DNA of 52,000 bases, taken from assembly GCA_003222395.1 (NCBI GenBank), contig QHWB01000066.1, positions 1 to 52,000 on the forward strand, read 5' to 3'. How positions within the stretch are numbered: the stretch's first letter is position 1; every line of letters starts with the position of its first letter. Both the position numbers and the translations under genes were made by a program. The notes beneath the pieces are model-generated. The model saw nothing but the letters and a program-made list of their open reading frames with translations. It did no database searches and was not told the origin of the DNA. Of this stretch, positions 1 through 52,000 are shown one piece after another. This DNA is from Acidobacteriota bacterium (lineage in GTDB: Bacteria > Acidobacteriota > Vicinamibacteria > Vicinamibacterales > CAVVIG01).

Positions 1-60
1 GCTTGGAAAGCGTGTGTAGGGGAAACTCTACCGAGGGTTCGAATCCCTCTCTCTCCGCCA
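1..60 (+). tRNA. tRNA-Ser(GGA), 3' part only
   Basis: The window opens inside a serine tRNA. An anticodon loop TTGGAAA at 3-9 gives anticodon GGA (5-7), which reads UCC and UCU. A long class II variable arm follows (about 12-32), then a T arm with GAGGG, TTCGAAT and CCCTC, an acceptor strand, discriminator G and an encoded CCA ending at 60. The long variable arm and the TGGAAAG context match bacterial tRNA-Ser(GGA). The 5' half lies before the window, so the acceptor pairing cannot be checked. Confidence 0.93.
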
Positions 61-168
61 ACTCCCTCGCTGCGCTCGGCACGAATCCTTCTCTCTAACC
101 TTCAGCTGGCAAGCCAAAGCGAGCTGACAGTCATCCGAAGGTTCGCGCGCCGGCGCAAGATGGACTGA

Positions 169-1377
169 CTACGGCACGCGTCCCGTATAGCGCGCACGCG
201 GGCGAATGAGTTGACCCGACTCGTACTGCTCGATCGCATGCGCAATCCATCCGGTGGATCGACCAAGAGCGAACATCAGGGCCGGCGCGTAATCGGGCAG
301 GCGATACGTGCGCGTGACGGCGGCCAGGCCGAAATCGAGGTTCGGAAGATCCTGCAGCAACTCGGATCCCGCCTTCGCGAGATGTCGAACAGCGCGCCCC
401 TCCGCCTCGTTGCCGCTGGCCTCCGCGAGCCGCATCAGCGCCGACGCGCGCGGATCGCCGGCCGCGTACAGAGGATGGCCGAATCCCGATAGTGTCTCCC
501 CGGCGCGAAGGCGGCTCGCGACGGCTGCTCTCGCGCTTTTCGGCGTGCGCGCCTCGGCCAGCAGTGCGAGCACCCGCTCCGACGCGCCTCCGTGCTTGTA
601 CCCCTTGAGCGTCGCCATCGCCGCCGACACGACGTCGTACGGCGACGCGCCCGCTGACGCCGCGCATCGAGCGACGAACGACGACACGTTCAGCTCGTGG
701 TCGGCGCACAGGACGAGCGCCGTTCGGATCACCTCGGCGACTTCAGCCCTCTTCGGCGCCCACGCGGTCTGCAGCGCGCGATGCACGGGACGGTCGCCCT
801 CGCGCGGCGCGATCGCCGCCGCCAGCAGCCGGACGATGCGCGCGCCGGTCTGTCGGACGGCGGCCGGGCGCAGATCATACGACGCGAGATCGCTGGCGGC
901 GCCGACCGGCAGCGCGAGCTGCAGCAGCGTGAACGTATCCTTCGCGCACGTCCGGAGTCGCGCGAGGCGACGGCCGGACAACGCGGACGGCTGCGCGAAC
1001 AGTCGCTGACGTTCGGGTTCTTCTGCGTCCCACAATACGCCCGCCGTCTCTTCGAGGCTCGCGGTCCTCGCAAGGGCGACCGCATCGCGGCCGCGGTAGT
1101 AGAACCTCCCTTCGTGAATCAACGTGATGGCCGACTCGAGGACGGGTCCGCCCCAATGCAGCCCGCGCGCCGCGGCTCTGGCGGGATCGCGCCGCACCTC
1201 CTTCCGTTCGAGCAGACGCTCGAGGTCCTCGCGGTAATACCGGCGCTCTTTCGGCCGGCCGGGAACGGGCTCGGAGCGCAGTTGGCCGCGGCTGGCGTAC
1301 GCGTACAGCGTCGCGCGCGTGATGCCGAGCGTTTGCGCGGCCTGCGCGGCCGTCAGGTGATAGCGTCCCGCCTTCAC
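169..1377 (-). CDS. Citrate synthase homologue with N-terminal helix-turn-helix domain
   Basis: 402 aa, GTG start. Residues 7-55 form a MerR/excisionase-like DNA-binding domain (AAQTLGITRATLYAYASRG followed by a basic wing). Residues 75-400 are a citrate synthase fold, with His262 in GYKHGG, His301 in GFGHPLY and Asp348 in NLDFG matching the catalytic His-His-Asp of citrate synthase; the C-terminal GRSTGWIAHAIEQ motif is also present. The catalytic set is intact, so it may condense acetyl- or propionyl-CoA with oxaloacetate, or act as a metabolite-sensing regulator. It is transcribed away from a second, HTH-free citrate synthase with 59 bp between the starts. Control of that shared region by this protein is inference. 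The fold assignment is firm; substrate and regulatory role are open. Confidence 0.88.
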   Translation of the reverse strand: MKAGRYHLTAAQAAQTLGITRATLYAYASRGQLRSEPVPGRPKERRYYREDLERLLERKEVRRDPARAAARGLHWGGPVLESAITLIHEGRFYYRGRDAVALARTASLEETAGVLWDAEEPERQRLFAQPSALSGRRLARLRTCAKDTFTLLQLALPVGAASDLASYDLRPAAVRQTGARIVRLLAAAIAPREGDRPVHRALQTAWAPKRAEVAEVIRTALVLCADHELNVSSFVARCAASAGASPYDVVSAAMATLKGYKHGGASERVLALLAEARTPKSARAAVASRLRAGETLSGFGHPLYAAGDPRASALMRLAEASGNEAEGRAVRHLAKAGSELLQDLPNLDFGLAAVTRTYRLPDYAPALMFALGRSTGWIAHAIEQYESGQLIRPRARYTGRVP

Positions 1378-1383
1378 AATGGG

Positions 1384-1407
1384 TTGATTCTACGATCAAT
1401 ATTGACA
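1384..1407. promoter_or_regulatory. Palindromic operator/promoter candidate between two citrate synthase genes
   Basis: The 59-bp divergent gap holds the inverted repeat TTGAT (1384-1388) N6 ATCAA (1395-1399), an overlapping perfect palindrome TCAATATTGA (1396-1405) and a consensus -35 box TTGACA (1402-1407) reading toward the plus-strand gene. The cluster of half-sites beside an HTH-bearing gene suggests autoregulation, which is inference. No good -10 is evident at standard spacing. Confidence 0.45.
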
Positions 1408-1436
1408 ACTGAAGAGGCCGGCCCGACGATCATGCT

Positions 1437-2573
1437 ATGACGGACGGTCTCGAAGGCGTCGTCGCTGCGTCGACGCGACTGAGCGACGTCGACGGCGAGG
1501 CGGGCCGGCTCACGCTTGCCGGATACGCCGTCGAAGATCTTGCGCCGCGCGCCGCGTTCGAAGACGTAGCGTATCTGTTCCTGCACGGGCGTCTGCCGAC
1601 GCCCCCCGAGCGCGATCGGTTCGCCCGCGATCTCGCGGGGCGCCGGCCGTTGTCCGGCGCCGCCACAACAGTGCTTCGCGAGGCGGCCGCGGCGAAGGCG
1701 CCGCCGATGGACGCCTTGCGGATGGCCGCCCCGCTCGTCAGCCTCGGCCGCGACGGGGGTCCGCTCGACGAGGCGATGGACGCGATCGCGGCGTTCCCGA
1801 CGATCGTGGGAACGTATTGGAGATTTCGCTGCGGCGACGCGCCGGTCCCGGTTCGTTTCGATCTGGCGCACGCAGCGCACTACCTCTATCAGCTCTTCGG
1901 CGCGGAACCATCAGCGGAGCGCGCCCGCGCGCTGGAGACTTATCTCAATACCGTCTGCGATCACGGTCTCAACGCCTCCACGTTCGCGGCGCGCGTCATC
2001 GCGTCCACGCGATCGGACGTGATCTCGGCCATCACCGGCGCCGTCGGCGCGCTCAAAGGCCCGCTGCACGGCGGCGCGCCCGGTCCCGCGCTCGACATGG
2101 TGTTCGAGATCGGCGCGCCGGACCGCGCCGAGACGATCATTCGCGCGAAGCTGGATCGCGGCGAGCGCCTCATGGGATTCGGCCACGGCGTCTACCGGGT
2201 TCGCGATCCGCGCGCCGACGTCCTGGCAGGCGCCGCCGAGCAATTCTACGGGAGCGACGGCGATCGCGGTCTGTACGATATGGCGCGCAGCGTCGAACGG
2301 ACCGCGCTGCGCCTGCTGCACGAGCGCAAGCCGGAGCGCCGGCTCGATACGAACGTCGAGTTCTATACGGCGCTGCTGTTACACGGAATCGGACTGCCGG
2401 CCGAATTATTCACTCCCACCTTCGCCGTCGGACGCGTCGTCGGCTGGTCGGCGCATTGCCTGGAACAACTGCGCGATGGAAGACTGATCCGTCCGCAGTC
2501 GACGTACGTTGGACCTGTCGACCTTCATTATGATCGCCAACGCGCACTGGCCCCGTCGACGGACGCGAGATAA
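1437..2573 (+). CDS. Citrate synthase (CitA-like)
   Basis: 378 aa, a normal length for the short bacterial citrate synthases. It would condense acetyl-CoA (or another acyl-CoA) with oxaloacetate in the cytoplasm. Family motifs are clear: DHGLNASTFAARV (175-187), LKGPLHGGAPGPA with His211, MGFGHGVYRVRDPRA with His250, TNVEFY with Glu308, and AVGRVVGWSAHCLEQ. The third catalytic acid is Glu308 where most enzymes carry Asp in NVDFY; I recall Glu variants in CitA-type proteins, so activity is not excluded. The ATG at 1437 starts 59 bp from the divergent HTH-fused paralogue. Specificity (citrate versus 2-methylcitrate) cannot be read from the sequence. Confidence 0.92.
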   Translation: MTDGLEGVVAASTRLSDVDGEAGRLTLAGYAVEDLAPRAAFEDVAYLFLHGRLPTPPERDRFARDLAGRRPLSGAATTVLREAAAAKAPPMDALRMAAPLVSLGRDGGPLDEAMDAIAAFPTIVGTYWRFRCGDAPVPVRFDLAHAAHYLYQLFGAEPSAERARALETYLNTVCDHGLNASTFAARVIASTRSDVISAITGAVGALKGPLHGGAPGPALDMVFEIGAPDRAETIIRAKLDRGERLMGFGHGVYRVRDPRADVLAGAAEQFYGSDGDRGLYDMARSVERTALRLLHERKPERRLDTNVEFYTALLLHGIGLPAELFTPTFAVGRVVGWSAHCLEQLRDGRLIRPQSTYVGPVDLHYDRQRALAPSTDAR

Positions 2574-2735
2574 GGCGTCAGGAGCGCTTCCGCGAGCACG
2601 ATCGGGCGTGCGCGCGTGACAGCCTTGAGCCTTTGCGAGGCGCGCGCGCCGGGCAACAGCGGCGGGCGTGGGTCCCCGCCGCGACAAATAAGCATGGGCC
2701 CACGCGTTCAAGAAAATGTGGGAGCCGCGCGCGTA

Positions 2736-3122
2736 TCAATGACGATCGATACTTGTCTCGTCCAGCCAGCGCGCCGCCGACTCGCGGTCCTGAAACACCT
2801 CGACGAGATAGCCGCTGCCTTCGATCAACGACGCATACATGCGCGCCAATCCGTGGAGCGCTTCGTTGTTCGTGACGATGGCGATCGAAGCGCCGCCGAG
2901 CGGCGCATGCAGGCGGGCGGACGCCGCGAGATCACGAATATAGTACGCCGTCATCTCGCCGTTGACGTCGATCTCGCGCGCGTCGTAGAGCAGGCCATAC
3001 GTCGAGACGCTCTCGCCGCGGACCGCCGCAATCAGCTTCGACACGTCCTCGGTGGTGACGGGGCCGCTCACCGTCACGATCAGTTGCCGGCGTTCGTCGT
3101 CGCGCGCGATGTCGAACCTCAT
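2736..3122 (-). CDS. STAS/SpoIIAA-like protein
   Basis: 128 aa from the ATG at 3122 (MRFDIARDDERRQLIV). The frame is open to 3170, but the extra 16 residues look like leader. The pattern of alternating strands and helices (GPVTTEDV, GLLYDAREIDVNG, ASIAIVTNNEALHGLARMY, AARWLDE) resembles the single-domain SpoIIAA/STAS-like proteins that bind partners or small ligands. No enzymatic residues stand out. It faces away from a response regulator gene with about 125 bp between the starts, so both may share a control region. The family call is by pattern only and the function is unknown. Confidence 0.6.
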   Translation of the reverse strand: MRFDIARDDERRQLIVTVSGPVTTEDVSKLIAAVRGESVSTYGLLYDAREIDVNGEMTAYYIRDLAASARLHAPLGGASIAIVTNNEALHGLARMYASLIEGSGYLVEVFQDRESAARWLDETSIDRH

Positions 3123-3247
3123 GGCGCGAACCGTCCCCCCGTTCGATTGGCGCGGCGCGAAGTCTACCACCGCCGCGCGGTTTAGGAAGTCGGTTCCTTG
3201 CGCAGCTCTGCACTCGCGGTTTGACGCCTGTCAGCGGGCCGCCGCCA

Positions 3248-3634
3248 ATGACCGGCGTGAAGCACATCCTCGTCGTCGACGACGACGCGCTGATGCTGTC
3301 GGTGATTGGACGCGCGCTGCAGGATTACGAGGTGACGCTCGCGCGCGACGGCGACGAGGCGCTGAGGGTGACGGCGCCGGGGATGCGGCTCGATCTGCTG
3401 ATTACCGATTACCTGATGCCGGCGATGATGGGCGACGAGCTGCTCGGACGGATGCGCGAGCGGCGCCCGAGCCTGAAGGCGCTCGTCATCAGCGGCCACG
3501 GCGGGCTGCTCGAGCGCGAGATGCCCGACTGGTGGCGCGCGCAACCGCACCTGGAGAAGCCATTCGCGATCTCCGCGCTGCGGGATCTCGTCGTGCGGCT
3601 CATCGGTCCGCCGTTCGGACGTGAGACGCGTTAA
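3248..3634 (+). CDS. Single-domain response regulator (CheY-like receiver)
   Basis: 128 aa from the ATG at 3248 (a TTG at 3221 would add nine residues). It is a complete receiver domain without an output domain: acidic pocket DDD near residues 11-13, phospho-acceptor Asp54 in LLITDYLMP, switch Ser in VISGHGG, and conserved Lys in HLEKPF. Stand-alone receivers relay phosphate or bind partner kinases and phosphatases. No histidine kinase lies next to it. Its TAA stop overlaps the stop codon of the convergent small membrane protein gene by three bases. Confidence 0.88.
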   Translation: MTGVKHILVVDDDALMLSVIGRALQDYEVTLARDGDEALRVTAPGMRLDLLITDYLMPAMMGDELLGRMRERRPSLKALVISGHGGLLEREMPDWWRAQPHLEKPFAISALRDLVVRLIGPPFGRETR

Positions 3635-3807
3635 GGCTCCGACGCGAACGCCCAGCAACCGACGGCCGCCGTCACCATGCCAACAAGGCCGGCGACCCAC
3701 ACCGAAAATCCCGCAGTAAACGTCAGCGCGGCGACGCCGGTCCCGAGCACAAGAATCAGCGGAAGCGAAGCAACGTTGAGACGTTGCTGCAGCATGCGCA
3801 TGTCCAT
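3631..3807 (-). CDS. Small two-helix membrane protein (58 aa)
   Basis: A short open frame of 58 residues from the ATG at 3807 to the TAA at 3631. After MDMRMLQQRLN come two hydrophobic stretches, about residues 13-30 (SLPLILVLGTGVAALTF) and 35-54 (VWVAGLVGMVTAAVGCWAF), separated by a short turn and ending in SEP. A ribosome binding site GAAGGG lies about 6 nt before the start. It converges on the response regulator, and the two stop codons share the bases TTAA at 3631-3634. No family is recognised. Coding is supported by the binding site, the clean two-helix pattern and the tight fit into the gap. Confidence 0.6.
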   Translation of the reverse strand: MDMRMLQQRLNVASLPLILVLGTGVAALTFTAGFSVWVAGLVGMVTAAVGCWAFASEP

Positions 3808-3881
3808 GAAAACCCTTCACAGAAATGCGCCGGATTGCTGGTGGGGTAGTACTCGTTTCGGCGGAGCACCGCGTCAGCTGT

Positions 3882-3964
3882 AGGGGTGCCGACACTTGCC
3901 GGCCGGGTGCCGAGCGCCGAGCGCACGGTGCCGGGCGCGCACGCTGCACCCCTGCACCGTGCGC
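3882..3964 (-). terminator. Nested inverted repeats after the TonB receptor gene
   Basis: Downstream of the receptor stop (3991, minus strand) lies an 11-bp perfect inverted repeat GCGCACGGTGC (3921-3931) / GCACCGTGCGC (3954-3964), nested with an 8-bp pair AGGGGTGC (3882-3889) / GCACCCCT (3946-3953). The two pairs interlock, so only one can form at a time. There is no T-run, so an intrinsic terminator is only possible; it could equally be a repeat element. Confidence 0.35.
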
Positions 3965-3990
3965 CGTTACATCCTGTGGCGTTACATCCG

Positions 3991-6837
3991 TCAGAATTTC
4001 AGCTGTGTCGATAGACGGAGCAGCCGTCCCTGCAGCACTGCCTGCGGCTGACCGAGGGTCGATCCGAAGTTCTGGTTCTGCGACAGGACGACATTGCTGT
4101 TCAGCGCGTTGAACATGTCGAGGGCGCCGTCGAGGCGATACCTGCCGATCGTGAACACCTTCCGGAAGCTCAAATCGAGCTGCGTCCAGCGATCGAGATA
4201 CTGGCTTCCCGGCGGAACCAGATTGACGGTGACCGCCTGCGTGCGCCCGCCGGGAAACAGATTCGCCGGCACCGCCCAGTTCACCGCGAGCGGCAGCCCG
4301 GCGTAGCTCTGCAGCGAGACGCCGACCTGCGCGCCCCACGCGATCGGATAGCTGCCCGCGAGCTTGTAGTCCGATCGGAACGGGACGTCGTACTGGCTCT
4401 GATCGCAATAGCGGAAAGTATTCGGATCGAAGCTCGCGCATGAGACGGTAATCAGCCTGTCGGCCGACCATCCGCCGAACATGCTGCCGCCTCGCGGCAG
4501 GCGCGCGGAGAAGCTCAGCTCGAGCCCGTTGTAGTTGACGCGCGCCTTCGATCGATCGGTCGCCGTCGTATCGAGCAGGTCGACGAGCCCCTGCTTCGAT
4601 CGATTCAGGTTGTAGATCGTCACCGGCTCGCCGTTGAGCGGGCTCGGCGTCGTGAACGACGCGTAGTCCGTCACGCTTACCAGCGTGTTGAGCTGCTGCT
4701 CGAGATTGTAAGTGTCGCGGCGATACCACGCGGCAGTCACCGACACACCGCGCAGCATCTGCCGCACGACGCCGAGGCTGTACTCGATGTCGTACGGGCG
4801 CTCGATGGTCGGATCGGCGCGCCGCGTGGCGACGATGCCGAGATTGCGATTGTTGCTCGGACCGATTTCGTTGTCCTGCGCGATGCCGTCTCCGTTGGTC
4901 GGCAGGGCGCGGCCCGAGCAGGTGGATGTGCCCGGGTTGTAGTCGCAGTCCGACCAGTTGCGCGTGTCGCTCTGCAGCGCCAGCGGATCGTAGCGGTTTG
5001 CGAAATCGGTCGTGTAGGCGCGGTTGTACTTGTTGATGCTCCCCTTGATGGCAGTCTTCGCGTCGCCGGTCAGGTCGTACACCATGCTGAAGCGCGGCGC
5101 GATGTTCTGCCAGTTCGGCACGTTCGGAATTTCGCCGAACGATCGCGCGGGCACGAAGCGCCCCGCCTCGACGGCCTTTGCCTGAATCGCGGAGTTGAAG
5201 TACTCCCAGCGCAGCCCCGGGTTGATCGTCAGCCGCTTCAGCGTCCACGAATCCTGCACGTAGACCCCGAGGTCCGCCTTCATCAGATCGTAGAGGCGCG
5301 TCGGCGTGTCGTACACGATCACTGAATCGGGCTGGCCGTCGCGGAAGCGGACGGTGAGATCGCCGTTGGCGTCGCGGTTGATCCAGTTCTGGCCGATGTG
5401 CCACTGCAGACCGGCTTTCACCGCGTGCGAGCCGGTGACGTACGCGAGCGTCGACACGAGCATGTAGCGGAAGTTGTAGGTCCCGAGCTCCGGCGGCGCC
5501 GCGAGGTTCGTCGTGTTGCGGACGATGTCGACGCGCGAGGCGTTCGCGTACCACTCCGGCGTGAACGGCGTGCGCAGGATGCCCGGCTGATAGCCCTCGC
5601 GATACGCGTTGACACTGGTTCCGAACCCGGCGTCGTACACGAGTTTGTTGCTGACCGCCGACGTCCACTTGATCGCGTCGGTGTACTTGAGCACGGGAGG
5701 CCGCCGCGCCGCCGCGAGCAGGACGTCCTGGCCCGACGTGAACAGGTGGCCGACGTACTTGGTCTGGTAGTCGTCGTACGCCGTGATCTTGTTGCGCGGG
5801 CTGACCTGCCACGTGAGCCGCAGCGTGTAGTTCCGGACGCGCTGATCGTAGATGCCGGGGCTGCCGTCGGGATAGAAGCTGTTGGCGACGATGTTGTCGT
5901 TGCCGACGCTGCGATGCGAGCCGAAGAACCACAGCTTGTCCCGTTTGATCGGTCCGCCGAGCGACGCGTTCACATCGAAGATCTTGTCGACCGAATCGGG
6001 CGTTCGCAGGCCGCGGTTGATCAGATCCTGCGACAGGTTGTCGCTCTGGAACGAATGGCCGGTGTAGCCGACGTAGGTCGCGCCGCTCAGCGCGTTGCCG
6101 CCTTCGCGCGGCACCAGGTTCAGGTGCGGTCCGCCGGCCGAGACTTCGGCGCCGAGCGCGGCGGTCTGCACCGTGATTTCCTGGCTCATCGCGTCGTTGT
6201 GATCGGGATGGCTGTCGCCGCCGCCGACGAGCGTGTTCATCTTCATGCCGTCGACATCGATGGTCGTGTCCTTGGTGACGCTCATGTGCGCGGTGAGGCG
6301 CGGGTTGACGGCCGCTCGCGCGCCGCCGACATTCTGGTCGCTGACCTTGGTGCCCACGGCGAGCGCGCCTTCGGCCTGATACATGCGCGGCACCGGGACG
6401 GCGTCGAGCAGCTGCCGCGTGAGAACCGTCGTCCGCTGCGCGTTCTGCACGTCGACGACCGGCGACTCGCCCGAGACGGTCACCGACTCCTCGACCGCGC
6501 CGACGCGCAGCTCGGCGTTGACGGTCGCCGTGAAGTTCGACGGCAGCTCGATGCCATCCTGCACGAACGTGCTGAATCCTGGGATCGTGAACGTCACCTT
6601 GTACAGCCCGGGACGCAAGTCGACGATGGCGTAGCGTCCCTGCGCATCGGTCGCGACGGTGCGGACCTTTTCAATGAGCGCGGGGCTCGTCGCCTCCACG
6701 ACGACGCCCGGAAGGACGCCGCCGCTCGAATCCTTCACGAGGCCGGTGATGGCGCTTTGGGCGGACGCTGCCCCGGGAAACAGGACGAGGGCGAAGGCTG
6801 CTGCCACGGCCGCTTGCGCGAGAGTCCGGCGAAGCAT
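3991..6837 (-). CDS. Oar-like TonB-dependent outer membrane receptor
   Basis: 948 aa from the ATG at 6837, chosen because GGAGGG sits 6 nt upstream and a signal peptide follows at once (LAQAAVAAAFALVLFPGAASA, cut near residue 26); the frame is open upstream to 6993. Residues 28-110 form a carboxypeptidase-type regulatory domain (ITGLVKDSSGGVLPGVVVEA), 125-250 a plug-like region, and the rest a large beta-barrel that ends in LKF with the terminal aromatic residue usual for outer membrane proteins. The domain order matches the Oar/SusC-related receptors abundant in acidobacteria, which import oligomers or bind surface ligands. The substrate is unknown and no partner lipoprotein lies beside it. 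A good promoter precedes it. Confidence 0.9.
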   Translation of the reverse strand: MLRRTLAQAAVAAAFALVLFPGAASAQSAITGLVKDSSGGVLPGVVVEATSPALIEKVRTVATDAQGRYAIVDLRPGLYKVTFTIPGFSTFVQDGIELPSNFTATVNAELRVGAVEESVTVSGESPVVDVQNAQRTTVLTRQLLDAVPVPRMYQAEGALAVGTKVSDQNVGGARAAVNPRLTAHMSVTKDTTIDVDGMKMNTLVGGGDSHPDHNDAMSQEITVQTAALGAEVSAGGPHLNLVPREGGNALSGATYVGYTGHSFQSDNLSQDLINRGLRTPDSVDKIFDVNASLGGPIKRDKLWFFGSHRSVGNDNIVANSFYPDGSPGIYDQRVRNYTLRLTWQVSPRNKITAYDDYQTKYVGHLFTSGQDVLLAAARRPPVLKYTDAIKWTSAVSNKLVYDAGFGTSVNAYREGYQPGILRTPFTPEWYANASRVDIVRNTTNLAAPPELGTYNFRYMLVSTLAYVTGSHAVKAGLQWHIGQNWINRDANGDLTVRFRDGQPDSVIVYDTPTRLYDLMKADLGVYVQDSWTLKRLTINPGLRWEYFNSAIQAKAVEAGRFVPARSFGEIPNVPNWQNIAPRFSMVYDLTGDAKTAIKGSINKYNRAYTTDFANRYDPLALQSDTRNWSDCDYNPGTSTCSGRALPTNGDGIAQDNEIGPSNNRNLGIVATRRADPTIERPYDIEYSLGVVRQMLRGVSVTAAWYRRDTYNLEQQLNTLVSVTDYASFTTPSPLNGEPVTIYNLNRSKQGLVDLLDTTATDRSKARVNYNGLELSFSARLPRGGSMFGGWSADRLITVSCASFDPNTFRYCDQSQYDVPFRSDYKLAGSYPIAWGAQVGVSLQSYAGLPLAVNWAVPANLFPGGRTQAVTVNLVPPGSQYLDRWTQLDLSFRKVFTIGRYRLDGALDMFNALNSNVVLSQNQNFGSTLGQPQAVLQGRLLRLSTQLKF

Positions 6838-6871
6838 AAGTCCCTCCAGCGTTGATGGCGAAGATGGACGC

Positions 6872-6900
6872 GAAATATCATTCTCCAGCGGTGATGTCAA
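6872..6900 (-). promoter_or_regulatory. Sigma-70-type promoter for the TonB receptor
   Basis: On the minus strand a perfect -35 TTGACA (plus coordinates 6895-6900) and TATTTC (6872-6877) are separated by 17 bp. Transcription would begin near 6865 and give a leader of about 28 nt carrying the GGAGGG ribosome binding site. Confidence 0.5.
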
Positions 6901-7008
6901 CGATTCGGTGCCTTCGCATGGGAACGCCATCATTTCGAGGCAGAAAGGGAAGTGCGACAATCTGGCCGAATATGTGAAGTGCCTGCCGCTCACGGCTTCA
7001 CGAGCCGA

Positions 7009-7027
7009 ACACCATCTGTTATGGTGT
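7009..7027. promoter_or_regulatory. Palindrome just before the cyclase start
   Basis: A perfect inverted repeat ACACCAT (7009-7015) CTGTT ATGGTGT (7021-7027) ends 4 nt before the GTG start at 7032. The hexamer TATGGT at its centre could serve as a -10. It may be an operator or an RNA hairpin over the initiation region; nothing decides between these. Confidence 0.4.
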
Positions 7028-7031
7028 CGGC

Positions 7032-8006
7032 GTGAAATACCAAAGAATCATCGCCGTGTGCGCGCTGGCGGCCGCCGTCGCGATGCCGTCGCTCTCGGGA
7101 CAGAGCGAGCCGCGCCCGCCGCGCAACGCCGAAGAATTCGATCAGCTGTTTCATCAGGTGTCGAACTGGGGACGCTGGGGCAAGGACGACCAGCTCGGAT
7201 CGGTGAATCTCGTCACGACGGCGAAGCGCAAGCAGGCGATGACGCTCGTGAAAACGGGCGAGTCGGTGTCGCTCGCGCACAATCCGATGACCGAGCGCGC
7301 CGAGGACAACAACAACCCGTTCGAGCACACGATGCTGCGCGGCAACAGCATGGATCGCTATGCCGTGTCGTACCACGGCTACGCGCACAGCCACATCGAC
7401 GCGCTGTGCCACATCCTGTACAAGGACCAGACCTACAACGGCTACCCGCGCGCCGAGGTGAACACCGAGAAAGGATGCACGAAGCTCGGCATCGACAACC
7501 TGAAGAACGGCGTCATCACGCGCGGCGTGCTGGTCGACATCCCACGGTTGAAGGGCGTCGACTTTCTCGAGCCTGGAACGCCGATCTACGTTGAAGATCT
7601 CGAGGCGTGGGAGAAAAAGGCGGGCGTGAAGACTTCATCTGGCGACGCGGTGCTGATTCGCACCGGACGCTGGGCGCGTCGCGCGAAGGTCGGCCCATGG
7701 GCCGTCGGCCAGAACGCCGCCGGGCTGCACGCCTCGGTCGCGCCGTGGTTCAAAGCGCGCGGCGTGGCGCTCGTTGGCAGCGACGCCGCCGAGGACGTGA
7801 CGCCGTCGCGCGTCGAAGGCGTCGCGCTGCCGATCCACACGCTTTTCATCACGGCGATGGGAATCAACCTGCTCGACAACCAGGATCTCGAAGCGCTCGG
7901 CGCCGCCGCGGCGAGGCTCAATCGCTGGGAATTCATGCTGACGATCGCGCCGGTGCCGGTCACAGGCGGCACGGGATTTCCGCTGAACGCCCTGGCGGTA
8001 TTCTGA
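7032..8006 (+). CDS. Secreted cyclase-family metal-dependent hydrolase (kynurenine formamidase-like)
   Basis: 324 aa, GTG start. An N-terminal signal peptide (IIAVCALAAAVAMPSLSG, cut near residue 23) is followed by a cyclase-superfamily domain. The metal-binding signature is HGYAHSHIDALCH at about residues 115-127, corresponding to the HxGTHxDxPxH motif of the family with Ser in place of the usual Thr. Family members hydrolyse N-formylkynurenine, isatin or related amides and lactones. Export to the periplasm and the length (family about 210-330) agree with acidobacterial homologues annotated only as cyclase family protein. It is divergent from the TonB receptor, so a shared substrate is possible but unproven. 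The substrate is unknown. Confidence 0.85.
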   Translation: MKYQRIIAVCALAAAVAMPSLSGQSEPRPPRNAEEFDQLFHQVSNWGRWGKDDQLGSVNLVTTAKRKQAMTLVKTGESVSLAHNPMTERAEDNNNPFEHTMLRGNSMDRYAVSYHGYAHSHIDALCHILYKDQTYNGYPRAEVNTEKGCTKLGIDNLKNGVITRGVLVDIPRLKGVDFLEPGTPIYVEDLEAWEKKAGVKTSSGDAVLIRTGRWARRAKVGPWAVGQNAAGLHASVAPWFKARGVALVGSDAAEDVTPSRVEGVALPIHTLFITAMGINLLDNQDLEALGAAAARLNRWEFMLTIAPVPVTGGTGFPLNALAVF

Positions 8007-8019
8007 TTCTGATTGACGA

Positions 8020-8047
8020 TGTGGCGCGGCCGTTCAGGTGGCGCGGG
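8020..8047. repeat. Dispersed GTGGCGCGG repeat, degenerate copy
   Basis: Two GTGGCGCGG units separated by CCGTTCAG lie in the gap between convergent genes and supply the TGA stop of the minus-strand gene at 8034-8036. Related copies lie at 9178-9258, 28714-28738, 31195-31218 and 40790-40915. Confidence 0.5.
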
Positions 8048-8450
8048 CAATCATGAAGACGGCGGCGATCAACGACATCGCCCCGAACGGAACCAGCAGC
8101 ACACCCAATCCGGGATCGCCGCCGTAGAACGCGATCCCGCCGAGGAAGAAGCCGCCGGGCAGGAGCACGCTCGCGGCGATCAGCGCCGACGAGATCGCGC
8201 GGACGTTTAGAGCGCTCGGAACGAGCGCCGCACTCTTCAGCGTCAAACCGAACGCGACGTGCACGAGCCCGAGCAGCGTACCGTGCGCGTGCGCGAGCGT
8301 CCACATCAGACGGCGCGTCTCGTTCGAGACGTCGAGGTACGCACGCACTTTCAGTCCATGCAGCGTCTCGAGCGTGAGGCCGAGCGTCGCGAACAGCAGC
8401 AGCGACCACCAGCCGAAGCGCAAATGCCGCTGCGCGTAATTTGTTTGCAA
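8034..8450 (-). CDS. Four-helix membrane protein, function unknown
   Basis: 138 aa from the TTG at 8450 (LQTNYAQRHLRFGWWS region); the frame is open to a further TTG at 8522, but the intervening DNA is G-rich tandem repeat and is unlikely to be coding. Four hydrophobic segments are visible (WWSLLLFATLGLTLETLHG, AHGTLLGLVHVAFGLTL, ALIAASVLLPGGFFLGGIAF, GVLLVPFGAMSLIAAVFMI). The conserved-looking core ETRRLMWTLAHAHGTLLG carries two histidines that might bind heme or metal. It lies 55 bp downstream of the octaheme cytochrome gene on the same strand and may be co-transcribed, so a redox role is a reasonable guess. I do not recognise a named family. Confidence 0.72.
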   Translation of the reverse strand: MQTNYAQRHLRFGWWSLLLFATLGLTLETLHGLKVRAYLDVSNETRRLMWTLAHAHGTLLGLVHVAFGLTLKSAALVPSALNVRAISSALIAASVLLPGGFFLGGIAFYGGDPGLGVLLVPFGAMSLIAAVFMIARAT

Positions 8451-8515
8451 TTCAGTCCCGATACCCGGCTCCCCGCACGAAGCAACCAGCCCCAGTCCCC
8501 AGCCCCTACTCCCGA
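8451..8515. repeat. G-rich 7-nt tandem repeat at a gene junction
   Basis: On the minus strand the sequence after the cytochrome stop reads as heptamer units GGGAGTA, GGGGCTG, GGGACTG, GGGCTGG, then decays. It spans the junction of two minus-strand genes and overlaps the cytochrome stop region. Similar 7- or 8-nt tandem tracts mark other junctions in the window. Confidence 0.6.
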
Positions 8516-10560
8516 TACACAACGCGCCGAGTGTTCCGCTCGCGCATCAGGCGATCGACCGTCGGCGCGTTGAACGTGCCGTCGGGATTGAACAGCAGCG
8601 CTGCATCGACGCGGCGCGACGATGATGCGCGCGCGTCGCGCCAGGTTTGGAGCGCTCGCACGCGGAGCGTCGCGCGCGTCTGCGGCGGCGCGACGAAATC
8701 GAACTGGAACGTTTCGAATCCGGGCAGCGTGATCAGCGATCGCAACGCGATGTACCGCACGGCATCGTACGGATCGTCGAGCAGCAGCGCCAGATACGGC
8801 GCCATCCAGCTCGTGCCGGATGCGCGCTGCGCCGGCGCCCATCCCAGGCTTTGCGCGACGATCGCGCGCTGACCGGCATCGCCTTTCAGCAGCGTCACCA
8901 GCGACGCCGCCACCGACTCGTCGTCCGGGGCGAGAGGCGGCGCGGGCCTTCCGTACCATTTATTAATAGCCTCGGCGGTCCACGCGAGCGTCTGGTCGAC
9001 ATGACAGAGATTGCAGGCGTTCATCCGGCCGGTCTCGAGCGTCTCCTTTACCGACGGACTGCTGATCTGATGGCTGCGAATGGTCTTGAGAAGGCCGTAG
9101 GTCGTGTACGGCATATGGCAGTTGTAGCAGACGCTGCCGGACGAATCGGCGCGATGGTGCGTGTGAGTGGAAGGGTCGCGGGCCTGAAAGGCCCGCGCCA
9201 CATCCACATCGGCGACATGTTGTGGCGCGGCCCTTTCTTGTGGCGCGGCCCTTTCAGTGCCGCGATCGTGACACTGCAAACACGCGCTGTTGTCGCGCGC
9301 CGTCGCCGCGAGCTGATCGTCTCGCCATTCTTCCAGCGGCCGCGCATCGCCCGCGTCCTCGTGCATCGTGTGACACGAGAAGCACGAGAGCGTCCGCTTC
9401 GGATCGGTCGCCTTCCTGAAACACGGCGAGTCGATGAGGCCGTTGTATTCGCGGCCGGTCGCGCGCACCATGCCGTCGGACCAGAACGTGTCGCGCACGA
9501 ATGCCGGATCGTCGGCGAGCAGCGCTTTCATCGCAGCCGATTCCAGATTCACCGTCGGCTGCACGACGAGGCGTGTCGCGGTGAGATCGTCGCCGGGACG
9601 GTAGGGCAGCCCGAAGCTGTTCGCGCGCCGCTCGCTCGCGGCGTCCGCGAATTCCCAGAACGAGTGGCATTGACCGCAGACCTGCGACGATCGGCGCGGG
9701 TCGAGTCGATCGGGACGGACGATCGTCGGATCGGCGCGGCCGGTGAAGTGCAGCCAGTAGCGGCGCAGCGGCCGTGCGTTGGCGCGTGCGTGATCGCCGC
9801 CCGGCCCGTGGCACGCCTCGCACGCGATGCCGAATTCTGCCGACGTCGTGTCGGCGATCTGATCGGCAATCGGCCGCGATCCGAACGGCGCGTCGAGGCG
9901 CGGCCGCCCGTCGGTCGTGTGGCACGCGACGCAGATGCCGTTCCACGCGCCCGTCTCAGCATGCGGCGGTCCCGGCGGCCGCATCACCGCGGCCCGCCGC
10001 GGAATCCAGCGGCGATCCGCGGTCAGCCAGATTGCCGGCAGCTGTCCGAGCACGCGGCTGTTCCCGGTCGCGTACCAGTAGATCTGCTGGTTGTGCGACC
10101 CGGTCGTCATCACCACGCGCCGCCGGATACGCGCGACACGGGGTCCGACGCCGGCTCCGGCACTGACTCCGACCCCGACTCCGGCACCGACCCTATCCGG
10201 ATCGTCGAATTCCGCCCACAACTGTTGACCGCGGATCTCGAGGCGCATGAACTCGCCGACCACATCGCTGACGCTGACGTTGTCGAAGCTCGCAGCGACG
10301 GTTTCCGGTGAGGCAATCTGCGTCATCGTCCGGTGAAAAGATGCGTGCCAGCTTGCGTACTCGCTCGGATGGCAGGCGCGGCAGGCTGAAGACGACTCGT
10401 ATCCGTCGCGCGCCGCCTGCGCCGGCCGATCCGTGACAGTCCCTTCGCGCTCAACACGTTCGCGCGCGATCGCCGCGGCCAGTGCGGCCGCCGCGACGAG
10501 CGCAAGCGCGGCCGCGACTCCCCTCATTTCTCTGTTGCGAACCCCGGCCAACCGGCGCAT
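8506..10560 (-). CDS. Octaheme c-type cytochrome with C-terminal HEAT-like region
   Basis: 684 aa from the ATG at 10560; an ATG at 10527 gives the same signal anchor (MRGVAAALALVAAAALAAA). Eight CxxCH heme sites lie at about residues 60, 210, 247, 295, 393, 427, 478 and 516, with extra histidines that could be distal ligands. Residues 520-640 look like HEAT-type helical repeats (DDPYDAVRYIALRSLITLPG). The spacing resembles multiheme proteins related to cytochrome c554 and nitrite or hydroxylamine-type enzymes, but no catalytic heme motif is evident. It would act in the periplasm. Residues 124-141 are a Gly/Val/Ala repeat from a hexamer DNA repeat, and residues 437-463 are encoded by copies of the GTGGCGCGG hairpin repeat between hemes six and seven. 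It is divergent from a cytochrome/monooxygenase-like gene. Confidence 0.86.
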   Translation of the reverse strand: MRRLAGVRNREMRGVAAALALVAAAALAAAIARERVEREGTVTDRPAQAARDGYESSSACRACHPSEYASWHASFHRTMTQIASPETVAASFDNVSVSDVVGEFMRLEIRGQQLWAEFDDPDRVGAGVGVGVSAGAGVGPRVARIRRRVVMTTGSHNQQIYWYATGNSRVLGQLPAIWLTADRRWIPRRAAVMRPPGPPHAETGAWNGICVACHTTDGRPRLDAPFGSRPIADQIADTTSAEFGIACEACHGPGGDHARANARPLRRYWLHFTGRADPTIVRPDRLDPRRSSQVCGQCHSFWEFADAASERRANSFGLPYRPGDDLTATRLVVQPTVNLESAAMKALLADDPAFVRDTFWSDGMVRATGREYNGLIDSPCFRKATDPKRTLSCFSCHTMHEDAGDARPLEEWRDDQLAATARDNSACLQCHDRGTERAAPQERAAPQHVADVDVARAFQARDPSTHTHHRADSSGSVCYNCHMPYTTYGLLKTIRSHQISSPSVKETLETGRMNACNLCHVDQTLAWTAEAINKWYGRPAPPLAPDDESVAASLVTLLKGDAGQRAIVAQSLGWAPAQRASGTSWMAPYLALLLDDPYDAVRYIALRSLITLPGFETFQFDFVAPPQTRATLRVRALQTWRDARASSSRRVDAALLFNPDGTFNAPTVDRLMRERNTRRVVYRE
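9178..9258. repeat. Hairpin repeat cluster inside the octaheme cytochrome gene
   Basis: A perfect stem GCGGGCCT (9178-9185), loop GAA, AGGCCCGC (9189-9196) is followed by GCGCCACA and then, after about 20 bp, by two tandem inverted copies of TGTGGCGCGGCCCTTTC (from about 9221 to 9257). The set is in frame and encodes residues RAAPQERAAPQ and neighbours, a stretch with no role in heme binding. Confidence 0.75.
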
Positions 10561-10593
10561 GATTTCGGCCAGATGTTACTGCGGGGGGTTGAG

Positions 10594-11934
10594 ATGCCGA
10601 AACTGCTCCGTCCGATTGCGTTGCTCGCCATGTGCGCAGCACCGCTGGCCGCGGTGGCCACCGTTACGGTCGATGGCCAGACGCAAACCAATGGGACAAC
10701 CGTCACGTTCACCAAAGACATCGCGCCGATACTGCAGCGTTCCTGTCAGAACTGCCATCGTCCGGGCCAGATGGCGCCGATGTCGCTGCTCACTTATCAG
10801 GACGTCCGCCCGTGGGTGCGTTCGATCAAGCAGCGCGTCCTCAGCCGCGAGATGCCGCCGTGGGGCATCGATCCGCACGTCGGAATCCAGAGCTTCAAGA
10901 ACGATCCGTCGCTGCGGCAGGATGAGGTCGACAAGATTGTCGCGTGGGTCGACGCCGGGGCGCCGATGGGCCGCGCCGCCGACATGCCGAAGCCGCGTGA
11001 GTTCGACGACTCCGCGAAGTGGCATATCGGCAAGCCCGATCTGATCGTGACATCGCCGCCGCACACCGTGCCGCCTGAAGCGTCCGACTGGTGGGGCAGC
11101 TACGTGGTGCCGACGGGACTCACCGAAGATCGCTACATCAAAGCCATCGAGAGCAAGCCGGGCAAGACTGCGGTCGTCCACCATCTCCTCACGTACGCGG
11201 TTGAAGGCGACGAAGACGCCGACAGCAACGGCGACGACAGCAACGCCGAGGCGGGCGAATTCCTCAACGAGTTCGCCGTCGGCAAGAACGGCGACGTCTT
11301 CCCCGAAGGCGCCGGCCGTCTGCTGAAAGCGGGATCGAAGATCCGTTTCGACTTCCACTATCACGCCGTCGGCCAGGAGACGGTCGATCAGTCGCAGCTC
11401 GGCATCGTCTTTTATCCGAAGGGCTACGCGCCGAAGCACGTCGAGTACTCGAAGCAGCTCGGTCAGCCCACCGAGCCGCTCGACATCCCCGGCGGATCGG
11501 GGTTCGTCCGCAGCGACGGGTATCAACGCTTCAACAGGGCCGGAAAGATCACCGCGTTTCAGCCGCACATGCACACGCGCGGCAAACGGCAGTGCATCGA
11601 GTTGATCTATCCGGACAACAAGACGGAGCAAATCAGCTGCGTCGACTTCACGTTCAACTGGCACATTGTCCACGTCTACGCCGACGATGCGGCGCCGATC
11701 TACCCGCCGGGCACAGTGCTGCACGTGATCAGCTGGCACGACAACTCGGCGAACAAGATCAATCCCGATCCGCGCAACTGGGTCGGCAGCGGCAACCGCA
11801 CGATCGACGAAATGGGCTTCGCGTGGATCAGCTGGTACGATCTGACCGACGACGAGTACAAGGCGGAGCTCGACGCGCGCAAAGGCTCGAAGAAGACGCT
11901 GACGACGACGGCGTCGCCCGGACAGCCGCAATGA
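10594..11934 (+). CDS. Cytochrome c / copper type II monooxygenase-like protein
   Basis: 446 aa from the ATG at 10594, which has a G-run 4 nt upstream and is followed by a signal peptide (LLRPIALLAMCAAPLAAVA); an ATG at 10573 adds seven residues. A single-heme domain comes first (SCQNCHRPGQMAPMSLLTY). The C-terminal half resembles the copper type II ascorbate-dependent monooxygenase (PHM) fold: VVHHLLTY, DFHYHAVGQ, the HxH copper motif in QPHMHTRGK, and a late Met in TIDEMGFAWISW matching the CuM methionine. Such fusions are common in acidobacterial and planctomycete genomes, with unknown substrates. It probably works in the periplasm, taking electrons through its own heme. Its stop overlaps the next start as ATGA, so the two are translationally coupled. 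Confidence 0.85.
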   Translation: MPKLLRPIALLAMCAAPLAAVATVTVDGQTQTNGTTVTFTKDIAPILQRSCQNCHRPGQMAPMSLLTYQDVRPWVRSIKQRVLSREMPPWGIDPHVGIQSFKNDPSLRQDEVDKIVAWVDAGAPMGRAADMPKPREFDDSAKWHIGKPDLIVTSPPHTVPPEASDWWGSYVVPTGLTEDRYIKAIESKPGKTAVVHHLLTYAVEGDEDADSNGDDSNAEAGEFLNEFAVGKNGDVFPEGAGRLLKAGSKIRFDFHYHAVGQETVDQSQLGIVFYPKGYAPKHVEYSKQLGQPTEPLDIPGGSGFVRSDGYQRFNRAGKITAFQPHMHTRGKRQCIELIYPDNKTEQISCVDFTFNWHIVHVYADDAAPIYPPGTVLHVISWHDNSANKINPDPRNWVGSGNRTIDEMGFAWISWYDLTDDEYKAELDARKGSKKTLTTTASPGQPQ

Positions 11935-12836
11935 AATCGTTCGGGGACGGGTTGCTGGTCGCTGGTTGCTGGATCGGCGTGGCGATCGCGGTGGCATTCG
12001 TCGGCGCGCAGCAGATTCCGGTCGAGCAGCAGGTTCACATCAAGTACAACTCGGGACAGGACGTCGTTCCCGTCTACGAAGGATGGGAACGCGTCCCGGA
12101 CGGCAGCTTCAACATGGCGTTCGGATACCTGAATCGCAACCATGTCGAGGAGCTGAGCATCCCGGTCGGTCCGCAGAACACGTTCGAGCCCGGTCCCGCC
12201 GATCGCGGGCAGCCGGCGTACTTCTACCCGCGCGAGAACCATTTCCTCTTCCGCGTCAACGTGCCCAAGGATTGGGACAAGAAGAAAGAGCTCGTGTGGA
12301 CGGTGACCGCGAACGGCAAGACGAACCAGGCGCGCGCGACGCTCCTCGATATCTGGGAGATCGATCGCAAGGTTGAAGTCGCGAACACCGGCGCCGGCGT
12401 GCAGGTGAGCAACGAGCTGCTCTTCAGGGATCAGCCGCCGACGATCGCCGTCGCTTCAGTGCCCAATGCAACCGTGTCGGCGCCGATCGAACTGATCGCG
12501 ACGGTCAGCGACGACGGCGTGCCCGGCAACCGCAAGCCGAGGCCGCAGCGCCAAACCGAGCCGACGCTCAAAGCGGAAGGACCGCCGTCGCCCGTGAACG
12601 TGCCGCTGCCGGCGCGCCCACGTCCTCCGCAAAGTTTGTCAGTCATCTGGATGGTATGGCGCGGACCCGGCGCGGCGATCTTCGATCCTGAAGGCTACGT
12701 GAAGGTCGCGGATGGGAAAGCTGCCGTGAAAGCTTCGTTCACCAAACCGGGCAGCTACGTCATTCGTGCGTACGCGCACGATGGTCTGCTGCGCACGCCC
12801 GCCGACATCACGCTCAACGTGCAGCCGCCGTCGTAG
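11931..12836 (+). CDS. Secreted protein of unknown function, coupled to the monooxygenase-like gene
   Basis: 301 aa from the ATG at 11931 (ATGA overlap with the upstream stop). A signal peptide or anchor (GLLVAGCWIGVAIAVAF) is encoded partly by a 7-nt tandem repeat (TTGCTGG, TCGCTGG, TTGCTGG at about 11952-11972). The first half has a beta-rich look (VYEGWERVPDGSFNMAFGYL, RGQPAYFYPRENHFLFRV) and the last 80 residues resemble an Ig/PKD-type module (TKPGSYVIRAYAHDGLLRTP) containing the phrase MVWRGPGAAIFDPE. A Pro-rich linker separates the halves. Co-translation suggests it is a partner or maturation factor of the upstream redox protein. I do not recognise a named family. Confidence 0.82.
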   Translation: MKSFGDGLLVAGCWIGVAIAVAFVGAQQIPVEQQVHIKYNSGQDVVPVYEGWERVPDGSFNMAFGYLNRNHVEELSIPVGPQNTFEPGPADRGQPAYFYPRENHFLFRVNVPKDWDKKKELVWTVTANGKTNQARATLLDIWEIDRKVEVANTGAGVQVSNELLFRDQPPTIAVASVPNATVSAPIELIATVSDDGVPGNRKPRPQRQTEPTLKAEGPPSPVNVPLPARPRPPQSLSVIWMVWRGPGAAIFDPEGYVKVADGKAAVKASFTKPGSYVIRAYAHDGLLRTPADITLNVQPPS

Positions 12837-12879
12837 CGACAAGTTTGTCTGACGCACCGGACCACACCGACAAAGATGT

Positions 12880-13050
12880 GGCCGGTTCGAGACGCCTGAC
12901 GCCCTCCACGCGCCCGCAAGCAACATTAATGTCGTGAGGATCGAACGTCGCGACGTTAACGTCTGATCGGAACCGGCCGCGTCACAAAACATTGCGAAAA
13001 TCCGCGGGTCACGACCCCCGGTGCGGTGGCGCATGCTTTGCTGATGCGCC
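12880..13050. promoter_or_regulatory. Palindrome-rich control region upstream of nirA
   Basis: The 217-bp gap holds no gene but several perfect palindromes: ACATTAATGT (12923-12932), AACGTCGCGACGTT (12944-12957) and, overlapping it, GACGTTAACGTC (12952-12963). An outer pair GGCCGGTTC (12880-12888) / GAACCGGCC (12970-12978) brackets them. A 7-bp hairpin GGCGCAT (13028-13034) / ATGCGCC (13044-13050) ends 3 nt before the nirA start and could mask initiation. The cluster suggests binding of a dimeric regulator, which is inference. Confidence 0.5.
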
Positions 13051-13053
13051 GGT

Positions 13054-14646
13054 ATGCGGACCGGCACCAACGCGATCGAAGCGACGAAAGCCTCGAAAGG
13101 CGGCGACGCGCTCACCATCCGCGACGAGTTGCCCGAGCTCATCGCGCGCGGGTACGACGCGTTGAAGAAGACTGACAAGGACCTGCTGAAGTGGCTCGGG
13201 GTGTTCGCGCGCGTGCGAACGCCGGGCCGCTTCATGCTGCGCATCCGGATGCCGAACGGCTTCGCCACCAGCACGCAGCTGCGGGCGATCGCCGAGCTGT
13301 CGCGCCGTCTTGGCAACGGCATCCTCGACATCACGACACGCCAGCAGATCCAGCTGCGCGGCTTCGCGCTCGACGCGATCCCCGAAATCTGGGAGCGGCT
13401 TCGGGGCGTCGATCTGCGCACTCTGCAGACCGGCATGGACAACGTGCGGAACATCAACGGCTGCCCGCTGGCCGGTCTCACGGAGCGCGAGTTGCTGGAC
13501 GCCTCGCCGATCGTGTACGAGCTCGATCGCCTCATCGTCGGCGACGACGGCAATCCTGAATTCACGAATCTGCCGCGGAAGTTCAATGTCACCATTACCG
13601 GGTGCCTCGACAACTGCACGCATGCTGAATCGCAGGACGTGGCGCTCGTGCCCGCCCTGGCCGGCGAGCGGCGCGGGTTCAATGTGCTTGTCGGCGGCAA
13701 GATGGGATCGGGTGGGTTCACCATCGCGTCTCCGCTGGACGTGTTCGTCACTCGGCCGGAAGCCGCCGTCGTCTGCGCCGAGCTGATTCGGATTTACCGC
13801 GACCACGGGCCGCGCGACGCGCGCGGCCGCTGCCGGATGGCGTTCCTGATCGAAGAGTGGGGCGTGCCGCGCCTGCGCCACGAGTTGATGGCCAGACTCG
13901 GCCGCGATCTGCCGTCTGGCGGCCGCGACGCGCGCTCCAAGTCGCACGCCGATCACGTCGGGTACACGTCGCAGCGCGACGCCGGACTGGTCAGCGTCGG
14001 CGTGTGCGTACCGACGGGCCGCGTCAATCCGGATCAGTTGGACGCGCTCGGCAATCTCGCCGACGCCTACGGCACCGGCCACATCCGGTTGACGACCGGC
14101 CAGAACGCGATAGTGCCAAACGTCTCGGCGGCTCGTGTCTCCGCACTTGCACGTGAGCCGCTGCTCCAGCAGTTTTCGCCCGCGCCGCCGCCGCTCATCC
14201 GCGGTCTGGTGACCTGCATCGGCACCGATTTCTGCAACCTCGCGCTCATCGACACGAAGGGACCGGCGCTGGCGCTCGCCAAGACACTCGAGCAACGGCT
14301 TGGTTCGTTCCCAGAGCGGCTGACGATGCACTGGTCCGGATGTCCGGCCGGCTGTGGAAATCATCAGGCGGCTGACATCGGCTTTCGCGGACTGCAGAAG
14401 ACGATCGATGGCAAGAGCGTCGATGCGGTGGCGATCTACGTCGGCGGGCGCACCGGGCCCGACGCGGCCGAAGGGCGGCAGATCATCGACGCCGTGCCGT
14501 GCGAGGAACTGCCAGACGTCGTGGCGAGACTCGTGCTCGCGCGGCAGGCGGCTGCGGCCGAGTCGGGCACGAAAACTGACGACGACGGAGAGCGGCCTGA
14601 AGCTGCGGCGGACCACCGTAGCCTTCGGCGAAGGAGATTAGCGTAG
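13054..14646 (+). CDS. nirA: Assimilatory nitrite reductase (siroheme, 4Fe-4S)
   Basis: 530 aa. It reduces nitrite to ammonium with six electrons in the cytoplasm, using siroheme and a 4Fe-4S cluster. The duplicated nitrite/sulfite reductase fold is seen: first half with RTPGRFMLRIRMPNGF, ITTRQQIQLRG and NVTITGCLDNCTHAE, second half with VPTGRVNPDQ and RLTTGQNAIV. Cluster and siroheme cysteines are Cys388 and Cys394 (CIGTDFC) and Cys430 and Cys434 (GCPAGC). The CIGTDFCNLALIDTK stretch matches ferredoxin-type NirA better than sulfite reductase. The last 30 residues are polar and probably disordered. It heads a nirA-nirC-cobA operon, 22 bp before nirC. No nitrate reductase or nitrate transporter is in the window. 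Confidence 0.93.
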   Translation: MRTGTNAIEATKASKGGDALTIRDELPELIARGYDALKKTDKDLLKWLGVFARVRTPGRFMLRIRMPNGFATSTQLRAIAELSRRLGNGILDITTRQQIQLRGFALDAIPEIWERLRGVDLRTLQTGMDNVRNINGCPLAGLTERELLDASPIVYELDRLIVGDDGNPEFTNLPRKFNVTITGCLDNCTHAESQDVALVPALAGERRGFNVLVGGKMGSGGFTIASPLDVFVTRPEAAVVCAELIRIYRDHGPRDARGRCRMAFLIEEWGVPRLRHELMARLGRDLPSGGRDARSKSHADHVGYTSQRDAGLVSVGVCVPTGRVNPDQLDALGNLADAYGTGHIRLTTGQNAIVPNVSAARVSALAREPLLQQFSPAPPPLIRGLVTCIGTDFCNLALIDTKGPALALAKTLEQRLGSFPERLTMHWSGCPAGCGNHQAADIGFRGLQKTIDGKSVDAVAIYVGGRTGPDAAEGRQIIDAVPCEELPDVVARLVLARQAAAAESGTKTDDDGERPEAAADHRSLRRRRLA

Positions 14647-14668
14647 CGGACGCTCGAGAGGAGGCGGC

Positions 14669-15478
14669 ATGGACTTCGTAAGTGCGAGTGAGGCCATGGC
14701 GGCGGCGCGTCAAGCTGCCGTGAACAAGGCGACGCTGTCTGTACCGCAGATGCTGCTCCGCGGCGCGCTGGCAGGTGCGCTGCTCGGCTACGCCACATCG
14801 CTGGCGCTGATCATCGTGTCGCAGGGCGTTGTGCCGATCGTCGCCGCACTCTGCTTTCCGGTCGGCTTCGTGATGCTCGTCCTCCTGGGCCTCGAGCTCG
14901 CGACCGGCAACTTCGCGATCATGTCGTTCGGGGTCGCCGGCAGCGAGATCGGCTGGCGGGACGTGGCTCGCAACTGGAGCTGGGTGTACGCCGGTAACCT
15001 GATTGGCAGCCTCGTGTACGCGGTCCTCTTCTACCTGGCGATCACCAACATGGGTTCGGCCGCCGGCGGACCACTCGCCGATCAGGTCAGGAAGATCGCG
15101 CAGGCCAAGACACTCGGGTACGCAGCGTTCGGCGCGCGAGGGGTGGCGGCCGCATTCATCAAGGGCGTGCTCTGTAACTGGATGGTCACGCTGGGCGCTG
15201 TGCTGGCCTTCGCGTCGCGTTCGACGATCGGGAAGATTGTCGCCATGTGGCTGCCGATTGCGACGTTCTTCGCTCACGGATACGAGCATTCGATCGTCAA
15301 CATGTTCGTCGTTCCAGCTGGGATGCTGCTCGGCACACCCGTCTCGGTCGCCGGGTGGTGGTTCTGGAATCAGATTCCGGTGACCCTCGGCAACATCGTG
15401 GCGGGTGTCCTGCTGACCGGGTTCACGCTGTCCGTGTCGTACCCGAAACCCGCTGAATCGCACGTCCGCGCGGCGTGA
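14669..15478 (+). CDS. nirC: Formate/nitrite transporter family channel (NirC-like)
   Basis: 269 aa with a strong ribosome binding site GAGGAGG 6 nt before the ATG. Six membrane segments of the FocA/NirC fold are visible, with the family marks GLELATGNFAIM, KGVLCNWMVTLGAVLAF, GYEHSIVNMFVVPAGML and TLGNIVAGVLLTG; the helix-5 histidine (FFAHGYEHSIVN) is present. These pentameric inner membrane channels move nitrite or formate. Placement between nitrite reductase and the siroheme methyltransferase argues for nitrite uptake. The GTG of cobA overlaps its stop as GTGA. Confidence 0.93.
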   Translation: MDFVSASEAMAAARQAAVNKATLSVPQMLLRGALAGALLGYATSLALIIVSQGVVPIVAALCFPVGFVMLVLLGLELATGNFAIMSFGVAGSEIGWRDVARNWSWVYAGNLIGSLVYAVLFYLAITNMGSAAGGPLADQVRKIAQAKTLGYAAFGARGVAAAFIKGVLCNWMVTLGAVLAFASRSTIGKIVAMWLPIATFFAHGYEHSIVNMFVVPAGMLLGTPVSVAGWWFWNQIPVTLGNIVAGVLLTGFTLSVSYPKPAESHVRAA

Positions 15479-16218
15479 GGTCTTTGAACAGTCGTGGACG
15501 CGTGTCGCTCGTCGGCGCCGGTCCAGGGGATCCCGAGCTGCTGACGATTCGAGCGGTGCGCCGGCTTCAGGACGCGGACGTCGTGCTCTACGACGCGCTC
15601 GTGAGCACCGCGATCCTGAAGCTGGCGCCGCGTGCGCGATGTTTCTGTGTCGGCAAGCGTGCCGGCGGTGACGGGGTGCCGCAGGCGGCAATCAACAGGC
15701 TCATGCGTCGAAGCGCGAGACGCGGTGAGCGGGTCGTTCGCTTGAAATGCGGCGATCCGTTCGTGCTCGGTCGAGGCGGCGAGGAAGCGCTCGCGCTGGT
15801 GTCAGACGGAATGGCTGTCGAGGTCGTGCCTGGTGTTTCGGCGGCGATTGCCGCGCCGGCGCTCGCGGGCATCCCGGTCACGCATCGAGGTGTGGCCTCC
15901 GGGTTCGTCGTGATCTCCGGCCATGCCGAGGACGCCTATCGCGCGGTCGTCGACTCGCTCGCGCCCGGCTCGCTGACACTCGTCGTGCTGATGGGTCTGG
16001 CAGCGAGATGCGCGATCGCGCGCGCGCTTCTCGATCGGGGGTGGCGCGGTCGCACTCCAGCGGCCGTGCTCAGAGGCGCCTCGCGACCGGATGCGACGAC
16101 ATGGATAGGCACGCTGCGCGATCTTGCGACGATGTCTGTCGACGACTCCGACTCGGCCCCCGGAACGATTGTCATCGGCGACGTCGTCGATATCGGCGCC
16201 TCCCGTAACCGTTTCTAA
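15475..16218 (+). CDS. cobA: Uroporphyrinogen-III C-methyltransferase
   Basis: 247 aa, GTG start overlapping the nirC stop by 4 nt. It transfers two methyl groups from S-adenosylmethionine to uroporphyrinogen III to give precorrin-2, the committed step to siroheme, the cofactor of NirA. Motifs: LVGAGPGDPELLT (12-24), VGKRAG, RLKCGDPFVLGRGGEEA, VPGVSAAIAAPALAGIP and PVTHRG. It has the short methyltransferase only; the dehydrogenase/chelatase (CysG N-terminal or SirC/SirB type) must be elsewhere. Its TAA converges with the stop of the next gene, sharing CTAA (16215-16218). Confidence 0.93.
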   Translation: MRSLNSRGRVSLVGAGPGDPELLTIRAVRRLQDADVVLYDALVSTAILKLAPRARCFCVGKRAGGDGVPQAAINRLMRRSARRGERVVRLKCGDPFVLGRGGEEALALVSDGMAVEVVPGVSAAIAAPALAGIPVTHRGVASGFVVISGHAEDAYRAVVDSLAPGSLTLVVLMGLAARCAIARALLDRGWRGRTPAAVLRGASRPDATTWIGTLRDLATMSVDDSDSAPGTIVIGDVVDIGASRNRF

Positions 16219-16661
16219 ACATCCGAATGAGTCGATAACCCGGCGGTCAGCGCCGTCGGCAACCGCACAGCGCCGGCGACGCCTGGACTATCGAGCCACG
16301 CCACGATCCGTTTCGCCGCCTGCCGTTCCGCCGGCACCCGGCCGATGCGATCCGAACAGACGAACTCGAGCCGCTCGTTTCCGATCGCCAGTCGGACCAT
16401 GACGACGCGATGATCCGTCGTCGCCTCGCGCGTGGCGAACACGTTGGTGATTTCCACGTGGAGGTCTGCGAGATCCGGCACCGGCGCCACCTGGATGCCG
16501 AGCGCGACGAGCTCGTCGCGCAGCACGTGCAGCGCGTTCAGACGCCGCTCGGTCGACGTGGCCCCGTCGCCGGGACTGCCCTGGAGCGATTGCGGCGCAC
16601 GCACAAAAAGGTACACGGTGAAGCCGGTCATTACGTCTCGGTCACGCGGTGGCATCTTCAT
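16215..16661 (-). CDS. Hypothetical protein
   Basis: 148 aa from the ATG at 16661 (MKMPPRDRDVMTGF); ATGs at 16655 and 16631 are alternatives and none has a strong ribosome binding site. The frame is open to a TTG at 16739. The core VMTGFTVYLFVRAPQ, STERRLNALHVLRDELVALG, LHVEITNVFATRE and RVVMVRLAIGNERLEFVCSD has regular strand/helix alternation without signal peptide or membrane segment, so it is a likely cytoplasmic globular protein. Acidobacterial genomes carry similar orphan proteins, but I recognise no family. It converges on cobA, with overlapping stops, and faces away from the VOC gene across a twin operator. Confidence 0.6.
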   Translation of the reverse strand: MKMPPRDRDVMTGFTVYLFVRAPQSLQGSPGDGATSTERRLNALHVLRDELVALGIQVAPVPDLADLHVEITNVFATREATTDHRVVMVRLAIGNERLEFVCSDRIGRVPAERQAAKRIVAWLDSPGVAGAVRLPTALTAGLSTHSDV

Positions 16662-16749
16662 GCGATGGAGAAGGGCAAACGCGATGCCCGCCGGGAACCG
16701 GCGACAACCGGCCGAATTGCGACGGCTCCAGGCGGACAACGGGAAACGA

Positions 16750-16788
16750 TGACAGAAAATGTCAGGCGCGTCGTGACACGCGTTGTCA
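16750..16788. promoter_or_regulatory. Twin operator TGACA-N5-TGTCA
   Basis: Two perfect 15-bp palindromes of the same design lie 24 bp apart: TGACA GAAAA TGTCA (16750-16764) and TGACA CGCGT TGTCA (16774-16788). Arms are identical while the spacers differ, as expected for a protein-binding site rather than a simple duplication. They sit upstream of the -10 box at 16825 and between two divergent genes. The regulator is unknown. Confidence 0.65.
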
Positions 16789-16824
16789 GCGAGCGCTTGC
16801 GCCGTTTCTGAACACTATCGCCCC

Positions 16825-16830
16825 TATAAT
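16825..16830 (+). promoter_or_regulatory. -10 box of the VOC gene
   Basis: A perfect TATAAT lies 88 bp before the VOC start codon and 37 bp after the twin operator. No matching -35 is present at 17 bp, so activator dependence is possible; a leader of about 80 nt carrying GAGGAGA would result. Confidence 0.5.
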
Positions 16831-16917
16831 CCGGTTTCGGGATGCCTCTTACGCGGAATCAATGAAAAGCCGACGATTGCGGACAGGCGCGGACGGCCTC
16901 GTGAGGAGAACCGAGTC

Positions 16918-17295
16918 ATGTTGAGGAACGCCCCGATTGTGCCCTACATCCCGGTAGCCAACGTCGCCCGGGCGCGCAGGTTCTACGAAGAGAAGGTCGG
17001 ACTGAAGCCGGAACAGGAATACGCCGGCGGCGTGATTTACGAGTGCGGCAAAGGCTCCTGGGTGTTCATGTATCCATCACCAGGCGCCGGCACTTCGAAG
17101 GCGAGCGCCGCGTTCTGGGCGGTCGACGACGTCGCGGCCGAAGTCGCGGAGCTGAAGGCGCGCGGCGTCGTCTTCGAGGAATACGACATGCCGGGGATCA
17201 AGACGGTCAACGGCATCGCGACCGGCGGCGGCGCGAAGACGGCGTGGTTCAAGGACACCGAGGGGAATATCCTGGCGATCAGCCAGCGCCTCTAG
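16918..17295 (+). CDS. VOC (glyoxalase/bleomycin-resistance fold) family protein
   Basis: 125 aa. The start is the ATG at 16918, preceded by GAGGAGA at about 8 nt; the frame is open upstream to 16783 but that part lies in the promoter. Two beta-alpha-beta-beta-beta modules are visible: VPYIPVANVARARRFYEEKVG with GSWVFMYPS, and AAFWAVDDVAAEVAELKARG with AWFKDTEGNILAISQ. The metal site found in true glyoxalase I is only partly matched (terminal Glu in DTEGN), so it may be a dioxygenase-like, isomerase or antibiotic-binding member. Control by the twin palindrome upstream is likely but inferred. Confidence 0.85.
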   Translation: MLRNAPIVPYIPVANVARARRFYEEKVGLKPEQEYAGGVIYECGKGSWVFMYPSPGAGTSKASAAFWAVDDVAAEVAELKARGVVFEEYDMPGIKTVNGIATGGGAKTAWFKDTEGNILAISQRL

Positions 17296-17314
17296 TCGAC
17301 GCGGCCTCGCTTGC

Positions 17315-17469
17315 GGCGAGACCGAGCTTGCCTGCGACATCGCCATCAAAATCGTGCTCGACGGTTCGTGGCCGATGCGGATCGCGTCGCGCGGTTCGAG
17401 CGCGAAGCGCAGATCCTCGCGTCGCTCTGTCAGCGGAACATCGCCGGCATTCACGGCCTCGACATGTAG
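17315..17469 (+). pseudogene. Relic of a Ser/Thr protein kinase N-lobe
   Basis: A 155-bp remnant reads as kinase in two frames. From 17315 the first frame gives GETELACDIAIKIVL, which resembles the strand carrying the ATP-binding Lys (RDVAIKVL in active Pkn kinases). From 17371 another frame gives ADADRVARFEREAQILASL and then CQRNIAGIHGLDM, ending at TAG (17467-17469), matching the helix-C segment RFEREAQVLASLNHPNIAAIYGLE. A frameshift between about 17359 and 17371 separates them, and both flanks of the kinase are missing. It begins 20 bp after the VOC stop. Confidence 0.7.
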
Positions 17470-17511
17470 TCCGCGATGCCGGCGAGGAGCGTCAGCCTCA
17501 GCGCCAGCCTT

Positions 17512-18939
17512 TCAAAACGTGAGACTGAACAGATACTGAATCAGATCATGTCTCTCGCCGGTCGACAATCCGAGATGGAAGCATGTGTTGTAGTGGTCGA
17601 CGACGGCAGCGAGAGTGGGGAAGCGGCCATCGTGGAAGAAGCCGCCCTTTGTGTGCGTAAAGATCGCGCCGATCGGAGACGTGCGATACCGCTGGTCAGG
17701 CGCTCGATCCGCCTGAAACGCGTCGACGCAGACCTCGGCCGGCGTGTGCAGGTTCCAGCCCGGTTCGGTCCAGACTGGTTCGACGTGACAGTTGTTGCAG
17801 CCGGCTTTGCCGCTGAACAGCTCATCGCCCCGCTTGGCCGCTGCCGGATCGAAGCTGCCGGCGCGAGGCTGCGGCGACGGAATCGAGAGCTGATAGAACT
17901 GCAGATCCGAAAGCTTCGAGGTAATCCGATCGTCGTCCGGGTTGATGTGCGGCAAATCAGCGAATCCGTGTGTGGCCGCAATCGGAAATTGCGCTGCGTT
18001 ATCGAGACGCGGATCGAAGAACCGTCCGGATCCGTGCATTTCCAGATTGGCGACGAACGCATTCCAGTGCGGCACCGATCCCCAGCCGGTCCACGTATGC
18101 AGGTTGACGCCGCCGAGACCAAACGCGGGCGGGATCAGCGTTGCGCCTGGAACGTTGGTACGCGTGACGACGCCGTTGCTGATTTGCTTGGGGTTGAACG
18201 CTTTGCCGTCGAGAATGAGCTCTGCGTCGAACTTTCCGGGTCCCCAACTTCGGAGCACAGTCCGGACCGTATTCTGACTGACGCCAAGCAGCGCGGCGAA
18301 CGCGCTCAAGTCTGGCGCGAGCGCCACGATTGCGCCGACGTTCAGGTCGCGATTGGCCCAGCCGTCGAGACGACGACCCACGCAGCCGGTGCCAGGATTC
18401 GGGGTCACCGCGCCAGCGCACAACGACGGATGCGAATCGTCGACCGTCGAGTGGCACAGAGCGCATTGAATACCGATGGATTTCAGCGTTCCGTTCGCAT
18501 TGAACTCACCCGTCACGCCAAGGACCGCGTTCAACCTCAGGAGCGCCAGCGTCACCGCCGGGTCATCCAGGTTGACCTTGCCCTTCCCAATCTGATCGAC
18601 GAGGTCATCGGGCAGCGCCGCGACGTCGATCTTGAGGCCGACGGCCAAGGCGGTGCGCGGGCTCACCCCGGGGCCGACGCCGCCTAAACGCGCCCCCTCG
18701 ATCGCCTGGTGGAGCTTCAGCGTGCCGCCCCAGAACGCCTCATCGCCGAAGGTATCGAAGCGAAACGTCTGTCGGCCGCGTTTCACCTTCTGCTCGGCGT
18801 TCTGAACCGGATCCATGACCGGTTGTTTTGCTGTTTCCTGTTGGTCGCCAAACCGCGACCGCCCGACGGCCAGAGCGAGTGTCAACAGCCACAGGACGCT
18901 AACGCTGACGAGCCAGGTGCGGGTTGTCGATCGAGCCAT
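17512..18939 (-). CDS. Exported diheme c-type cytochrome (peroxidase/MauG-like family)
   Basis: 475 aa with a textbook ribosome binding site AAGGAGG 7 nt before the ATG and an uncleaved or cleaved N-terminal signal (WLVSVSVLWLLTLALAVG). Two CxxCH sites are present: IQCALCHSTVDDSHP near residue 160 and AGCNNCHVEPVWTEPG near residue 385. The closing part PIGAIFTHTKGGFFHDGRFPTLAAVVDHYNTC resembles the C-terminal region of bacterial diheme cytochrome c peroxidases. Members reduce hydrogen peroxide or modify proteins or organic substrates in the periplasm. The distal ligands were not identified, so the exact reaction is open. The gene stands alone, between a kinase relic and a long gap. Confidence 0.83.
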   Translation of the reverse strand: MARSTTRTWLVSVSVLWLLTLALAVGRSRFGDQQETAKQPVMDPVQNAEQKVKRGRQTFRFDTFGDEAFWGGTLKLHQAIEGARLGGVGPGVSPRTALAVGLKIDVAALPDDLVDQIGKGKVNLDDPAVTLALLRLNAVLGVTGEFNANGTLKSIGIQCALCHSTVDDSHPSLCAGAVTPNPGTGCVGRRLDGWANRDLNVGAIVALAPDLSAFAALLGVSQNTVRTVLRSWGPGKFDAELILDGKAFNPKQISNGVVTRTNVPGATLIPPAFGLGGVNLHTWTGWGSVPHWNAFVANLEMHGSGRFFDPRLDNAAQFPIAATHGFADLPHINPDDDRITSKLSDLQFYQLSIPSPQPRAGSFDPAAAKRGDELFSGKAGCNNCHVEPVWTEPGWNLHTPAEVCVDAFQADRAPDQRYRTSPIGAIFTHTKGGFFHDGRFPTLAAVVDHYNTCFHLGLSTGERHDLIQYLFSLTF

Positions 18940-19367
18940 CTAATCCTCCTTGCCGGCCGTGCCGGAGGAGCGCGCCGTTGCGGAGGTACGTGCGAATCGC
19001 TGTCGGACATGGTTGGAACACACGGCATTCCGACGTATGAGTTCGCATCGGTTGATGGTTGAACCGGCGCACTGCCTCCGGCGAATGGCAGCGATCGCCG
19101 ATGCGCAAGCCGAGTACCTGATGACGCCGATCTGAAACGCTCGAAAAACTGCGGCTCTTTTCGATAAACTAATATCCTGCAGTAGCAAAGCGCTTCATGT
19201 GACGTACCGGCCGCGTTCACAAAATTGCGCAAGTTTCGACAATCCTTCCGGCAGAGCCCGTGCGTCGACGCGCTGCTCAGCCTAAATCGGCGCGCGATCT
19301 CCGCGATCTCAATGAACAACTTGGACTGTTACGCGTGGCGTGATTAGTCAATGATCAGGCAGAAAAC
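18940..19367. other. 428-bp intergenic region without a recognisable gene
   Basis: The divergent gap between the diheme cytochrome and the methyltransferase has several short open frames on both strands, none with a ribosome binding site or protein-like composition. AT content rises around 19140-19220 (TCGATAAACTAATATCC), the likely promoter zone, but no clear -35/-10 pair could be set. I see no tRNA-like fold or tandem repeat here. Confidence 0.5.
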
Positions 19368-20213
19368 ATGGAACCGCTGATCCGCGACATCTCCGACACG
19401 GCGCGCTGGGTCGCGGTCTATCGCGCGCGCGAGACGGAGCGGCCCGACGCGGCGTTCCGCGATCCGTTCGCGCGGCGGCTCGCCGGCGAGCGCGGCGAGC
19501 AGATTGCCCGCGCGATGCCGATGGCGGAGGAGGCTGCGTGGTCGTTCATCGCGCGCACGCACCTGTTCGATCGGTTCATCGTGCGCGCCGTCGAGGGCGG
19601 CGCCGATCTCGTCGTGAACCTCGCGGCCGGGCTCGACGCGCGCCCGTACCGCATGACGCTGCCGCCGTCGCTGCGGTGGGTGGAAGTCGATCTGCCGGAG
19701 ATCCTCGACTACAAGGAAGAGATGCTCGCTGCGGAGAAGCCGGTCTGCGCGCTCGAGCGCGTGCGCCTCGATCTCTCGAACGTCGACGCGCGGCGCGGAC
19801 TGTTCGCGCGCCTCGGCGGCTCGGCGCGGCACGCGCTCGTCATCAGCGAAGGACTGCTCATTTATCTGATGCGGTCGGACATATACGACCTCGGGCGCGA
19901 CCTCGCGGAGCCGGCGGGCTTCCGCCACTGGGTCGTCGACATCGTCTCGCCCGGGCTGCTCGAGATGCTGAAGCAGCGAATGGGCGATCTCGTCCGTCAG
20001 GCGGGCGCGCCCTACGTGTTCGGTCCGCCGGAGGGGCCGCCGTTCTTCGAGCGGTGCGGCTGGAAGCCGATCGAAGTGCGATCGATGCTGAAAACCGCCG
20101 CGAAGCTGGGACGCCTGCCGATGCTGCTGCGGATGCTCGCCCTGCTGCCGGAATCAGCCGGCGCCCAGGGCTCACGTCCGTGGGCGGCAGTTTGTCTGCT
20201 GTCCCGCTCGTGA
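19368..20213 (+). CDS. SAM-dependent methyltransferase (leucine carboxyl methyltransferase-like)
   Basis: 281 aa. The fold is that of the bacterial PF04072-type methyltransferases: N-terminal ISDTARWVAVYRARETERP and DPFARRLAG, SAM-binding VVNLAAGLDARPYRM near residue 85, WVEVDLPEILDYKEEML, and HALVISEGLLIYL. Bacterial members mostly methylate carboxyl or hydroxyl groups of small molecules. The first line of the protein (DTARWVAVYRA) is typical of the family and supports the ATG at 19368, though no strong ribosome binding site precedes it. It stands alone; its substrate is unknown. Confidence 0.87.
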   Translation: MEPLIRDISDTARWVAVYRARETERPDAAFRDPFARRLAGERGEQIARAMPMAEEAAWSFIARTHLFDRFIVRAVEGGADLVVNLAAGLDARPYRMTLPPSLRWVEVDLPEILDYKEEMLAAEKPVCALERVRLDLSNVDARRGLFARLGGSARHALVISEGLLIYLMRSDIYDLGRDLAEPAGFRHWVVDIVSPGLLEMLKQRMGDLVRQAGAPYVFGPPEGPPFFERCGWKPIEVRSMLKTAAKLGRLPMLLRMLALLPESAGAQGSRPWAAVCLLSRS

Positions 20214-20234
20214 CATTCGACCATCACCCTTCCG

Positions 20235-20266
20235 CACGAAAATCACGAACCACGAACATCACGAAA
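20235..20266. repeat. CACGAA-type short tandem repeat
   Basis: Units CACGAAAAT, CACGAAC, CACGAACAT and CACGAAA follow one another downstream of the methyltransferase stop. The remaining 240-bp gap up to 20453 holds no convincing gene. Confidence 0.6.
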
Positions 20267-20453
20267 TGGACTCACGCCGACCTCGGCCTGAACCGCGGCG
20301 ACCAGCTGCGATCAGCAAAACCCGCAATTCAGCGATCTGCGTCAAAACATTCGCGCACTCGCACGTGACGGTATATGTGGTCAGTTATTTCAATGGCTTG
20401 GCCACGTACGCGGCCGCATGTTGGCGGTCGTCTCCACGCTTTCGGTCGATAGG

Positions 20454-21950
20454 TTATCTCGTCGCGGCAGGAACGACTGACGCTCCGCTCCCGGCGCGCC
20501 GCTGCGGCGGCATCATCCGCTCGAGGCGCGCGTACGTCGACAGCGTGGGCTGGCCTGACTGCTCCATCAGCGTCAGCGTCTGGCGGCGATTGTTGCCGCG
20601 CGACAGCTCGAGCAGGCGATTGACGAACACGAACCACAGCGCGCGCTGATCGCGATCGGTGTCGGCATGGCGCATGAAGTCGATGAAGTCGCGCAGACCG
20701 CGGATGCGCACGGCGCTCGACGGCATCAGGTCGAGCAGGTTCGCGAACAGCGTCGCCTTCTGATAGAAGTAGTCGCGCTCGCTCGCTTCGCTGCGGCCCG
20801 TCCACTGATCGAGCTCGGTGATGAACCGATCGGCGTTGTCGCGCCACTCGTCGGTGCGCCGCACGCGCTCGGGAACCGGATTCTGCCCGGTGCCGCGCAG
20901 TCCCATCCACATCTCGTAGAGGCGTCGCGCCGAGAACGTCTGCCAGTACAAATCGATCCGCGCTCCGCCGAGCAGCCGTGACGGCCGGATCGCGTCCGCG
21001 TTGATCGGCGTCACTTCCGCAATCGGATCGGCGCGCAGCAGCCGCGCGGCGGCGTTGAACGCCGACGGGACGAAGCTCTCGGTCGCGCTGTCGGCGCATC
21101 GTGGACCGTTCAGGTGCTTCAGCAGGTACGCCTTCAGCGAGTCCATGACGAACCAGCCCGGCACGCTGCGCTCGCGATCGGCGCCCTGCAGATCGGCGCT
21201 GCGTCCGACGATGTCGATGTCGGAGACCGAGAAGCCGCGCGGATCGCTCGTGCCCGCATTCAGCAGCTGGCCGTAGAACGTCTCGAGATACGTCGCTTCG
21301 ATCGCGCTGGGGCGGAAGCGGAGCAGCGCGCGCGCCACCGCCGGCATCTCGGTCGGCAGATGCGCACGCCACAGATACAGCTCGAGGAACCGCACGGCGT
21401 CGCCCCGTTCCGACGGCGCGAACGTCGTCCGCGCGAGCGTGCTCAATGCGCCGTAGTATTCGTCGACGGCCGGCACGAGCACGTCGCTGCACACCGCCGG
21501 CGCGAGATTCAGATCGATCCATTCGAAGAGCTCGCGCGCGCGCAGCGGCGCGACGAAGGCCATCAGCTGGGCGGCGCGCACCTGCAGCGGAACGCGAGCG
21601 ATCTGCGTGTCGTACGCCTGCGTCAGCGCGCCCTGCAGGCTGTCGGGCGGCACGCGGACCGACGTGCGGCGGTACGCGACCGGCGCCGCGTACGCGCGGA
21701 AGAACGCCTCTTCGAGCATCTCGCGCTTCCAGGCGAGGTCCGCGACGCGCGTCGACCCCGCTATCCGGATGAGAACGTCGGCGTTGAACTCGGGAGGGAG
21801 GGCTGCCGCGTCCCGAATCAGTGACTCGATGGCGGTGTCGCGATGCGGGGGATCGTCGGACGCGCGCGGTGCGGCAAATGCCGATGCGCAGAGCACGCAT
21901 GGAACGCAGAGAGCGCACAGAAAACTCTTGCTATACCGTTCGCAGATCAT
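20454..21950 (-). CDS. Exported protein of unknown function in the glycan cluster
   Basis: 498 aa. The ATG at 21950 overlaps the stop of the upstream gene as TGATG, so it is translationally coupled. A Cys-rich signal sequence (FLCALCVPCVLCASAFA) is encoded by a repetitive CTCTGCG-like stretch; the rest is helical and soluble (ESLIRDAAALPPEFNADVLI, RARELFEWIDLNLAP, DAVRFLELYLWRAHLP). No catalytic motif or membrane helix is apparent. The pattern suggests an alpha-helical periplasmic protein. Its position as last gene after two GT-C-like membrane proteins suggests a role in the same envelope process, which is inference. Confidence 0.8.
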   Translation of the reverse strand: MICERYSKSFLCALCVPCVLCASAFAAPRASDDPPHRDTAIESLIRDAAALPPEFNADVLIRIAGSTRVADLAWKREMLEEAFFRAYAAPVAYRRTSVRVPPDSLQGALTQAYDTQIARVPLQVRAAQLMAFVAPLRARELFEWIDLNLAPAVCSDVLVPAVDEYYGALSTLARTTFAPSERGDAVRFLELYLWRAHLPTEMPAVARALLRFRPSAIEATYLETFYGQLLNAGTSDPRGFSVSDIDIVGRSADLQGADRERSVPGWFVMDSLKAYLLKHLNGPRCADSATESFVPSAFNAAARLLRADPIAEVTPINADAIRPSRLLGGARIDLYWQTFSARRLYEMWMGLRGTGQNPVPERVRRTDEWRDNADRFITELDQWTGRSEASERDYFYQKATLFANLLDLMPSSAVRIRGLRDFIDFMRHADTDRDQRALWFVFVNRLLELSRGNNRRQTLTLMEQSGQPTLSTYARLERMMPPQRRAGSGASVVPAATR

Positions 21951-23731
21951 CAGCGTCGTTCCACGACATCCACGCGACTGACAGCCAACGCCAGCGGACG
22001 CGGATCGTCTCCGGATCCGACATCACGCGGCGACACGGTCGCCGAAAACAGCAGCCGCAGCTCGTTGAACCCGATCCACCACGCGGATGAAGGCGCCGCG
22101 ATGCGAATCTCCTGCCATCCTGGTGGAATTGCCGCCTCGGTGAGCAGCGTGCCGTTCAGAATCGCCGTCATCTGCTGCGGCGGCTGATGGCGTTCGAACG
22201 GCGACCGCGCCGTGATGACGATGTCCGCGCCGGCGGCTGAGCTGCGCGGCAGGACGATGCGCGCTTCCTTGCCGACGACCCATGCGAACTCGCGCAGGCC
22301 GTCGTGCTCGGTCGTCGCGAAGCCGGACCGCAGCGGCCGGTCGACCGCGAGCGCGCCGGGCGAGACATGCGGGAACGGCGGCGCGACGACACGCGCGGCG
22401 ATCGGAACGAGGGCAGCGACGATTGCCAGCGACAGACCCCATGCTGCCAGCTCGGCCCCCAGAGACGCCGCATCGAGCGCGTCGGCGATCGCCGCCGAGG
22501 CCAGCAGCAGCAGCACGTCGTAGTACAGGTAGTGCACCGGATAAAGCGTCGTCATGCTGAACGCGAACAGCGCCAGCGCCATCCACGGCAGAGCGCGCTG
22601 TCGGCGCGCGAGGGCGGCCCACGCAGCGGCGTAGACGCCGAGCATTGCGATTGCCTGCAGCGGCACGACGAGCGACTCGCGGTGGTGTTCCAGCAGCCAT
22701 TCGGTCAGCCCAATCGTCTCCTGGCCGGGCCGCGCCAGCACCGGCCAGACCGCCGCCGCCATCACGCGCGGATACGACAACACCATCGAGTCCCAAATGC
22801 CGCGGGAATCCCACGCGACGAACGGCCCGAGCATGATCGCCGCTGCGCCCGCCGACGCGATTAGGACTGCCGGCAGCCGCCGGCGGTCGGTTCGCCACAC
22901 GCCCATCAGAAAAACAGGCACGACCGCGACCATGGTCGTGCGGGCGGCGATGAGGACGCCGAGAAGACACGCGGCCGCGACCGGCCGCGATCTCGACGTC
23001 ATCAGTGCGAACAGCAGGATGAGCGGCCAGTACGCCGGAGTGTGCCCGATGAGCGTGAATCGCTGGACGTCGAGCGCCAGCGCGAGCGCGGCGAGGAGCG
23101 CGAGCCACGCGACGGCGTCGGCGACTCTGCGGCGCGACGCGTTGACGGACGCCGCAACGGCGCACCACATGGGCACGAACAACTCGCCGGCAATCGTGAC
23201 GGTCCTGAAATCGAGGCGGAGCAGCTGCGGGACGACGAATGGCCCCCACAGCACGGGACCGTACGGCATCGCCATTTCCCACGTGGTGTCGTAGGAGCGA
23301 TAGATCGTGTACGGGCTGTGGCCGTTGAGAAACCGCCGCGTCGCTTCGCGGATGACGATCAGCATGTCCGCGCCGTACGGCAGCCACGCCATCAGCCGCG
23401 TCCAGCGATAGAGCGCGATGGCGATCGCCGCCGCTCCAATGCACGCGGAAGCGATCGCCGCCGCCGACATGCGCGGCATCGGCGCCGCCGGCGCTGTGCT
23501 GTCGGCGCGAGGCCAGGCGACGACCATCGCCACGATGGCGCAGGTGAAGAGCACGGTGACGAGCGGATACGACGCCGGCGTGCCACGATACGCAACCGAC
23601 AGGTCGGGCCAGGCGAATATCAGAACGGCAAGCGCCAAGATCGCTAGCGTTCCGGAGGTGCAGATGCGGGACATGTGTGGACGGCCGTCGATAATCGAAC
23701 GCAGAGTCCGGTTCGGCTCGCCGACGCTCAC
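21950..23731 (-). CDS. Polytopic membrane protein, GT-C glycosyltransferase-like
   Basis: 593 aa from the GTG at 23731, which overlaps the upstream stop as GTGA; ATGs at 23749 and 23674 are alternatives. About ten membrane helices are seen (TLAILALAVLIFAWP, AAAIASACIGAAAIAIALY, LILLFALMTSR, ALALFAFSMTTLYPVHYLYYD). The first large periplasmic loop has MPYGPVLWGP, similar to DUF2029-type mannosyltransferases. A soluble beta-rich C-terminal domain of about 130 residues (GWQEIRIAAPSSAWWIGFNE) may bind carbohydrate. It would transfer sugars from a polyprenyl-phosphate donor at the outer face of the inner membrane. The donor could be made by the GT2 enzyme at 27716. Activity is inferred from fold only. 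Confidence 0.8.
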   Translation of the reverse strand: MSVGEPNRTLRSIIDGRPHMSRICTSGTLAILALAVLIFAWPDLSVAYRGTPASYPLVTVLFTCAIVAMVVAWPRADSTAPAAPMPRMSAAAIASACIGAAAIAIALYRWTRLMAWLPYGADMLIVIREATRRFLNGHSPYTIYRSYDTTWEMAMPYGPVLWGPFVVPQLLRLDFRTVTIAGELFVPMWCAVAASVNASRRRVADAVAWLALLAALALALDVQRFTLIGHTPAYWPLILLFALMTSRSRPVAAACLLGVLIAARTTMVAVVPVFLMGVWRTDRRRLPAVLIASAGAAAIMLGPFVAWDSRGIWDSMVLSYPRVMAAAVWPVLARPGQETIGLTEWLLEHHRESLVVPLQAIAMLGVYAAAWAALARRQRALPWMALALFAFSMTTLYPVHYLYYDVLLLLASAAIADALDAASLGAELAAWGLSLAIVAALVPIAARVVAPPFPHVSPGALAVDRPLRSGFATTEHDGLREFAWVVGKEARIVLPRSSAAGADIVITARSPFERHQPPQQMTAILNGTLLTEAAIPPGWQEIRIAAPSSAWWIGFNELRLLFSATVSPRDVGSGDDPRPLALAVSRVDVVERR

Positions 23732-25926
23732 CGCGATGTTCGCCGCCATAGCTGGAGCTCGTGGACGGACCACCATCGCCCGGCCGCCTGACCGGTCTCG
23801 CGAATCACGAGCGTCGCGGTCTGGTTGTCGGGGAGGGCGATGGTGATCCGCGGATAACTCGGGTCGCGCACGAAGGCCGCGACGAACTCCGAGTACGGCG
23901 TCGCGCGATACAGCACGCGCGTGGCCCCGCCGGCATCGACGGCGTCGACCTCCAGCTCGCGCGGGTGGTCGAAGAGAGATCGTTCCGCCAGCCGCATGTC
24001 GACGCGCGCGATGTTTGCCGGCCGGGCGAGCGTCGCGGCAATCCAGCTCGTGCCCCGCTGTCCGCCAATCCAGCGCGTATCGCGATTGCCGTCCGTCAAA
24101 TACGCGACGCGATCTTCTGCTTCGGAGACCGACACAGACAGTTCGCGTCGATCGATCGGTACGACCGGTTCCGCCGCCGGCGGCGCGATCGGTCGTTCGA
24201 GCTCGAACACGTACGCATCGAGCAGCCGTTCTTCCCGTACGACCTGTCCGGAGCTTCGCAGCAGACCGAGCGCGAGGCGGTGCTCGTCGTTCGCGAGCTG
24301 CGTGACGTTGTAGTCCTCCTGGTTGATCACGACGTAGCGGACGCCGAGCGATCGCAGCATGCGGACGACCGCCGACGGGCGATCGTTGTCGTACAGCACG
24401 CTGTCGCGCCCGCGGAAGAGCAGCTGCAGCGGGCTGTCATATCCGCTCATGCCGTTGACGATCGGATGCGAATGGAACAACGTGGCGAACTGGTAATTCA
24501 GCTCCTGAACGCTCGACGTCCGAACGGGAAGGTGCAGTACCGCGCCTGGCAGGCGGCCGCCGAGCCACTCAGCCACGGCGCGATCCGCGGGACGGCCGCG
24601 TGCACCGTACGAATGGACCGGCAGTGGAACGGCGCAGCTCTCGGCGAGAATTGCGAGGACCGCGATCGCCGTGGCGAGCGAGCGGGCGCGGGCGGGAACG
24701 TGAATCGCCGAAAGCCGGGCGCCGAACCCCACGAGCACGGAAAGGCCGAGGAAGAAGATGATCGCAAACCGCGCGGGAACGCGCATGCCGTTCATGCCGG
24801 GAACGACCCGCAGCAGCCAGTCGTACGGCCCGTGAGTCGTCACGAGATGCCCCCACACCCGTACGTGCGGGCCCAGCGACAGGACGAGCGCGGCGACTGC
24901 AATCAGCCCATACACCGATACCCATCGGGCGACGTCGTCGCGGCGCCCGCGCAGGTGGCCGAGTGCGATCGCCGCGAGCACGATCGCGACAACGCCAGGA
25001 AAGAGATCCTTCTCGGCCTCACCCGGTTCGCCGGCACGCAGCCAGCGCCACACACCCATCGAGCTGCGCCCGATGAAGTACGAACGAACATCCGCCGATC
25101 CCTCCTCCAGTTCCGCGAGCCTCCGTACGTGTCCGTAATCGGATCTCACGCGACTGTATCTCAGACCGACCGGTGCGAGCGCCACGACGATCGTCGCGGC
25201 CGCCACGGCCAGCTCCGCCAGCCGGCGCGCTCGCCGCGTGCGCTCGTGCCGCAGCCCGTCGAGCGCCACGGACGCGATGGGGAGCGCCATGAAGTACGCG
25301 ACGTAGCTGTTCGACAGCGCCTGGAGCGCGCAGCCGACGCCGAAAGTTCCGAGATATCCGCGGCGACCCGTCGAGAAGTATCGATGCAGCCCGTACAAGG
25401 CGATCGGCAGCCATCCCGTCGCGATGAACTGAATGTGCGAGAGCTCGATGAATCGAAACGAACAGAACGCATAGAACGCAGCAGCGATGACGCCGGAACG
25501 GCGGCTGCGCGTGAGCGAGGTCGCGAGGAGGTACATGCCCACGCCGGCAATCGCAAACGAAACGATCAACGCGACGTTGTACGTCAGAATCGGATTGCCG
25601 GTGATCCAGTACACCGGCGCGACGAGGACGGCGATGCCCAGGAGGTTCTCGGAGAACGCCAGCGTATTGCGGTACGGATAATAGATCGGTGCGTCCCACA
25701 GGCCGACCAGCCCGTGGCGCAGACGGTCGGCATCCCAGCCGATAATCCACGTGTTCAGGAGCGTATCGACGAGATCGGAGGGCAGCCGGCGAGTCGGATG
25801 CTGCCACAGCGGCAGCGTCATGACGATCGCCGCGATCGCGAAGCCGACGAACGCGATCATGAGCTCCCGCAGGCGGACGTCGACAGCCGTCTCGCGATCG
25901 GCCGCCGGCGCCGCGTCGACGTTCAT
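23728..25926 (-). CDS. Large membrane protein, GT-C-like, with discoidin-like C-terminal domain
   Basis: 732 aa. After a short cytoplasmic tail the membrane part (20-440) has about eleven helices. The first periplasmic loop contains WIIGWDADRLRHG and APIYYPYRNTLAFSE, typical of bacterial GT-C proteins, which place an acidic residue here. A periplasmic part follows (RMLRSLGVRYVVINQEDYN). The final 140 residues resemble an F5/8 type C (discoidin) carbohydrate-binding fold: YLTDGNRDTRWIGGQ, RPANIARVDMRLAE and WWSVHELQLWR. It heads a three-gene minus-strand operon with overlapping ends and is divergent from a related gene at 26007. A role in assembling a surface glycan is likely; the sugar is unknown. 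Confidence 0.82.
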   Translation of the reverse strand: MNVDAAPAADRETAVDVRLRELMIAFVGFAIAAIVMTLPLWQHPTRRLPSDLVDTLLNTWIIGWDADRLRHGLVGLWDAPIYYPYRNTLAFSENLLGIAVLVAPVYWITGNPILTYNVALIVSFAIAGVGMYLLATSLTRSRRSGVIAAAFYAFCSFRFIELSHIQFIATGWLPIALYGLHRYFSTGRRGYLGTFGVGCALQALSNSYVAYFMALPIASVALDGLRHERTRRARRLAELAVAAATIVVALAPVGLRYSRVRSDYGHVRRLAELEEGSADVRSYFIGRSSMGVWRWLRAGEPGEAEKDLFPGVVAIVLAAIALGHLRGRRDDVARWVSVYGLIAVAALVLSLGPHVRVWGHLVTTHGPYDWLLRVVPGMNGMRVPARFAIIFFLGLSVLVGFGARLSAIHVPARARSLATAIAVLAILAESCAVPLPVHSYGARGRPADRAVAEWLGGRLPGAVLHLPVRTSSVQELNYQFATLFHSHPIVNGMSGYDSPLQLLFRGRDSVLYDNDRPSAVVRMLRSLGVRYVVINQEDYNVTQLANDEHRLALGLLRSSGQVVREERLLDAYVFELERPIAPPAAEPVVPIDRRELSVSVSEAEDRVAYLTDGNRDTRWIGGQRGTSWIAATLARPANIARVDMRLAERSLFDHPRELEVDAVDAGGATRVLYRATPYSEFVAAFVRDPSYPRITIALPDNQTATLVIRETGQAAGRWWSVHELQLWRRTSR

Positions 25927-26006
25927 CGCCGCGGCTTCCTATGCGTGAGGGACGGCAACATCCCGTGGGCGAACGACAAGTCGCGTACACTGTCCGGTCG
26001 TCTCGA

Positions 26007-27719
26007 ATGCCGTTGCACGAGCGTGACCTGACATCCCGCTGGCGAAGGTACACCATTTCCGCCGCGATCGCTCTCGCGTATGTGGCCGCCTGCCGCGTCA
26101 TGCTGGCGCCCATCTGCAATTTCGGCCGCCTCGCGACCGCCAGCTACGGCGGCGACGCGCGCGCGTTCATCTGGGTGCTCGCGTGGGACAACCATGCCGT
26201 GCTCGATCGCGTGCCGTCGCTGTTCGACGCGAACAAGCTCTATCCGCTGCCGAACGCGCTGGCGTACGGCGAGCACCTGTTCGGCATCTCGCTCTTCACG
26301 TTGCCCGTCTACGCGGCGACTCGAAATCCCGTTCTCGCGTACAACGTCGTCTGGATCTTCGCCTACCTCGCGGCGGCAGCGGCCGTGCACTGGGTCGCAT
26401 GGCGGTACACGCGCGATCAGCTCGCGTCGCTCGTCGCGGGCATGGCGTTCGCGTTCTGTTTCTTCCGCATGCACCACGGGCACGGACACCTGAACCTGAT
26501 CTGGTGCTTCTGGATTCCGCTGTCGCTGGTCGCGATCGAACGCTGGCTGGCGCGCCCCACGTGGATGCGATTGGCCGCGTGGGTGGCGATCGTCGTGCTC
26601 CAGGCGCTCGCCGCGTGGTATCAGGCGGTGTTGATCACCGTCGCCGACCTCCTGTTCCTCGCGTGGCTGATCGGCGTCGAACGGCGGACCATTTCGGTCG
26701 CGCGATTCGCGGCCCAGGGCGCCGCCGGCGCCGCCGCGGCGTTCGCGCTCGTCTGGCCGTTCGCGCGCCACTACTTCATCCTGCACAGCGAGAGCCCGGC
26801 GTTCATCGCGGCGGCTGCGGCCGATCTCGCCGGCTGGCTCGTGCCGCCCGAAAACACCTTTGCGGGTCACTGGCTGCTGGACCACGGCGTCAAGGGACCG
26901 CGGTGGATCTGGGGCGAGCTCACGGTGTACCTCGGATGGATGACGCTGGCGCTCGGCTGCGCCGGCGCGATTGTCGCGCTGCGCAGCGCCGATCGGTCGT
27001 TCCGCCGCGCACGATTCTTCATCGTCCTCTGCGCGATCGCAGCCGTGCTCGCGCTCGGACCCTCGTCCCGGGAAGTGGCGTCGGGCTCGTTCGGATGGAG
27101 CCCGTTCGGCGTGCTGGCGCGCGTGCCGGGATTGAGCCTGTTCCGGATTCCGGCGCGCTACACGGAGCTCATGAACCTCGCGCTCGCCGTGCTGGCCGCA
27201 ATCGCGGCGGCGGCGATGCACCGGCGCTTCGGCCGCGCAGGCCGCGTAGCCTCGGTTGCGGCGATGCTGCTGCTGCTCGCCGAGTCGTACGTCGTGAATT
27301 TTCCCGGCGGCCAGCCGCAGCCGTTCGCGGTGCCGGCCGTGTACAAATACATCGCGACGCTTCCACCGGGGCCGGTGCTGTCGCTGCCCGACTACGCCAA
27401 CACGCCGCTCTGGTTCGACGAGGCCGACTATCAGTATTTCTCGACGGCGCACTGGCAGCCGACGGTCAACGGCGATTCGCGCGAGTGGCCGCCGCACTTT
27501 CTCGAGCTCACGGCACGCTTGAAAACATTCCCCGAGCCGGCCGCGGCGACGACGATGCGCGACATCGGGCTGAAGTACGTGGTCGTGCACGGCGCCCGGC
27601 GCGAAGCCGAAGGGCTCGTCGAACCGGCACGAGCGAGCGGCGATTTTCAGCTGCTGGCGCGCTTCGATCAGGACTACCTGTTCCAGGTCGTCCCGGCGCC
27701 GGCGAGGTCCACGCCGTGA
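26007..27719 (+). CDS. Polytopic membrane protein, GT-C-like (paralogue of the divergent gene)
   Basis: 570 aa from the ATG at 26007 (MPLHERDLTSRWRRYTIS); the frame opens at 25941. About ten helices start at residue 17. The layout matches the divergent 732-aa protein: periplasmic loop with FIWVLAWDNHAVLDRVP and YPLPNALAYGEHLFG, a membrane helix with FCFFRMHHGHGHLNLIW, then FRIPARYTELMNLALAV (compare RVPARFAIIFFLGLSV in the neighbour) and a soluble end with MRDIGLKYVVVHGARRE. It lacks the discoidin-like domain. The two are therefore diverged paralogues read in opposite directions. Its stop overlaps the next start as GTGA. Confidence 0.82.
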   Translation: MPLHERDLTSRWRRYTISAAIALAYVAACRVMLAPICNFGRLATASYGGDARAFIWVLAWDNHAVLDRVPSLFDANKLYPLPNALAYGEHLFGISLFTLPVYAATRNPVLAYNVVWIFAYLAAAAAVHWVAWRYTRDQLASLVAGMAFAFCFFRMHHGHGHLNLIWCFWIPLSLVAIERWLARPTWMRLAAWVAIVVLQALAAWYQAVLITVADLLFLAWLIGVERRTISVARFAAQGAAGAAAAFALVWPFARHYFILHSESPAFIAAAAADLAGWLVPPENTFAGHWLLDHGVKGPRWIWGELTVYLGWMTLALGCAGAIVALRSADRSFRRARFFIVLCAIAAVLALGPSSREVASGSFGWSPFGVLARVPGLSLFRIPARYTELMNLALAVLAAIAAAAMHRRFGRAGRVASVAAMLLLLAESYVVNFPGGQPQPFAVPAVYKYIATLPPGPVLSLPDYANTPLWFDEADYQYFSTAHWQPTVNGDSREWPPHFLELTARLKTFPEPAAATTMRDIGLKYVVVHGARREAEGLVEPARASGDFQLLARFDQDYLFQVVPAPARSTP

Positions 27720-28654
27720 CAGAGCGCCTCGCGATCGTCGTGCCCTGCTGCAACGAAGCGGCGGTCGTCGATCGCTTTTACGACGAGCTCGCGCGCGAGG
27801 TCGGTCCCACCGGCGTCGACTGGAGCGTGTGCTTCGTGGACGACGGCAGCACCGATGCGACGCTCGAGCGTCTGAACGCGCTCGCCCGCGCCCACGCGAA
27901 CGTCCGCGTCTACTCGCTCTCGCGCAACTTCGGACACCAGATCGCGCTGTCGGCGGGCCTCGACGTGACGCTCGGATCGGCGGTCGTCATGATGGACGCC
28001 GATCTGCAGCACTCGCCGTCGGTCGTCCCGGCGATGATCGCGGAGTGGCGGCGCGGGCACGACGTCGTCTCCGCCGTCCGGCAGGACACCGAAGGGGCGA
28101 GCTGGTTCAAGCGCGCGACGGCCGATGCGTTCTACCGGCTGATCAACCGGCTCGGCGAGACGGAGATCGTTCCAGGCGCCGCCGATTTCTGCCTGCTGTC
28201 GGCGCGCGCCCACGCGGCGCTGTGCGCGATGCCGGAACGGCACCGGTTCCTTCGCGGCATGGTGTCGTGGATCGGATTCGACCGCGCGTACGTCCCGTTC
28301 CAGGCGCCGCGCCGGTCCGCCGGCGAGTCGAAGTACACGACGATCAAGATGGTCGGCCTCGCGCTCGACGCGGTGTTTTCGTTCTCCGCCGCGCCGATGC
28401 GGCTCGCCACGCGGCTCGGCATGGCGCTCTTCGTGCCGGGTCTCCTGTACTTCGGCTACATCATCACGCGGTACGTGACGATGAACGATTTCGTCCGCGG
28501 ATGGGGATCGCTCATCTGCACGCTGATGATCATCGGCGGCATCCAGCTGATGTTCATCGGCATCATCGGCGAGTACCTCGCGCGCATCTTTGAGGAGTCG
28601 AAGCGGCGGCCGCTGTACTTCTTCAAGCAGGCTCCGGACGATCGCGATGCCTGA
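27716..28654 (+). CDS. GT2 polyprenyl-phosphate glycosyltransferase (DPM1/GtrB-like)
   Basis: 312 aa, GTG start with 4-nt overlap on the upstream gene. The GT-A catalytic domain has LAIVVPCCNEAAVV, VCFVDDGSTDATLERL, LSRNFGHQIALSAGLD, and the metal-binding MMDADLQHSP. A SKYTTIKMVGLALDAVFSFS interface follows, with two C-terminal membrane helices (MALFVPGLLYFGYIITRYV and TLMIIGGIQLMFIGIIGEYLA). This is the DPM1/GtrB/YkcC type that loads a sugar onto undecaprenyl phosphate, which GT-C enzymes then use. The neighbouring GT-C-like proteins fit as consumers. The sugar nucleotide cannot be told from sequence. Confidence 0.92.
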   Translation: MTERLAIVVPCCNEAAVVDRFYDELAREVGPTGVDWSVCFVDDGSTDATLERLNALARAHANVRVYSLSRNFGHQIALSAGLDVTLGSAVVMMDADLQHSPSVVPAMIAEWRRGHDVVSAVRQDTEGASWFKRATADAFYRLINRLGETEIVPGAADFCLLSARAHAALCAMPERHRFLRGMVSWIGFDRAYVPFQAPRRSAGESKYTTIKMVGLALDAVFSFSAAPMRLATRLGMALFVPGLLYFGYIITRYVTMNDFVRGWGSLICTLMIIGGIQLMFIGIIGEYLARIFEESKRRPLYFFKQAPDDRDA

Positions 28655-29519
28655 GCGGAGCTGTCCGCTCTGTGGATCGCCGCGGCCAATGCGGATTTTC
28701 TCCAAACAGGATCGCGGACCTGAAAGGCCCGCGCCACATAGCAAGATACAAGGGACCGATTACTGGGAGTGCCCGGACTGCGGCTTTCGCTTCGCGACGC
28801 CGCCGCGCAATCCGAATCTTGTCAACGCGATCGACGAGTACGAGGACGCGTACCTGCAGTACCTCGCGCCGGATCGCGCGGACGAAGCGAACCTCGATGC
28901 GCTGTGCCGGTGGATCGCGAAGACGACGCCGCTCGAGGGAAGGCGATTGCTCGACGTCGGTGCGGGCGGCGGCAAGCTGGTGCGGTACCTGCGGCGGCGC
29001 GGAGTGGACGCGCGCGGCATCGAGCCGTCGCGCACGCTGTTCGATCGGTTTCTCTCGGACGATCCGGCGTTTGCCTGCGCGACGATCGATGAGGCCGTCG
29101 CATCCGGCGGCGCGTTCCCGGTCGTGACGGCGTTCGACGTGATCGAGCACGTGGCGGATCCGGTCGCGTTCCTGCAGGGGATCGCGGCGGCGCTCGAGCC
29201 GGGCGGCGTCTTCTTCGCGTCGACGCCCGACGTCGACAGCCTGACGGCGCGCGTATTCGGCCATCGCTGGCATTTCTACTATCCGTATCATCTGTCGTAC
29301 TTCGGACCGCGGACGCTCGCCGCCGCCGCGGAGAAGCACGGGTTGCGGATGCTCGACTGCCGGCACCGCGGCCGGCTGCGATCGGTTGGCTACATGATCC
29401 GGTACGTGGCGGAGTTCATCGGCGGCCGCGAGGCGCCTGGGTGGGCAAACCGGTTCGACGCGTGGTATCTGCCGACAAACCTGTTCGACACGATGTACGC
29501 AGCGTTTCGGCGGGAATGA
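28647..29519 (+). CDS. Class I SAM methyltransferase with N-terminal zinc-ribbon
   Basis: 290 aa from the ATG at 28647, overlapping the glycosyltransferase stop by 8 nt. Two Cys pairs (SCPLCGS, Cys6 and Cys9; WECPDCGF, Cys42 and Cys45) form a zinc-ribbon-like start. The methyltransferase domain has LLDVGAGGGKLVRYLRRRG (motif I), VVTAFDVIEHVADPVAFL and EPGGVFFASTPDVDS, close to the Methyltransf_23 type found in sugar and polysaccharide clusters. Residues 22-33 between the two Cys pairs are encoded by a copy of the dispersed hairpin repeat, an in-frame insertion into the finger loop. Probably modifies a glycan or glycan precursor made by its neighbours. Confidence 0.88.
   Translation: MPERSCPLCGSPRPMRIFSKQDRGPERPAPHSKIQGTDYWECPDCGFRFATPPRNPNLVNAIDEYEDAYLQYLAPDRADEANLDALCRWIAKTTPLEGRRLLDVGAGGGKLVRYLRRRGVDARGIEPSRTLFDRFLSDDPAFACATIDEAVASGGAFPVVTAFDVIEHVADPVAFLQGIAAALEPGGVFFASTPDVDSLTARVFGHRWHFYYPYHLSYFGPRTLAAAAEKHGLRMLDCRHRGRLRSVGYMIRYVAEFIGGREAPGWANRFDAWYLPTNLFDTMYAAFRRE
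28714..28738. repeat. Hairpin repeat copy inside the methyltransferase gene
   Basis: GCGGACCT, GAA, AGGCCCGC (28714-28732) then GCGCCACA. It shares a 21-nt identical run with the copy at 9183-9203 in the octaheme cytochrome gene; the stem has one mismatch. In frame, it encodes the loop between the two Cys pairs. Confidence 0.75.
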
Positions 29520-29559
29520 CGGAAAGAACGTGGATGTTGCGTGGAAATGCGCGAGGGCG

Positions 29560-30246
29560 TCAGCGCGTGGGAGTCGGGCCCGACGCGCCTTTAAATAACG
29601 GATACGGATCGATGGCCCGCCCCTTCCACCACTTGCGATCGGCGTCGAGCTCGAAGACCGCGAAGTGCAGATGCGGCGTGTTGGGCGGCGCGTTCCCCGA
29701 TGTGCCGACGTAGCCGATCACCTGACCCTTCGAGACGTGCTGCCCTTCCTTGACGTCGTCGGCATAGCGCTCGAGGTGCGCGTAGTAGTAGGCGAGGCTT
29801 GCCGTCGGATCGAACTGATACAGCGTGATGCCGCCGCCGCCCTTGCTGTAGAACAGCTTCGCGATCGTGCCGTCCGCGACGGCGTGCACCGGCGTGTTGC
29901 GCGGCGCGAGCATATCGATCGCTTCGTGCGCGCGCCCGTCGCGGCGCTCGGCGAAGCCGCCCTTGAACGCGTCGACGTTGGCGCCGTCGATCGGAACGCG
30001 CAGAGGGATCGCCGCGATGACGCCGGTTGTCGCCGTCGATTTCGGCCCGGACGGCGTTCGCGAGCCTTCAGGCGAACGTTCATCCGCGGTTGACTTGTCG
30101 GGAACGGTCTTATGACCGTCCCCTGCGGGAGTCGCGGATGGTTCGTCGTCACGATCGACATTGATCGAAGGCTGCGGCGGACCGTACATCATGAGCAGCC
30201 ACGTCACGATCACGCCCGCGAAGAAGCCGGCGACCGCGAATTTCAC
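29560..30246 (-). CDS. Membrane-anchored M23 peptidase (LytM-type)
   Basis: 228 aa from the GTG at 30246, overlapping the stop of the transpeptidase gene as GTGA. An N-terminal anchor (FAVAGFFAGVIVTWLLMMYG) is followed by a Ser/Thr/Pro linker and an M23 domain (about 95-215): zinc ligands in HEAIDML and PHLHFAVFE, plus YYYAHLERYADDVKEGQ. The family cleaves peptidoglycan cross-links or acts as an amidase activator. The first zinc His sits in RDGRAHEAID, close to the usual GRxHxGxD pattern with one position altered. The linker holds a hairpin repeat (30100-30122). It probably trims cell wall together with the coupled L,D-transpeptidase. Confidence 0.88.
   Translation of the reverse strand: MKFAVAGFFAGVIVTWLLMMYGPPQPSINVDRDDEPSATPAGDGHKTVPDKSTADERSPEGSRTPSGPKSTATTGVIAAIPLRVPIDGANVDAFKGGFAERRDGRAHEAIDMLAPRNTPVHAVADGTIAKLFYSKGGGGITLYQFDPTASLAYYYAHLERYADDVKEGQHVSKGQVIGYVGTSGNAPPNTPHLHFAVFELDADRKWWKGRAIDPYPLFKGASGPTPTR
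30100..30122. repeat. Hairpin repeat inside the M23 linker
   Basis: GGGAACGGTC (30100-30109), TTAT, GACCGTCCC (30114-30122) forms a stem with a single bulged A. It falls in the disordered linker of the peptidase and encodes GHKTVPDKS on the minus strand. Confidence 0.5.
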
Positions 30247-31259
30247 TTGAACACTACCGGCGTGCCGCGCTTGACGAGCGAGGCGACGCGCGCCGCATCC
30301 CAGTTGGTGAGCCGTACGCAGCCGTGCGACTCGGTGTGGCCCACGTGCCCCGGCTCCGGCGTCCCGTGAATGCCGTAGTGTTCGAGGTTCAGCGAAATCC
30401 ACACGACGCCGACCGGATTGTTCGGACCCGGCTTGATCGTCGTCTTCGTGTCCTGCGGTTTCGCATCCCAGAACAAATTCGGGTTGTAGTGGAACGGCGG
30501 ATGCCACTGCACGCCGACGACGGTCCAGTTCCCGGGCGGCAGCGGATCGTGCTGGCTGCCGGTCGTCACCGGCGCGAAGAACAGCGGCGATCCGTCGGCG
30601 CGCGTGACGCGAAGCGCCGATTCCTCGCGCGAGACCTGAATCGCGACGTCGCCGGCGTCAGCCGCCGGCGCCGCCGGCTTCGCGTCGGGATCGAACGGCG
30701 TCACTGCCGGAACCTTGATCTCGTGCCCTGCGACAAGCGTCACGCCGCGATTCAGCTGCTGCAGCAGCGCAGGCGACGCGTGGAACCGCTCGGCAAGCCG
30801 TTCGAGCGGCGACCGATAGCCGAGCGCCGGCAGCTTCGCCTGCTCGACGAGATTCGGCGGGATGCGCTCTTCGAACGGACCCTCGACGTCGGCGGGGGCA
30901 ATCGTGTACGTCGTCAGCAGATCGCCGGCGTTGTCGCCGCCGAGCGCGTGCCACGTGTCGCAATCGGGCTGCATCGTGAGCGGAACCTGCCGCGCCTGCT
31001 GCAGCGCGATGAGCGCGTGCGTGAAGTTGTCGCCCGGTCTGCTGTCGATCTCGCCGGGAGAGAATCCCTGGCGATCGAGGAGAACCTGAAACGGGAGGTA
31101 GTCGCCGCACGGCAGCGGCGGCGGTTCGGGCTGTTTTTGCTTTTGAACGGGCTTGTGCGCGCGCGGACGAGTTGCGCGCCGCGTTTGCGCGATCGCAGGG
31201 CTGAAGCCCTGCGCCACGAAAATACCGATGAGCGCAATCTGAACAGTATTCCAGCGCAT
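30243..31259 (-). CDS. L,D-transpeptidase (ErfK/YkuD family)
   Basis: 338 aa. Signal peptide at 1-25, of which residues 14-23 (VAQGFSPAIA) are encoded by a hairpin repeat. A peptidoglycan-binding-like region (50-110, with DRQGFSPGEID), a LysM-like segment (150-185, LERLAERFHASPALLQQLN) and the YkuD catalytic domain (205-338) follow. The catalytic motif is HGTPEPGHVGHTESHGCVRL with His312 and Cys314. Such enzymes make 3-3 cross-links or attach lipoproteins to peptidoglycan in the periplasm. It is co-translated with an M23 peptidase, a plausible remodelling pair. All catalytic residues are intact. Confidence 0.93.
   Translation of the reverse strand: MRWNTVQIALIGIFVAQGFSPAIAQTRRATRPRAHKPVQKQKQPEPPPLPCGDYLPFQVLLDRQGFSPGEIDSRPGDNFTHALIALQQARQVPLTMQPDCDTWHALGGDNAGDLLTTYTIAPADVEGPFEERIPPNLVEQAKLPALGYRSPLERLAERFHASPALLQQLNRGVTLVAGHEIKVPAVTPFDPDAKPAAPAADAGDVAIQVSREESALRVTRADGSPLFFAPVTTGSQHDPLPPGNWTVVGVQWHPPFHYNPNLFWDAKPQDTKTTIKPGPNNPVGVVWISLNLEHYGIHGTPEPGHVGHTESHGCVRLTNWDAARVASLVKRGTPVVFK
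31195..31218. repeat. Hairpin repeat copy inside a signal-peptide coding region
   Basis: Perfect stem GCAGGGCT (31195-31202), GA, AGCCCTGC (31205-31212), followed by GCGCCAC. Compared with the copy at 9178 the stem changes at both arms in a compensating way while the CTGAA core and GCGCCAC tail are kept. Confidence 0.75.
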
Positions 31260-31292
31260 CCTTTCGTCAAAGGGTGCACGACGCGTACCCGA

Positions 31293-34200
31293 TTATTTTC
31301 CGACGGGAATCGGCTGCAGCGTGCGCGCGCGGTTGCGCGCCTGCATCGACGACTGCAACTGCGCCATGTAGGTGTACACGACTGGCGTGAGATACAGCGT
31401 GACGAGCTGCGAGAACAGCAGGCCGCCGACGACGACGAGGCCGAGCGGCTGCCGCGCCTCGCCGCCGGCGCCGTACCCGAGCGCGATCGGCACCGCGCCG
31501 AGCAGCGCCGCCATCGTCGTCATCATGATCGGCCGGAAGCGGATCAGGCATCCTTCGTAGATCGCGTCCTGCGGCTGCTTGCCCGAGCGCTCCGCTTCGA
31601 GCGCGAAGTCGATCTGCATGATCGCGTTCTTTTCGACGATGCCGATCAGCATGATCATGCCGACGAAGGCGTAGATGTTCAGGTCCATGCGGAAGAGGAT
31701 CAGCGTGACGAGCGCGCCAAAGCCGGCCGACGGCAGACCCGAGAGAATCGTCAGGGGGTGGATGTAGCTCTCGTAGAGAATGCCGAGCACGATGTAGACG
31801 ACCATGATCGCGATGACGAGCAGCACCGCGAGGTTGCCGAGCGAGCTCTGAAACGCCTTGGCCGCGCCCTCGAACTGCCCGCTGACCCCTTCGGGCAACG
31901 TCGCGTCGGCGACCTCGCGGACCTTGTTCAGGACGCCGCCGAGCGACGCGCCCGGCTTCAGCCCGAACGAAATCGTCACCGCCGGCAGCTGTCCCTTGTG
32001 GGCGACCGTCTGCGGACCGATCACCTGCGTCGTGTGCGCAAGCGTGTCGAGTGGGACGACCGTGCCGGCGGAGGCATTCGGATTCGGCGCGAGCCCGCCG
32101 AGATTTCCGCCGCCTTGCGCCGCCGTTGCCGTCGCTCCCGCCTGTCCTGCCCCTCCTGCCTGTCCCGCCCCGCCAGTCGCCGTCGCCGGCGTCGCTTTGA
32201 AGTACAGCAGCGACAGAGCGGACGGATCGGCCTGGAACTGCGGCGCGAGCTCGAGGAGCACTTTGTACTCGTTGACCGGCGCGTAAATCGTCGACACCCA
32301 GCGCGGCCCGTACGCGTCGTAGAACGCGTTCTCGATCTGGTTCGCGGTGACGCCGAGCGCGGCCGCCTTGTCGCGATCGATCTGCACGTCGACCTGCGGG
32401 CTGGTCACCTCGAGATCGCTCGTCAGATCGACGATGCCCGGCACGTTCGCGTCGATCGCCTTCACGAGCGCCTCGGCGGTCGCGTACAGCGTCTCGCGAT
32501 CCGGCGACTGCATCGAATACTGATAGAGGCTCTTGCTCACCTGGCCGCCGATGCGGACCGTCGGCGGGTTCTGCAGGTACACCTCCATGCCCGCCACTTC
32601 GGCGAGTCGCGGGCGCAGCTTCTCGATGATGTCGTTCGCGAGCTCGTCGCGATCGCCGCGCGGCTTCAGGTGAACGACGATCTGCCCGAGGTTCGGACCG
32701 CCGAGCGTATTCGACGCCTGACCGCCAATCGTCGACACGAGTCCTTCGACGTTCGGGTCGCGGCTGATGATGTCGGCCACCTGGCCCTGATACTCGACCA
32801 GCTTGTCGTACGCCGTCCCCTGCGCCGCCTCCGTCGTGACGGCGATTTGATCGGTGTCCTGATCCGGGATGAACCCTTTCGGCACGAGGACGAACAGCAG
32901 CGCCGTCAGGCCGAGCACGATGACGAACGCCGCCATCGTCACCGGGCGATGCCGCAGCACGATCTGCAGCGTGCGGTCGTAGCCGCGCAGCATTTTCTGA
33001 AACGCTTCTTCCGTGACGTGCTCGAAACGCGCCATCCGGCCGCGGCCGCCGGCGCTGCGGGCGTGCGGCTTCTTGAGGAAGCGGCTGCACAGCATCGGCG
33101 TGAGCGTCACCGAGACGACGCCGGAGATGAGAATCGCGACGCAGATCGTCACCGAGAATTCGCGGAACAGCCGCCCGAGCACGCCGCCCATGAACAGCAC
33201 CGGAATGAACACCGCGGCGAGCGACAGCGTCATCGAGACGATCGTGAAGCCGATCTCCTTCGATCCGACGAGCGAGGCGACGAGCGGCTCCTCGCCCATC
33301 TCGACGTGGCGGTAGATATTCTCGAGCATCACGATCGCGTCGTCGACGACGAAGCCGACCGAGAGGATCAACGCCATCATCGACAGGTTGTCGAGGCTGT
33401 ACCTGAGCATGTACATGACCGCGAACGTGCCGATGATCGAGAAGGGGAGGGCGAGACTGGGAATGACCGTCGCCCACACGTTCCGCAGGAACACGAAGAT
33501 GACCATGATGACGAGCGCGAGCGTCAGCATCATGGTGAACTGCACGTCGCGGTACGACTCGCGGATCGTGTCGGAGCGATCGTAGAGCACGTCCATGTGG
33601 ACGCTCGACGGCAGCTCGAGCCGGAACTGCGGCAGCAGCGCCTTCACCGCGTCGGCGACGGCGATCGTGTTCGTGCCCGGCTGGCGCTGGATGCCGAGCG
33701 TGATCGCGCGCTGGCTCTCGCCCTGCGAGTAGAACCACGAGGCGGTACGCTGATCCTCCACGCCGTCGATGACGTCGCCGAGATCGGCCAGCCGCACCGG
33801 CGCGCCGTTCCGGTACGAGACGATCATGTTCCGGTATTCGCCCGCGTTCATCAGCTGACCGGTGGCCTGCAGCGTGAACGCCTTGTGGGGGCCGATGATG
33901 CTGCCGGTCGGCGTGTTCACGTTCCACGCGCGCAGCGAGTTCTCGACTTCGTTGATCCCGATCTGCCGCGCGGCGAGCTTGTGCGGATCGAGCTGCGCGT
34001 GGACGGCGTACTTCTGGCTGCCGAGCACCTGCACCTGCGCCACGCCGCTCACCATCGAGATCCGCTGCGCGATGCGCGTCTCGGCGTACTCGTCGAGCGT
34101 CCACGGCGGCACCGTCGTCGACGTGATCACGAGATAGAGAATGGGCTGGTCCGCCGGGTTGACCTTCGTGAAGGTCGGCGGCGTCGGCATCCCCTGCGGC

Positions 34201-34556
34201 AGCAGACGCGCGGCCTGCGTGATGGCCGCCTGCACGTCGACCGCCGCGCCGTCGAGGCTGCGGTTCAAATCGAACTCGAGCGTGATTTGCGTCGAGCCGA
34301 GCGAGTTCACCGACGTCATCGACTCGAGTCCCGCGATCATCGAGAACTGGTTCTCGAGCGGCGTCGCGACCGATGCGCCCATCGTCTCGGGACTCGCGCC
34401 AGGCAGCTGCGCGGTGACGAGCAGCGTCGGGAAGTCGACGTTCGGCAGGTCGCTCACCGGCAGCGATCGATAGGCAACGAGTCCGAACAGCGCGATCGCC
34501 GCCATCAGCAGGCTGGTCGCAATCGGACGTTTGATGAACCCTTCGGAGATATTCAT
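31293..34556 (-). CDS. RND efflux transporter, MdtC-like subunit
   Basis: 1087 aa from the ATG at 34556 (MNISEGFIKRPIATSLLM); the 14 in-frame codons before it are tandem repeat. Twelve membrane helices with two large periplasmic loops, the HAE1 layout. Proton-relay acids are in GFVVDDAIVMLENIYRH and a Lys in VEKNAIMQIDFALEA; SLALPFSIIGTFAVM and ILYESYIHPLTILSGLPSA are also characteristic. An unusual Gly/Ala-rich insertion (ATATGGAGQAGGAGQAGATA) sits near residue 790. As the second of two adjacent RND genes after a fusion protein it matches MdtABC/MuxABC systems, which work as heterotrimers B2C. No outer membrane factor gene is nearby. Confidence 0.93.
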   Translation of the reverse strand: MNISEGFIKRPIATSLLMAAIALFGLVAYRSLPVSDLPNVDFPTLLVTAQLPGASPETMGASVATPLENQFSMIAGLESMTSVNSLGSTQITLEFDLNRSLDGAAVDVQAAITQAARLLPQGMPTPPTFTKVNPADQPILYLVITSTTVPPWTLDEYAETRIAQRISMVSGVAQVQVLGSQKYAVHAQLDPHKLAARQIGINEVENSLRAWNVNTPTGSIIGPHKAFTLQATGQLMNAGEYRNMIVSYRNGAPVRLADLGDVIDGVEDQRTASWFYSQGESQRAITLGIQRQPGTNTIAVADAVKALLPQFRLELPSSVHMDVLYDRSDTIRESYRDVQFTMMLTLALVIMVIFVFLRNVWATVIPSLALPFSIIGTFAVMYMLRYSLDNLSMMALILSVGFVVDDAIVMLENIYRHVEMGEEPLVASLVGSKEIGFTIVSMTLSLAAVFIPVLFMGGVLGRLFREFSVTICVAILISGVVSVTLTPMLCSRFLKKPHARSAGGRGRMARFEHVTEEAFQKMLRGYDRTLQIVLRHRPVTMAAFVIVLGLTALLFVLVPKGFIPDQDTDQIAVTTEAAQGTAYDKLVEYQGQVADIISRDPNVEGLVSTIGGQASNTLGGPNLGQIVVHLKPRGDRDELANDIIEKLRPRLAEVAGMEVYLQNPPTVRIGGQVSKSLYQYSMQSPDRETLYATAEALVKAIDANVPGIVDLTSDLEVTSPQVDVQIDRDKAAALGVTANQIENAFYDAYGPRWVSTIYAPVNEYKVLLELAPQFQADPSALSLLYFKATPATATGGAGQAGGAGQAGATATAAQGGGNLGGLAPNPNASAGTVVPLDTLAHTTQVIGPQTVAHKGQLPAVTISFGLKPGASLGGVLNKVREVADATLPEGVSGQFEGAAKAFQSSLGNLAVLLVIAIMVVYIVLGILYESYIHPLTILSGLPSAGFGALVTLILFRMDLNIYAFVGMIMLIGIVEKNAIMQIDFALEAERSGKQPQDAIYEGCLIRFRPIMMTTMAALLGAVPIALGYGAGGEARQPLGLVVVGGLLFSQLVTLYLTPVVYTYMAQLQSSMQARNRARTLQPIPVGK

Positions 34557-34563
34557 GTCACTC

Positions 34564-34600
34564 AATTGGGTAATTGGGTAACTTACCCAATTACCCAATT
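34564..34600. repeat. 18-bp perfect inverted repeat between two RND genes
   Basis: AATTGGGTAATTGGGTAA (34564-34581), C, TTACCCAATTACCCAATT (34583-34600). It is built from 8-nt units AATTGGGT and continues as ATCCAATTACCCAATT to 34616. The TAA stop of the upstream RND gene lies within the tract, and the next start is 8 nt beyond it, so the hairpin fills the intercistronic gap. It could attenuate translation of the downstream subunit or reduce read-through. Confidence 0.8.
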
Positions 34601-34606
34601 ATCCAA

Positions 34607-37600
34607 TTACCCAATTCCATCCGCTGTTACCACTTGCGGAATCTTCCGCGTCTTGAACATCGTCGCCATGTACGTGTACACGACCGGCGTCAGATACAGC
34701 GTGATCAGCTGCGACACCATCAGTCCGCCGACGACCGCGAGGCCGAGCGGCCGCCGCGACTCGCCGCCCGAGCCGTAGCCGAGCGCGATCGGTACCGCGC
34801 CGAGCAGCGCCGCCATCGTCGTCATCATGATCGGCCGGAAGCGGATGATGCACCCTTCATAGATCGCTTCGGTCGGCGTCTTGTTGCGCTGACGCTCCGC
34901 TTCGAGCGCGAAGTCGATCTGCATGATCGCGTTCTTCTTCACGATGCCAATCAGCATGACGAGCCCCACGAACGAGTAGATGTTCAGCTCGTTGCCGAAC
35001 AGATACAGCGTGACGAGCGCGCCGAGACCCGCCGACGGCAGCCCTGAAAGAATCGTGATCGGGTGGATGTAGCTCTCGTAGAGCGCGCCGAGCACGATGT
35101 AGACGACGCCGATCGCGACGAAGAGGAGCAGCGCGAGGTTGCTCATCGACTGCTGGAAGACCCTGGCCTGGCCTTCGAAGCTCGTGGTGATGGTCGGCGG
35201 CAGCACGCGGTCGGCCACCTGCTTGACGTGCGCCGTCGCGGCGCCAAGGGAGACGCCCGGCTTCAGACCGAACGAGACGGACACCGACGGCAGCTGGCCG
35301 GAGTGATTGATCGACTGCGGGCCGACCGTTTCCCTGAACCGCACCACCGATTCGAGCGGAACGAGCGCGCCGGCGTTGGTGCGGAACGCGACCTTCTGCA
35401 GCGAGTCGGCCGCGCCCTGATACTTCGGATCGAGCTCGACGAGCACGCGGTACTGCGCCGTGTTGCCGTAGATCGTCGACGACCACTTCGGCCCGAGCGC
35501 GTCGTACAGCGAGTTCTGGATGATCGTCGCGTTCAGCCCGACGGCGGCCGCCTTGTCGCGATCGATGACGAGGTTGATCCGCGGACTCTTCATCTCCATG
35601 TCGGTGGAGACGTCCTGCACGTCCGGCACCTCGGACGCAACCGCCTGCTCGAGCACCGGCGCCCACTGATAGAGCAGGTCGGTGTCCATCGACTGCATCA
35701 TGATGCTGAAGTTCTGGTTGCCCATCCGGCCGCCGATCTGCAGCGACGGCGGCAGGCCGACGAAGCCGCGGAAGCCGGGGAAGCGGAGCAGCTGCGGCCG
35801 GAGCTGCTGCGCGATCTGCTGCGCCGTCACCGGACGGCTGGCGCGCGGCACGAGCTGCACCATCATCCGTCCGTTGTTCGTTCCGCCGCCGCCGGCGCCG
35901 GGTCCTCCGGGTCCGCCGCCGACGCTCGCCATGAACGAATCGACGTACGGATTCCGGATGACGATGTCGGCCACCTGCTGCGTCCACTTCGACATGTCGT
36001 AGAACGACGTGCCCTGCGCCGCCTGCAGGTTGACGAACATCGAGTCGCGGTCCTCGTCGGGAATGAACCCGGTCGGGACGATGCTGAACATCCGCACCGT
36101 CGCGGCGAGGACGACCACGAACACGACGAGCATGGCGAGGCGGAACCGCAGCACGACGCGCAGGCTGCGCTCGTACCCCGCCAGCATCGCGTCGAACGCG
36201 CGGTCCATCAGGCCGGCAAAGCCTTTCTTGCTGTGGACGACGCGGAGGAAGCGGCTGCAGAGCATCGGCGTGAGCGTGATCGACACGACGCCCGAGATGA
36301 GGATCGCGGTCGTGATCGTGACGGCGAACTCGCGGAACAACCGTCCGAGGATGCCGCTCATGAACAGGATCGGGATGAACACGGCGGCGAGCGACGTGGT
36401 CATCGTCAGAATCGTGAAGCCGATCTCCTTCGATCCCTTCAGCGCCGCCTCGAACGGTCCTTCTCCCGCCTCCATGTGCCGCACGATGTTCTCGAGCATT
36501 ACGATCGCATCGTCGACGACGAAGCCAATCGAGAGGATCAGCGCCATCATCGAGAGATTGTTGAGGCTGAAGTTCAGCATCTCCATGACGGCGAAGGTGC
36601 CGAGGATGGAGAAGGGGAGCGCGAGCGCGGGGATGAGCGTGGCCGACCCGTTGTGCAGGAAGAGAAAGATGACGCCGACCACGAGCGCCAGCGTCACCGC
36701 CATCGTGAGCTGGACGTCGCTGAACGCCTTGCGAATGGTGCGCGAGCGATCCTGCCGCGGCGTGAGATGCGCGGAGGGCGGCAGCTGGGTCTCGAAGGTC
36801 GGCAGCAGCGTGCGGACCGCGTCGGCGATCGCGATCGTGTTCGTGCCCGGCTGCCGCATCACCTGCATCATGATCGACCGCTGGATCTGGGGCTTGCCGT
36901 CGGCTCCTTTCGTGTAGAACCAGTTGCCGTTGAAGACGTTCTCGACGCTGTCGATGACGTTCGCCACCTGCTCGAGCCGCACGGGCGCGCCGCGCCGGTA
37001 CGTGACGATGACCGGCTTGAACGCGTCGGCGTTCATCAGCTGACCGGCCGCCTTGATGTTGTAGGTCGAGTGCGGACCGAACAGCTGACCGGTCGGCAGG
37101 TTGACGTTCCACTGCGTGAGCGCCGCGTCGACCTCGTTGATGCCGATGCGCTCGGCGTGCAGCTTCTCGGGATCGAGCTGCACCCGGACCGCGTACTTCG
37201 CCGCGCCCTGCACCTGCACCTGCGAGACGCCGTTCACCATCGAGATGCGCGGCGCGATGATCGTCTCGGCGTAGTCGTCCAGCACCGGGAGCGGCAGCGT
37301 GTTCGACGTCAGGTTGATGGTGATGATCGGCTCGTTGTTCGGGTTGTTCTTGCGGAACGACGGCGCCGACGGCATGCCGGCGGGCAGGAGCGGCATCACC
37401 GCCGCGATCGCCGTCTGCACGTCGACGGTCGCGCTGTCGATGTCGCGATCGAGATCGAACTGCAGCGTGATGTTCGTGCCGCCAGAGCCACTGCGGGAGA
37501 CCATCGAATCGAGCCCGGCGATCGTCGTGAGCTGCCGCTCGAGCGGGCTCGCCACCGACGCGGCCATCGTGCCCGGATCGGCGCCGGGCAGGCTCGCGTT

Positions 37601-37741
37601 GACGTTCAGCGTCGGATAGTCGACCTGCGGCAGATCGCTGACCGGCAGCGCGCGGTACGCGAGCACGCCGAACATCGCGATGGCGAGCATGATGAGGCTC
37701 GTCGCGATCGGCCGGCGGATGAAGACTTCGGAGATGTTCAT
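34607..37741 (-). CDS. RND efflux transporter, MdtB-like subunit
   Basis: 1044 aa from the ATG at 37741 (MNISEVFIRRPIATSLIM); the frame is open far upstream only as a chance extension over the fusion protein gene. HAE1-type RND pump: DDAIVMLENIVRHMEAGEG with the two proton-relay Asp, IVKKNAIMQIDFALEAER with the relay Lys, GTFAVMEMLNFSLNN and VLGALYESYIHPITILSG. It is similar along its length to the next gene, consistent with the MdtB/MdtC pair. A Gly-rich loop (GGGPGGPGAGGGG) lies near residue 640. The final residues ADGIG and the stop are supplied by an 8-nt tandem repeat. Confidence 0.93.
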   Translation of the reverse strand: MNISEVFIRRPIATSLIMLAIAMFGVLAYRALPVSDLPQVDYPTLNVNASLPGADPGTMAASVASPLERQLTTIAGLDSMVSRSGSGGTNITLQFDLDRDIDSATVDVQTAIAAVMPLLPAGMPSAPSFRKNNPNNEPIITINLTSNTLPLPVLDDYAETIIAPRISMVNGVSQVQVQGAAKYAVRVQLDPEKLHAERIGINEVDAALTQWNVNLPTGQLFGPHSTYNIKAAGQLMNADAFKPVIVTYRRGAPVRLEQVANVIDSVENVFNGNWFYTKGADGKPQIQRSIMMQVMRQPGTNTIAIADAVRTLLPTFETQLPPSAHLTPRQDRSRTIRKAFSDVQLTMAVTLALVVGVIFLFLHNGSATLIPALALPFSILGTFAVMEMLNFSLNNLSMMALILSIGFVVDDAIVMLENIVRHMEAGEGPFEAALKGSKEIGFTILTMTTSLAAVFIPILFMSGILGRLFREFAVTITTAILISGVVSITLTPMLCSRFLRVVHSKKGFAGLMDRAFDAMLAGYERSLRVVLRFRLAMLVVFVVVLAATVRMFSIVPTGFIPDEDRDSMFVNLQAAQGTSFYDMSKWTQQVADIVIRNPYVDSFMASVGGGPGGPGAGGGGTNNGRMMVQLVPRASRPVTAQQIAQQLRPQLLRFPGFRGFVGLPPSLQIGGRMGNQNFSIMMQSMDTDLLYQWAPVLEQAVASEVPDVQDVSTDMEMKSPRINLVIDRDKAAAVGLNATIIQNSLYDALGPKWSSTIYGNTAQYRVLVELDPKYQGAADSLQKVAFRTNAGALVPLESVVRFRETVGPQSINHSGQLPSVSVSFGLKPGVSLGAATAHVKQVADRVLPPTITTSFEGQARVFQQSMSNLALLLFVAIGVVYIVLGALYESYIHPITILSGLPSAGLGALVTLYLFGNELNIYSFVGLVMLIGIVKKNAIMQIDFALEAERQRNKTPTEAIYEGCIIRFRPIMMTTMAALLGAVPIALGYGSGGESRRPLGLAVVGGLMVSQLITLYLTPVVYTYMATMFKTRKIPQVVTADGIG

Positions 37742-37742
37742 G

Positions 37743-37776
37743 CCGATTGCGGATTGCGGATTGCGATTGCGGATTA
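37743..37776. repeat. GATTGCG 7-nt tandem repeat at a gene junction
   Basis: Units GATTGCG repeat about four times between the fusion protein gene and the first RND gene. The TAA stop of the fusion protein gene (37774-37776) is part of the tract. Confidence 0.8.
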
Positions 37777-39114
37777 TCCGCGCCCGCGCCCGCGTCCACC
37801 GCGTCCACCGCGGCCGCCGGGCGCGGCGTTGAGATCGGTCGTGACGCGCGAGCCGGGCTCGAGCCGCAGCTGTCCTTCGGTGACGACGGTCTCGCCGGAC
37901 TTCAGTCCCTTCTCGACGACGATGTCCTGGTCCGCGCGCTGCGCGGTCGTGACGGGACGCTGCTCGACGGTCGAATCCTGCTTGACGACGAAGACGTACT
38001 GGCCGTCCTGTCCGGTCTGCACCGCCTGCGACGGGACGACGGTGGCGTGCGGCAGCGTCGCGAGGCGGAGCGTGACGCGCGCGAACTGGCCGGGCCACAG
38101 CCGGCGATCGGCGTTGTCGAACGTCGCCTTCAGCCTGATCGTGTCCGTCGTCATCTCCACGGCGTTGTCGACGAACGTGAGGCGCCCGGTCGCGGGCGTC
38201 GCGTCGGCGTCCTGCGGGACCGCGGTCACGTGCAGCGGGTCGCCGGTCATGTGGCGCTTGATCGTCGGCAGGTGCATAGCCGGCACGGTGAACGTGACGT
38301 AGACCGGCTGCAGCTGCGCGATCGTCATCAGCTCGGTGTTGTTCGCGGTGACGAGGTTGCCGACCTTTACCGCAAGATTTCCTGTACGGCCGTCGATTGG
38401 CGACCTGATGACGGTGTAGCCGAGCTGCACGCGCGCGTTGTCGACCGCCGCTTCCTGCGCTGCGAGCTGCGCCTTCGCGCTCTCGATGTTCGCCTTGTCG
38501 GCGTTGACGACCGCGCGCGTCGCGTCGGCCTGTGAGCGCGACTGCTCGGCCTGATCCTTCGAGATGATGCCGCGCTGCTGGAGCTGCGCCTGGCGCTCCG
38601 ATGTCAGCTGCTGATACTCGGCGTTCGACGCGTCGCGCGCGAGCTGCGCTTCGGCCTGCGCGAGCAGAGCCTTGTCGCGCGTCAGGTTCGCTTCGGCCAT
38701 CAGGAGCGCCGCCTCGAACGGACGCCGATCGATCGTGAAGAGCTGTTCGCCTTTCTTCACGACGTCGCCCTCGCGGAAGAGCGCCTCCTGCAGCTGGCCG
38801 GTGATCTGCGATCGCACTGAAATGGTCGTGTAGGCTTCGACGTTGCCGATGGCGGCGAGATCGAGCGGGACGTCTTTTTCGACGACCTTCGCGGTGACGA
38901 CCGGCGCGGGTCCGCCGTCGCCGCCGCGGCCGCGACCGGCGCGACTGCCGCCGCCGGGACCGGCCGCTGATGTGCTGCCGTTGCAGCCCGCAGCGACGAG
39001 GGAGGCAATCACGCACAGATGGAAGCCAAAAGCAGGCAGGTGTCCGAAAATTGCCGAGCAGCGGAACGCCGAGAGGCACAGGGGTCGGTGTCGGAACACG
39101 AAAGTAGTCTCCAC
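37774..39114 (-). CDS. RND periplasmic adaptor (membrane fusion lipoprotein, MdtA-like)
   Basis: 446 aa, GTG start. The signal ends in a lipobox (SLVAAGC, Cys44), so it is probably a lipoprotein. It has a barrel-sandwich lipoyl domain (VEAYTTISVRSQITGQLQEA and TVIRSPIDGRTGN), a coiled-coil hairpin (about 150-235: AEANLTRDKALLAQAEAQLA), a beta-barrel and a membrane-proximal domain. These bridge the RND pump to an outer membrane channel. The C-terminus is Gly/Arg-rich (GGRGGRGGRGRGRG). It is first in the minus-strand operon, followed by the two RND subunits, the MdtABC order. The closest start is 59 bp from the divergent Kdo hydroxylase gene. Confidence 0.92.
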   Translation of the reverse strand: METTFVFRHRPLCLSAFRCSAIFGHLPAFGFHLCVIASLVAAGCNGSTSAAGPGGGSRAGRGRGGDGGPAPVVTAKVVEKDVPLDLAAIGNVEAYTTISVRSQITGQLQEALFREGDVVKKGEQLFTIDRRPFEAALLMAEANLTRDKALLAQAEAQLARDASNAEYQQLTSERQAQLQQRGIISKDQAEQSRSQADATRAVVNADKANIESAKAQLAAQEAAVDNARVQLGYTVIRSPIDGRTGNLAVKVGNLVTANNTELMTIAQLQPVYVTFTVPAMHLPTIKRHMTGDPLHVTAVPQDADATPATGRLTFVDNAVEMTTDTIRLKATFDNADRRLWPGQFARVTLRLATLPHATVVPSQAVQTGQDGQYVFVVKQDSTVEQRPVTTAQRADQDIVVEKGLKSGETVVTEGQLRLEPGSRVTTDLNAAPGGRGGRGGRGRGRG

Positions 39115-39173
39115 GGAAGTACAAGAAGATACTGGACCCGCCGGCGCGCTATTTACGGGGAAGTCGTCATTTG

Positions 39174-40046
39174 ATGTCTCTTTACGAAGTCATTATCCGC
39201 GATTGGACGACGCGCGCTCCGTCCGACGTCGCGCCGCTCGCGGCGGGAAGGCTCGAGCAGGCGGACGTCATATTTCTGCCACATTTGCGCTTCGAGATCG
39301 CGCCGGACGAGACTCGGCTGTTCGACCCGGCGATCCTCGGCCCCGCCAAGAACGCGAGCTTCGATCCGCAGCGCGGCCGACTCGGCCGCACGACGCTCGA
39401 GGGCGCGGACGCGGAGCGGCTGCGCGCGCTGATGGGGCGCTTCAGCGACGGCGCCATGCGCGTGGTGGAGGCGCTCTGTCCGTCGTACGCCGCGCGCATT
39501 CAGCGCGGGCGCGCGAGCTTTCGTCCCGCGGAGATCGCGGGCCGCGCTTCGACGTGGCGGAAGGACGACACGCGCCTGCACGTCGACAGCTTTCCGGCGA
39601 CGCCGTCGGGCGGCCAACGCATCCTGCGCCTGTTCACCAACGTGAATCCCGAGGGGCGGCCGCGCGCGTGGAGAGTGGGAGACGACTTCGAGGCGGTGGC
39701 GCGCCGCTTTGCGCCGCGGCTGCGCATGCCGCTGCCGGGCAGCGGCCGGCTGCTCGCGCTGCTGCGGATGACGAAGAGCGCGCGCACGCCGTACGATGCG
39801 CTGATGCTGCAGCTGCACGATCGCATGAAGGCGGACGCCGAGTTTCAGTCGCGGTCGCCGCAGGACGCCATCGATTTTCCGGCGGGCACGACGTGGCTCG
39901 CCTTCACCGATCAGGTGAGCCACGCCGCGATGTCGGGACAGTATCAGCTGGAGCAGACGTTCCTGCTGCCGGTCGACGCGATGAATCAGCCCGAGCGCTC
40001 GCCGCTGCGCGTGCTCGAGCGGATCAAAGGACGAAGGTTAGCGTAG
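39174..40046 (+). CDS. Kdo hydroxylase family Fe(II)/2-oxoglutarate dioxygenase
   Basis: 290 aa from the ATG at 39174 (a TTG just before adds one residue). The dioxygenase core has RLHVDSFPATPSGGQRILR with the iron ligands His136 and Asp138, LFTNVNPEGRPRAWRVG, and a later His250 in TDQVSHAAMSGQYQLEQTF as the third ligand. These features match KdoO-type enzymes that hydroxylate the Kdo sugar of lipopolysaccharide to make Ko at C3. Membrane location is by association in known members. It lies next to the RND operon and its end overlaps the next convergent gene by 9 nt. The presence of the gene implies Kdo-containing lipopolysaccharide in this organism. Confidence 0.88.
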   Translation: MSLYEVIIRDWTTRAPSDVAPLAAGRLEQADVIFLPHLRFEIAPDETRLFDPAILGPAKNASFDPQRGRLGRTTLEGADAERLRALMGRFSDGAMRVVEALCPSYAARIQRGRASFRPAEIAGRASTWRKDDTRLHVDSFPATPSGGQRILRLFTNVNPEGRPRAWRVGDDFEAVARRFAPRLRMPLPGSGRLLALLRMTKSARTPYDALMLQLHDRMKADAEFQSRSPQDAIDFPAGTTWLAFTDQVSHAAMSGQYQLEQTFLLPVDAMNQPERSPLRVLERIKGRRLA

Positions 40047-40640
40047 GACCGTTGCCTTGATTTCGATCGTGACCTGGCGATCGCCGACCGGATCGGCCGA
40101 CTGCGCGACGACGAGTGGCTTGTCGCTTTCCAGAATCACGGCGAGGTTTTCGCGGATTTGGGTGCTGCGCAGCGGTCCGGCATTGGCGGTGTCGGCCGCC
40201 GGGCTCGACGCACCGCCGGGCAGGTCGTACTGAAGGTTCACGGCCACCTTGATCTTGCCATCCGGCAGCAGCTCCGGCTCGGTGTCGACGTTGAGAGGAA
40301 CCGGTGGGAGATTCGTGTAGGTCGCGATCGTCCGGATGAATCCGCTCTGCCGATCGCCGGTGACGACGCTCACCGTCTTCTTGACCGCCGTAGCGCCGCC
40401 GCGCTGATCGCTGATCGTCACGTCAACGCGGATGTTGACCGGCTGTCCATTCCGCCGCGGTGGAGCGATCGTCGTTTCTGGACCCGGCGGCGGGGCGGGC
40501 GCCGTCGCAGGCGTCGGGGTCCGCGGTCCGGCCGGTGCCGTTCGCGGCCCGGCGGGCGGCGTGCCCGGCGGTTGGGCGAGCGCCGGCGCGACGGCCAGCG
40601 ACGCGATGACGATCGTGAGCGCAAACGAGCGAGCGGTCAT
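40038..40640 (-). CDS. Exported protein, unknown function, coupled to anti-sigma-like gene
   Basis: 200 aa. Signal peptide (SFALTIVIASLAVAPALA, cut near 22), then a Pro-rich linker to about residue 65, then a beta-rich domain (VNIRVDVTISDQRGG, KKTVSVVTGDRQSGFIRT, KIKVAVNLQYDLPG, RQVTIEIKATVL). The second half looks like the periplasmic beta-domains found in stress-signalling loci of acidobacteria. Its ATG overlaps the stop of the anti-sigma-like gene as ATGA. It is likely the third member of a sigma/anti-sigma/effector operon. No enzyme motif is visible and I cannot name a family. Confidence 0.78.
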   Translation of the reverse strand: MTARSFALTIVIASLAVAPALAQPPGTPPAGPRTAPAGPRTPTPATAPAPPPGPETTIAPPRRNGQPVNIRVDVTISDQRGGATAVKKTVSVVTGDRQSGFIRTIATYTNLPPVPLNVDTEPELLPDGKIKVAVNLQYDLPGGASSPAADTANAGPLRSTQIRENLAVILESDKPLVVAQSADPVGDRQVTIEIKATVLR

Positions 40641-41158
40641 GGTCGGTCTCCTTCGCCGAGCGGCGTAATCGCGATCGGCGCAATGGGTTCGAGCTGTTCG
40701 ATCTCGAGCGGCGGCGGCGGCGCGAGCGCACCGAGCGCGATCGATTCCACGTCGAGCGGCGGCGGCGCGAGCGCGGCGACCGCGCCGGGTTGTGGCGCGC
40801 GCGTTTGTCGTTGTCGCGATGGCGGTTGCTGCCGTGGCGCTGCCGTTTGCTGTTCTGGCGCGGCCAGTCGCTGTTGTGGTGCGGCCGTTTGCCGTTGTGG
40901 CGCGGCGCTTTCAGGGCCCCGTGCCTGGTCAACGTTCTTCTGATCACGAAGAAGCATCACTCCCATCACAGCGGCGACGACGACGATCAGCGCGACAGCA
41001 GCGACCGAAATCATCCGCCGATGCCACTGACGACCCTCGTCATGATGGCGCGCATCAATTCGCTCGAGAACGCGCGCGCGGAGATCGTGTGCCGGCTCGC
41101 CGGCCGTCATCCCGCGCGCGACGTCGTCTATCGTGCGATCGATCTCGCGATCAAACAT
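40637..41158 (-). CDS. Single-pass membrane protein, anti-sigma-like
   Basis: 173 aa. An N-terminal cytoplasmic part (DREIDRTIDDVARGMTAGEP) is followed by one membrane helix at about 50-70 (ISVAAVALIVVVAAVMGVML) and a periplasmic tail. Position directly after an ECF sigma gene with 8-nt overlap suggests an anti-sigma factor; there is no zinc-binding HxxxCxxC motif, so it is not the ZAS type. Residues 80-125 are Gln/Pro/Arg-rich (AAPQRQ, AAPQQR, AAPEQQ, AAPRQQ), encoded by repeat units related to the dispersed GTGGCGCGG element. The last 45 residues are Pro/Leu-rich. Confidence 0.75.
   Translation of the reverse strand: MFDREIDRTIDDVARGMTAGEPAHDLRARVLERIDARHHDEGRQWHRRMISVAAVALIVVVAAVMGVMLLRDQKNVDQARGPESAAPQRQTAAPQQRLAAPEQQTAAPRQQPPSRQRQTRAPQPGAVAALAPPPLDVESIALGALAPPPPLEIEQLEPIAPIAITPLGEGDRP
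40790..40915. repeat. Tandem GTGGCGCGG-type repeat in the anti-sigma-like gene
   Basis: About six divergent units of the type TTGTGGCGCGGC with TTTGCTGTT or similar spacers, the last ending CTTTCAGGGCCC like the hairpin repeat at 9178. In frame it encodes the AAPQ-rich tail. Unit length varies so copies are imperfect. Confidence 0.6.
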
Positions 41159-41750
41159 CCGCGTACCCGCGATCCCGCAGCCGCTCCTTCACCACACGCC
41201 TCGCTTCCGAGACGCGCCACTTGATCGTCCCGACCGGCGCCTTCACGATCGCGGCGATCTCTTCGTAGGTGTAATCGCCCGACTGCGCGAGCAGCAGCAC
41301 GTCGCGCAACTTCGGCGGGAGACCGTGAATCGCCGCGCGCACGTGCCGCCGCAGCTCGCCGCCGGCGAGCTGCTGCTCGGGATTCCGGACGTGAGCGTCG
41401 GCTGTCCGGCTGCAGCCGGACGCCGCGTACGAAGTCGACAGCGAGTCGTCGTGGCGATCAGTCGAGTGCACGATTCGCTTCCACATCGCCTTCAGGCTCC
41501 GGCGCCGGTTGATGGCTTGGTTCCAGGCAATCGTGAGCAGCCACGTCTTGAAGCTCGACCTGCCGCGAAACGTGCCGAGACGCCGGTAGGCGGCGACCAG
41601 CGCGTCCTGCGCCGCGTCTTCCGCGTCGGCGTGCGATCGAAGAACCGCCAGCGCGGCGCGATAGACTGCCCGCCGGTGCCGATCGACCAGCTCGCCGAAC
41701 GCGGCAGGATCGCCCTGCCGGGCTCGCTCGACGAGGTCGTCATCGGTCAC
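41151..41750 (-). CDS. ECF-type RNA polymerase sigma factor
   Basis: 199 aa, GTG start. Region 2 (residues 8-75) includes DPAAFGELVDRHRRAVYRAA, HADAEDAAQDALVAAYRRLG and FRGRSSFKTWLLTIAWNQA. Region 4 (about 130-190) includes LPPKLRDVLLLAQSGDYTYEE and the HTH EIAAIVKAPVGTIKWRVSEAR. The linker of about 45 residues between regions 2 and 4 is longer than usual. It overlaps the anti-sigma-like gene by 8 nt, the usual coupled arrangement. Upstream is the winged-helix regulator gene, 49 bp away on the same strand, so it may also be read through from there. No target promoter could be defined. Confidence 0.92.
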   Translation of the reverse strand: MTDDDLVERARQGDPAAFGELVDRHRRAVYRAALAVLRSHADAEDAAQDALVAAYRRLGTFRGRSSFKTWLLTIAWNQAINRRRSLKAMWKRIVHSTDRHDDSLSTSYAASGCSRTADAHVRNPEQQLAGGELRRHVRAAIHGLPPKLRDVLLLAQSGDYTYEEIAAIVKAPVGTIKWRVSEARRVVKERLRDRGYADV

Positions 41751-41799
41751 ACAGACTCTAGACAGCGCGGGGGCTTCGCTGGTTGGGTCGATCTGGCCG

Positions 41800-42171
41800 C
41801 TAATTTCTCGCCGCTTTGATGATCGCTTCCATGTGCGCCAGATATTTCTCGAGGGCGCGGCGGCCGGCGGGCGTGAGGCGGTATTCGGTGTGCGGCAGGC
41901 GTCCCTCGAACGACTTCTCCACGGCGATATACTGCGCGTCCTCCAGCTTGCGCGCGTGGACGCTGAGGTTCCCGTCGGTCGTGCGCAGCTGATGCTTGAG
42001 ATCGTTGAACGTCAGGCGATCGTTGACGGCGAGCGCGCTGACGATGCCGAGGCGCAGCCGCTCGTGAATCAACCGATCGAGCTCGAGCGGGCTCCGCTTC
42101 TTCGCTGAAATTGCTGATTTTTGATTTCTGATTTCTGATTGTTGCTTTCTTGCCGCAGACGTTTTAGCCAC
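41800..42171 (-). CDS. Winged-helix transcriptional regulator (HTH_34/MarR-like)
   Basis: 123 aa from the GTG at 42171, chosen because GGAGG lies 4 nt upstream. Residues 30-123 form a winged helix: DRLIHERLRLGIVSALAVN, LTFNDLKHQLRTTDGNLSVH (recognition helix), ARKLEDAQYIAVEKSF, and wing TEYRLTPAGRRALEKYL. This is the dimeric PF13601-type family that often sits beside small membrane proteins. Residues 6-22 (KQQSEIRNQKSAIS) are encoded by a TGATTTC-type 7-nt tandem repeat. Its start overlaps the stop of the broken membrane protein gene by 8 nt, so the two belonged to one operon. Confidence 0.88.
   Translation of the reverse strand: MAKTSAARKQQSEIRNQKSAISAKKRSPLELDRLIHERLRLGIVSALAVNDRLTFNDLKHQLRTTDGNLSVHARKLEDAQYIAVEKSFEGRLPHTEYRLTPAGRRALEKYLAHMEAIIKAARN
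42106..42150. repeat. TGATTTC 7-nt tandem repeat within a coding start region
   Basis: AATTGCTGATTTTTGATTTC, TGATTTC, TGATTG form four heptamer-spaced units. They code for the polar N-terminal arm of the winged-helix regulator rather than lying outside the gene. Confidence 0.75.
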
Positions 42172-42726
42172 CGTACCTCCGAGCAATCACGAGACCGAAT
42201 CCGATGTGCAGGCCGCCGAAGCCGGCGGCCAGAAAGAAGTGTCCGCACTGCGCCGGCGCCGCGAACGCGATGGCGCCGAGCGCCATGAACGCGGCGCCCA
42301 TCAGCGGCACGATGCGCACCGACGGCGCGCCGCCGGCCGCGAGCGCCGTGCCGTACAACAACAGCCAGCATCCCGGCAGCCTCGCCATCAGATCCGTCGC
42401 CGCGAATACCGGCGTCAGGACGAAGCCGGCGACGAGCGGCGGCGCGCAGGCGAGCGCGAAGCGGTAGGCCGGCGCGCCGCGGGAGCTGGTCCACAGCGCG
42501 GCGCCGGATCGCCGCGCTTTGATCGTCATCGCGGCAAGGGCGATGAGGGACGCGAGGCGGCTTCGGCGAGCCAGATCAGCACCCACCGAAGCGAGTTGTC
42601 GGGCGGACCCGAGATCGCCGCTGCGGCAACCGCGGTGACGCCCATCGCGACGCCGCCCCATCCCGGCACGCCGGTGAACTCGCCCGCGCGCGACATCGCC
42701 TCGCAGATGTACCGCAGGTTCTCCAT
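42164..42726 (-). pseudogene. Membrane protein gene, partner of the winged-helix regulator, frameshifted
   Basis: The N-terminal half from the ATG at 42726 reads MENLRYICEAMSRAG, EFTGVPGWGGVAMG and WVLIWLAEAASRP, then hits TGA at 42526. The C-terminal half is in another frame: LIALAAMTIKARRSG, FALACAPPLVAGFV, GCWLLLYGTALAAGGA, VRIVPLMGAAFMALGA and AAGFGGLHIGFGLVIARRYGG, ending at 42164. Restoring one base near 42548-42556 joins them into a continuous protein of about 187 aa with five or six helices, of a type often next to PF13601 regulators. Either a one-base deletion has inactivated the gene or the assembly has an error. Confidence 0.75.
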
Positions 42727-42778
42727 CGCATGGGCGTGGAGCTGATCCGGCACGAAGCACTTTATATCACAGGGAATC

Positions 42779-42815
42779 TTATTGGCTGGTTGCTGGGGGC
42801 TGGTTGCTCGTTCGT
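42779..42815. repeat. GCTGGTT 7-nt tandem repeat at a gene junction
   Basis: GCTGGTT, GCTGGGG, GCTGGTT, GCTCGTT units fill the 66-bp gap between the frameshifted gene and the stop of the universal stress protein gene. The same heptamer type occurs at 11952-11972. Confidence 0.75.
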
Positions 42816-42819
42816 TGCC

Positions 42820-43242
42820 TTAGTGGGCTTTGAGCAGCAGCACAGGCACGGTCACGAGGTGGCGCACGCGATCGGCGGTCGCGCCGTAGAGGAGATCCGA
42901 CAGGAAGCGGTGGCCGTGCGTCGACATCGCGATGAGATCGACGTTCTCGTCCTTCGCGGTCTTGATCAACTCGGTGGCGGGATCGCCCATCGCGAGCTGC
43001 GTGGTCACCCTCAGCCCCTCGCCCGTCAGGGTCGCGCACAAGCGATCGAGATACTCGCGATCGGTCTTCATCTCTTCCGACTCGCGCAGCTTCAGCTGAT
43101 TGTAGTTGCGCGCGACCCAGCCGTCCGCGACGTGGACCAGCAGCAGCTCGGCGCCGGTCAGCTTGGCGAGCGACGTCACGTGCTCGAGGATGGTGCGATC
43201 GGCGGCCGAGTTCTCGACGGCGACGAGGATACGTTTGTACAT
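42820..43242 (-). CDS. Universal stress protein (UspA family)
   Basis: 140 aa. The single Usp domain has MYKRILVAVENSAADR at the start, TGAELLLVHVADGW, and the ATP-loop region MSTHGHRFLSDLLYGATADRVRH near residues 104-126, corresponding to the Gx2Gx9G(S/T) nucleotide site. The last Gly/Ser pair is altered (YGATAD) but nucleotide binding is still plausible. It starts 12 nt after mntH on the same strand, so the two form an operon, linking a stress sensor to metal import. The protein is cytoplasmic and small dimers are typical of the family. Confidence 0.92.
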   Translation of the reverse strand: MYKRILVAVENSAADRTILEHVTSLAKLTGAELLLVHVADGWVARNYNQLKLRESEEMKTDREYLDRLCATLTGEGLRVTTQLAMGDPATELIKTAKDENVDLIAMSTHGHRFLSDLLYGATADRVRHLVTVPVLLLKAH

Positions 43243-43254
43243 GTGCGCCGGCGC

Positions 43255-44601
43255 TCACAGTCCGACGAACGTCTGATACAGCAGCCAGACGTTGAGCAGC
43301 GCGATGATAACCGCAACGCTCCACGCCAGCAGCTTCACCCACAGCGGGCTCACGAACACGCCCATCTTGTGCGGGTCGCTCGTGAACGCCACCAGCGGGA
43401 ACACGGCGAACGGCAGCTGCAGGCTCAGCACCACCTGGCTCAGGATGATGAGCGGTCCCGTGCCGCGCTCGCCGTACATCGCGACGACGATGATCGCCGG
43501 CACGATGGCGATGAGGCGCGTGATGAGCCGCCGCAGCCACGGGCGCAGGCGGATGTTGATGAACCCTTCCATCACGATCTGGCCGGCCAGCGTGCCGGTC
43601 AGCGTCGCGTTCTGGCCCGAGCAGAGCAGCGCCACCGCGAACAGCACGCTCGCCATCGTCGTGCCGAGGAGCGGCGAGAGCAGCTGATACGCGTCGCCGA
43701 TGTCGGCCACGTCCTGGTGGCCGGTGCCGTGGAACACCGCCGCGGCCATCACGAGAATCGCCGCGTTGATGAAGAGCGCCGACATCAGCGCGACCGAGGA
43801 ATCGATCGTCGAGTAGCGGATCGCTTCGGCCTTGCTCGGCGTCGTGTCGGCGTACTTCCGCGTCTGCACGATCGAGGAGTGCAGATAGAGGTTGTGCGGC
43901 ATCACCGTGGCGCCGAGGATGCCGATGGCGATGTACAGCATCTGCGAGTCGCGCAGGATGCCGCCGCGCGGGACGAAGCCGGTGGCGACCGCGGCGAGAT
44001 CGGGGCGCGAGAGCCACATCTCGATGGCGAACGACCCGGCGATGGCCAGGATGAGCCCGACGACGAGCGCTTCGACGTAGCGGAAGCCGCGGTGCTGGAG
44101 GAAGAGGACGATGAGGACGTCGAGCGCCGTCAGCGTGACGCCCCACGTGAGCGGCACGTGAAAGAGGAGGTTGAGCGCGATGGCGGCGCCGATGACCTCG
44201 GCGAGGTCGCACGCCGCGATGGCGATCTCGCAGAGCACCCAGAGGACGATGGTGACCGGACGCGAGTAGCTGTCGCGGCACGCCTGCGCCAGGTCGCGTC
44301 CGCTGGCGATGCCGAGGCGCGCGGCGAGCGCCTGCAGCAGGATCGCCATCAGGTTCGACACCATGATCACGCTGAGGAGCGTGTAGCCGTAGCGCGCGCC
44401 GCCGGCCAGGTCGGTTGCCCAATTCCCGGGGTCCATGTAGCCGACGGCCACCAGATACCCGGGGCCGGCAAAGGCGAAGAGCTTCCGCCAGAACCCCGCG
44501 CCCGCGGGGATGTCGATCGATCCGTGAACTTCAGGAAGGCTGACGCTGCCGGCCGGAAGACGCCAGCCGCGGGCCGTGGACGATTGAGTTTCGCCAGTCA
44601 T
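43255..44601 (-). CDS. mntH: Nramp-family Mn(II)/H+ symporter
   Basis: 448 aa with eleven membrane helices. The metal site residues are visible: helix 1 [17 protein letters not shown] (Asp and Asn of DPGN) and helix 6 [16 protein letters not shown] (Met-Pro-His). Other signatures are [35 protein letters not shown] and [14 protein letters not shown]. It imports manganese, possibly iron, across the inner membrane by proton coupling. An imperfect N-terminal extension of 40 residues is hydrophilic. It is co-transcribed with the Usp gene. The start is 8 nt after a perfect palindrome, the likely operator for a metal sensor. Confidence 0.94.
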
Positions 44602-44609
44602 CGCTGGTA

Positions 44610-44631
44610 ATTTTGATTACTCAAAATCATA
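44610..44631 (-). promoter_or_regulatory. mntH operator and -10 box
   Basis: A perfect inverted repeat ATTTTGA (44610-44616) TTAC TCAAAAT (44621-44627) ends 8 nt before the mntH start. On the minus strand TATGAT (44626-44631), one base from the -10 consensus, overlaps its edge, so transcription would begin inside the palindrome. This is the arrangement for a repressor responding to manganese (MntR or Fur/Mur class), by inference. Upstream of it begins the 116-bp direct repeat at 44632. Confidence 0.6.
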
Positions 44632-44747
44632 ACACAAGTACGAGGGGCGGCGGGTCCCGGTCCGACACCGGCTGCCCTGGCGGCCATCAATTACTTGGAA
44701 CGTTCGGACGCGTCGGGATGCCTCGCCCACTCAATCTTCGCATCGAC
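44632..44747. repeat. Left copy of the 116-bp direct repeat
   Basis: It starts one base beyond the -10 box of mntH and ends within the coding end of the hypothetical gene. Read on the minus strand it contains the frame VDAKIEWARHPDASERSK ending in TAA. It differs from the right copy only at 44658 (C for G). Confidence 0.9.
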
Positions 44748-45492
44748 GGACTGCAATCCCGTCCGCAAAGGCTACCGACGGGGCAATCTCGAGCTTCACG
44801 TTCACGTTGGGGTCATCGACTCGCGCTACGCCGATACGAGCTATTACTGCCTCGCTTTCTCCAACGCCCGTGCCGGTGTAGGAGAACGTCAGCCCTTTCG
44901 TATTGCGAATCGTGAGGATGGGATAGGTCTGGCCTGCTCCAGGGTCGAATGTGAACGCGTGTGGGTAAATAGTCGCGAGGTGCAGGACTCGGTGCTTGTC
45001 GGTATTCGAGAGGGACGCGAGTTGCCACAACCGGTCGTCTCTGAACTCATTCCTTCGGTGGTACGGCTGCACGCTCTCTATGATTGCTTGCGCGGCTGGG
45101 TCGATTCCTCGAATGCGGTGGCGTTGTCTATTGAACATCTCTGGGCCTTGGCCGGACTGTCCCTTCCGATTCACGTCTCCAATGATCGGGAATTGCGAAT
45201 CGCTTGCGATCTCTTCCGGCAGCGGATTCGTGTAGGCCGAGGCGAGTTCGAAAGCGAGATGGTCCAGACAGTTTCTGAAATTCTGGACGACATCACCGAT
45301 GATGAGCGAAAACGGTTCGGCGGGGATTTGCTTCGCGCGCGCCTTTATCAGGATTTGATTCGGGTCGTCCGGATCGTCTTCGGCCCACTCGGAATGACTG
45401 TCGGCTTCGTTGAACCAATTCCTCACATGACGACGGAACTCGTCCAAGTGATGACGCGCTCGACGGAACTTCAGGAGATGATTGGGAAACAT
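44731..45492 (-). CDS. Hypothetical protein, passenger of the transposase module
   Basis: 253 aa from the ATG at 45492 (MFPNHLLKFRRARHHLDEF); a TTG two codons earlier is possible. The start overlaps the ATG of the divergent 42-aa gene by two bases (CATG). The protein is soluble, with EPFSLIIGDVVQNFRNCLDH near residue 65, LWQLASLSNTDKHRVLHL near 160, and a beta-rich end. I recognise the pattern from hypothetical proteins of soil bacteria, but no function. The final codons RRCED fall in the left 116-bp repeat, so the natural C-terminus may have been replaced at the repeat boundary. Confidence 0.75.
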   Translation of the reverse strand: MFPNHLLKFRRARHHLDEFRRHVRNWFNEADSHSEWAEDDPDDPNQILIKARAKQIPAEPFSLIIGDVVQNFRNCLDHLAFELASAYTNPLPEEIASDSQFPIIGDVNRKGQSGQGPEMFNRQRHRIRGIDPAAQAIIESVQPYHRRNEFRDDRLWQLASLSNTDKHRVLHLATIYPHAFTFDPGAGQTYPILTIRNTKGLTFSYTGTGVGESEAVIARIGVARVDDPNVNVKLEIAPSVAFADGIAVRRCED

Positions 45493-45619
45493 GACCAAGA
45501 CTCAGAAGACAAAAAAGGGTGAGGAAATTCCGGTGCCGAAGCGTAGCGACTTCTTCAACGCCTTGAAGAAAGCCGCCACGCCCGAGAAGAAGTCAGAGCG
45601 TGGCCCGAAGCAGAAGTAA
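45491..45619 (+). CDS. Small basic protein (42 aa), passenger of the transposase module
   Basis: 42 residues, Lys-rich at both ends, with a core EEIPVPKRSDFFNALKKAA and tail KKSERGPKQK. I recall similar small basic proteins with a PVPxRxxFF core near IS1595-type transposase genes, which supports coding. The ATG at 45491 shares two bases with the ATG of the opposite gene, and its last 27 nt overlap the transposase gene end. No clear ribosome binding site precedes it (GGGAAAC at 7 nt). Function unknown. Confidence 0.55.
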   Translation: MTKTQKTKKGEEIPVPKRSDFFNALKKAATPEKKSERGPKQK

Positions 45620-46528
45620 CTGGAACCGGCCGCGCGCTTCGTGGCGCATGTTGTAGCGCCACGCGTATTCGTTCAGATAGCCCTGAAGATGCTTACGAGA
45701 GACAGAGTGATAGACGCCGCCGATACCACGCTTCACGAGAGACCAAAACCCCTCGATGGTATTCGTGTGGACGTCCCCACTCACGTAGACGCGTTCCGCA
45801 TGGCGAATCCGATGATGAACATAGCCTTTCCACGACAGGCGGTCATAGGACCGGTATTCATCGGTGTAGACCGTCGTCGCAGGCAGGACGCGTTCCTCGA
45901 TGTGTTCCATCAGGGTCGCGCGTTGCACGCTCCGGACGGGTGCCGCGAATACACGGCCCTGTCGCTGGACGATGCCGAGCACCGCCGTCTTATTGGAGCC
46001 AGACCCTGGGCGGCCAGTCCCCATGTGGCGCTGCTTGCCACCAACATAGGCTTCGTCAATTTCGACGGGTTTGTCCCCCCACAGGGGTCCGCCATCCTGC
46101 GTCATCAGCTTGTGCCGAATGAGGTGCGCCATGCGCCACGCGGTTTTGTAGGTGACGCCCAACTCGCGCTCAAGCTGCTTCGCGGAGATGCCGCATCGCG
46201 TGCTGGTCATCAGATACATCGCGTAGAACCACAGGTGCAGCGACGTCGAGGACTTGTGAAAGATGGTCCCGGCGGTCGGATGCAGATGGTGCCCGCACGC
46301 CGTGCAGGTCCACGACTGGCGCTGCTGCGATGTCTCATAGCGCGCGAACGGACGCACGTCGTCGCACTTGGGGCAATGGGCGTCTCGGCCGTTCGGGGCA
46401 TGGCGGGTGCGCCAGAGCCATAGCAGACAGGCCGCGTCATCGGGAAACTCTCGCTGAAAGTCCATCAGCGTGTAATCGGATTCCGAGGACTTGGCCCGAA
46501 CGGGGTTGTTGCGATTGACGGGCGGCAT
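45593..46528 (-). CDS. IS1595-family (ISXO2-like) transposase
   Basis: 311 aa. An N-terminal zinc ribbon (Cys52 and Cys55 in HCPKCDD, Cys75 and Cys78 in TCTACG) is followed by a helix with GISAKQLERELGVTYKTAWRM and a DDE-type catalytic domain: Asp158 in VEIDEAYVGG, Asp223 in VYTDEYRSYD, and HTNTIEGFWSLVKRGIGG with Glu259. Length and motif order are typical for the family, so the protein may be active. A -35/-10 pair precedes it. The start at 46528 lies 6 nt after the -10, which would give a near-leaderless message; the ATG at 46465 (MDFQREFPDD) is an alternative. Confidence 0.93.
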   Translation of the reverse strand: MPPVNRNNPVRAKSSESDYTLMDFQREFPDDAACLLWLWRTRHAPNGRDAHCPKCDDVRPFARYETSQQRQSWTCTACGHHLHPTAGTIFHKSSTSLHLWFYAMYLMTSTRCGISAKQLERELGVTYKTAWRMAHLIRHKLMTQDGGPLWGDKPVEIDEAYVGGKQRHMGTGRPGSGSNKTAVLGIVQRQGRVFAAPVRSVQRATLMEHIEERVLPATTVYTDEYRSYDRLSWKGYVHHRIRHAERVYVSGDVHTNTIEGFWSLVKRGIGGVYHSVSRKHLQGYLNEYAWRYNMRHEARGRFQLLLLRATL

Positions 46529-46534
46529 GGGAAG

Positions 46535-46563
46535 AGTATGGCCGAGAATGTTTATACAGTCAA
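46535..46563 (-). promoter_or_regulatory. Promoter of the transposase gene
   Basis: On the minus strand TTGACT (plus 46558-46563) and CATACT (46535-46540) are 17 bp apart, each close to consensus. Transcription would begin at or next to the ATG at 46528. Confidence 0.55.
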
Positions 46564-46575
46564 GGGATATTTACC

Positions 46576-46691
46576 ACACAAGTACGAGGGGCGGCGGGTC
46601 CGGGTCCGACACCGGCTGCCCTGGCGGCCATCAATTACTTGGAACGTTCGGACGCGTCGGGATGCCTCGCCCACTCAATCTTCGCATCGAC
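46576..46691. repeat. Right copy of the 116-bp direct repeat
   Basis: It lies between the transposase promoter and the degraded end of the acyl-CoA synthetase gene. Its minus-strand frame VDAKIEWARHPDASERSK continues upstream without a break into the 53-aa open frame at 46635-46796. Confidence 0.9.
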
Positions 46692-46796
46692 CTCTCGAGC
46701 GATCGCACGAACCAGGATCCTGTCGCTCGCGGTGTCGGACGAAAAGGAGCGCCGGCGAAAATCGTGTAAGGCGATGTCCGGTTTCGAATAGTCCAA
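46635..46796 (-). CDS. Possible small protein or gene remnant (53 aa)
   Basis: An open frame from a TTG at 46796 to TAA at 46635. The product starts MDYSKPDIALHDFRRRSF and ends REVDAKIEWARHPDASERSK, with a likely helix in the second half. It has no ribosome binding site and lies in the same DNA as the run-on of the synthetase frame. It could be a real small gene whose 3' end was copied into the left repeat, or the tail of a lost gene. I do not recognise it. Confidence 0.3.
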   Translation of the reverse strand: MDYSKPDIALHDFRRRSFSSDTASDRILVRAIAREVDAKIEWARHPDASERSK

Positions 46797-48402
46797 TACC
46801 GTAATAATCTACACACCCCAGTGATTTTGCCCGGCTCCGCTGCGGCACGCGACGGTAAAGGACGTGGATCACTCTGCGAGCTGATAGTCCTTGAGCGGCG
46901 AGGAACGACCGCAGGTCGGAGGGCGACGCGCTCGCGCCCGGCTTCAGGACGACCGCGGCGAGCGGACGCTCGCTCCACTTCGGATGATCGACGGGGATGA
47001 CTGCCGCTTCGGCGACGGCGGGATGACCCATGAGCGCGCACTCGAGCGCGACGGAGCTGATCCACTCGCCGCCCGACTTGATGACGTCCTTCGCGCGATC
47101 CTGCACCTGGATCGTGCCGCTCGCGTCGATCGTCACGATGTCGCCGGTCCTGAACCATCCGTCCGGCGTGAAGCGATCGCCGCAGTCGCTCCTGCCGTAG
47201 TACCCGCCGGCAATCCACGGCCCCCGCACCTCGAGCTCGCCCATCGTCTCGCCGTCCCACGGAACGAGCCCGTTGTCGCTTCTCGCGCGGATCTCGACGA
47301 ACGGCGCCGGCCGTCCCTGCTTCGCCCGGTACTTGAACACCGCATCGTCCGGGGCGCCGGCCATCGACGCGGGCACGTGCGCGCAGCTGCCGAGCGGGCT
47401 CATCTCGGTCATGCCCCACGCCTGGATGATGCGCATCCCGTGGCGCTTCTCGAACGCCTCGATGAGCGCCTGCGGCACGGCCGATCCGCCGACGAACATC
47501 ACGCGGATGCTCGAGAGGTCGTACTTCTTCGGACTGGCGTCGAGCAGCTGCAGCACGCCGATCCAGATCGTCGGCACGCCGCCGGTGATGGTGACGCGCT
47601 CGCGCTCGAACAGATCGAGGATGCTCGCCGGGTCGAGGTGCGGCCCCGGCATGACCTGCTTCGCGCCGGTCATCACCGAGGCGAACGGCATGCCCCACGC
47701 GTTGGCGTGGAACATCGGGACGATGGGGCAGACCGTGTCCTCTTCGCAGATGCCCATGACGCCCGCCTGCGTGAGGCCGAGCGTGTGGAGGACGATCGCG
47801 CGGTGCGAATAGAGCACGCCTTTGGGCGCGCCGGTCGTGCCGGTGGTGTAGCACATCGCGACCGCGGTGTTCTCGTCGGGCTCGGCCGGATCGGCGAGCG
47901 GAGGAGTCGAGGCGGCGAGCGACTCGTAGTCGAGCGCGCCGGCAGGCAGCGCGCCTGTCCCGAGCGGAGTCGAGGGACCGCCGACGACGATCTCGATCGG
48001 AACCTTCACCTGCGGGCGCACCTTCTCCCACAGCGGTAGCAGGCTGGCGTCGACGATCACCGCGCGGTCGTGCGCGTGGTTGACGATGTAGGCGAGCTCG
48101 TCGGGGTGGAGGCGCAGGTTGAGGGTATGGAGGACGCCGCCGAGGAGCGGGATGGCGAAGTAGGCCTCGAGGTGCGTGCCGTGATTCCACATCAGCGTGG
48201 CGACGCGCTCGCCGGGCTGAACGCCGAGGCCGGCGAGAGCGGCGGCGAGGCGGCGCGTGCGATCGGCCCAGTCGGCAATCGTGTAGCGGTGGAGCGATTG
48301 ATCGGGCTGGCGCGAGACGATCTCGCGCGAGCGGAACAGTTGTTCGGCGCGGCGGAAGATCGCCGACAGCGTCAGCGGGTAGTCCATCATCAGGCCGAGC
48401 AT
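46675..48402 (-). CDS. AMP-dependent acyl-CoA synthetase with a damaged C-terminus
   Basis: The start at 48402 has GGAGGG 8 nt upstream. The large domain is complete: P-loop CYTTGTTGAPKGVLYSH near residue 185, MFHANAWGMPFASVMTG, QAWGMTEMSPLGS and GWFRTGDIVTIDASG, with hinge DRAKDVIKSGGEWIS. It would activate medium or long fatty acids with ATP and CoA. The C-terminal domain breaks after SDLRSFLA: the PxTxTGKxxK segment with the catalytic Lys is missing, and the frame runs on as unrelated sequence to 46675. A different frame just there reads LKDYQLAE then stop (46869-46895), like the normal end of such enzymes. This points to an internal deletion, so the enzyme is probably impaired. Confidence 0.8.
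   Translation of the reverse strand: MLGLMMDYPLTLSAIFRRAEQLFRSREIVSRQPDQSLHRYTIADWADRTRRLAAALAGLGVQPGERVATLMWNHGTHLEAYFAIPLLGGVLHTLNLRLHPDELAYIVNHAHDRAVIVDASLLPLWEKVRPQVKVPIEIVVGGPSTPLGTGALPAGALDYESLAASTPPLADPAEPDENTAVAMCYTTGTTGAPKGVLYSHRAIVLHTLGLTQAGVMGICEEDTVCPIVPMFHANAWGMPFASVMTGAKQVMPGPHLDPASILDLFERERVTITGGVPTIWIGVLQLLDASPKKYDLSSIRVMFVGGSAVPQALIEAFEKRHGMRIIQAWGMTEMSPLGSCAHVPASMAGAPDDAVFKYRAKQGRPAPFVEIRARSDNGLVPWDGETMGELEVRGPWIAGGYYGRSDCGDRFTPDGWFRTGDIVTIDASGTIQVQDRAKDVIKSGGEWISSVALECALMGHPAVAEAAVIPVDHPKWSERPLAAVVLKPGASASPSDLRSFLAAQGLSARRVIHVLYRRVPQRSRAKSLGCVDYYGIGLFETGHRLTRFSPALLFVRHRERQDPGSCDRSRGRCED
47954..47976. repeat. Short dispersed repeat inside the synthetase gene
   Basis: A 23-nt tract starting CCTGTCCCGAGCGGAGTCGA encodes STPLGTG on the minus strand, in frame, in a surface loop of the synthetase. 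I recognise this sequence type as a common dispersed repeat of acidobacterial and other soil genomes; only one copy is seen here. Confidence 0.5.
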
Positions 48403-48486
48403 TGCGGGTCCCTCCGAACCGGGGGTGGTGGAGAGGCGGATTGTAAGCGAAGGGGGCGGCGGGCGCGAGCGGCGGGAACGATCTAC

Positions 48487-48512
48487 CCCGCGGGTAGCAG
48501 CTTCCCGCGGGA
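48487..48512. promoter_or_regulatory. Two CCCGCGGG palindromes in a divergent promoter region
   Basis: CCCGCGGG occurs at 48487-48494 and again at 48504-48511, centres 17 bp apart, in the 200-bp gap between the synthetase and a small HTH gene. On the minus strand TACAAT (plus 48440-48445) is a candidate -10 for the synthetase. They may be operator half-sites, but in GC-rich DNA chance is not excluded. Confidence 0.3.
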
Positions 48513-48602
48513 GAAGCGACAGTGCGGTGCAGAAGCGCGCAGCGTGCGTCCGATTTCGCGGTCGGACGCGAGGCATCGATCCTGCTCTTTATCGCGCGAA
48601 AA

Positions 48603-48830
48603 ATGGGGCGATCGTTTTTCGTGGACGATGCCGCCGCGCTGCTCGGGGTGTCGCGGCGGACGGTGTACTACCTGATTCGGGACGGGAAGCTGCGGACGAT
48701 CCGGACGATGTGCGGGTCGCAGCGGGTGCTGCTCGAGTCGATCGAGGAGCTGCTGCGGGCGCGGGTGCCTACACCACGAGCCGCTGCCGCTTCAGATACA
48801 GTCCCTTCCGGGAAATACCCAGAGCTTTAG
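48603..48830 (+). CDS. Small HTH protein (excisionase/MerR-like)
   Basis: 75 aa from the ATG at 48603; the frame opens at 48522 but the upstream part is promoter-like. Residues 5-50 (FFVDDAAALLGVSRRTVYYL, IRDGKLRTIRTMCGSQRVL) are a winged helix-turn-helix of the excisionase type that recognises DNA as a dimer or with partners. The last 20 residues are polar. Its 3' end overlaps the sigma-54 activator gene by 62 nt in convergent orientation. It may regulate the divergent synthetase; no target is known. Confidence 0.75.
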   Translation: MGRSFFVDDAAALLGVSRRTVYYLIRDGKLRTIRTMCGSQRVLLESIEELLRARVPTPRAAAASDTVPSGKYPEL

Positions 48831-51486
48831 CGGCGGCGTCGACTTTTCCTTCGTGCTCGCGCAGCGCGGCGGCGATCATCTCGCGCTCGACGCGCCGGAG
48901 CGCCGGCATCAGCTTGTCGTGGAGAGGCACGGCGATCTCCTGACCGCGGCCCGCGGACCGCAGCAGCGGCAGCGCCGAGAGGATTTCGTCGGAGATCATG
49001 TCCGGCTGCAGGACCGCATTCGGCTCGACGAGCGCCACCATCCGGCTGATTTCGTTGTGCAGTTGCCGGACGTTGCCGGGCCATCGGTAGAGGAGCAGTC
49101 GCTCCATCGTCTCTTCGGCGACTTCGACATGGCCCTTCTGGAAGGCCTTCGCGGCGCGGGTGACGAAGTGGCTGACGAGGCCCGGGATCTCGTCGCGGCG
49201 CTCGCGCAGCGGCTTGATCGACAGTCGAATGACGTTGATGCGATAGAAGAGGTCCTCGCGAAATCGGCCCTCGCGGACCGCGTCTTCGAGGTTGCGGTTC
49301 GTCGCCGCGACGATGCGGACGTTCACGAGCGAGGTGGTCGGTTCGCCGAGCGGCGAAATTTCGCCGGACTCGAGGAAGCGCAGCAGCTTCGGCTGCAGGT
49401 CGAGACTCAGCTCGCCGATTTCGTCGAGGAACAGCGTGCCATCGCGAGCGGTTCGAATGACGCCCAGGTAGTCGTGGTCCGCGCCGGTGAATGCGCCGCG
49501 GCGGTGTCCGAACAGCTGGCTCTCGAGCAAGTGTGGCGGCACCGAAGCGCAGTTGAACGGCACGAACGGTTTCGATGCGCGATCGGAGCAATCGTGAATG
49601 GATCGCGCGAGAATCTCCTTGCCGGTCCCGCTCTCCCCCGTAATCAGCACGGTGATAGTTGCGCGCGCGACGCGTTGTGCGAACACCATCGTTTCGCGCA
49701 TGTGACCGGTCACGACCGGATTACGTTCGTCAAACGTGAGTTCCTCAGTCGGCCAGAGCGTCTTCCGGCGGTCTCGCTCTGCGCGGCCCGCGTTGATTTC
49801 GTTCAGCGCTTCGATGAGAGAATCGACGGCATTGAGGGTGGCGACCGACTCGACGTCGTCTCGGGCGACGAGCGACACGTCGAGCTCCTGATCGTCCGAC
49901 ACGCGAACGGAATATCGAAGCGGGGTTCCTTCCGTATGTTGCTGATTGTTGCCTGCATGAGCAACGAGTTCCGGCGGGCGATCGGGATTGACGAGGGTCA
50001 CGGCTACGGAGTAGACGCTGCCGGTGCTTTCAATGAGATCGACCAGCTGCGCGGCAGCGATTCGCGGCGCTCGTGAATTGAGGATTGTCGACACTATCGT
50101 CTGCAATGCCGCGCTCGTCGACCAGGCGTCGCGAGGATGCCGGGTTACCGCGGCAACGGGCCAAACGGCGCGCCGAATCGTGTGCGCAAGCTCCATGGAT
50201 CCGCGCACGTTTTGCAGTTGCTCATGCAGCTTCTGCGCCTGCGACCGATGCCACTCACCATGTGCCTCCTTCCCCTCGTGGAGGAGAAGAAAAGCCAGTG
50301 TGCCCTCATACTCGGCGTACAACTCCGCCGGAAGACGCCGCAACGACGATGACAGACGTCGAAGAATCGCAACGACCTCGCGGTTGTAGCCGGCGCTTCC
50401 GAGCGCCTGCGCTTTGACGAGCATGGCGGCAGTCGAGAGCAGCGGATCCCCCGACCTGTCTGCCAACTCGAGGACGAAGTCGATCTGCTCGAGTCCTTCG
50501 GCGCAGCGGCCGCTTCGAACGAGCAATTGGGCGCGCGTGAGAGCTGCGCATCGGTGCGGATAGAGCCGCCAATCGCGATCATCGCGGATTGTCGTGTCTA
50601 TGCGATCCAGCAACGACTCGCATTCCGCCAATCGGTCCTGCGTCAGTCGGATCTTTGCGAGGCTGTCGAGATTCGCGTTCGCGTTCTCCCCTTCCGACGG
50701 CAGCGCGGCGAGGGCACGCTCGAAGTAGTCGACAGCACGGTCGAAATCGCCTATGGCGTAATTGAGATTTCCGAGGTTCCCAAGACATGCGCGGAGCGGC
50801 CCTGCGGCGCCGCTCTCTTGTGCGACCTCAACGGCACGCTCGCCGATCTTGAGCGCTCGATCGTAATCTGACGTCAGAATCGCAACGGCGAGCCTGGTAT
50901 TGAGCGACAAGGCTTCAATCCACAGATTCGGTGATTCTTGAATGAGTTCGAGCGCAAGCGTCGCATGTCGATCCGCGCTGTCGAGAAGGCCGCGGTACGC
51001 CTCCATTTGGCTCACGAACATGTGCAATGTCGCGGTCATGTGAGGCTCACCGAGTTTGGTCGCCGTGGCGCGCGCCCGTGAGACAAGGGGAGTCGCCGCT
51101 TCAGGCCCAGCGCGCTGGGACACGATCAGCATCAGAAACAAATGGGCCCAGCACAGGCACTGCAAATCGACTGTTTCGCCCGCAAGCATCGCGGCTTTCT
51201 GAAATCGTTCAATCGCCTGATGGATGGCGCCCTTCTCTCGATCCAGTTTCCCAAGGATGCATTCGCATCGGGCCCGCGAACGCGCGCTCGCGTTGCGCGA
51301 ACTCAGGACCGACATCGCGATCGCGCGGCTTTGTGCATGTCGTCCGAGGCGCTCGAGCAGACCGGCCTTCAGAACTTGAGCGTCGGTCTTTCCATCTCCC
51401 GATAGCGAGACGTGTTCGAGCTCTCTGAGCGCGAGAATAAAGTGACCCGATCGCTCGAGCTGCAACGCATGTTCTAGCCGATCCAT
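48769..51486 (-). CDS. Sigma-54-dependent activator with N-terminal TPR region
   Basis: 905 aa. Residues 1-420 form TPR-like helical pairs (GDFDRAVDYFERALAALPSE, AEGLEQIDFVLELADRSGDP). A GAF-like region follows at about 440-575. The AAA+ domain begins near 590: Walker A TGESGTGKE, the sigma-54 contact loop RRGAFTGA, Walker B GTLFLDEIGEL, and arginine-finger region FREDLFYRINVIRL. A Fis-type HTH closes the protein (AAAKALGISRKGLYLKRQR). It would activate sigma-54 promoters on binding upstream sites, with the TPR part sensing a partner or ligand. No receiver domain is present. The neighbour at 51503 is a close paralogue of the C-terminal half. Confidence 0.93.
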   Translation of the reverse strand: MDRLEHALQLERSGHFILALRELEHVSLSGDGKTDAQVLKAGLLERLGRHAQSRAIAMSVLSSRNASARSRARCECILGKLDREKGAIHQAIERFQKAAMLAGETVDLQCLCWAHLFLMLIVSQRAGPEAATPLVSRARATATKLGEPHMTATLHMFVSQMEAYRGLLDSADRHATLALELIQESPNLWIEALSLNTRLAVAILTSDYDRALKIGERAVEVAQESGAAGPLRACLGNLGNLNYAIGDFDRAVDYFERALAALPSEGENANANLDSLAKIRLTQDRLAECESLLDRIDTTIRDDRDWRLYPHRCAALTRAQLLVRSGRCAEGLEQIDFVLELADRSGDPLLSTAAMLVKAQALGSAGYNREVVAILRRLSSSLRRLPAELYAEYEGTLAFLLLHEGKEAHGEWHRSQAQKLHEQLQNVRGSMELAHTIRRAVWPVAAVTRHPRDAWSTSAALQTIVSTILNSRAPRIAAAQLVDLIESTGSVYSVAVTLVNPDRPPELVAHAGNNQQHTEGTPLRYSVRVSDDQELDVSLVARDDVESVATLNAVDSLIEALNEINAGRAERDRRKTLWPTEELTFDERNPVVTGHMRETMVFAQRVARATITVLITGESGTGKEILARSIHDCSDRASKPFVPFNCASVPPHLLESQLFGHRRGAFTGADHDYLGVIRTARDGTLFLDEIGELSLDLQPKLLRFLESGEISPLGEPTTSLVNVRIVAATNRNLEDAVREGRFREDLFYRINVIRLSIKPLRERRDEIPGLVSHFVTRAAKAFQKGHVEVAEETMERLLLYRWPGNVRQLHNEISRMVALVEPNAVLQPDMISDEILSALPLLRSAGRGQEIAVPLHDKLMPALRRVEREMIAAALREHEGKVDAAAKALGISRKGLYLKRQRLVV

Positions 51487-51502
51487 GAAAAATCTCCGAC
51501 CG

Positions 51503-52000
51503 TTAGAGGCCGAATCGATGTCGTTTCAGATAGAGACCCTTGCGCGATATCCCCAACGCCTTGGCCGCCTCGTCGACCTTGCCCTGGTGCTCTTGCAGCG
51601 CCGCCTTGATCATCTCGCGTTCGATACGCTCGATCGTCGGCGTCAACTTGCCGTGCAGCGGAACCGTAATGTCGTCGGCGCCACTCGCCGATCGGACAAC
51701 CGGCAGCGCGGACACGATCTCGTTGGAAATCATGTACGGCTGGAGCACGGAATCGGCTTCAACGAGCGCCACCATTCGCCGTATTTCGTTGGACAGCTGC
51801 CGCACGTTGCCCGGCCAACGATAGAGCAGGAGCCGCTCCATAGTTTCTTCCGCAACGTCGATGTGCCCCTTGTTGAAATCTTTTGCGGCTCGCGCCACGA
51901 ATTGCTCGACGAGCTGCGGTATCTCGTCGCGACGTTCACGGAGTGGCTTGAGCGCGAGGCGAACGACGTTAACGCGGTAAAACAAGTCTTCGCGGAATAG
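51503..52000 (-). CDS. Second sigma-54-dependent activator, C-terminal part (runs off the window)
   Basis: 166 residues are visible, from the end of the AAA+ domain (LFREDLFYRVNVVRLALKPL, YRWPGNVRQLSNEIRRMVAL) through the Fis HTH (AAKALGISRKGLYLKRHR). Identity with the preceding gene product is high over this stretch (for example VAEETMERLLLYRWPGNVRQ is the same), so the two are tandem paralogues. It ends 16 nt before the start of the downstream activator, consistent with one transcript. Walker A and GAFTGA lie beyond 52000. Confidence 0.92.
   Translation of the reverse strand, partial: LFREDLFYRVNVVRLALKPLRERRDEIPQLVEQFVARAAKDFNKGHIDVAEETMERLLLYRWPGNVRQLSNEIRRMVALVEADSVLQPYMISNEIVSALPVVRSASGADDITVPLHGKLTPTIERIEREMIKAALQEHQGKVDEAAKALGISRKGLYLKRHRFGL

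Follow-up and report, generated by a model that had tools for sequence, protein, structure and literature searches.

Closest described systems and the palindromes of the window

The closest described system is the PilR enhancer of Pseudomonas aeruginosa, Geobacter and Myxococcus, in which, as here, PilS-PilR, a sigma-54 promoter and sites upstream of pilA are found together, pilA following right after pilR in Geobacter (excerpts of PMC6058289 and PMC2725144). GTCT elements and TGT-N11-AGA are mentioned for PilR sites in the excerpts of PMC6058289, and non-pilin targets of PilR are already known, with 54 predicted loci cited for Geobacter. More generally, the sites of the NtrC family are dyad-symmetric, their half sites having 5-7 bases and lying about 5 apart, and NmpR of Myxococcus xanthus binds paired GCGCA-N5-TGCGC (excerpts of PMC11841059); the PhoB box consists of CTGTCAT direct repeats (excerpt of PMC3333781).

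The window, i.e. the whole 52-kb stretch of DNA analysed, carries a twin of perfect TGACA-N5-TGTCA palindromes at 16750-16788 (Table 1), with identical arms and different N5 spacers, 24 bp from start to start and with 9 bp between the two sites. An earlier reading of the letters (hereafter, the sequence-only reading) had described this twin, and its coordinates, arms, spacers and spacing were all confirmed. The intergenic region that holds the twin is flanked by the minus-strand 16215 gene, with a likely ATG at about 16631, and by the VOC gene, whose ATG is at 16918. TGTC is found in the arms of the window palindromes, as it is in the half sites of P. aeruginosa PilR. With respect to the known PilR enhancers, the sites differ in that they form a clean pair of TGACA-N5-TGTCA palindromes at a distance of 22-24 bp, and in that the window copy is predicted to serve a non-pilin orphan gene. 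The NmpR sites, as far as the excerpts describe them, are like the window twin in having two sites per promoter, each with 5-bp arms around an N5 spacer, and in serving an NtrC-like regulator with sigma-54, but the arm sequence, the regulator and the regulon (oxygen) are others. The PhoB box, as excerpted, contains TGTCA like the window arms, but as direct repeats, whereas the window arms are inverted.

Table 1. Positions of the features discussed, in window coordinates
Feature	Position	Strand	Remarks
16215 gene	16215-16631	-	138 aa, MTGFTVYLFV...; start ATG 16631; no Pfam hit
Candidate sigma-54 -24/-12 element	16674-16689	-	GGGCATCGCGTTTGCC; GG 16688-16687, GC 16676-16675
Putative enhancer site proximal to the 16215 gene	16750-16764	.	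TGACAGAAAATGTCA; perfect TGACA-N5-TGTCA
Putative enhancer site distal to the 16215 gene	16774-16788	.	TGACACGCGTTGTCA; perfect TGACA-N5-TGTCA
TATAAT noted by the sequence-only reading	16825-16830	+	possible -10 of the VOC gene; outside the enhancer unit
VOC gene	16918-17295	+	PF00903 glyoxalase/dioxygenase superfamily; judged not to be the target

Perfect TGACA-N5-TGTCA palindromes occur at four places of the 7.74-Mb genome (118 contigs), two of which are the window twin, and the reversed-pattern control gave none. When up to two mismatches were allowed, 1209 forward places were obtained in this genome against 828 for the reversed control, and within the 52-kb window such palindromes are not enriched (7 found, 11 expected from shuffles). 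What is unusual about the window sites is their perfect arms and their pairing, rather than the number of palindromes.

Of the other perfect single palindromes, that at C25:185672 was rejected, since by eye it overlaps the start of an aminoacylase-like gene and looks like chance. That at C94:58697 (58697-58711) overlaps TTGACA just upstream of the genome's own pilB, about 7 kb before pilR-pilA. Among the 17 relatives with an identified pilB (19 stretches), the upstream palindrome is perfect in 7, has one mismatch in 2 and two in 1, and is lacking in 7; a second, weaker site, which overlaps the end of the preceding gene, lies 19-21 bp upstream of it in several of them. The pilB palindrome may possibly serve autoregulation by PilR through the blocking of a -35.

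PilR and the twin at pilR-pilA loci

The sequence-only reading had proposed a dedicated regulator whose gene is not adjacent, which agrees with our prediction of PilR, encoded on another contig (C94): a Pfam search of 9 window proteins, from about 13-24 kb, showed no regulator next to the twin. This PilR (L043:3641-5056) has receiver, Sigma54_activat and HTH_8 (Fis-type HTH) domains, and the adjoining kinase has a 6TM_PilS domain. Its HTH has no close second in the genome, whose assembly is 99.26% complete: among 14 matches at E 1, the next best are 43-47% identical and their recognition helix is different.

To look at the twin independently of the motif, the search was begun from PilR, whose sequence was searched in the 162 genomes of the order, and the 30 best loci were read up to 1500 nt past pilR, anchored by tblastn. 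We considered as a twin any pair with at most 5 mismatches of 20 for which at most 3 of 300 shuffles were as good, start-to-start distances of 21-25 being allowed; here, as for the loci of the 16215 family, the shuffles preserve base composition only, without dinucleotides. A twin stands directly after pilR in 23 of the 30 loci, with start-to-start distances of 22-24, and in 22 of the 24 loci where pilR is followed by a canonical pilin, the exceptions being G014 (6 mismatches, 13 of 300 shuffles as good) and G046. Besides these two, the loci without a twin by these thresholds, seven in all, are those of G015, G007 and G032, where no pilin was found, G131, with a different pilin, and G122, where the segment is too short. 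A sigma-54 GG-N10-GC element (10-11 of 11 letters) was present in 20 of the 23 twin loci, at 114.5-142.5 nt from the midpoint of the pair; in G021, G047 and G037 the twin is present and the best sigma-54 match has just 6-7 of 11 letters. The twin is a conserved feature between pilR and pilA in this genome and in most of the relatives examined, usually with a sigma-54 promoter downstream. As a side observation, pilR of G003 (L132, i.e. G003:C16:44000-60000; 6187-7595) is split into two overlapping parts, by a change of frame or an internal stop, and is either a broken gene or an assembly error; pilA of G003 retains the twin (3 mismatches, spacing 23).

A genome search for paired copies, as the sequence-only reading had suggested, did find another one, at pilA. 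Precisely, the core pattern GACA-N5-TGTC-N7..15-GACA-N5-TGTC is present in two places of the genome, the window and C94:66054, which adjoins pilR/pilA, and the pilA twin (C94:66053/66076) has one mismatch per site. An exact pair (gap 2-30) was found in 4 of the 162 genomes of the order, and the control gave none: besides the window genome, these were G025, where it lies upstream of the 16215 homologue, and G062 and G136, where it precedes a pilA-type pilin gene, one that in G136 comes after pilR. The core pair occurs at 21 places in 14 of the 162 genomes (reversed control, 0), of which 9 are pilA promoters (including C94:66054), 2 are at the 16215 gene (window genome and G025), 8 are long inverted repeats, judged by their letters (seven in G105, one in G064), and 2 (G002, G139) are unexplained, the stretch around the G002 pair being without pil genes in tblastn. 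The G105 places are dispersed 39-bp near-perfect inverted repeats, e.g. C4:3315-3353, GACATCGGGTGTCGTTTC...GAAACGACACCCGATGTC, which are REP-like or mobile and were picked up only through mimicry of the pair pattern.

With a stricter pair pattern, 9 places in 7 of 396 genomes of the phylum were obtained, against 1 place for the reversed control; the window twin falls outside it, its gap being longer by one base. Outside the window genome (8 places, 6 genomes), 6 of the 8 pairs precede a pilin gene, and 7 of the 8 have a sigma-54-like element scoring 9-11. At L136:1501-2264 (G217, from another Acidobacteriota family) the twin stands before an HD-domain (PF13487) gene, with a near-perfect sigma-54 element 92.5 nt away. 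This gene likely belongs to a regulon of the same kind without encoding a pilin, so that twins elsewhere may also have targets other than pilin genes.

The 16215 gene, its predicted promoter and its product

The pair and sigma-54 matrices were trained on the pilA promoters of 18 loci from other genomes, taken from the 23 twin-bearing pilR loci, leaving out the window genome, G013, whose contig piece carries no pilin, and G021, G047 and G037 (weak sigma-54 element). The window twin scores 36.8 bits (training, 26.5-45.3), and the next best pair in the 52-kb window 10.3 bits. The window sigma-54 element has 8 of 11 consensus letters and is oriented toward the 16215 gene, at 93 nt from the twin; its 9.8 bits are reached by 5 of 103,970 window positions, which corresponds to 0.0056 expected in the 117 nt searched. 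It is weaker than the pilA elements (9.8 vs 10.9-24.4 bits in training), and its first letter is G, not T. Dyad half sites, paired close sites and a GG-N10-GC element oriented to the gene, by which NtrC-family enhancers are recognised, are all found in the window. The predicted transcription start of the 16215 gene is at about 16663, hence ATG 16631 is its likely start codon; we chose it from this predicted start and from the homologues that begin there, and set aside TTG 16739 of the list of open reading frames.

The 16215 family was found at 6 places in 5 of the 162 genomes of the order, all in the taxonomic family of the window genome, at 4 loci in a search of genome contigs, and in 3 of the 396 phylum genomes including the window one, one of them being a weak relative (G049, E 1.6e-4) whose N-terminus, by eye, resembles a leader. 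A comparison with relatives, also suggested by the sequence-only reading, showed the pair upstream of 3 of the 5 other 16215 homologues; the weak sixth relative G049 is without it, no site being found there at 2 mismatches. With these pairs and the one at pilA, the outcome that the sequence-only reading had named as refuting it did not arise. Thus, 4 of the 6 members (window genome, G025, G019 and one G010 copy) have both the twin and a GG-N10-GC element at 92-96 nt from the pair midpoint. In that order, the twins have 0, 0, 2 and 2 mismatches of 20 and spacings of 24, 23, 21 and 23, the sigma-54 elements have 8, 9, 9 and 9 of 11 letters, and for each twin 0 of 1000 shuffles were as good. G025 has one further GG-N10-GC element beyond the far side of the pair, and no twin was found at the G003 homologue or at the second G010 copy. 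The distances of 92-96 nt, against 114.5-142.5 at pilA, suggest independent promoters of one kind and not copies of the pilA promoter.

As regards the surroundings, a DNA search with 16215-17295 in 27 genomes of the family gave mostly short low-score matches, G025 and G009 excepted. The window neighbours of the 16215 gene encode a nitrite/sulfite reductase, a formate/nitrite transporter and a tetrapyrrole methylase; these three genes stand in a row at 13054-16218, likely as a nitrite assimilation operon, head-on into the 16215 gene. Near the homologues are PilZ-domain genes (G010, G025) or a GGDEF gene (G019). The contig VFZL01000025.1 (L074), with a homologue of the G003 type, is titled Acidimicrobiia, while the matching genome falls in the family of the window genome, so that it is probably mislabelled.

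The 16215 protein belongs to no Pfam or NCBIfam family, and its weak radical-SAM matches (E 0.002-0.02) are far below cut-off. A structure model built from 5 sequences (mean pLDDT 77, pTM 0.72) has a beta-alpha-beta-beta-beta-alpha core at residues ~1-118. The structural matches of this model are to LptE, TolB-N, PelC and CsgG-type domains and to HPF: the four best VIA-align rows (Z 9.0-9.9, rmsd 3.1-3.4, 95-103 residues aligned, 9-16% identity) include three titled LptE or LptDE, and entries of the HPF type (ribosome hibernation factor) come lower in Foldseek, at E 4e-3. With identities of 9-16%, no function of the protein follows from these matches, and the absence of a family from the tables of fold matches does not count against it. 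The LptE group is mostly periplasmic, in contrast to the 16215 protein: no signal peptide is apparent in it by eye, and one would hardly fit after the predicted start of the transcript.

The activator and the target of the window twin

We consider it very probable that the window twin is a PilR sigma-54 enhancer for the 16215 gene, co-activated with pilA, and we infer the binding of PilR to it. The device is of a known kind; its target is new and its site model is clean. Phosphorylated PilR dimers would bind both palindromes and assemble into an active AAA+ ring, which, by looping over about 105 bp, would reach the sigma-54 RNA polymerase and turn on the 16215 gene at the same time as pilA. 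As a guess, the small and probably cytosolic product might work with type IV pili or report on them.

The VOC protein and the 16215 gene had both been offered as the possible target by the sequence-only reading. The second part of this proposal stood, given the sigma-54 element and the conserved twin of the 16215 gene; the first did not, and the VOC gene was rejected as the target on the loci of relatives and on the sigma-54 scan, in which no element toward it was found (best matrix score, -6.0). That the twin is instead an operator for a repressor or a sigma-70 activator controlling the VOC gene would fit the position of the sites, about 40-75 bp upstream of a perfect TATAAT, and the symmetry of the palindromes, which point equally both ways; we regard it as very improbable, because a consensus scan of 16600-16950 gave no -35 partner for the TATAAT and 0 sigma-70-type sites, because no pair was found upstream of VOC in the 11 scanned of 18 other VOC loci, an 86%-identical copy included, and because the sigma-54 element points the opposite way. 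In addition, a VOC homologue is absent at E 0.001 from G025, G019 and G010, which bear the pair at the 16215 gene, therefore the twin goes with this gene and not with VOC. At L009 there is a poor pair (2 mismatches per site), but it is past the end of its VOC gene. Hence the link of the twin to the TATAAT was dropped, and the term operator, in the repressor sense, gave way to that of a sigma-54 enhancer. A wider effect, in which PilR binds and acts on both divergent genes, on 16215 by sigma-54 and on VOC by modulating sigma-70 transcription, is unlikely as well: PilR at the P. aeruginosa pilA is proposed, in excerpts of PMC6058289, to help the divergent pilB promoter, and the genome's own pilB palindrome overlaps TTGACA, with a perfect one just upstream of pilB in 7 of 17 relatives, but the relatives that retain the twin do not share the arrangement with VOC. 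As to the VOC protein itself, it is 86% identical to one in G094, from a different family, and its best match within its own family is 70% over residues 1-74 (G009); a recent transfer of the gene is possible. Farther along, at 17512-18939 on the minus strand, the window encodes a protein resembling MauG / di-heme cytochrome c peroxidase, whose only NCBIfam matches are weak.

If the twin is a sigma-54 enhancer, another NtrC-family activator with sites of the same shape could be its user, with PilR uninvolved. Such activators are often near their own targets, according to excerpts of PMC2725144, and an NtrC-type regulator adjoins the 16215 homologue, downstream of it, in two genomes, G019 (L078 3947-5647; receiver, Sigma54_activat and HTH_8 domains) and G003 (L079 6504-8015), so that another activator could be the user there. 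By eye, the sigma-54 contact loops of these neighbours read GAFSGA and GAFLGA instead of GAFTGA. However, the window palindromes are of the same kind as those of pilR-pilA, in the window genome too, the recognition helix of the neighbour regulator differs by eye, and G003 has the neighbour regulator but no twin at the gene, its twin being at pilA; on account of the differing helix and of G003 we rated the neighbour as a weak rival and its use of the window twin as quite improbable. That the palindromes arose by chance, or belong to a mobile repeat, and regulate nothing would recall the repeat-type inverted pairs of G105 and G064, but different genera have conserved the position of the twin, its spacing and its partner promoter, both at pilA and at the 16215 gene, and the reversed control gave 0 in 162 genomes, which makes this explanation hardly credible.

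With PilR as the predicted activator, we put forward, tentatively and at somewhat less than even confidence, that in this Acidobacteriota family the 16215 proteins are unrecognised partners of type IV pili under the control of PilR, small, cytosolic and always produced along with pilin, which perhaps connect the supply of pili with cyclic-di-GMP signalling, given the PilZ-domain and GGDEF genes near the homologues, and that the twin marks a PilR regulon that can be read from sequence beyond the order, in the phylum. Titles and abstract openings in the open-access literature yielded no PilR site model described for Acidobacteriota. The twin provides such a model, clean and strand-symmetric, and since it holds at 22 of 24 pilR-pilA loci and at several pilin genes of the phylum, PilR targets would be predictable in genomes without experiments. 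Anonymous palindromes thereby become a testable assignment, that of an orphan gene to the PilR/sigma-54 circuit of a soil lineage that is largely uncultured; as the predicted PilR site stands before an uncharacterised gene, a protein would be added to the pilus control circuit of this lineage of soil Acidobacteria.
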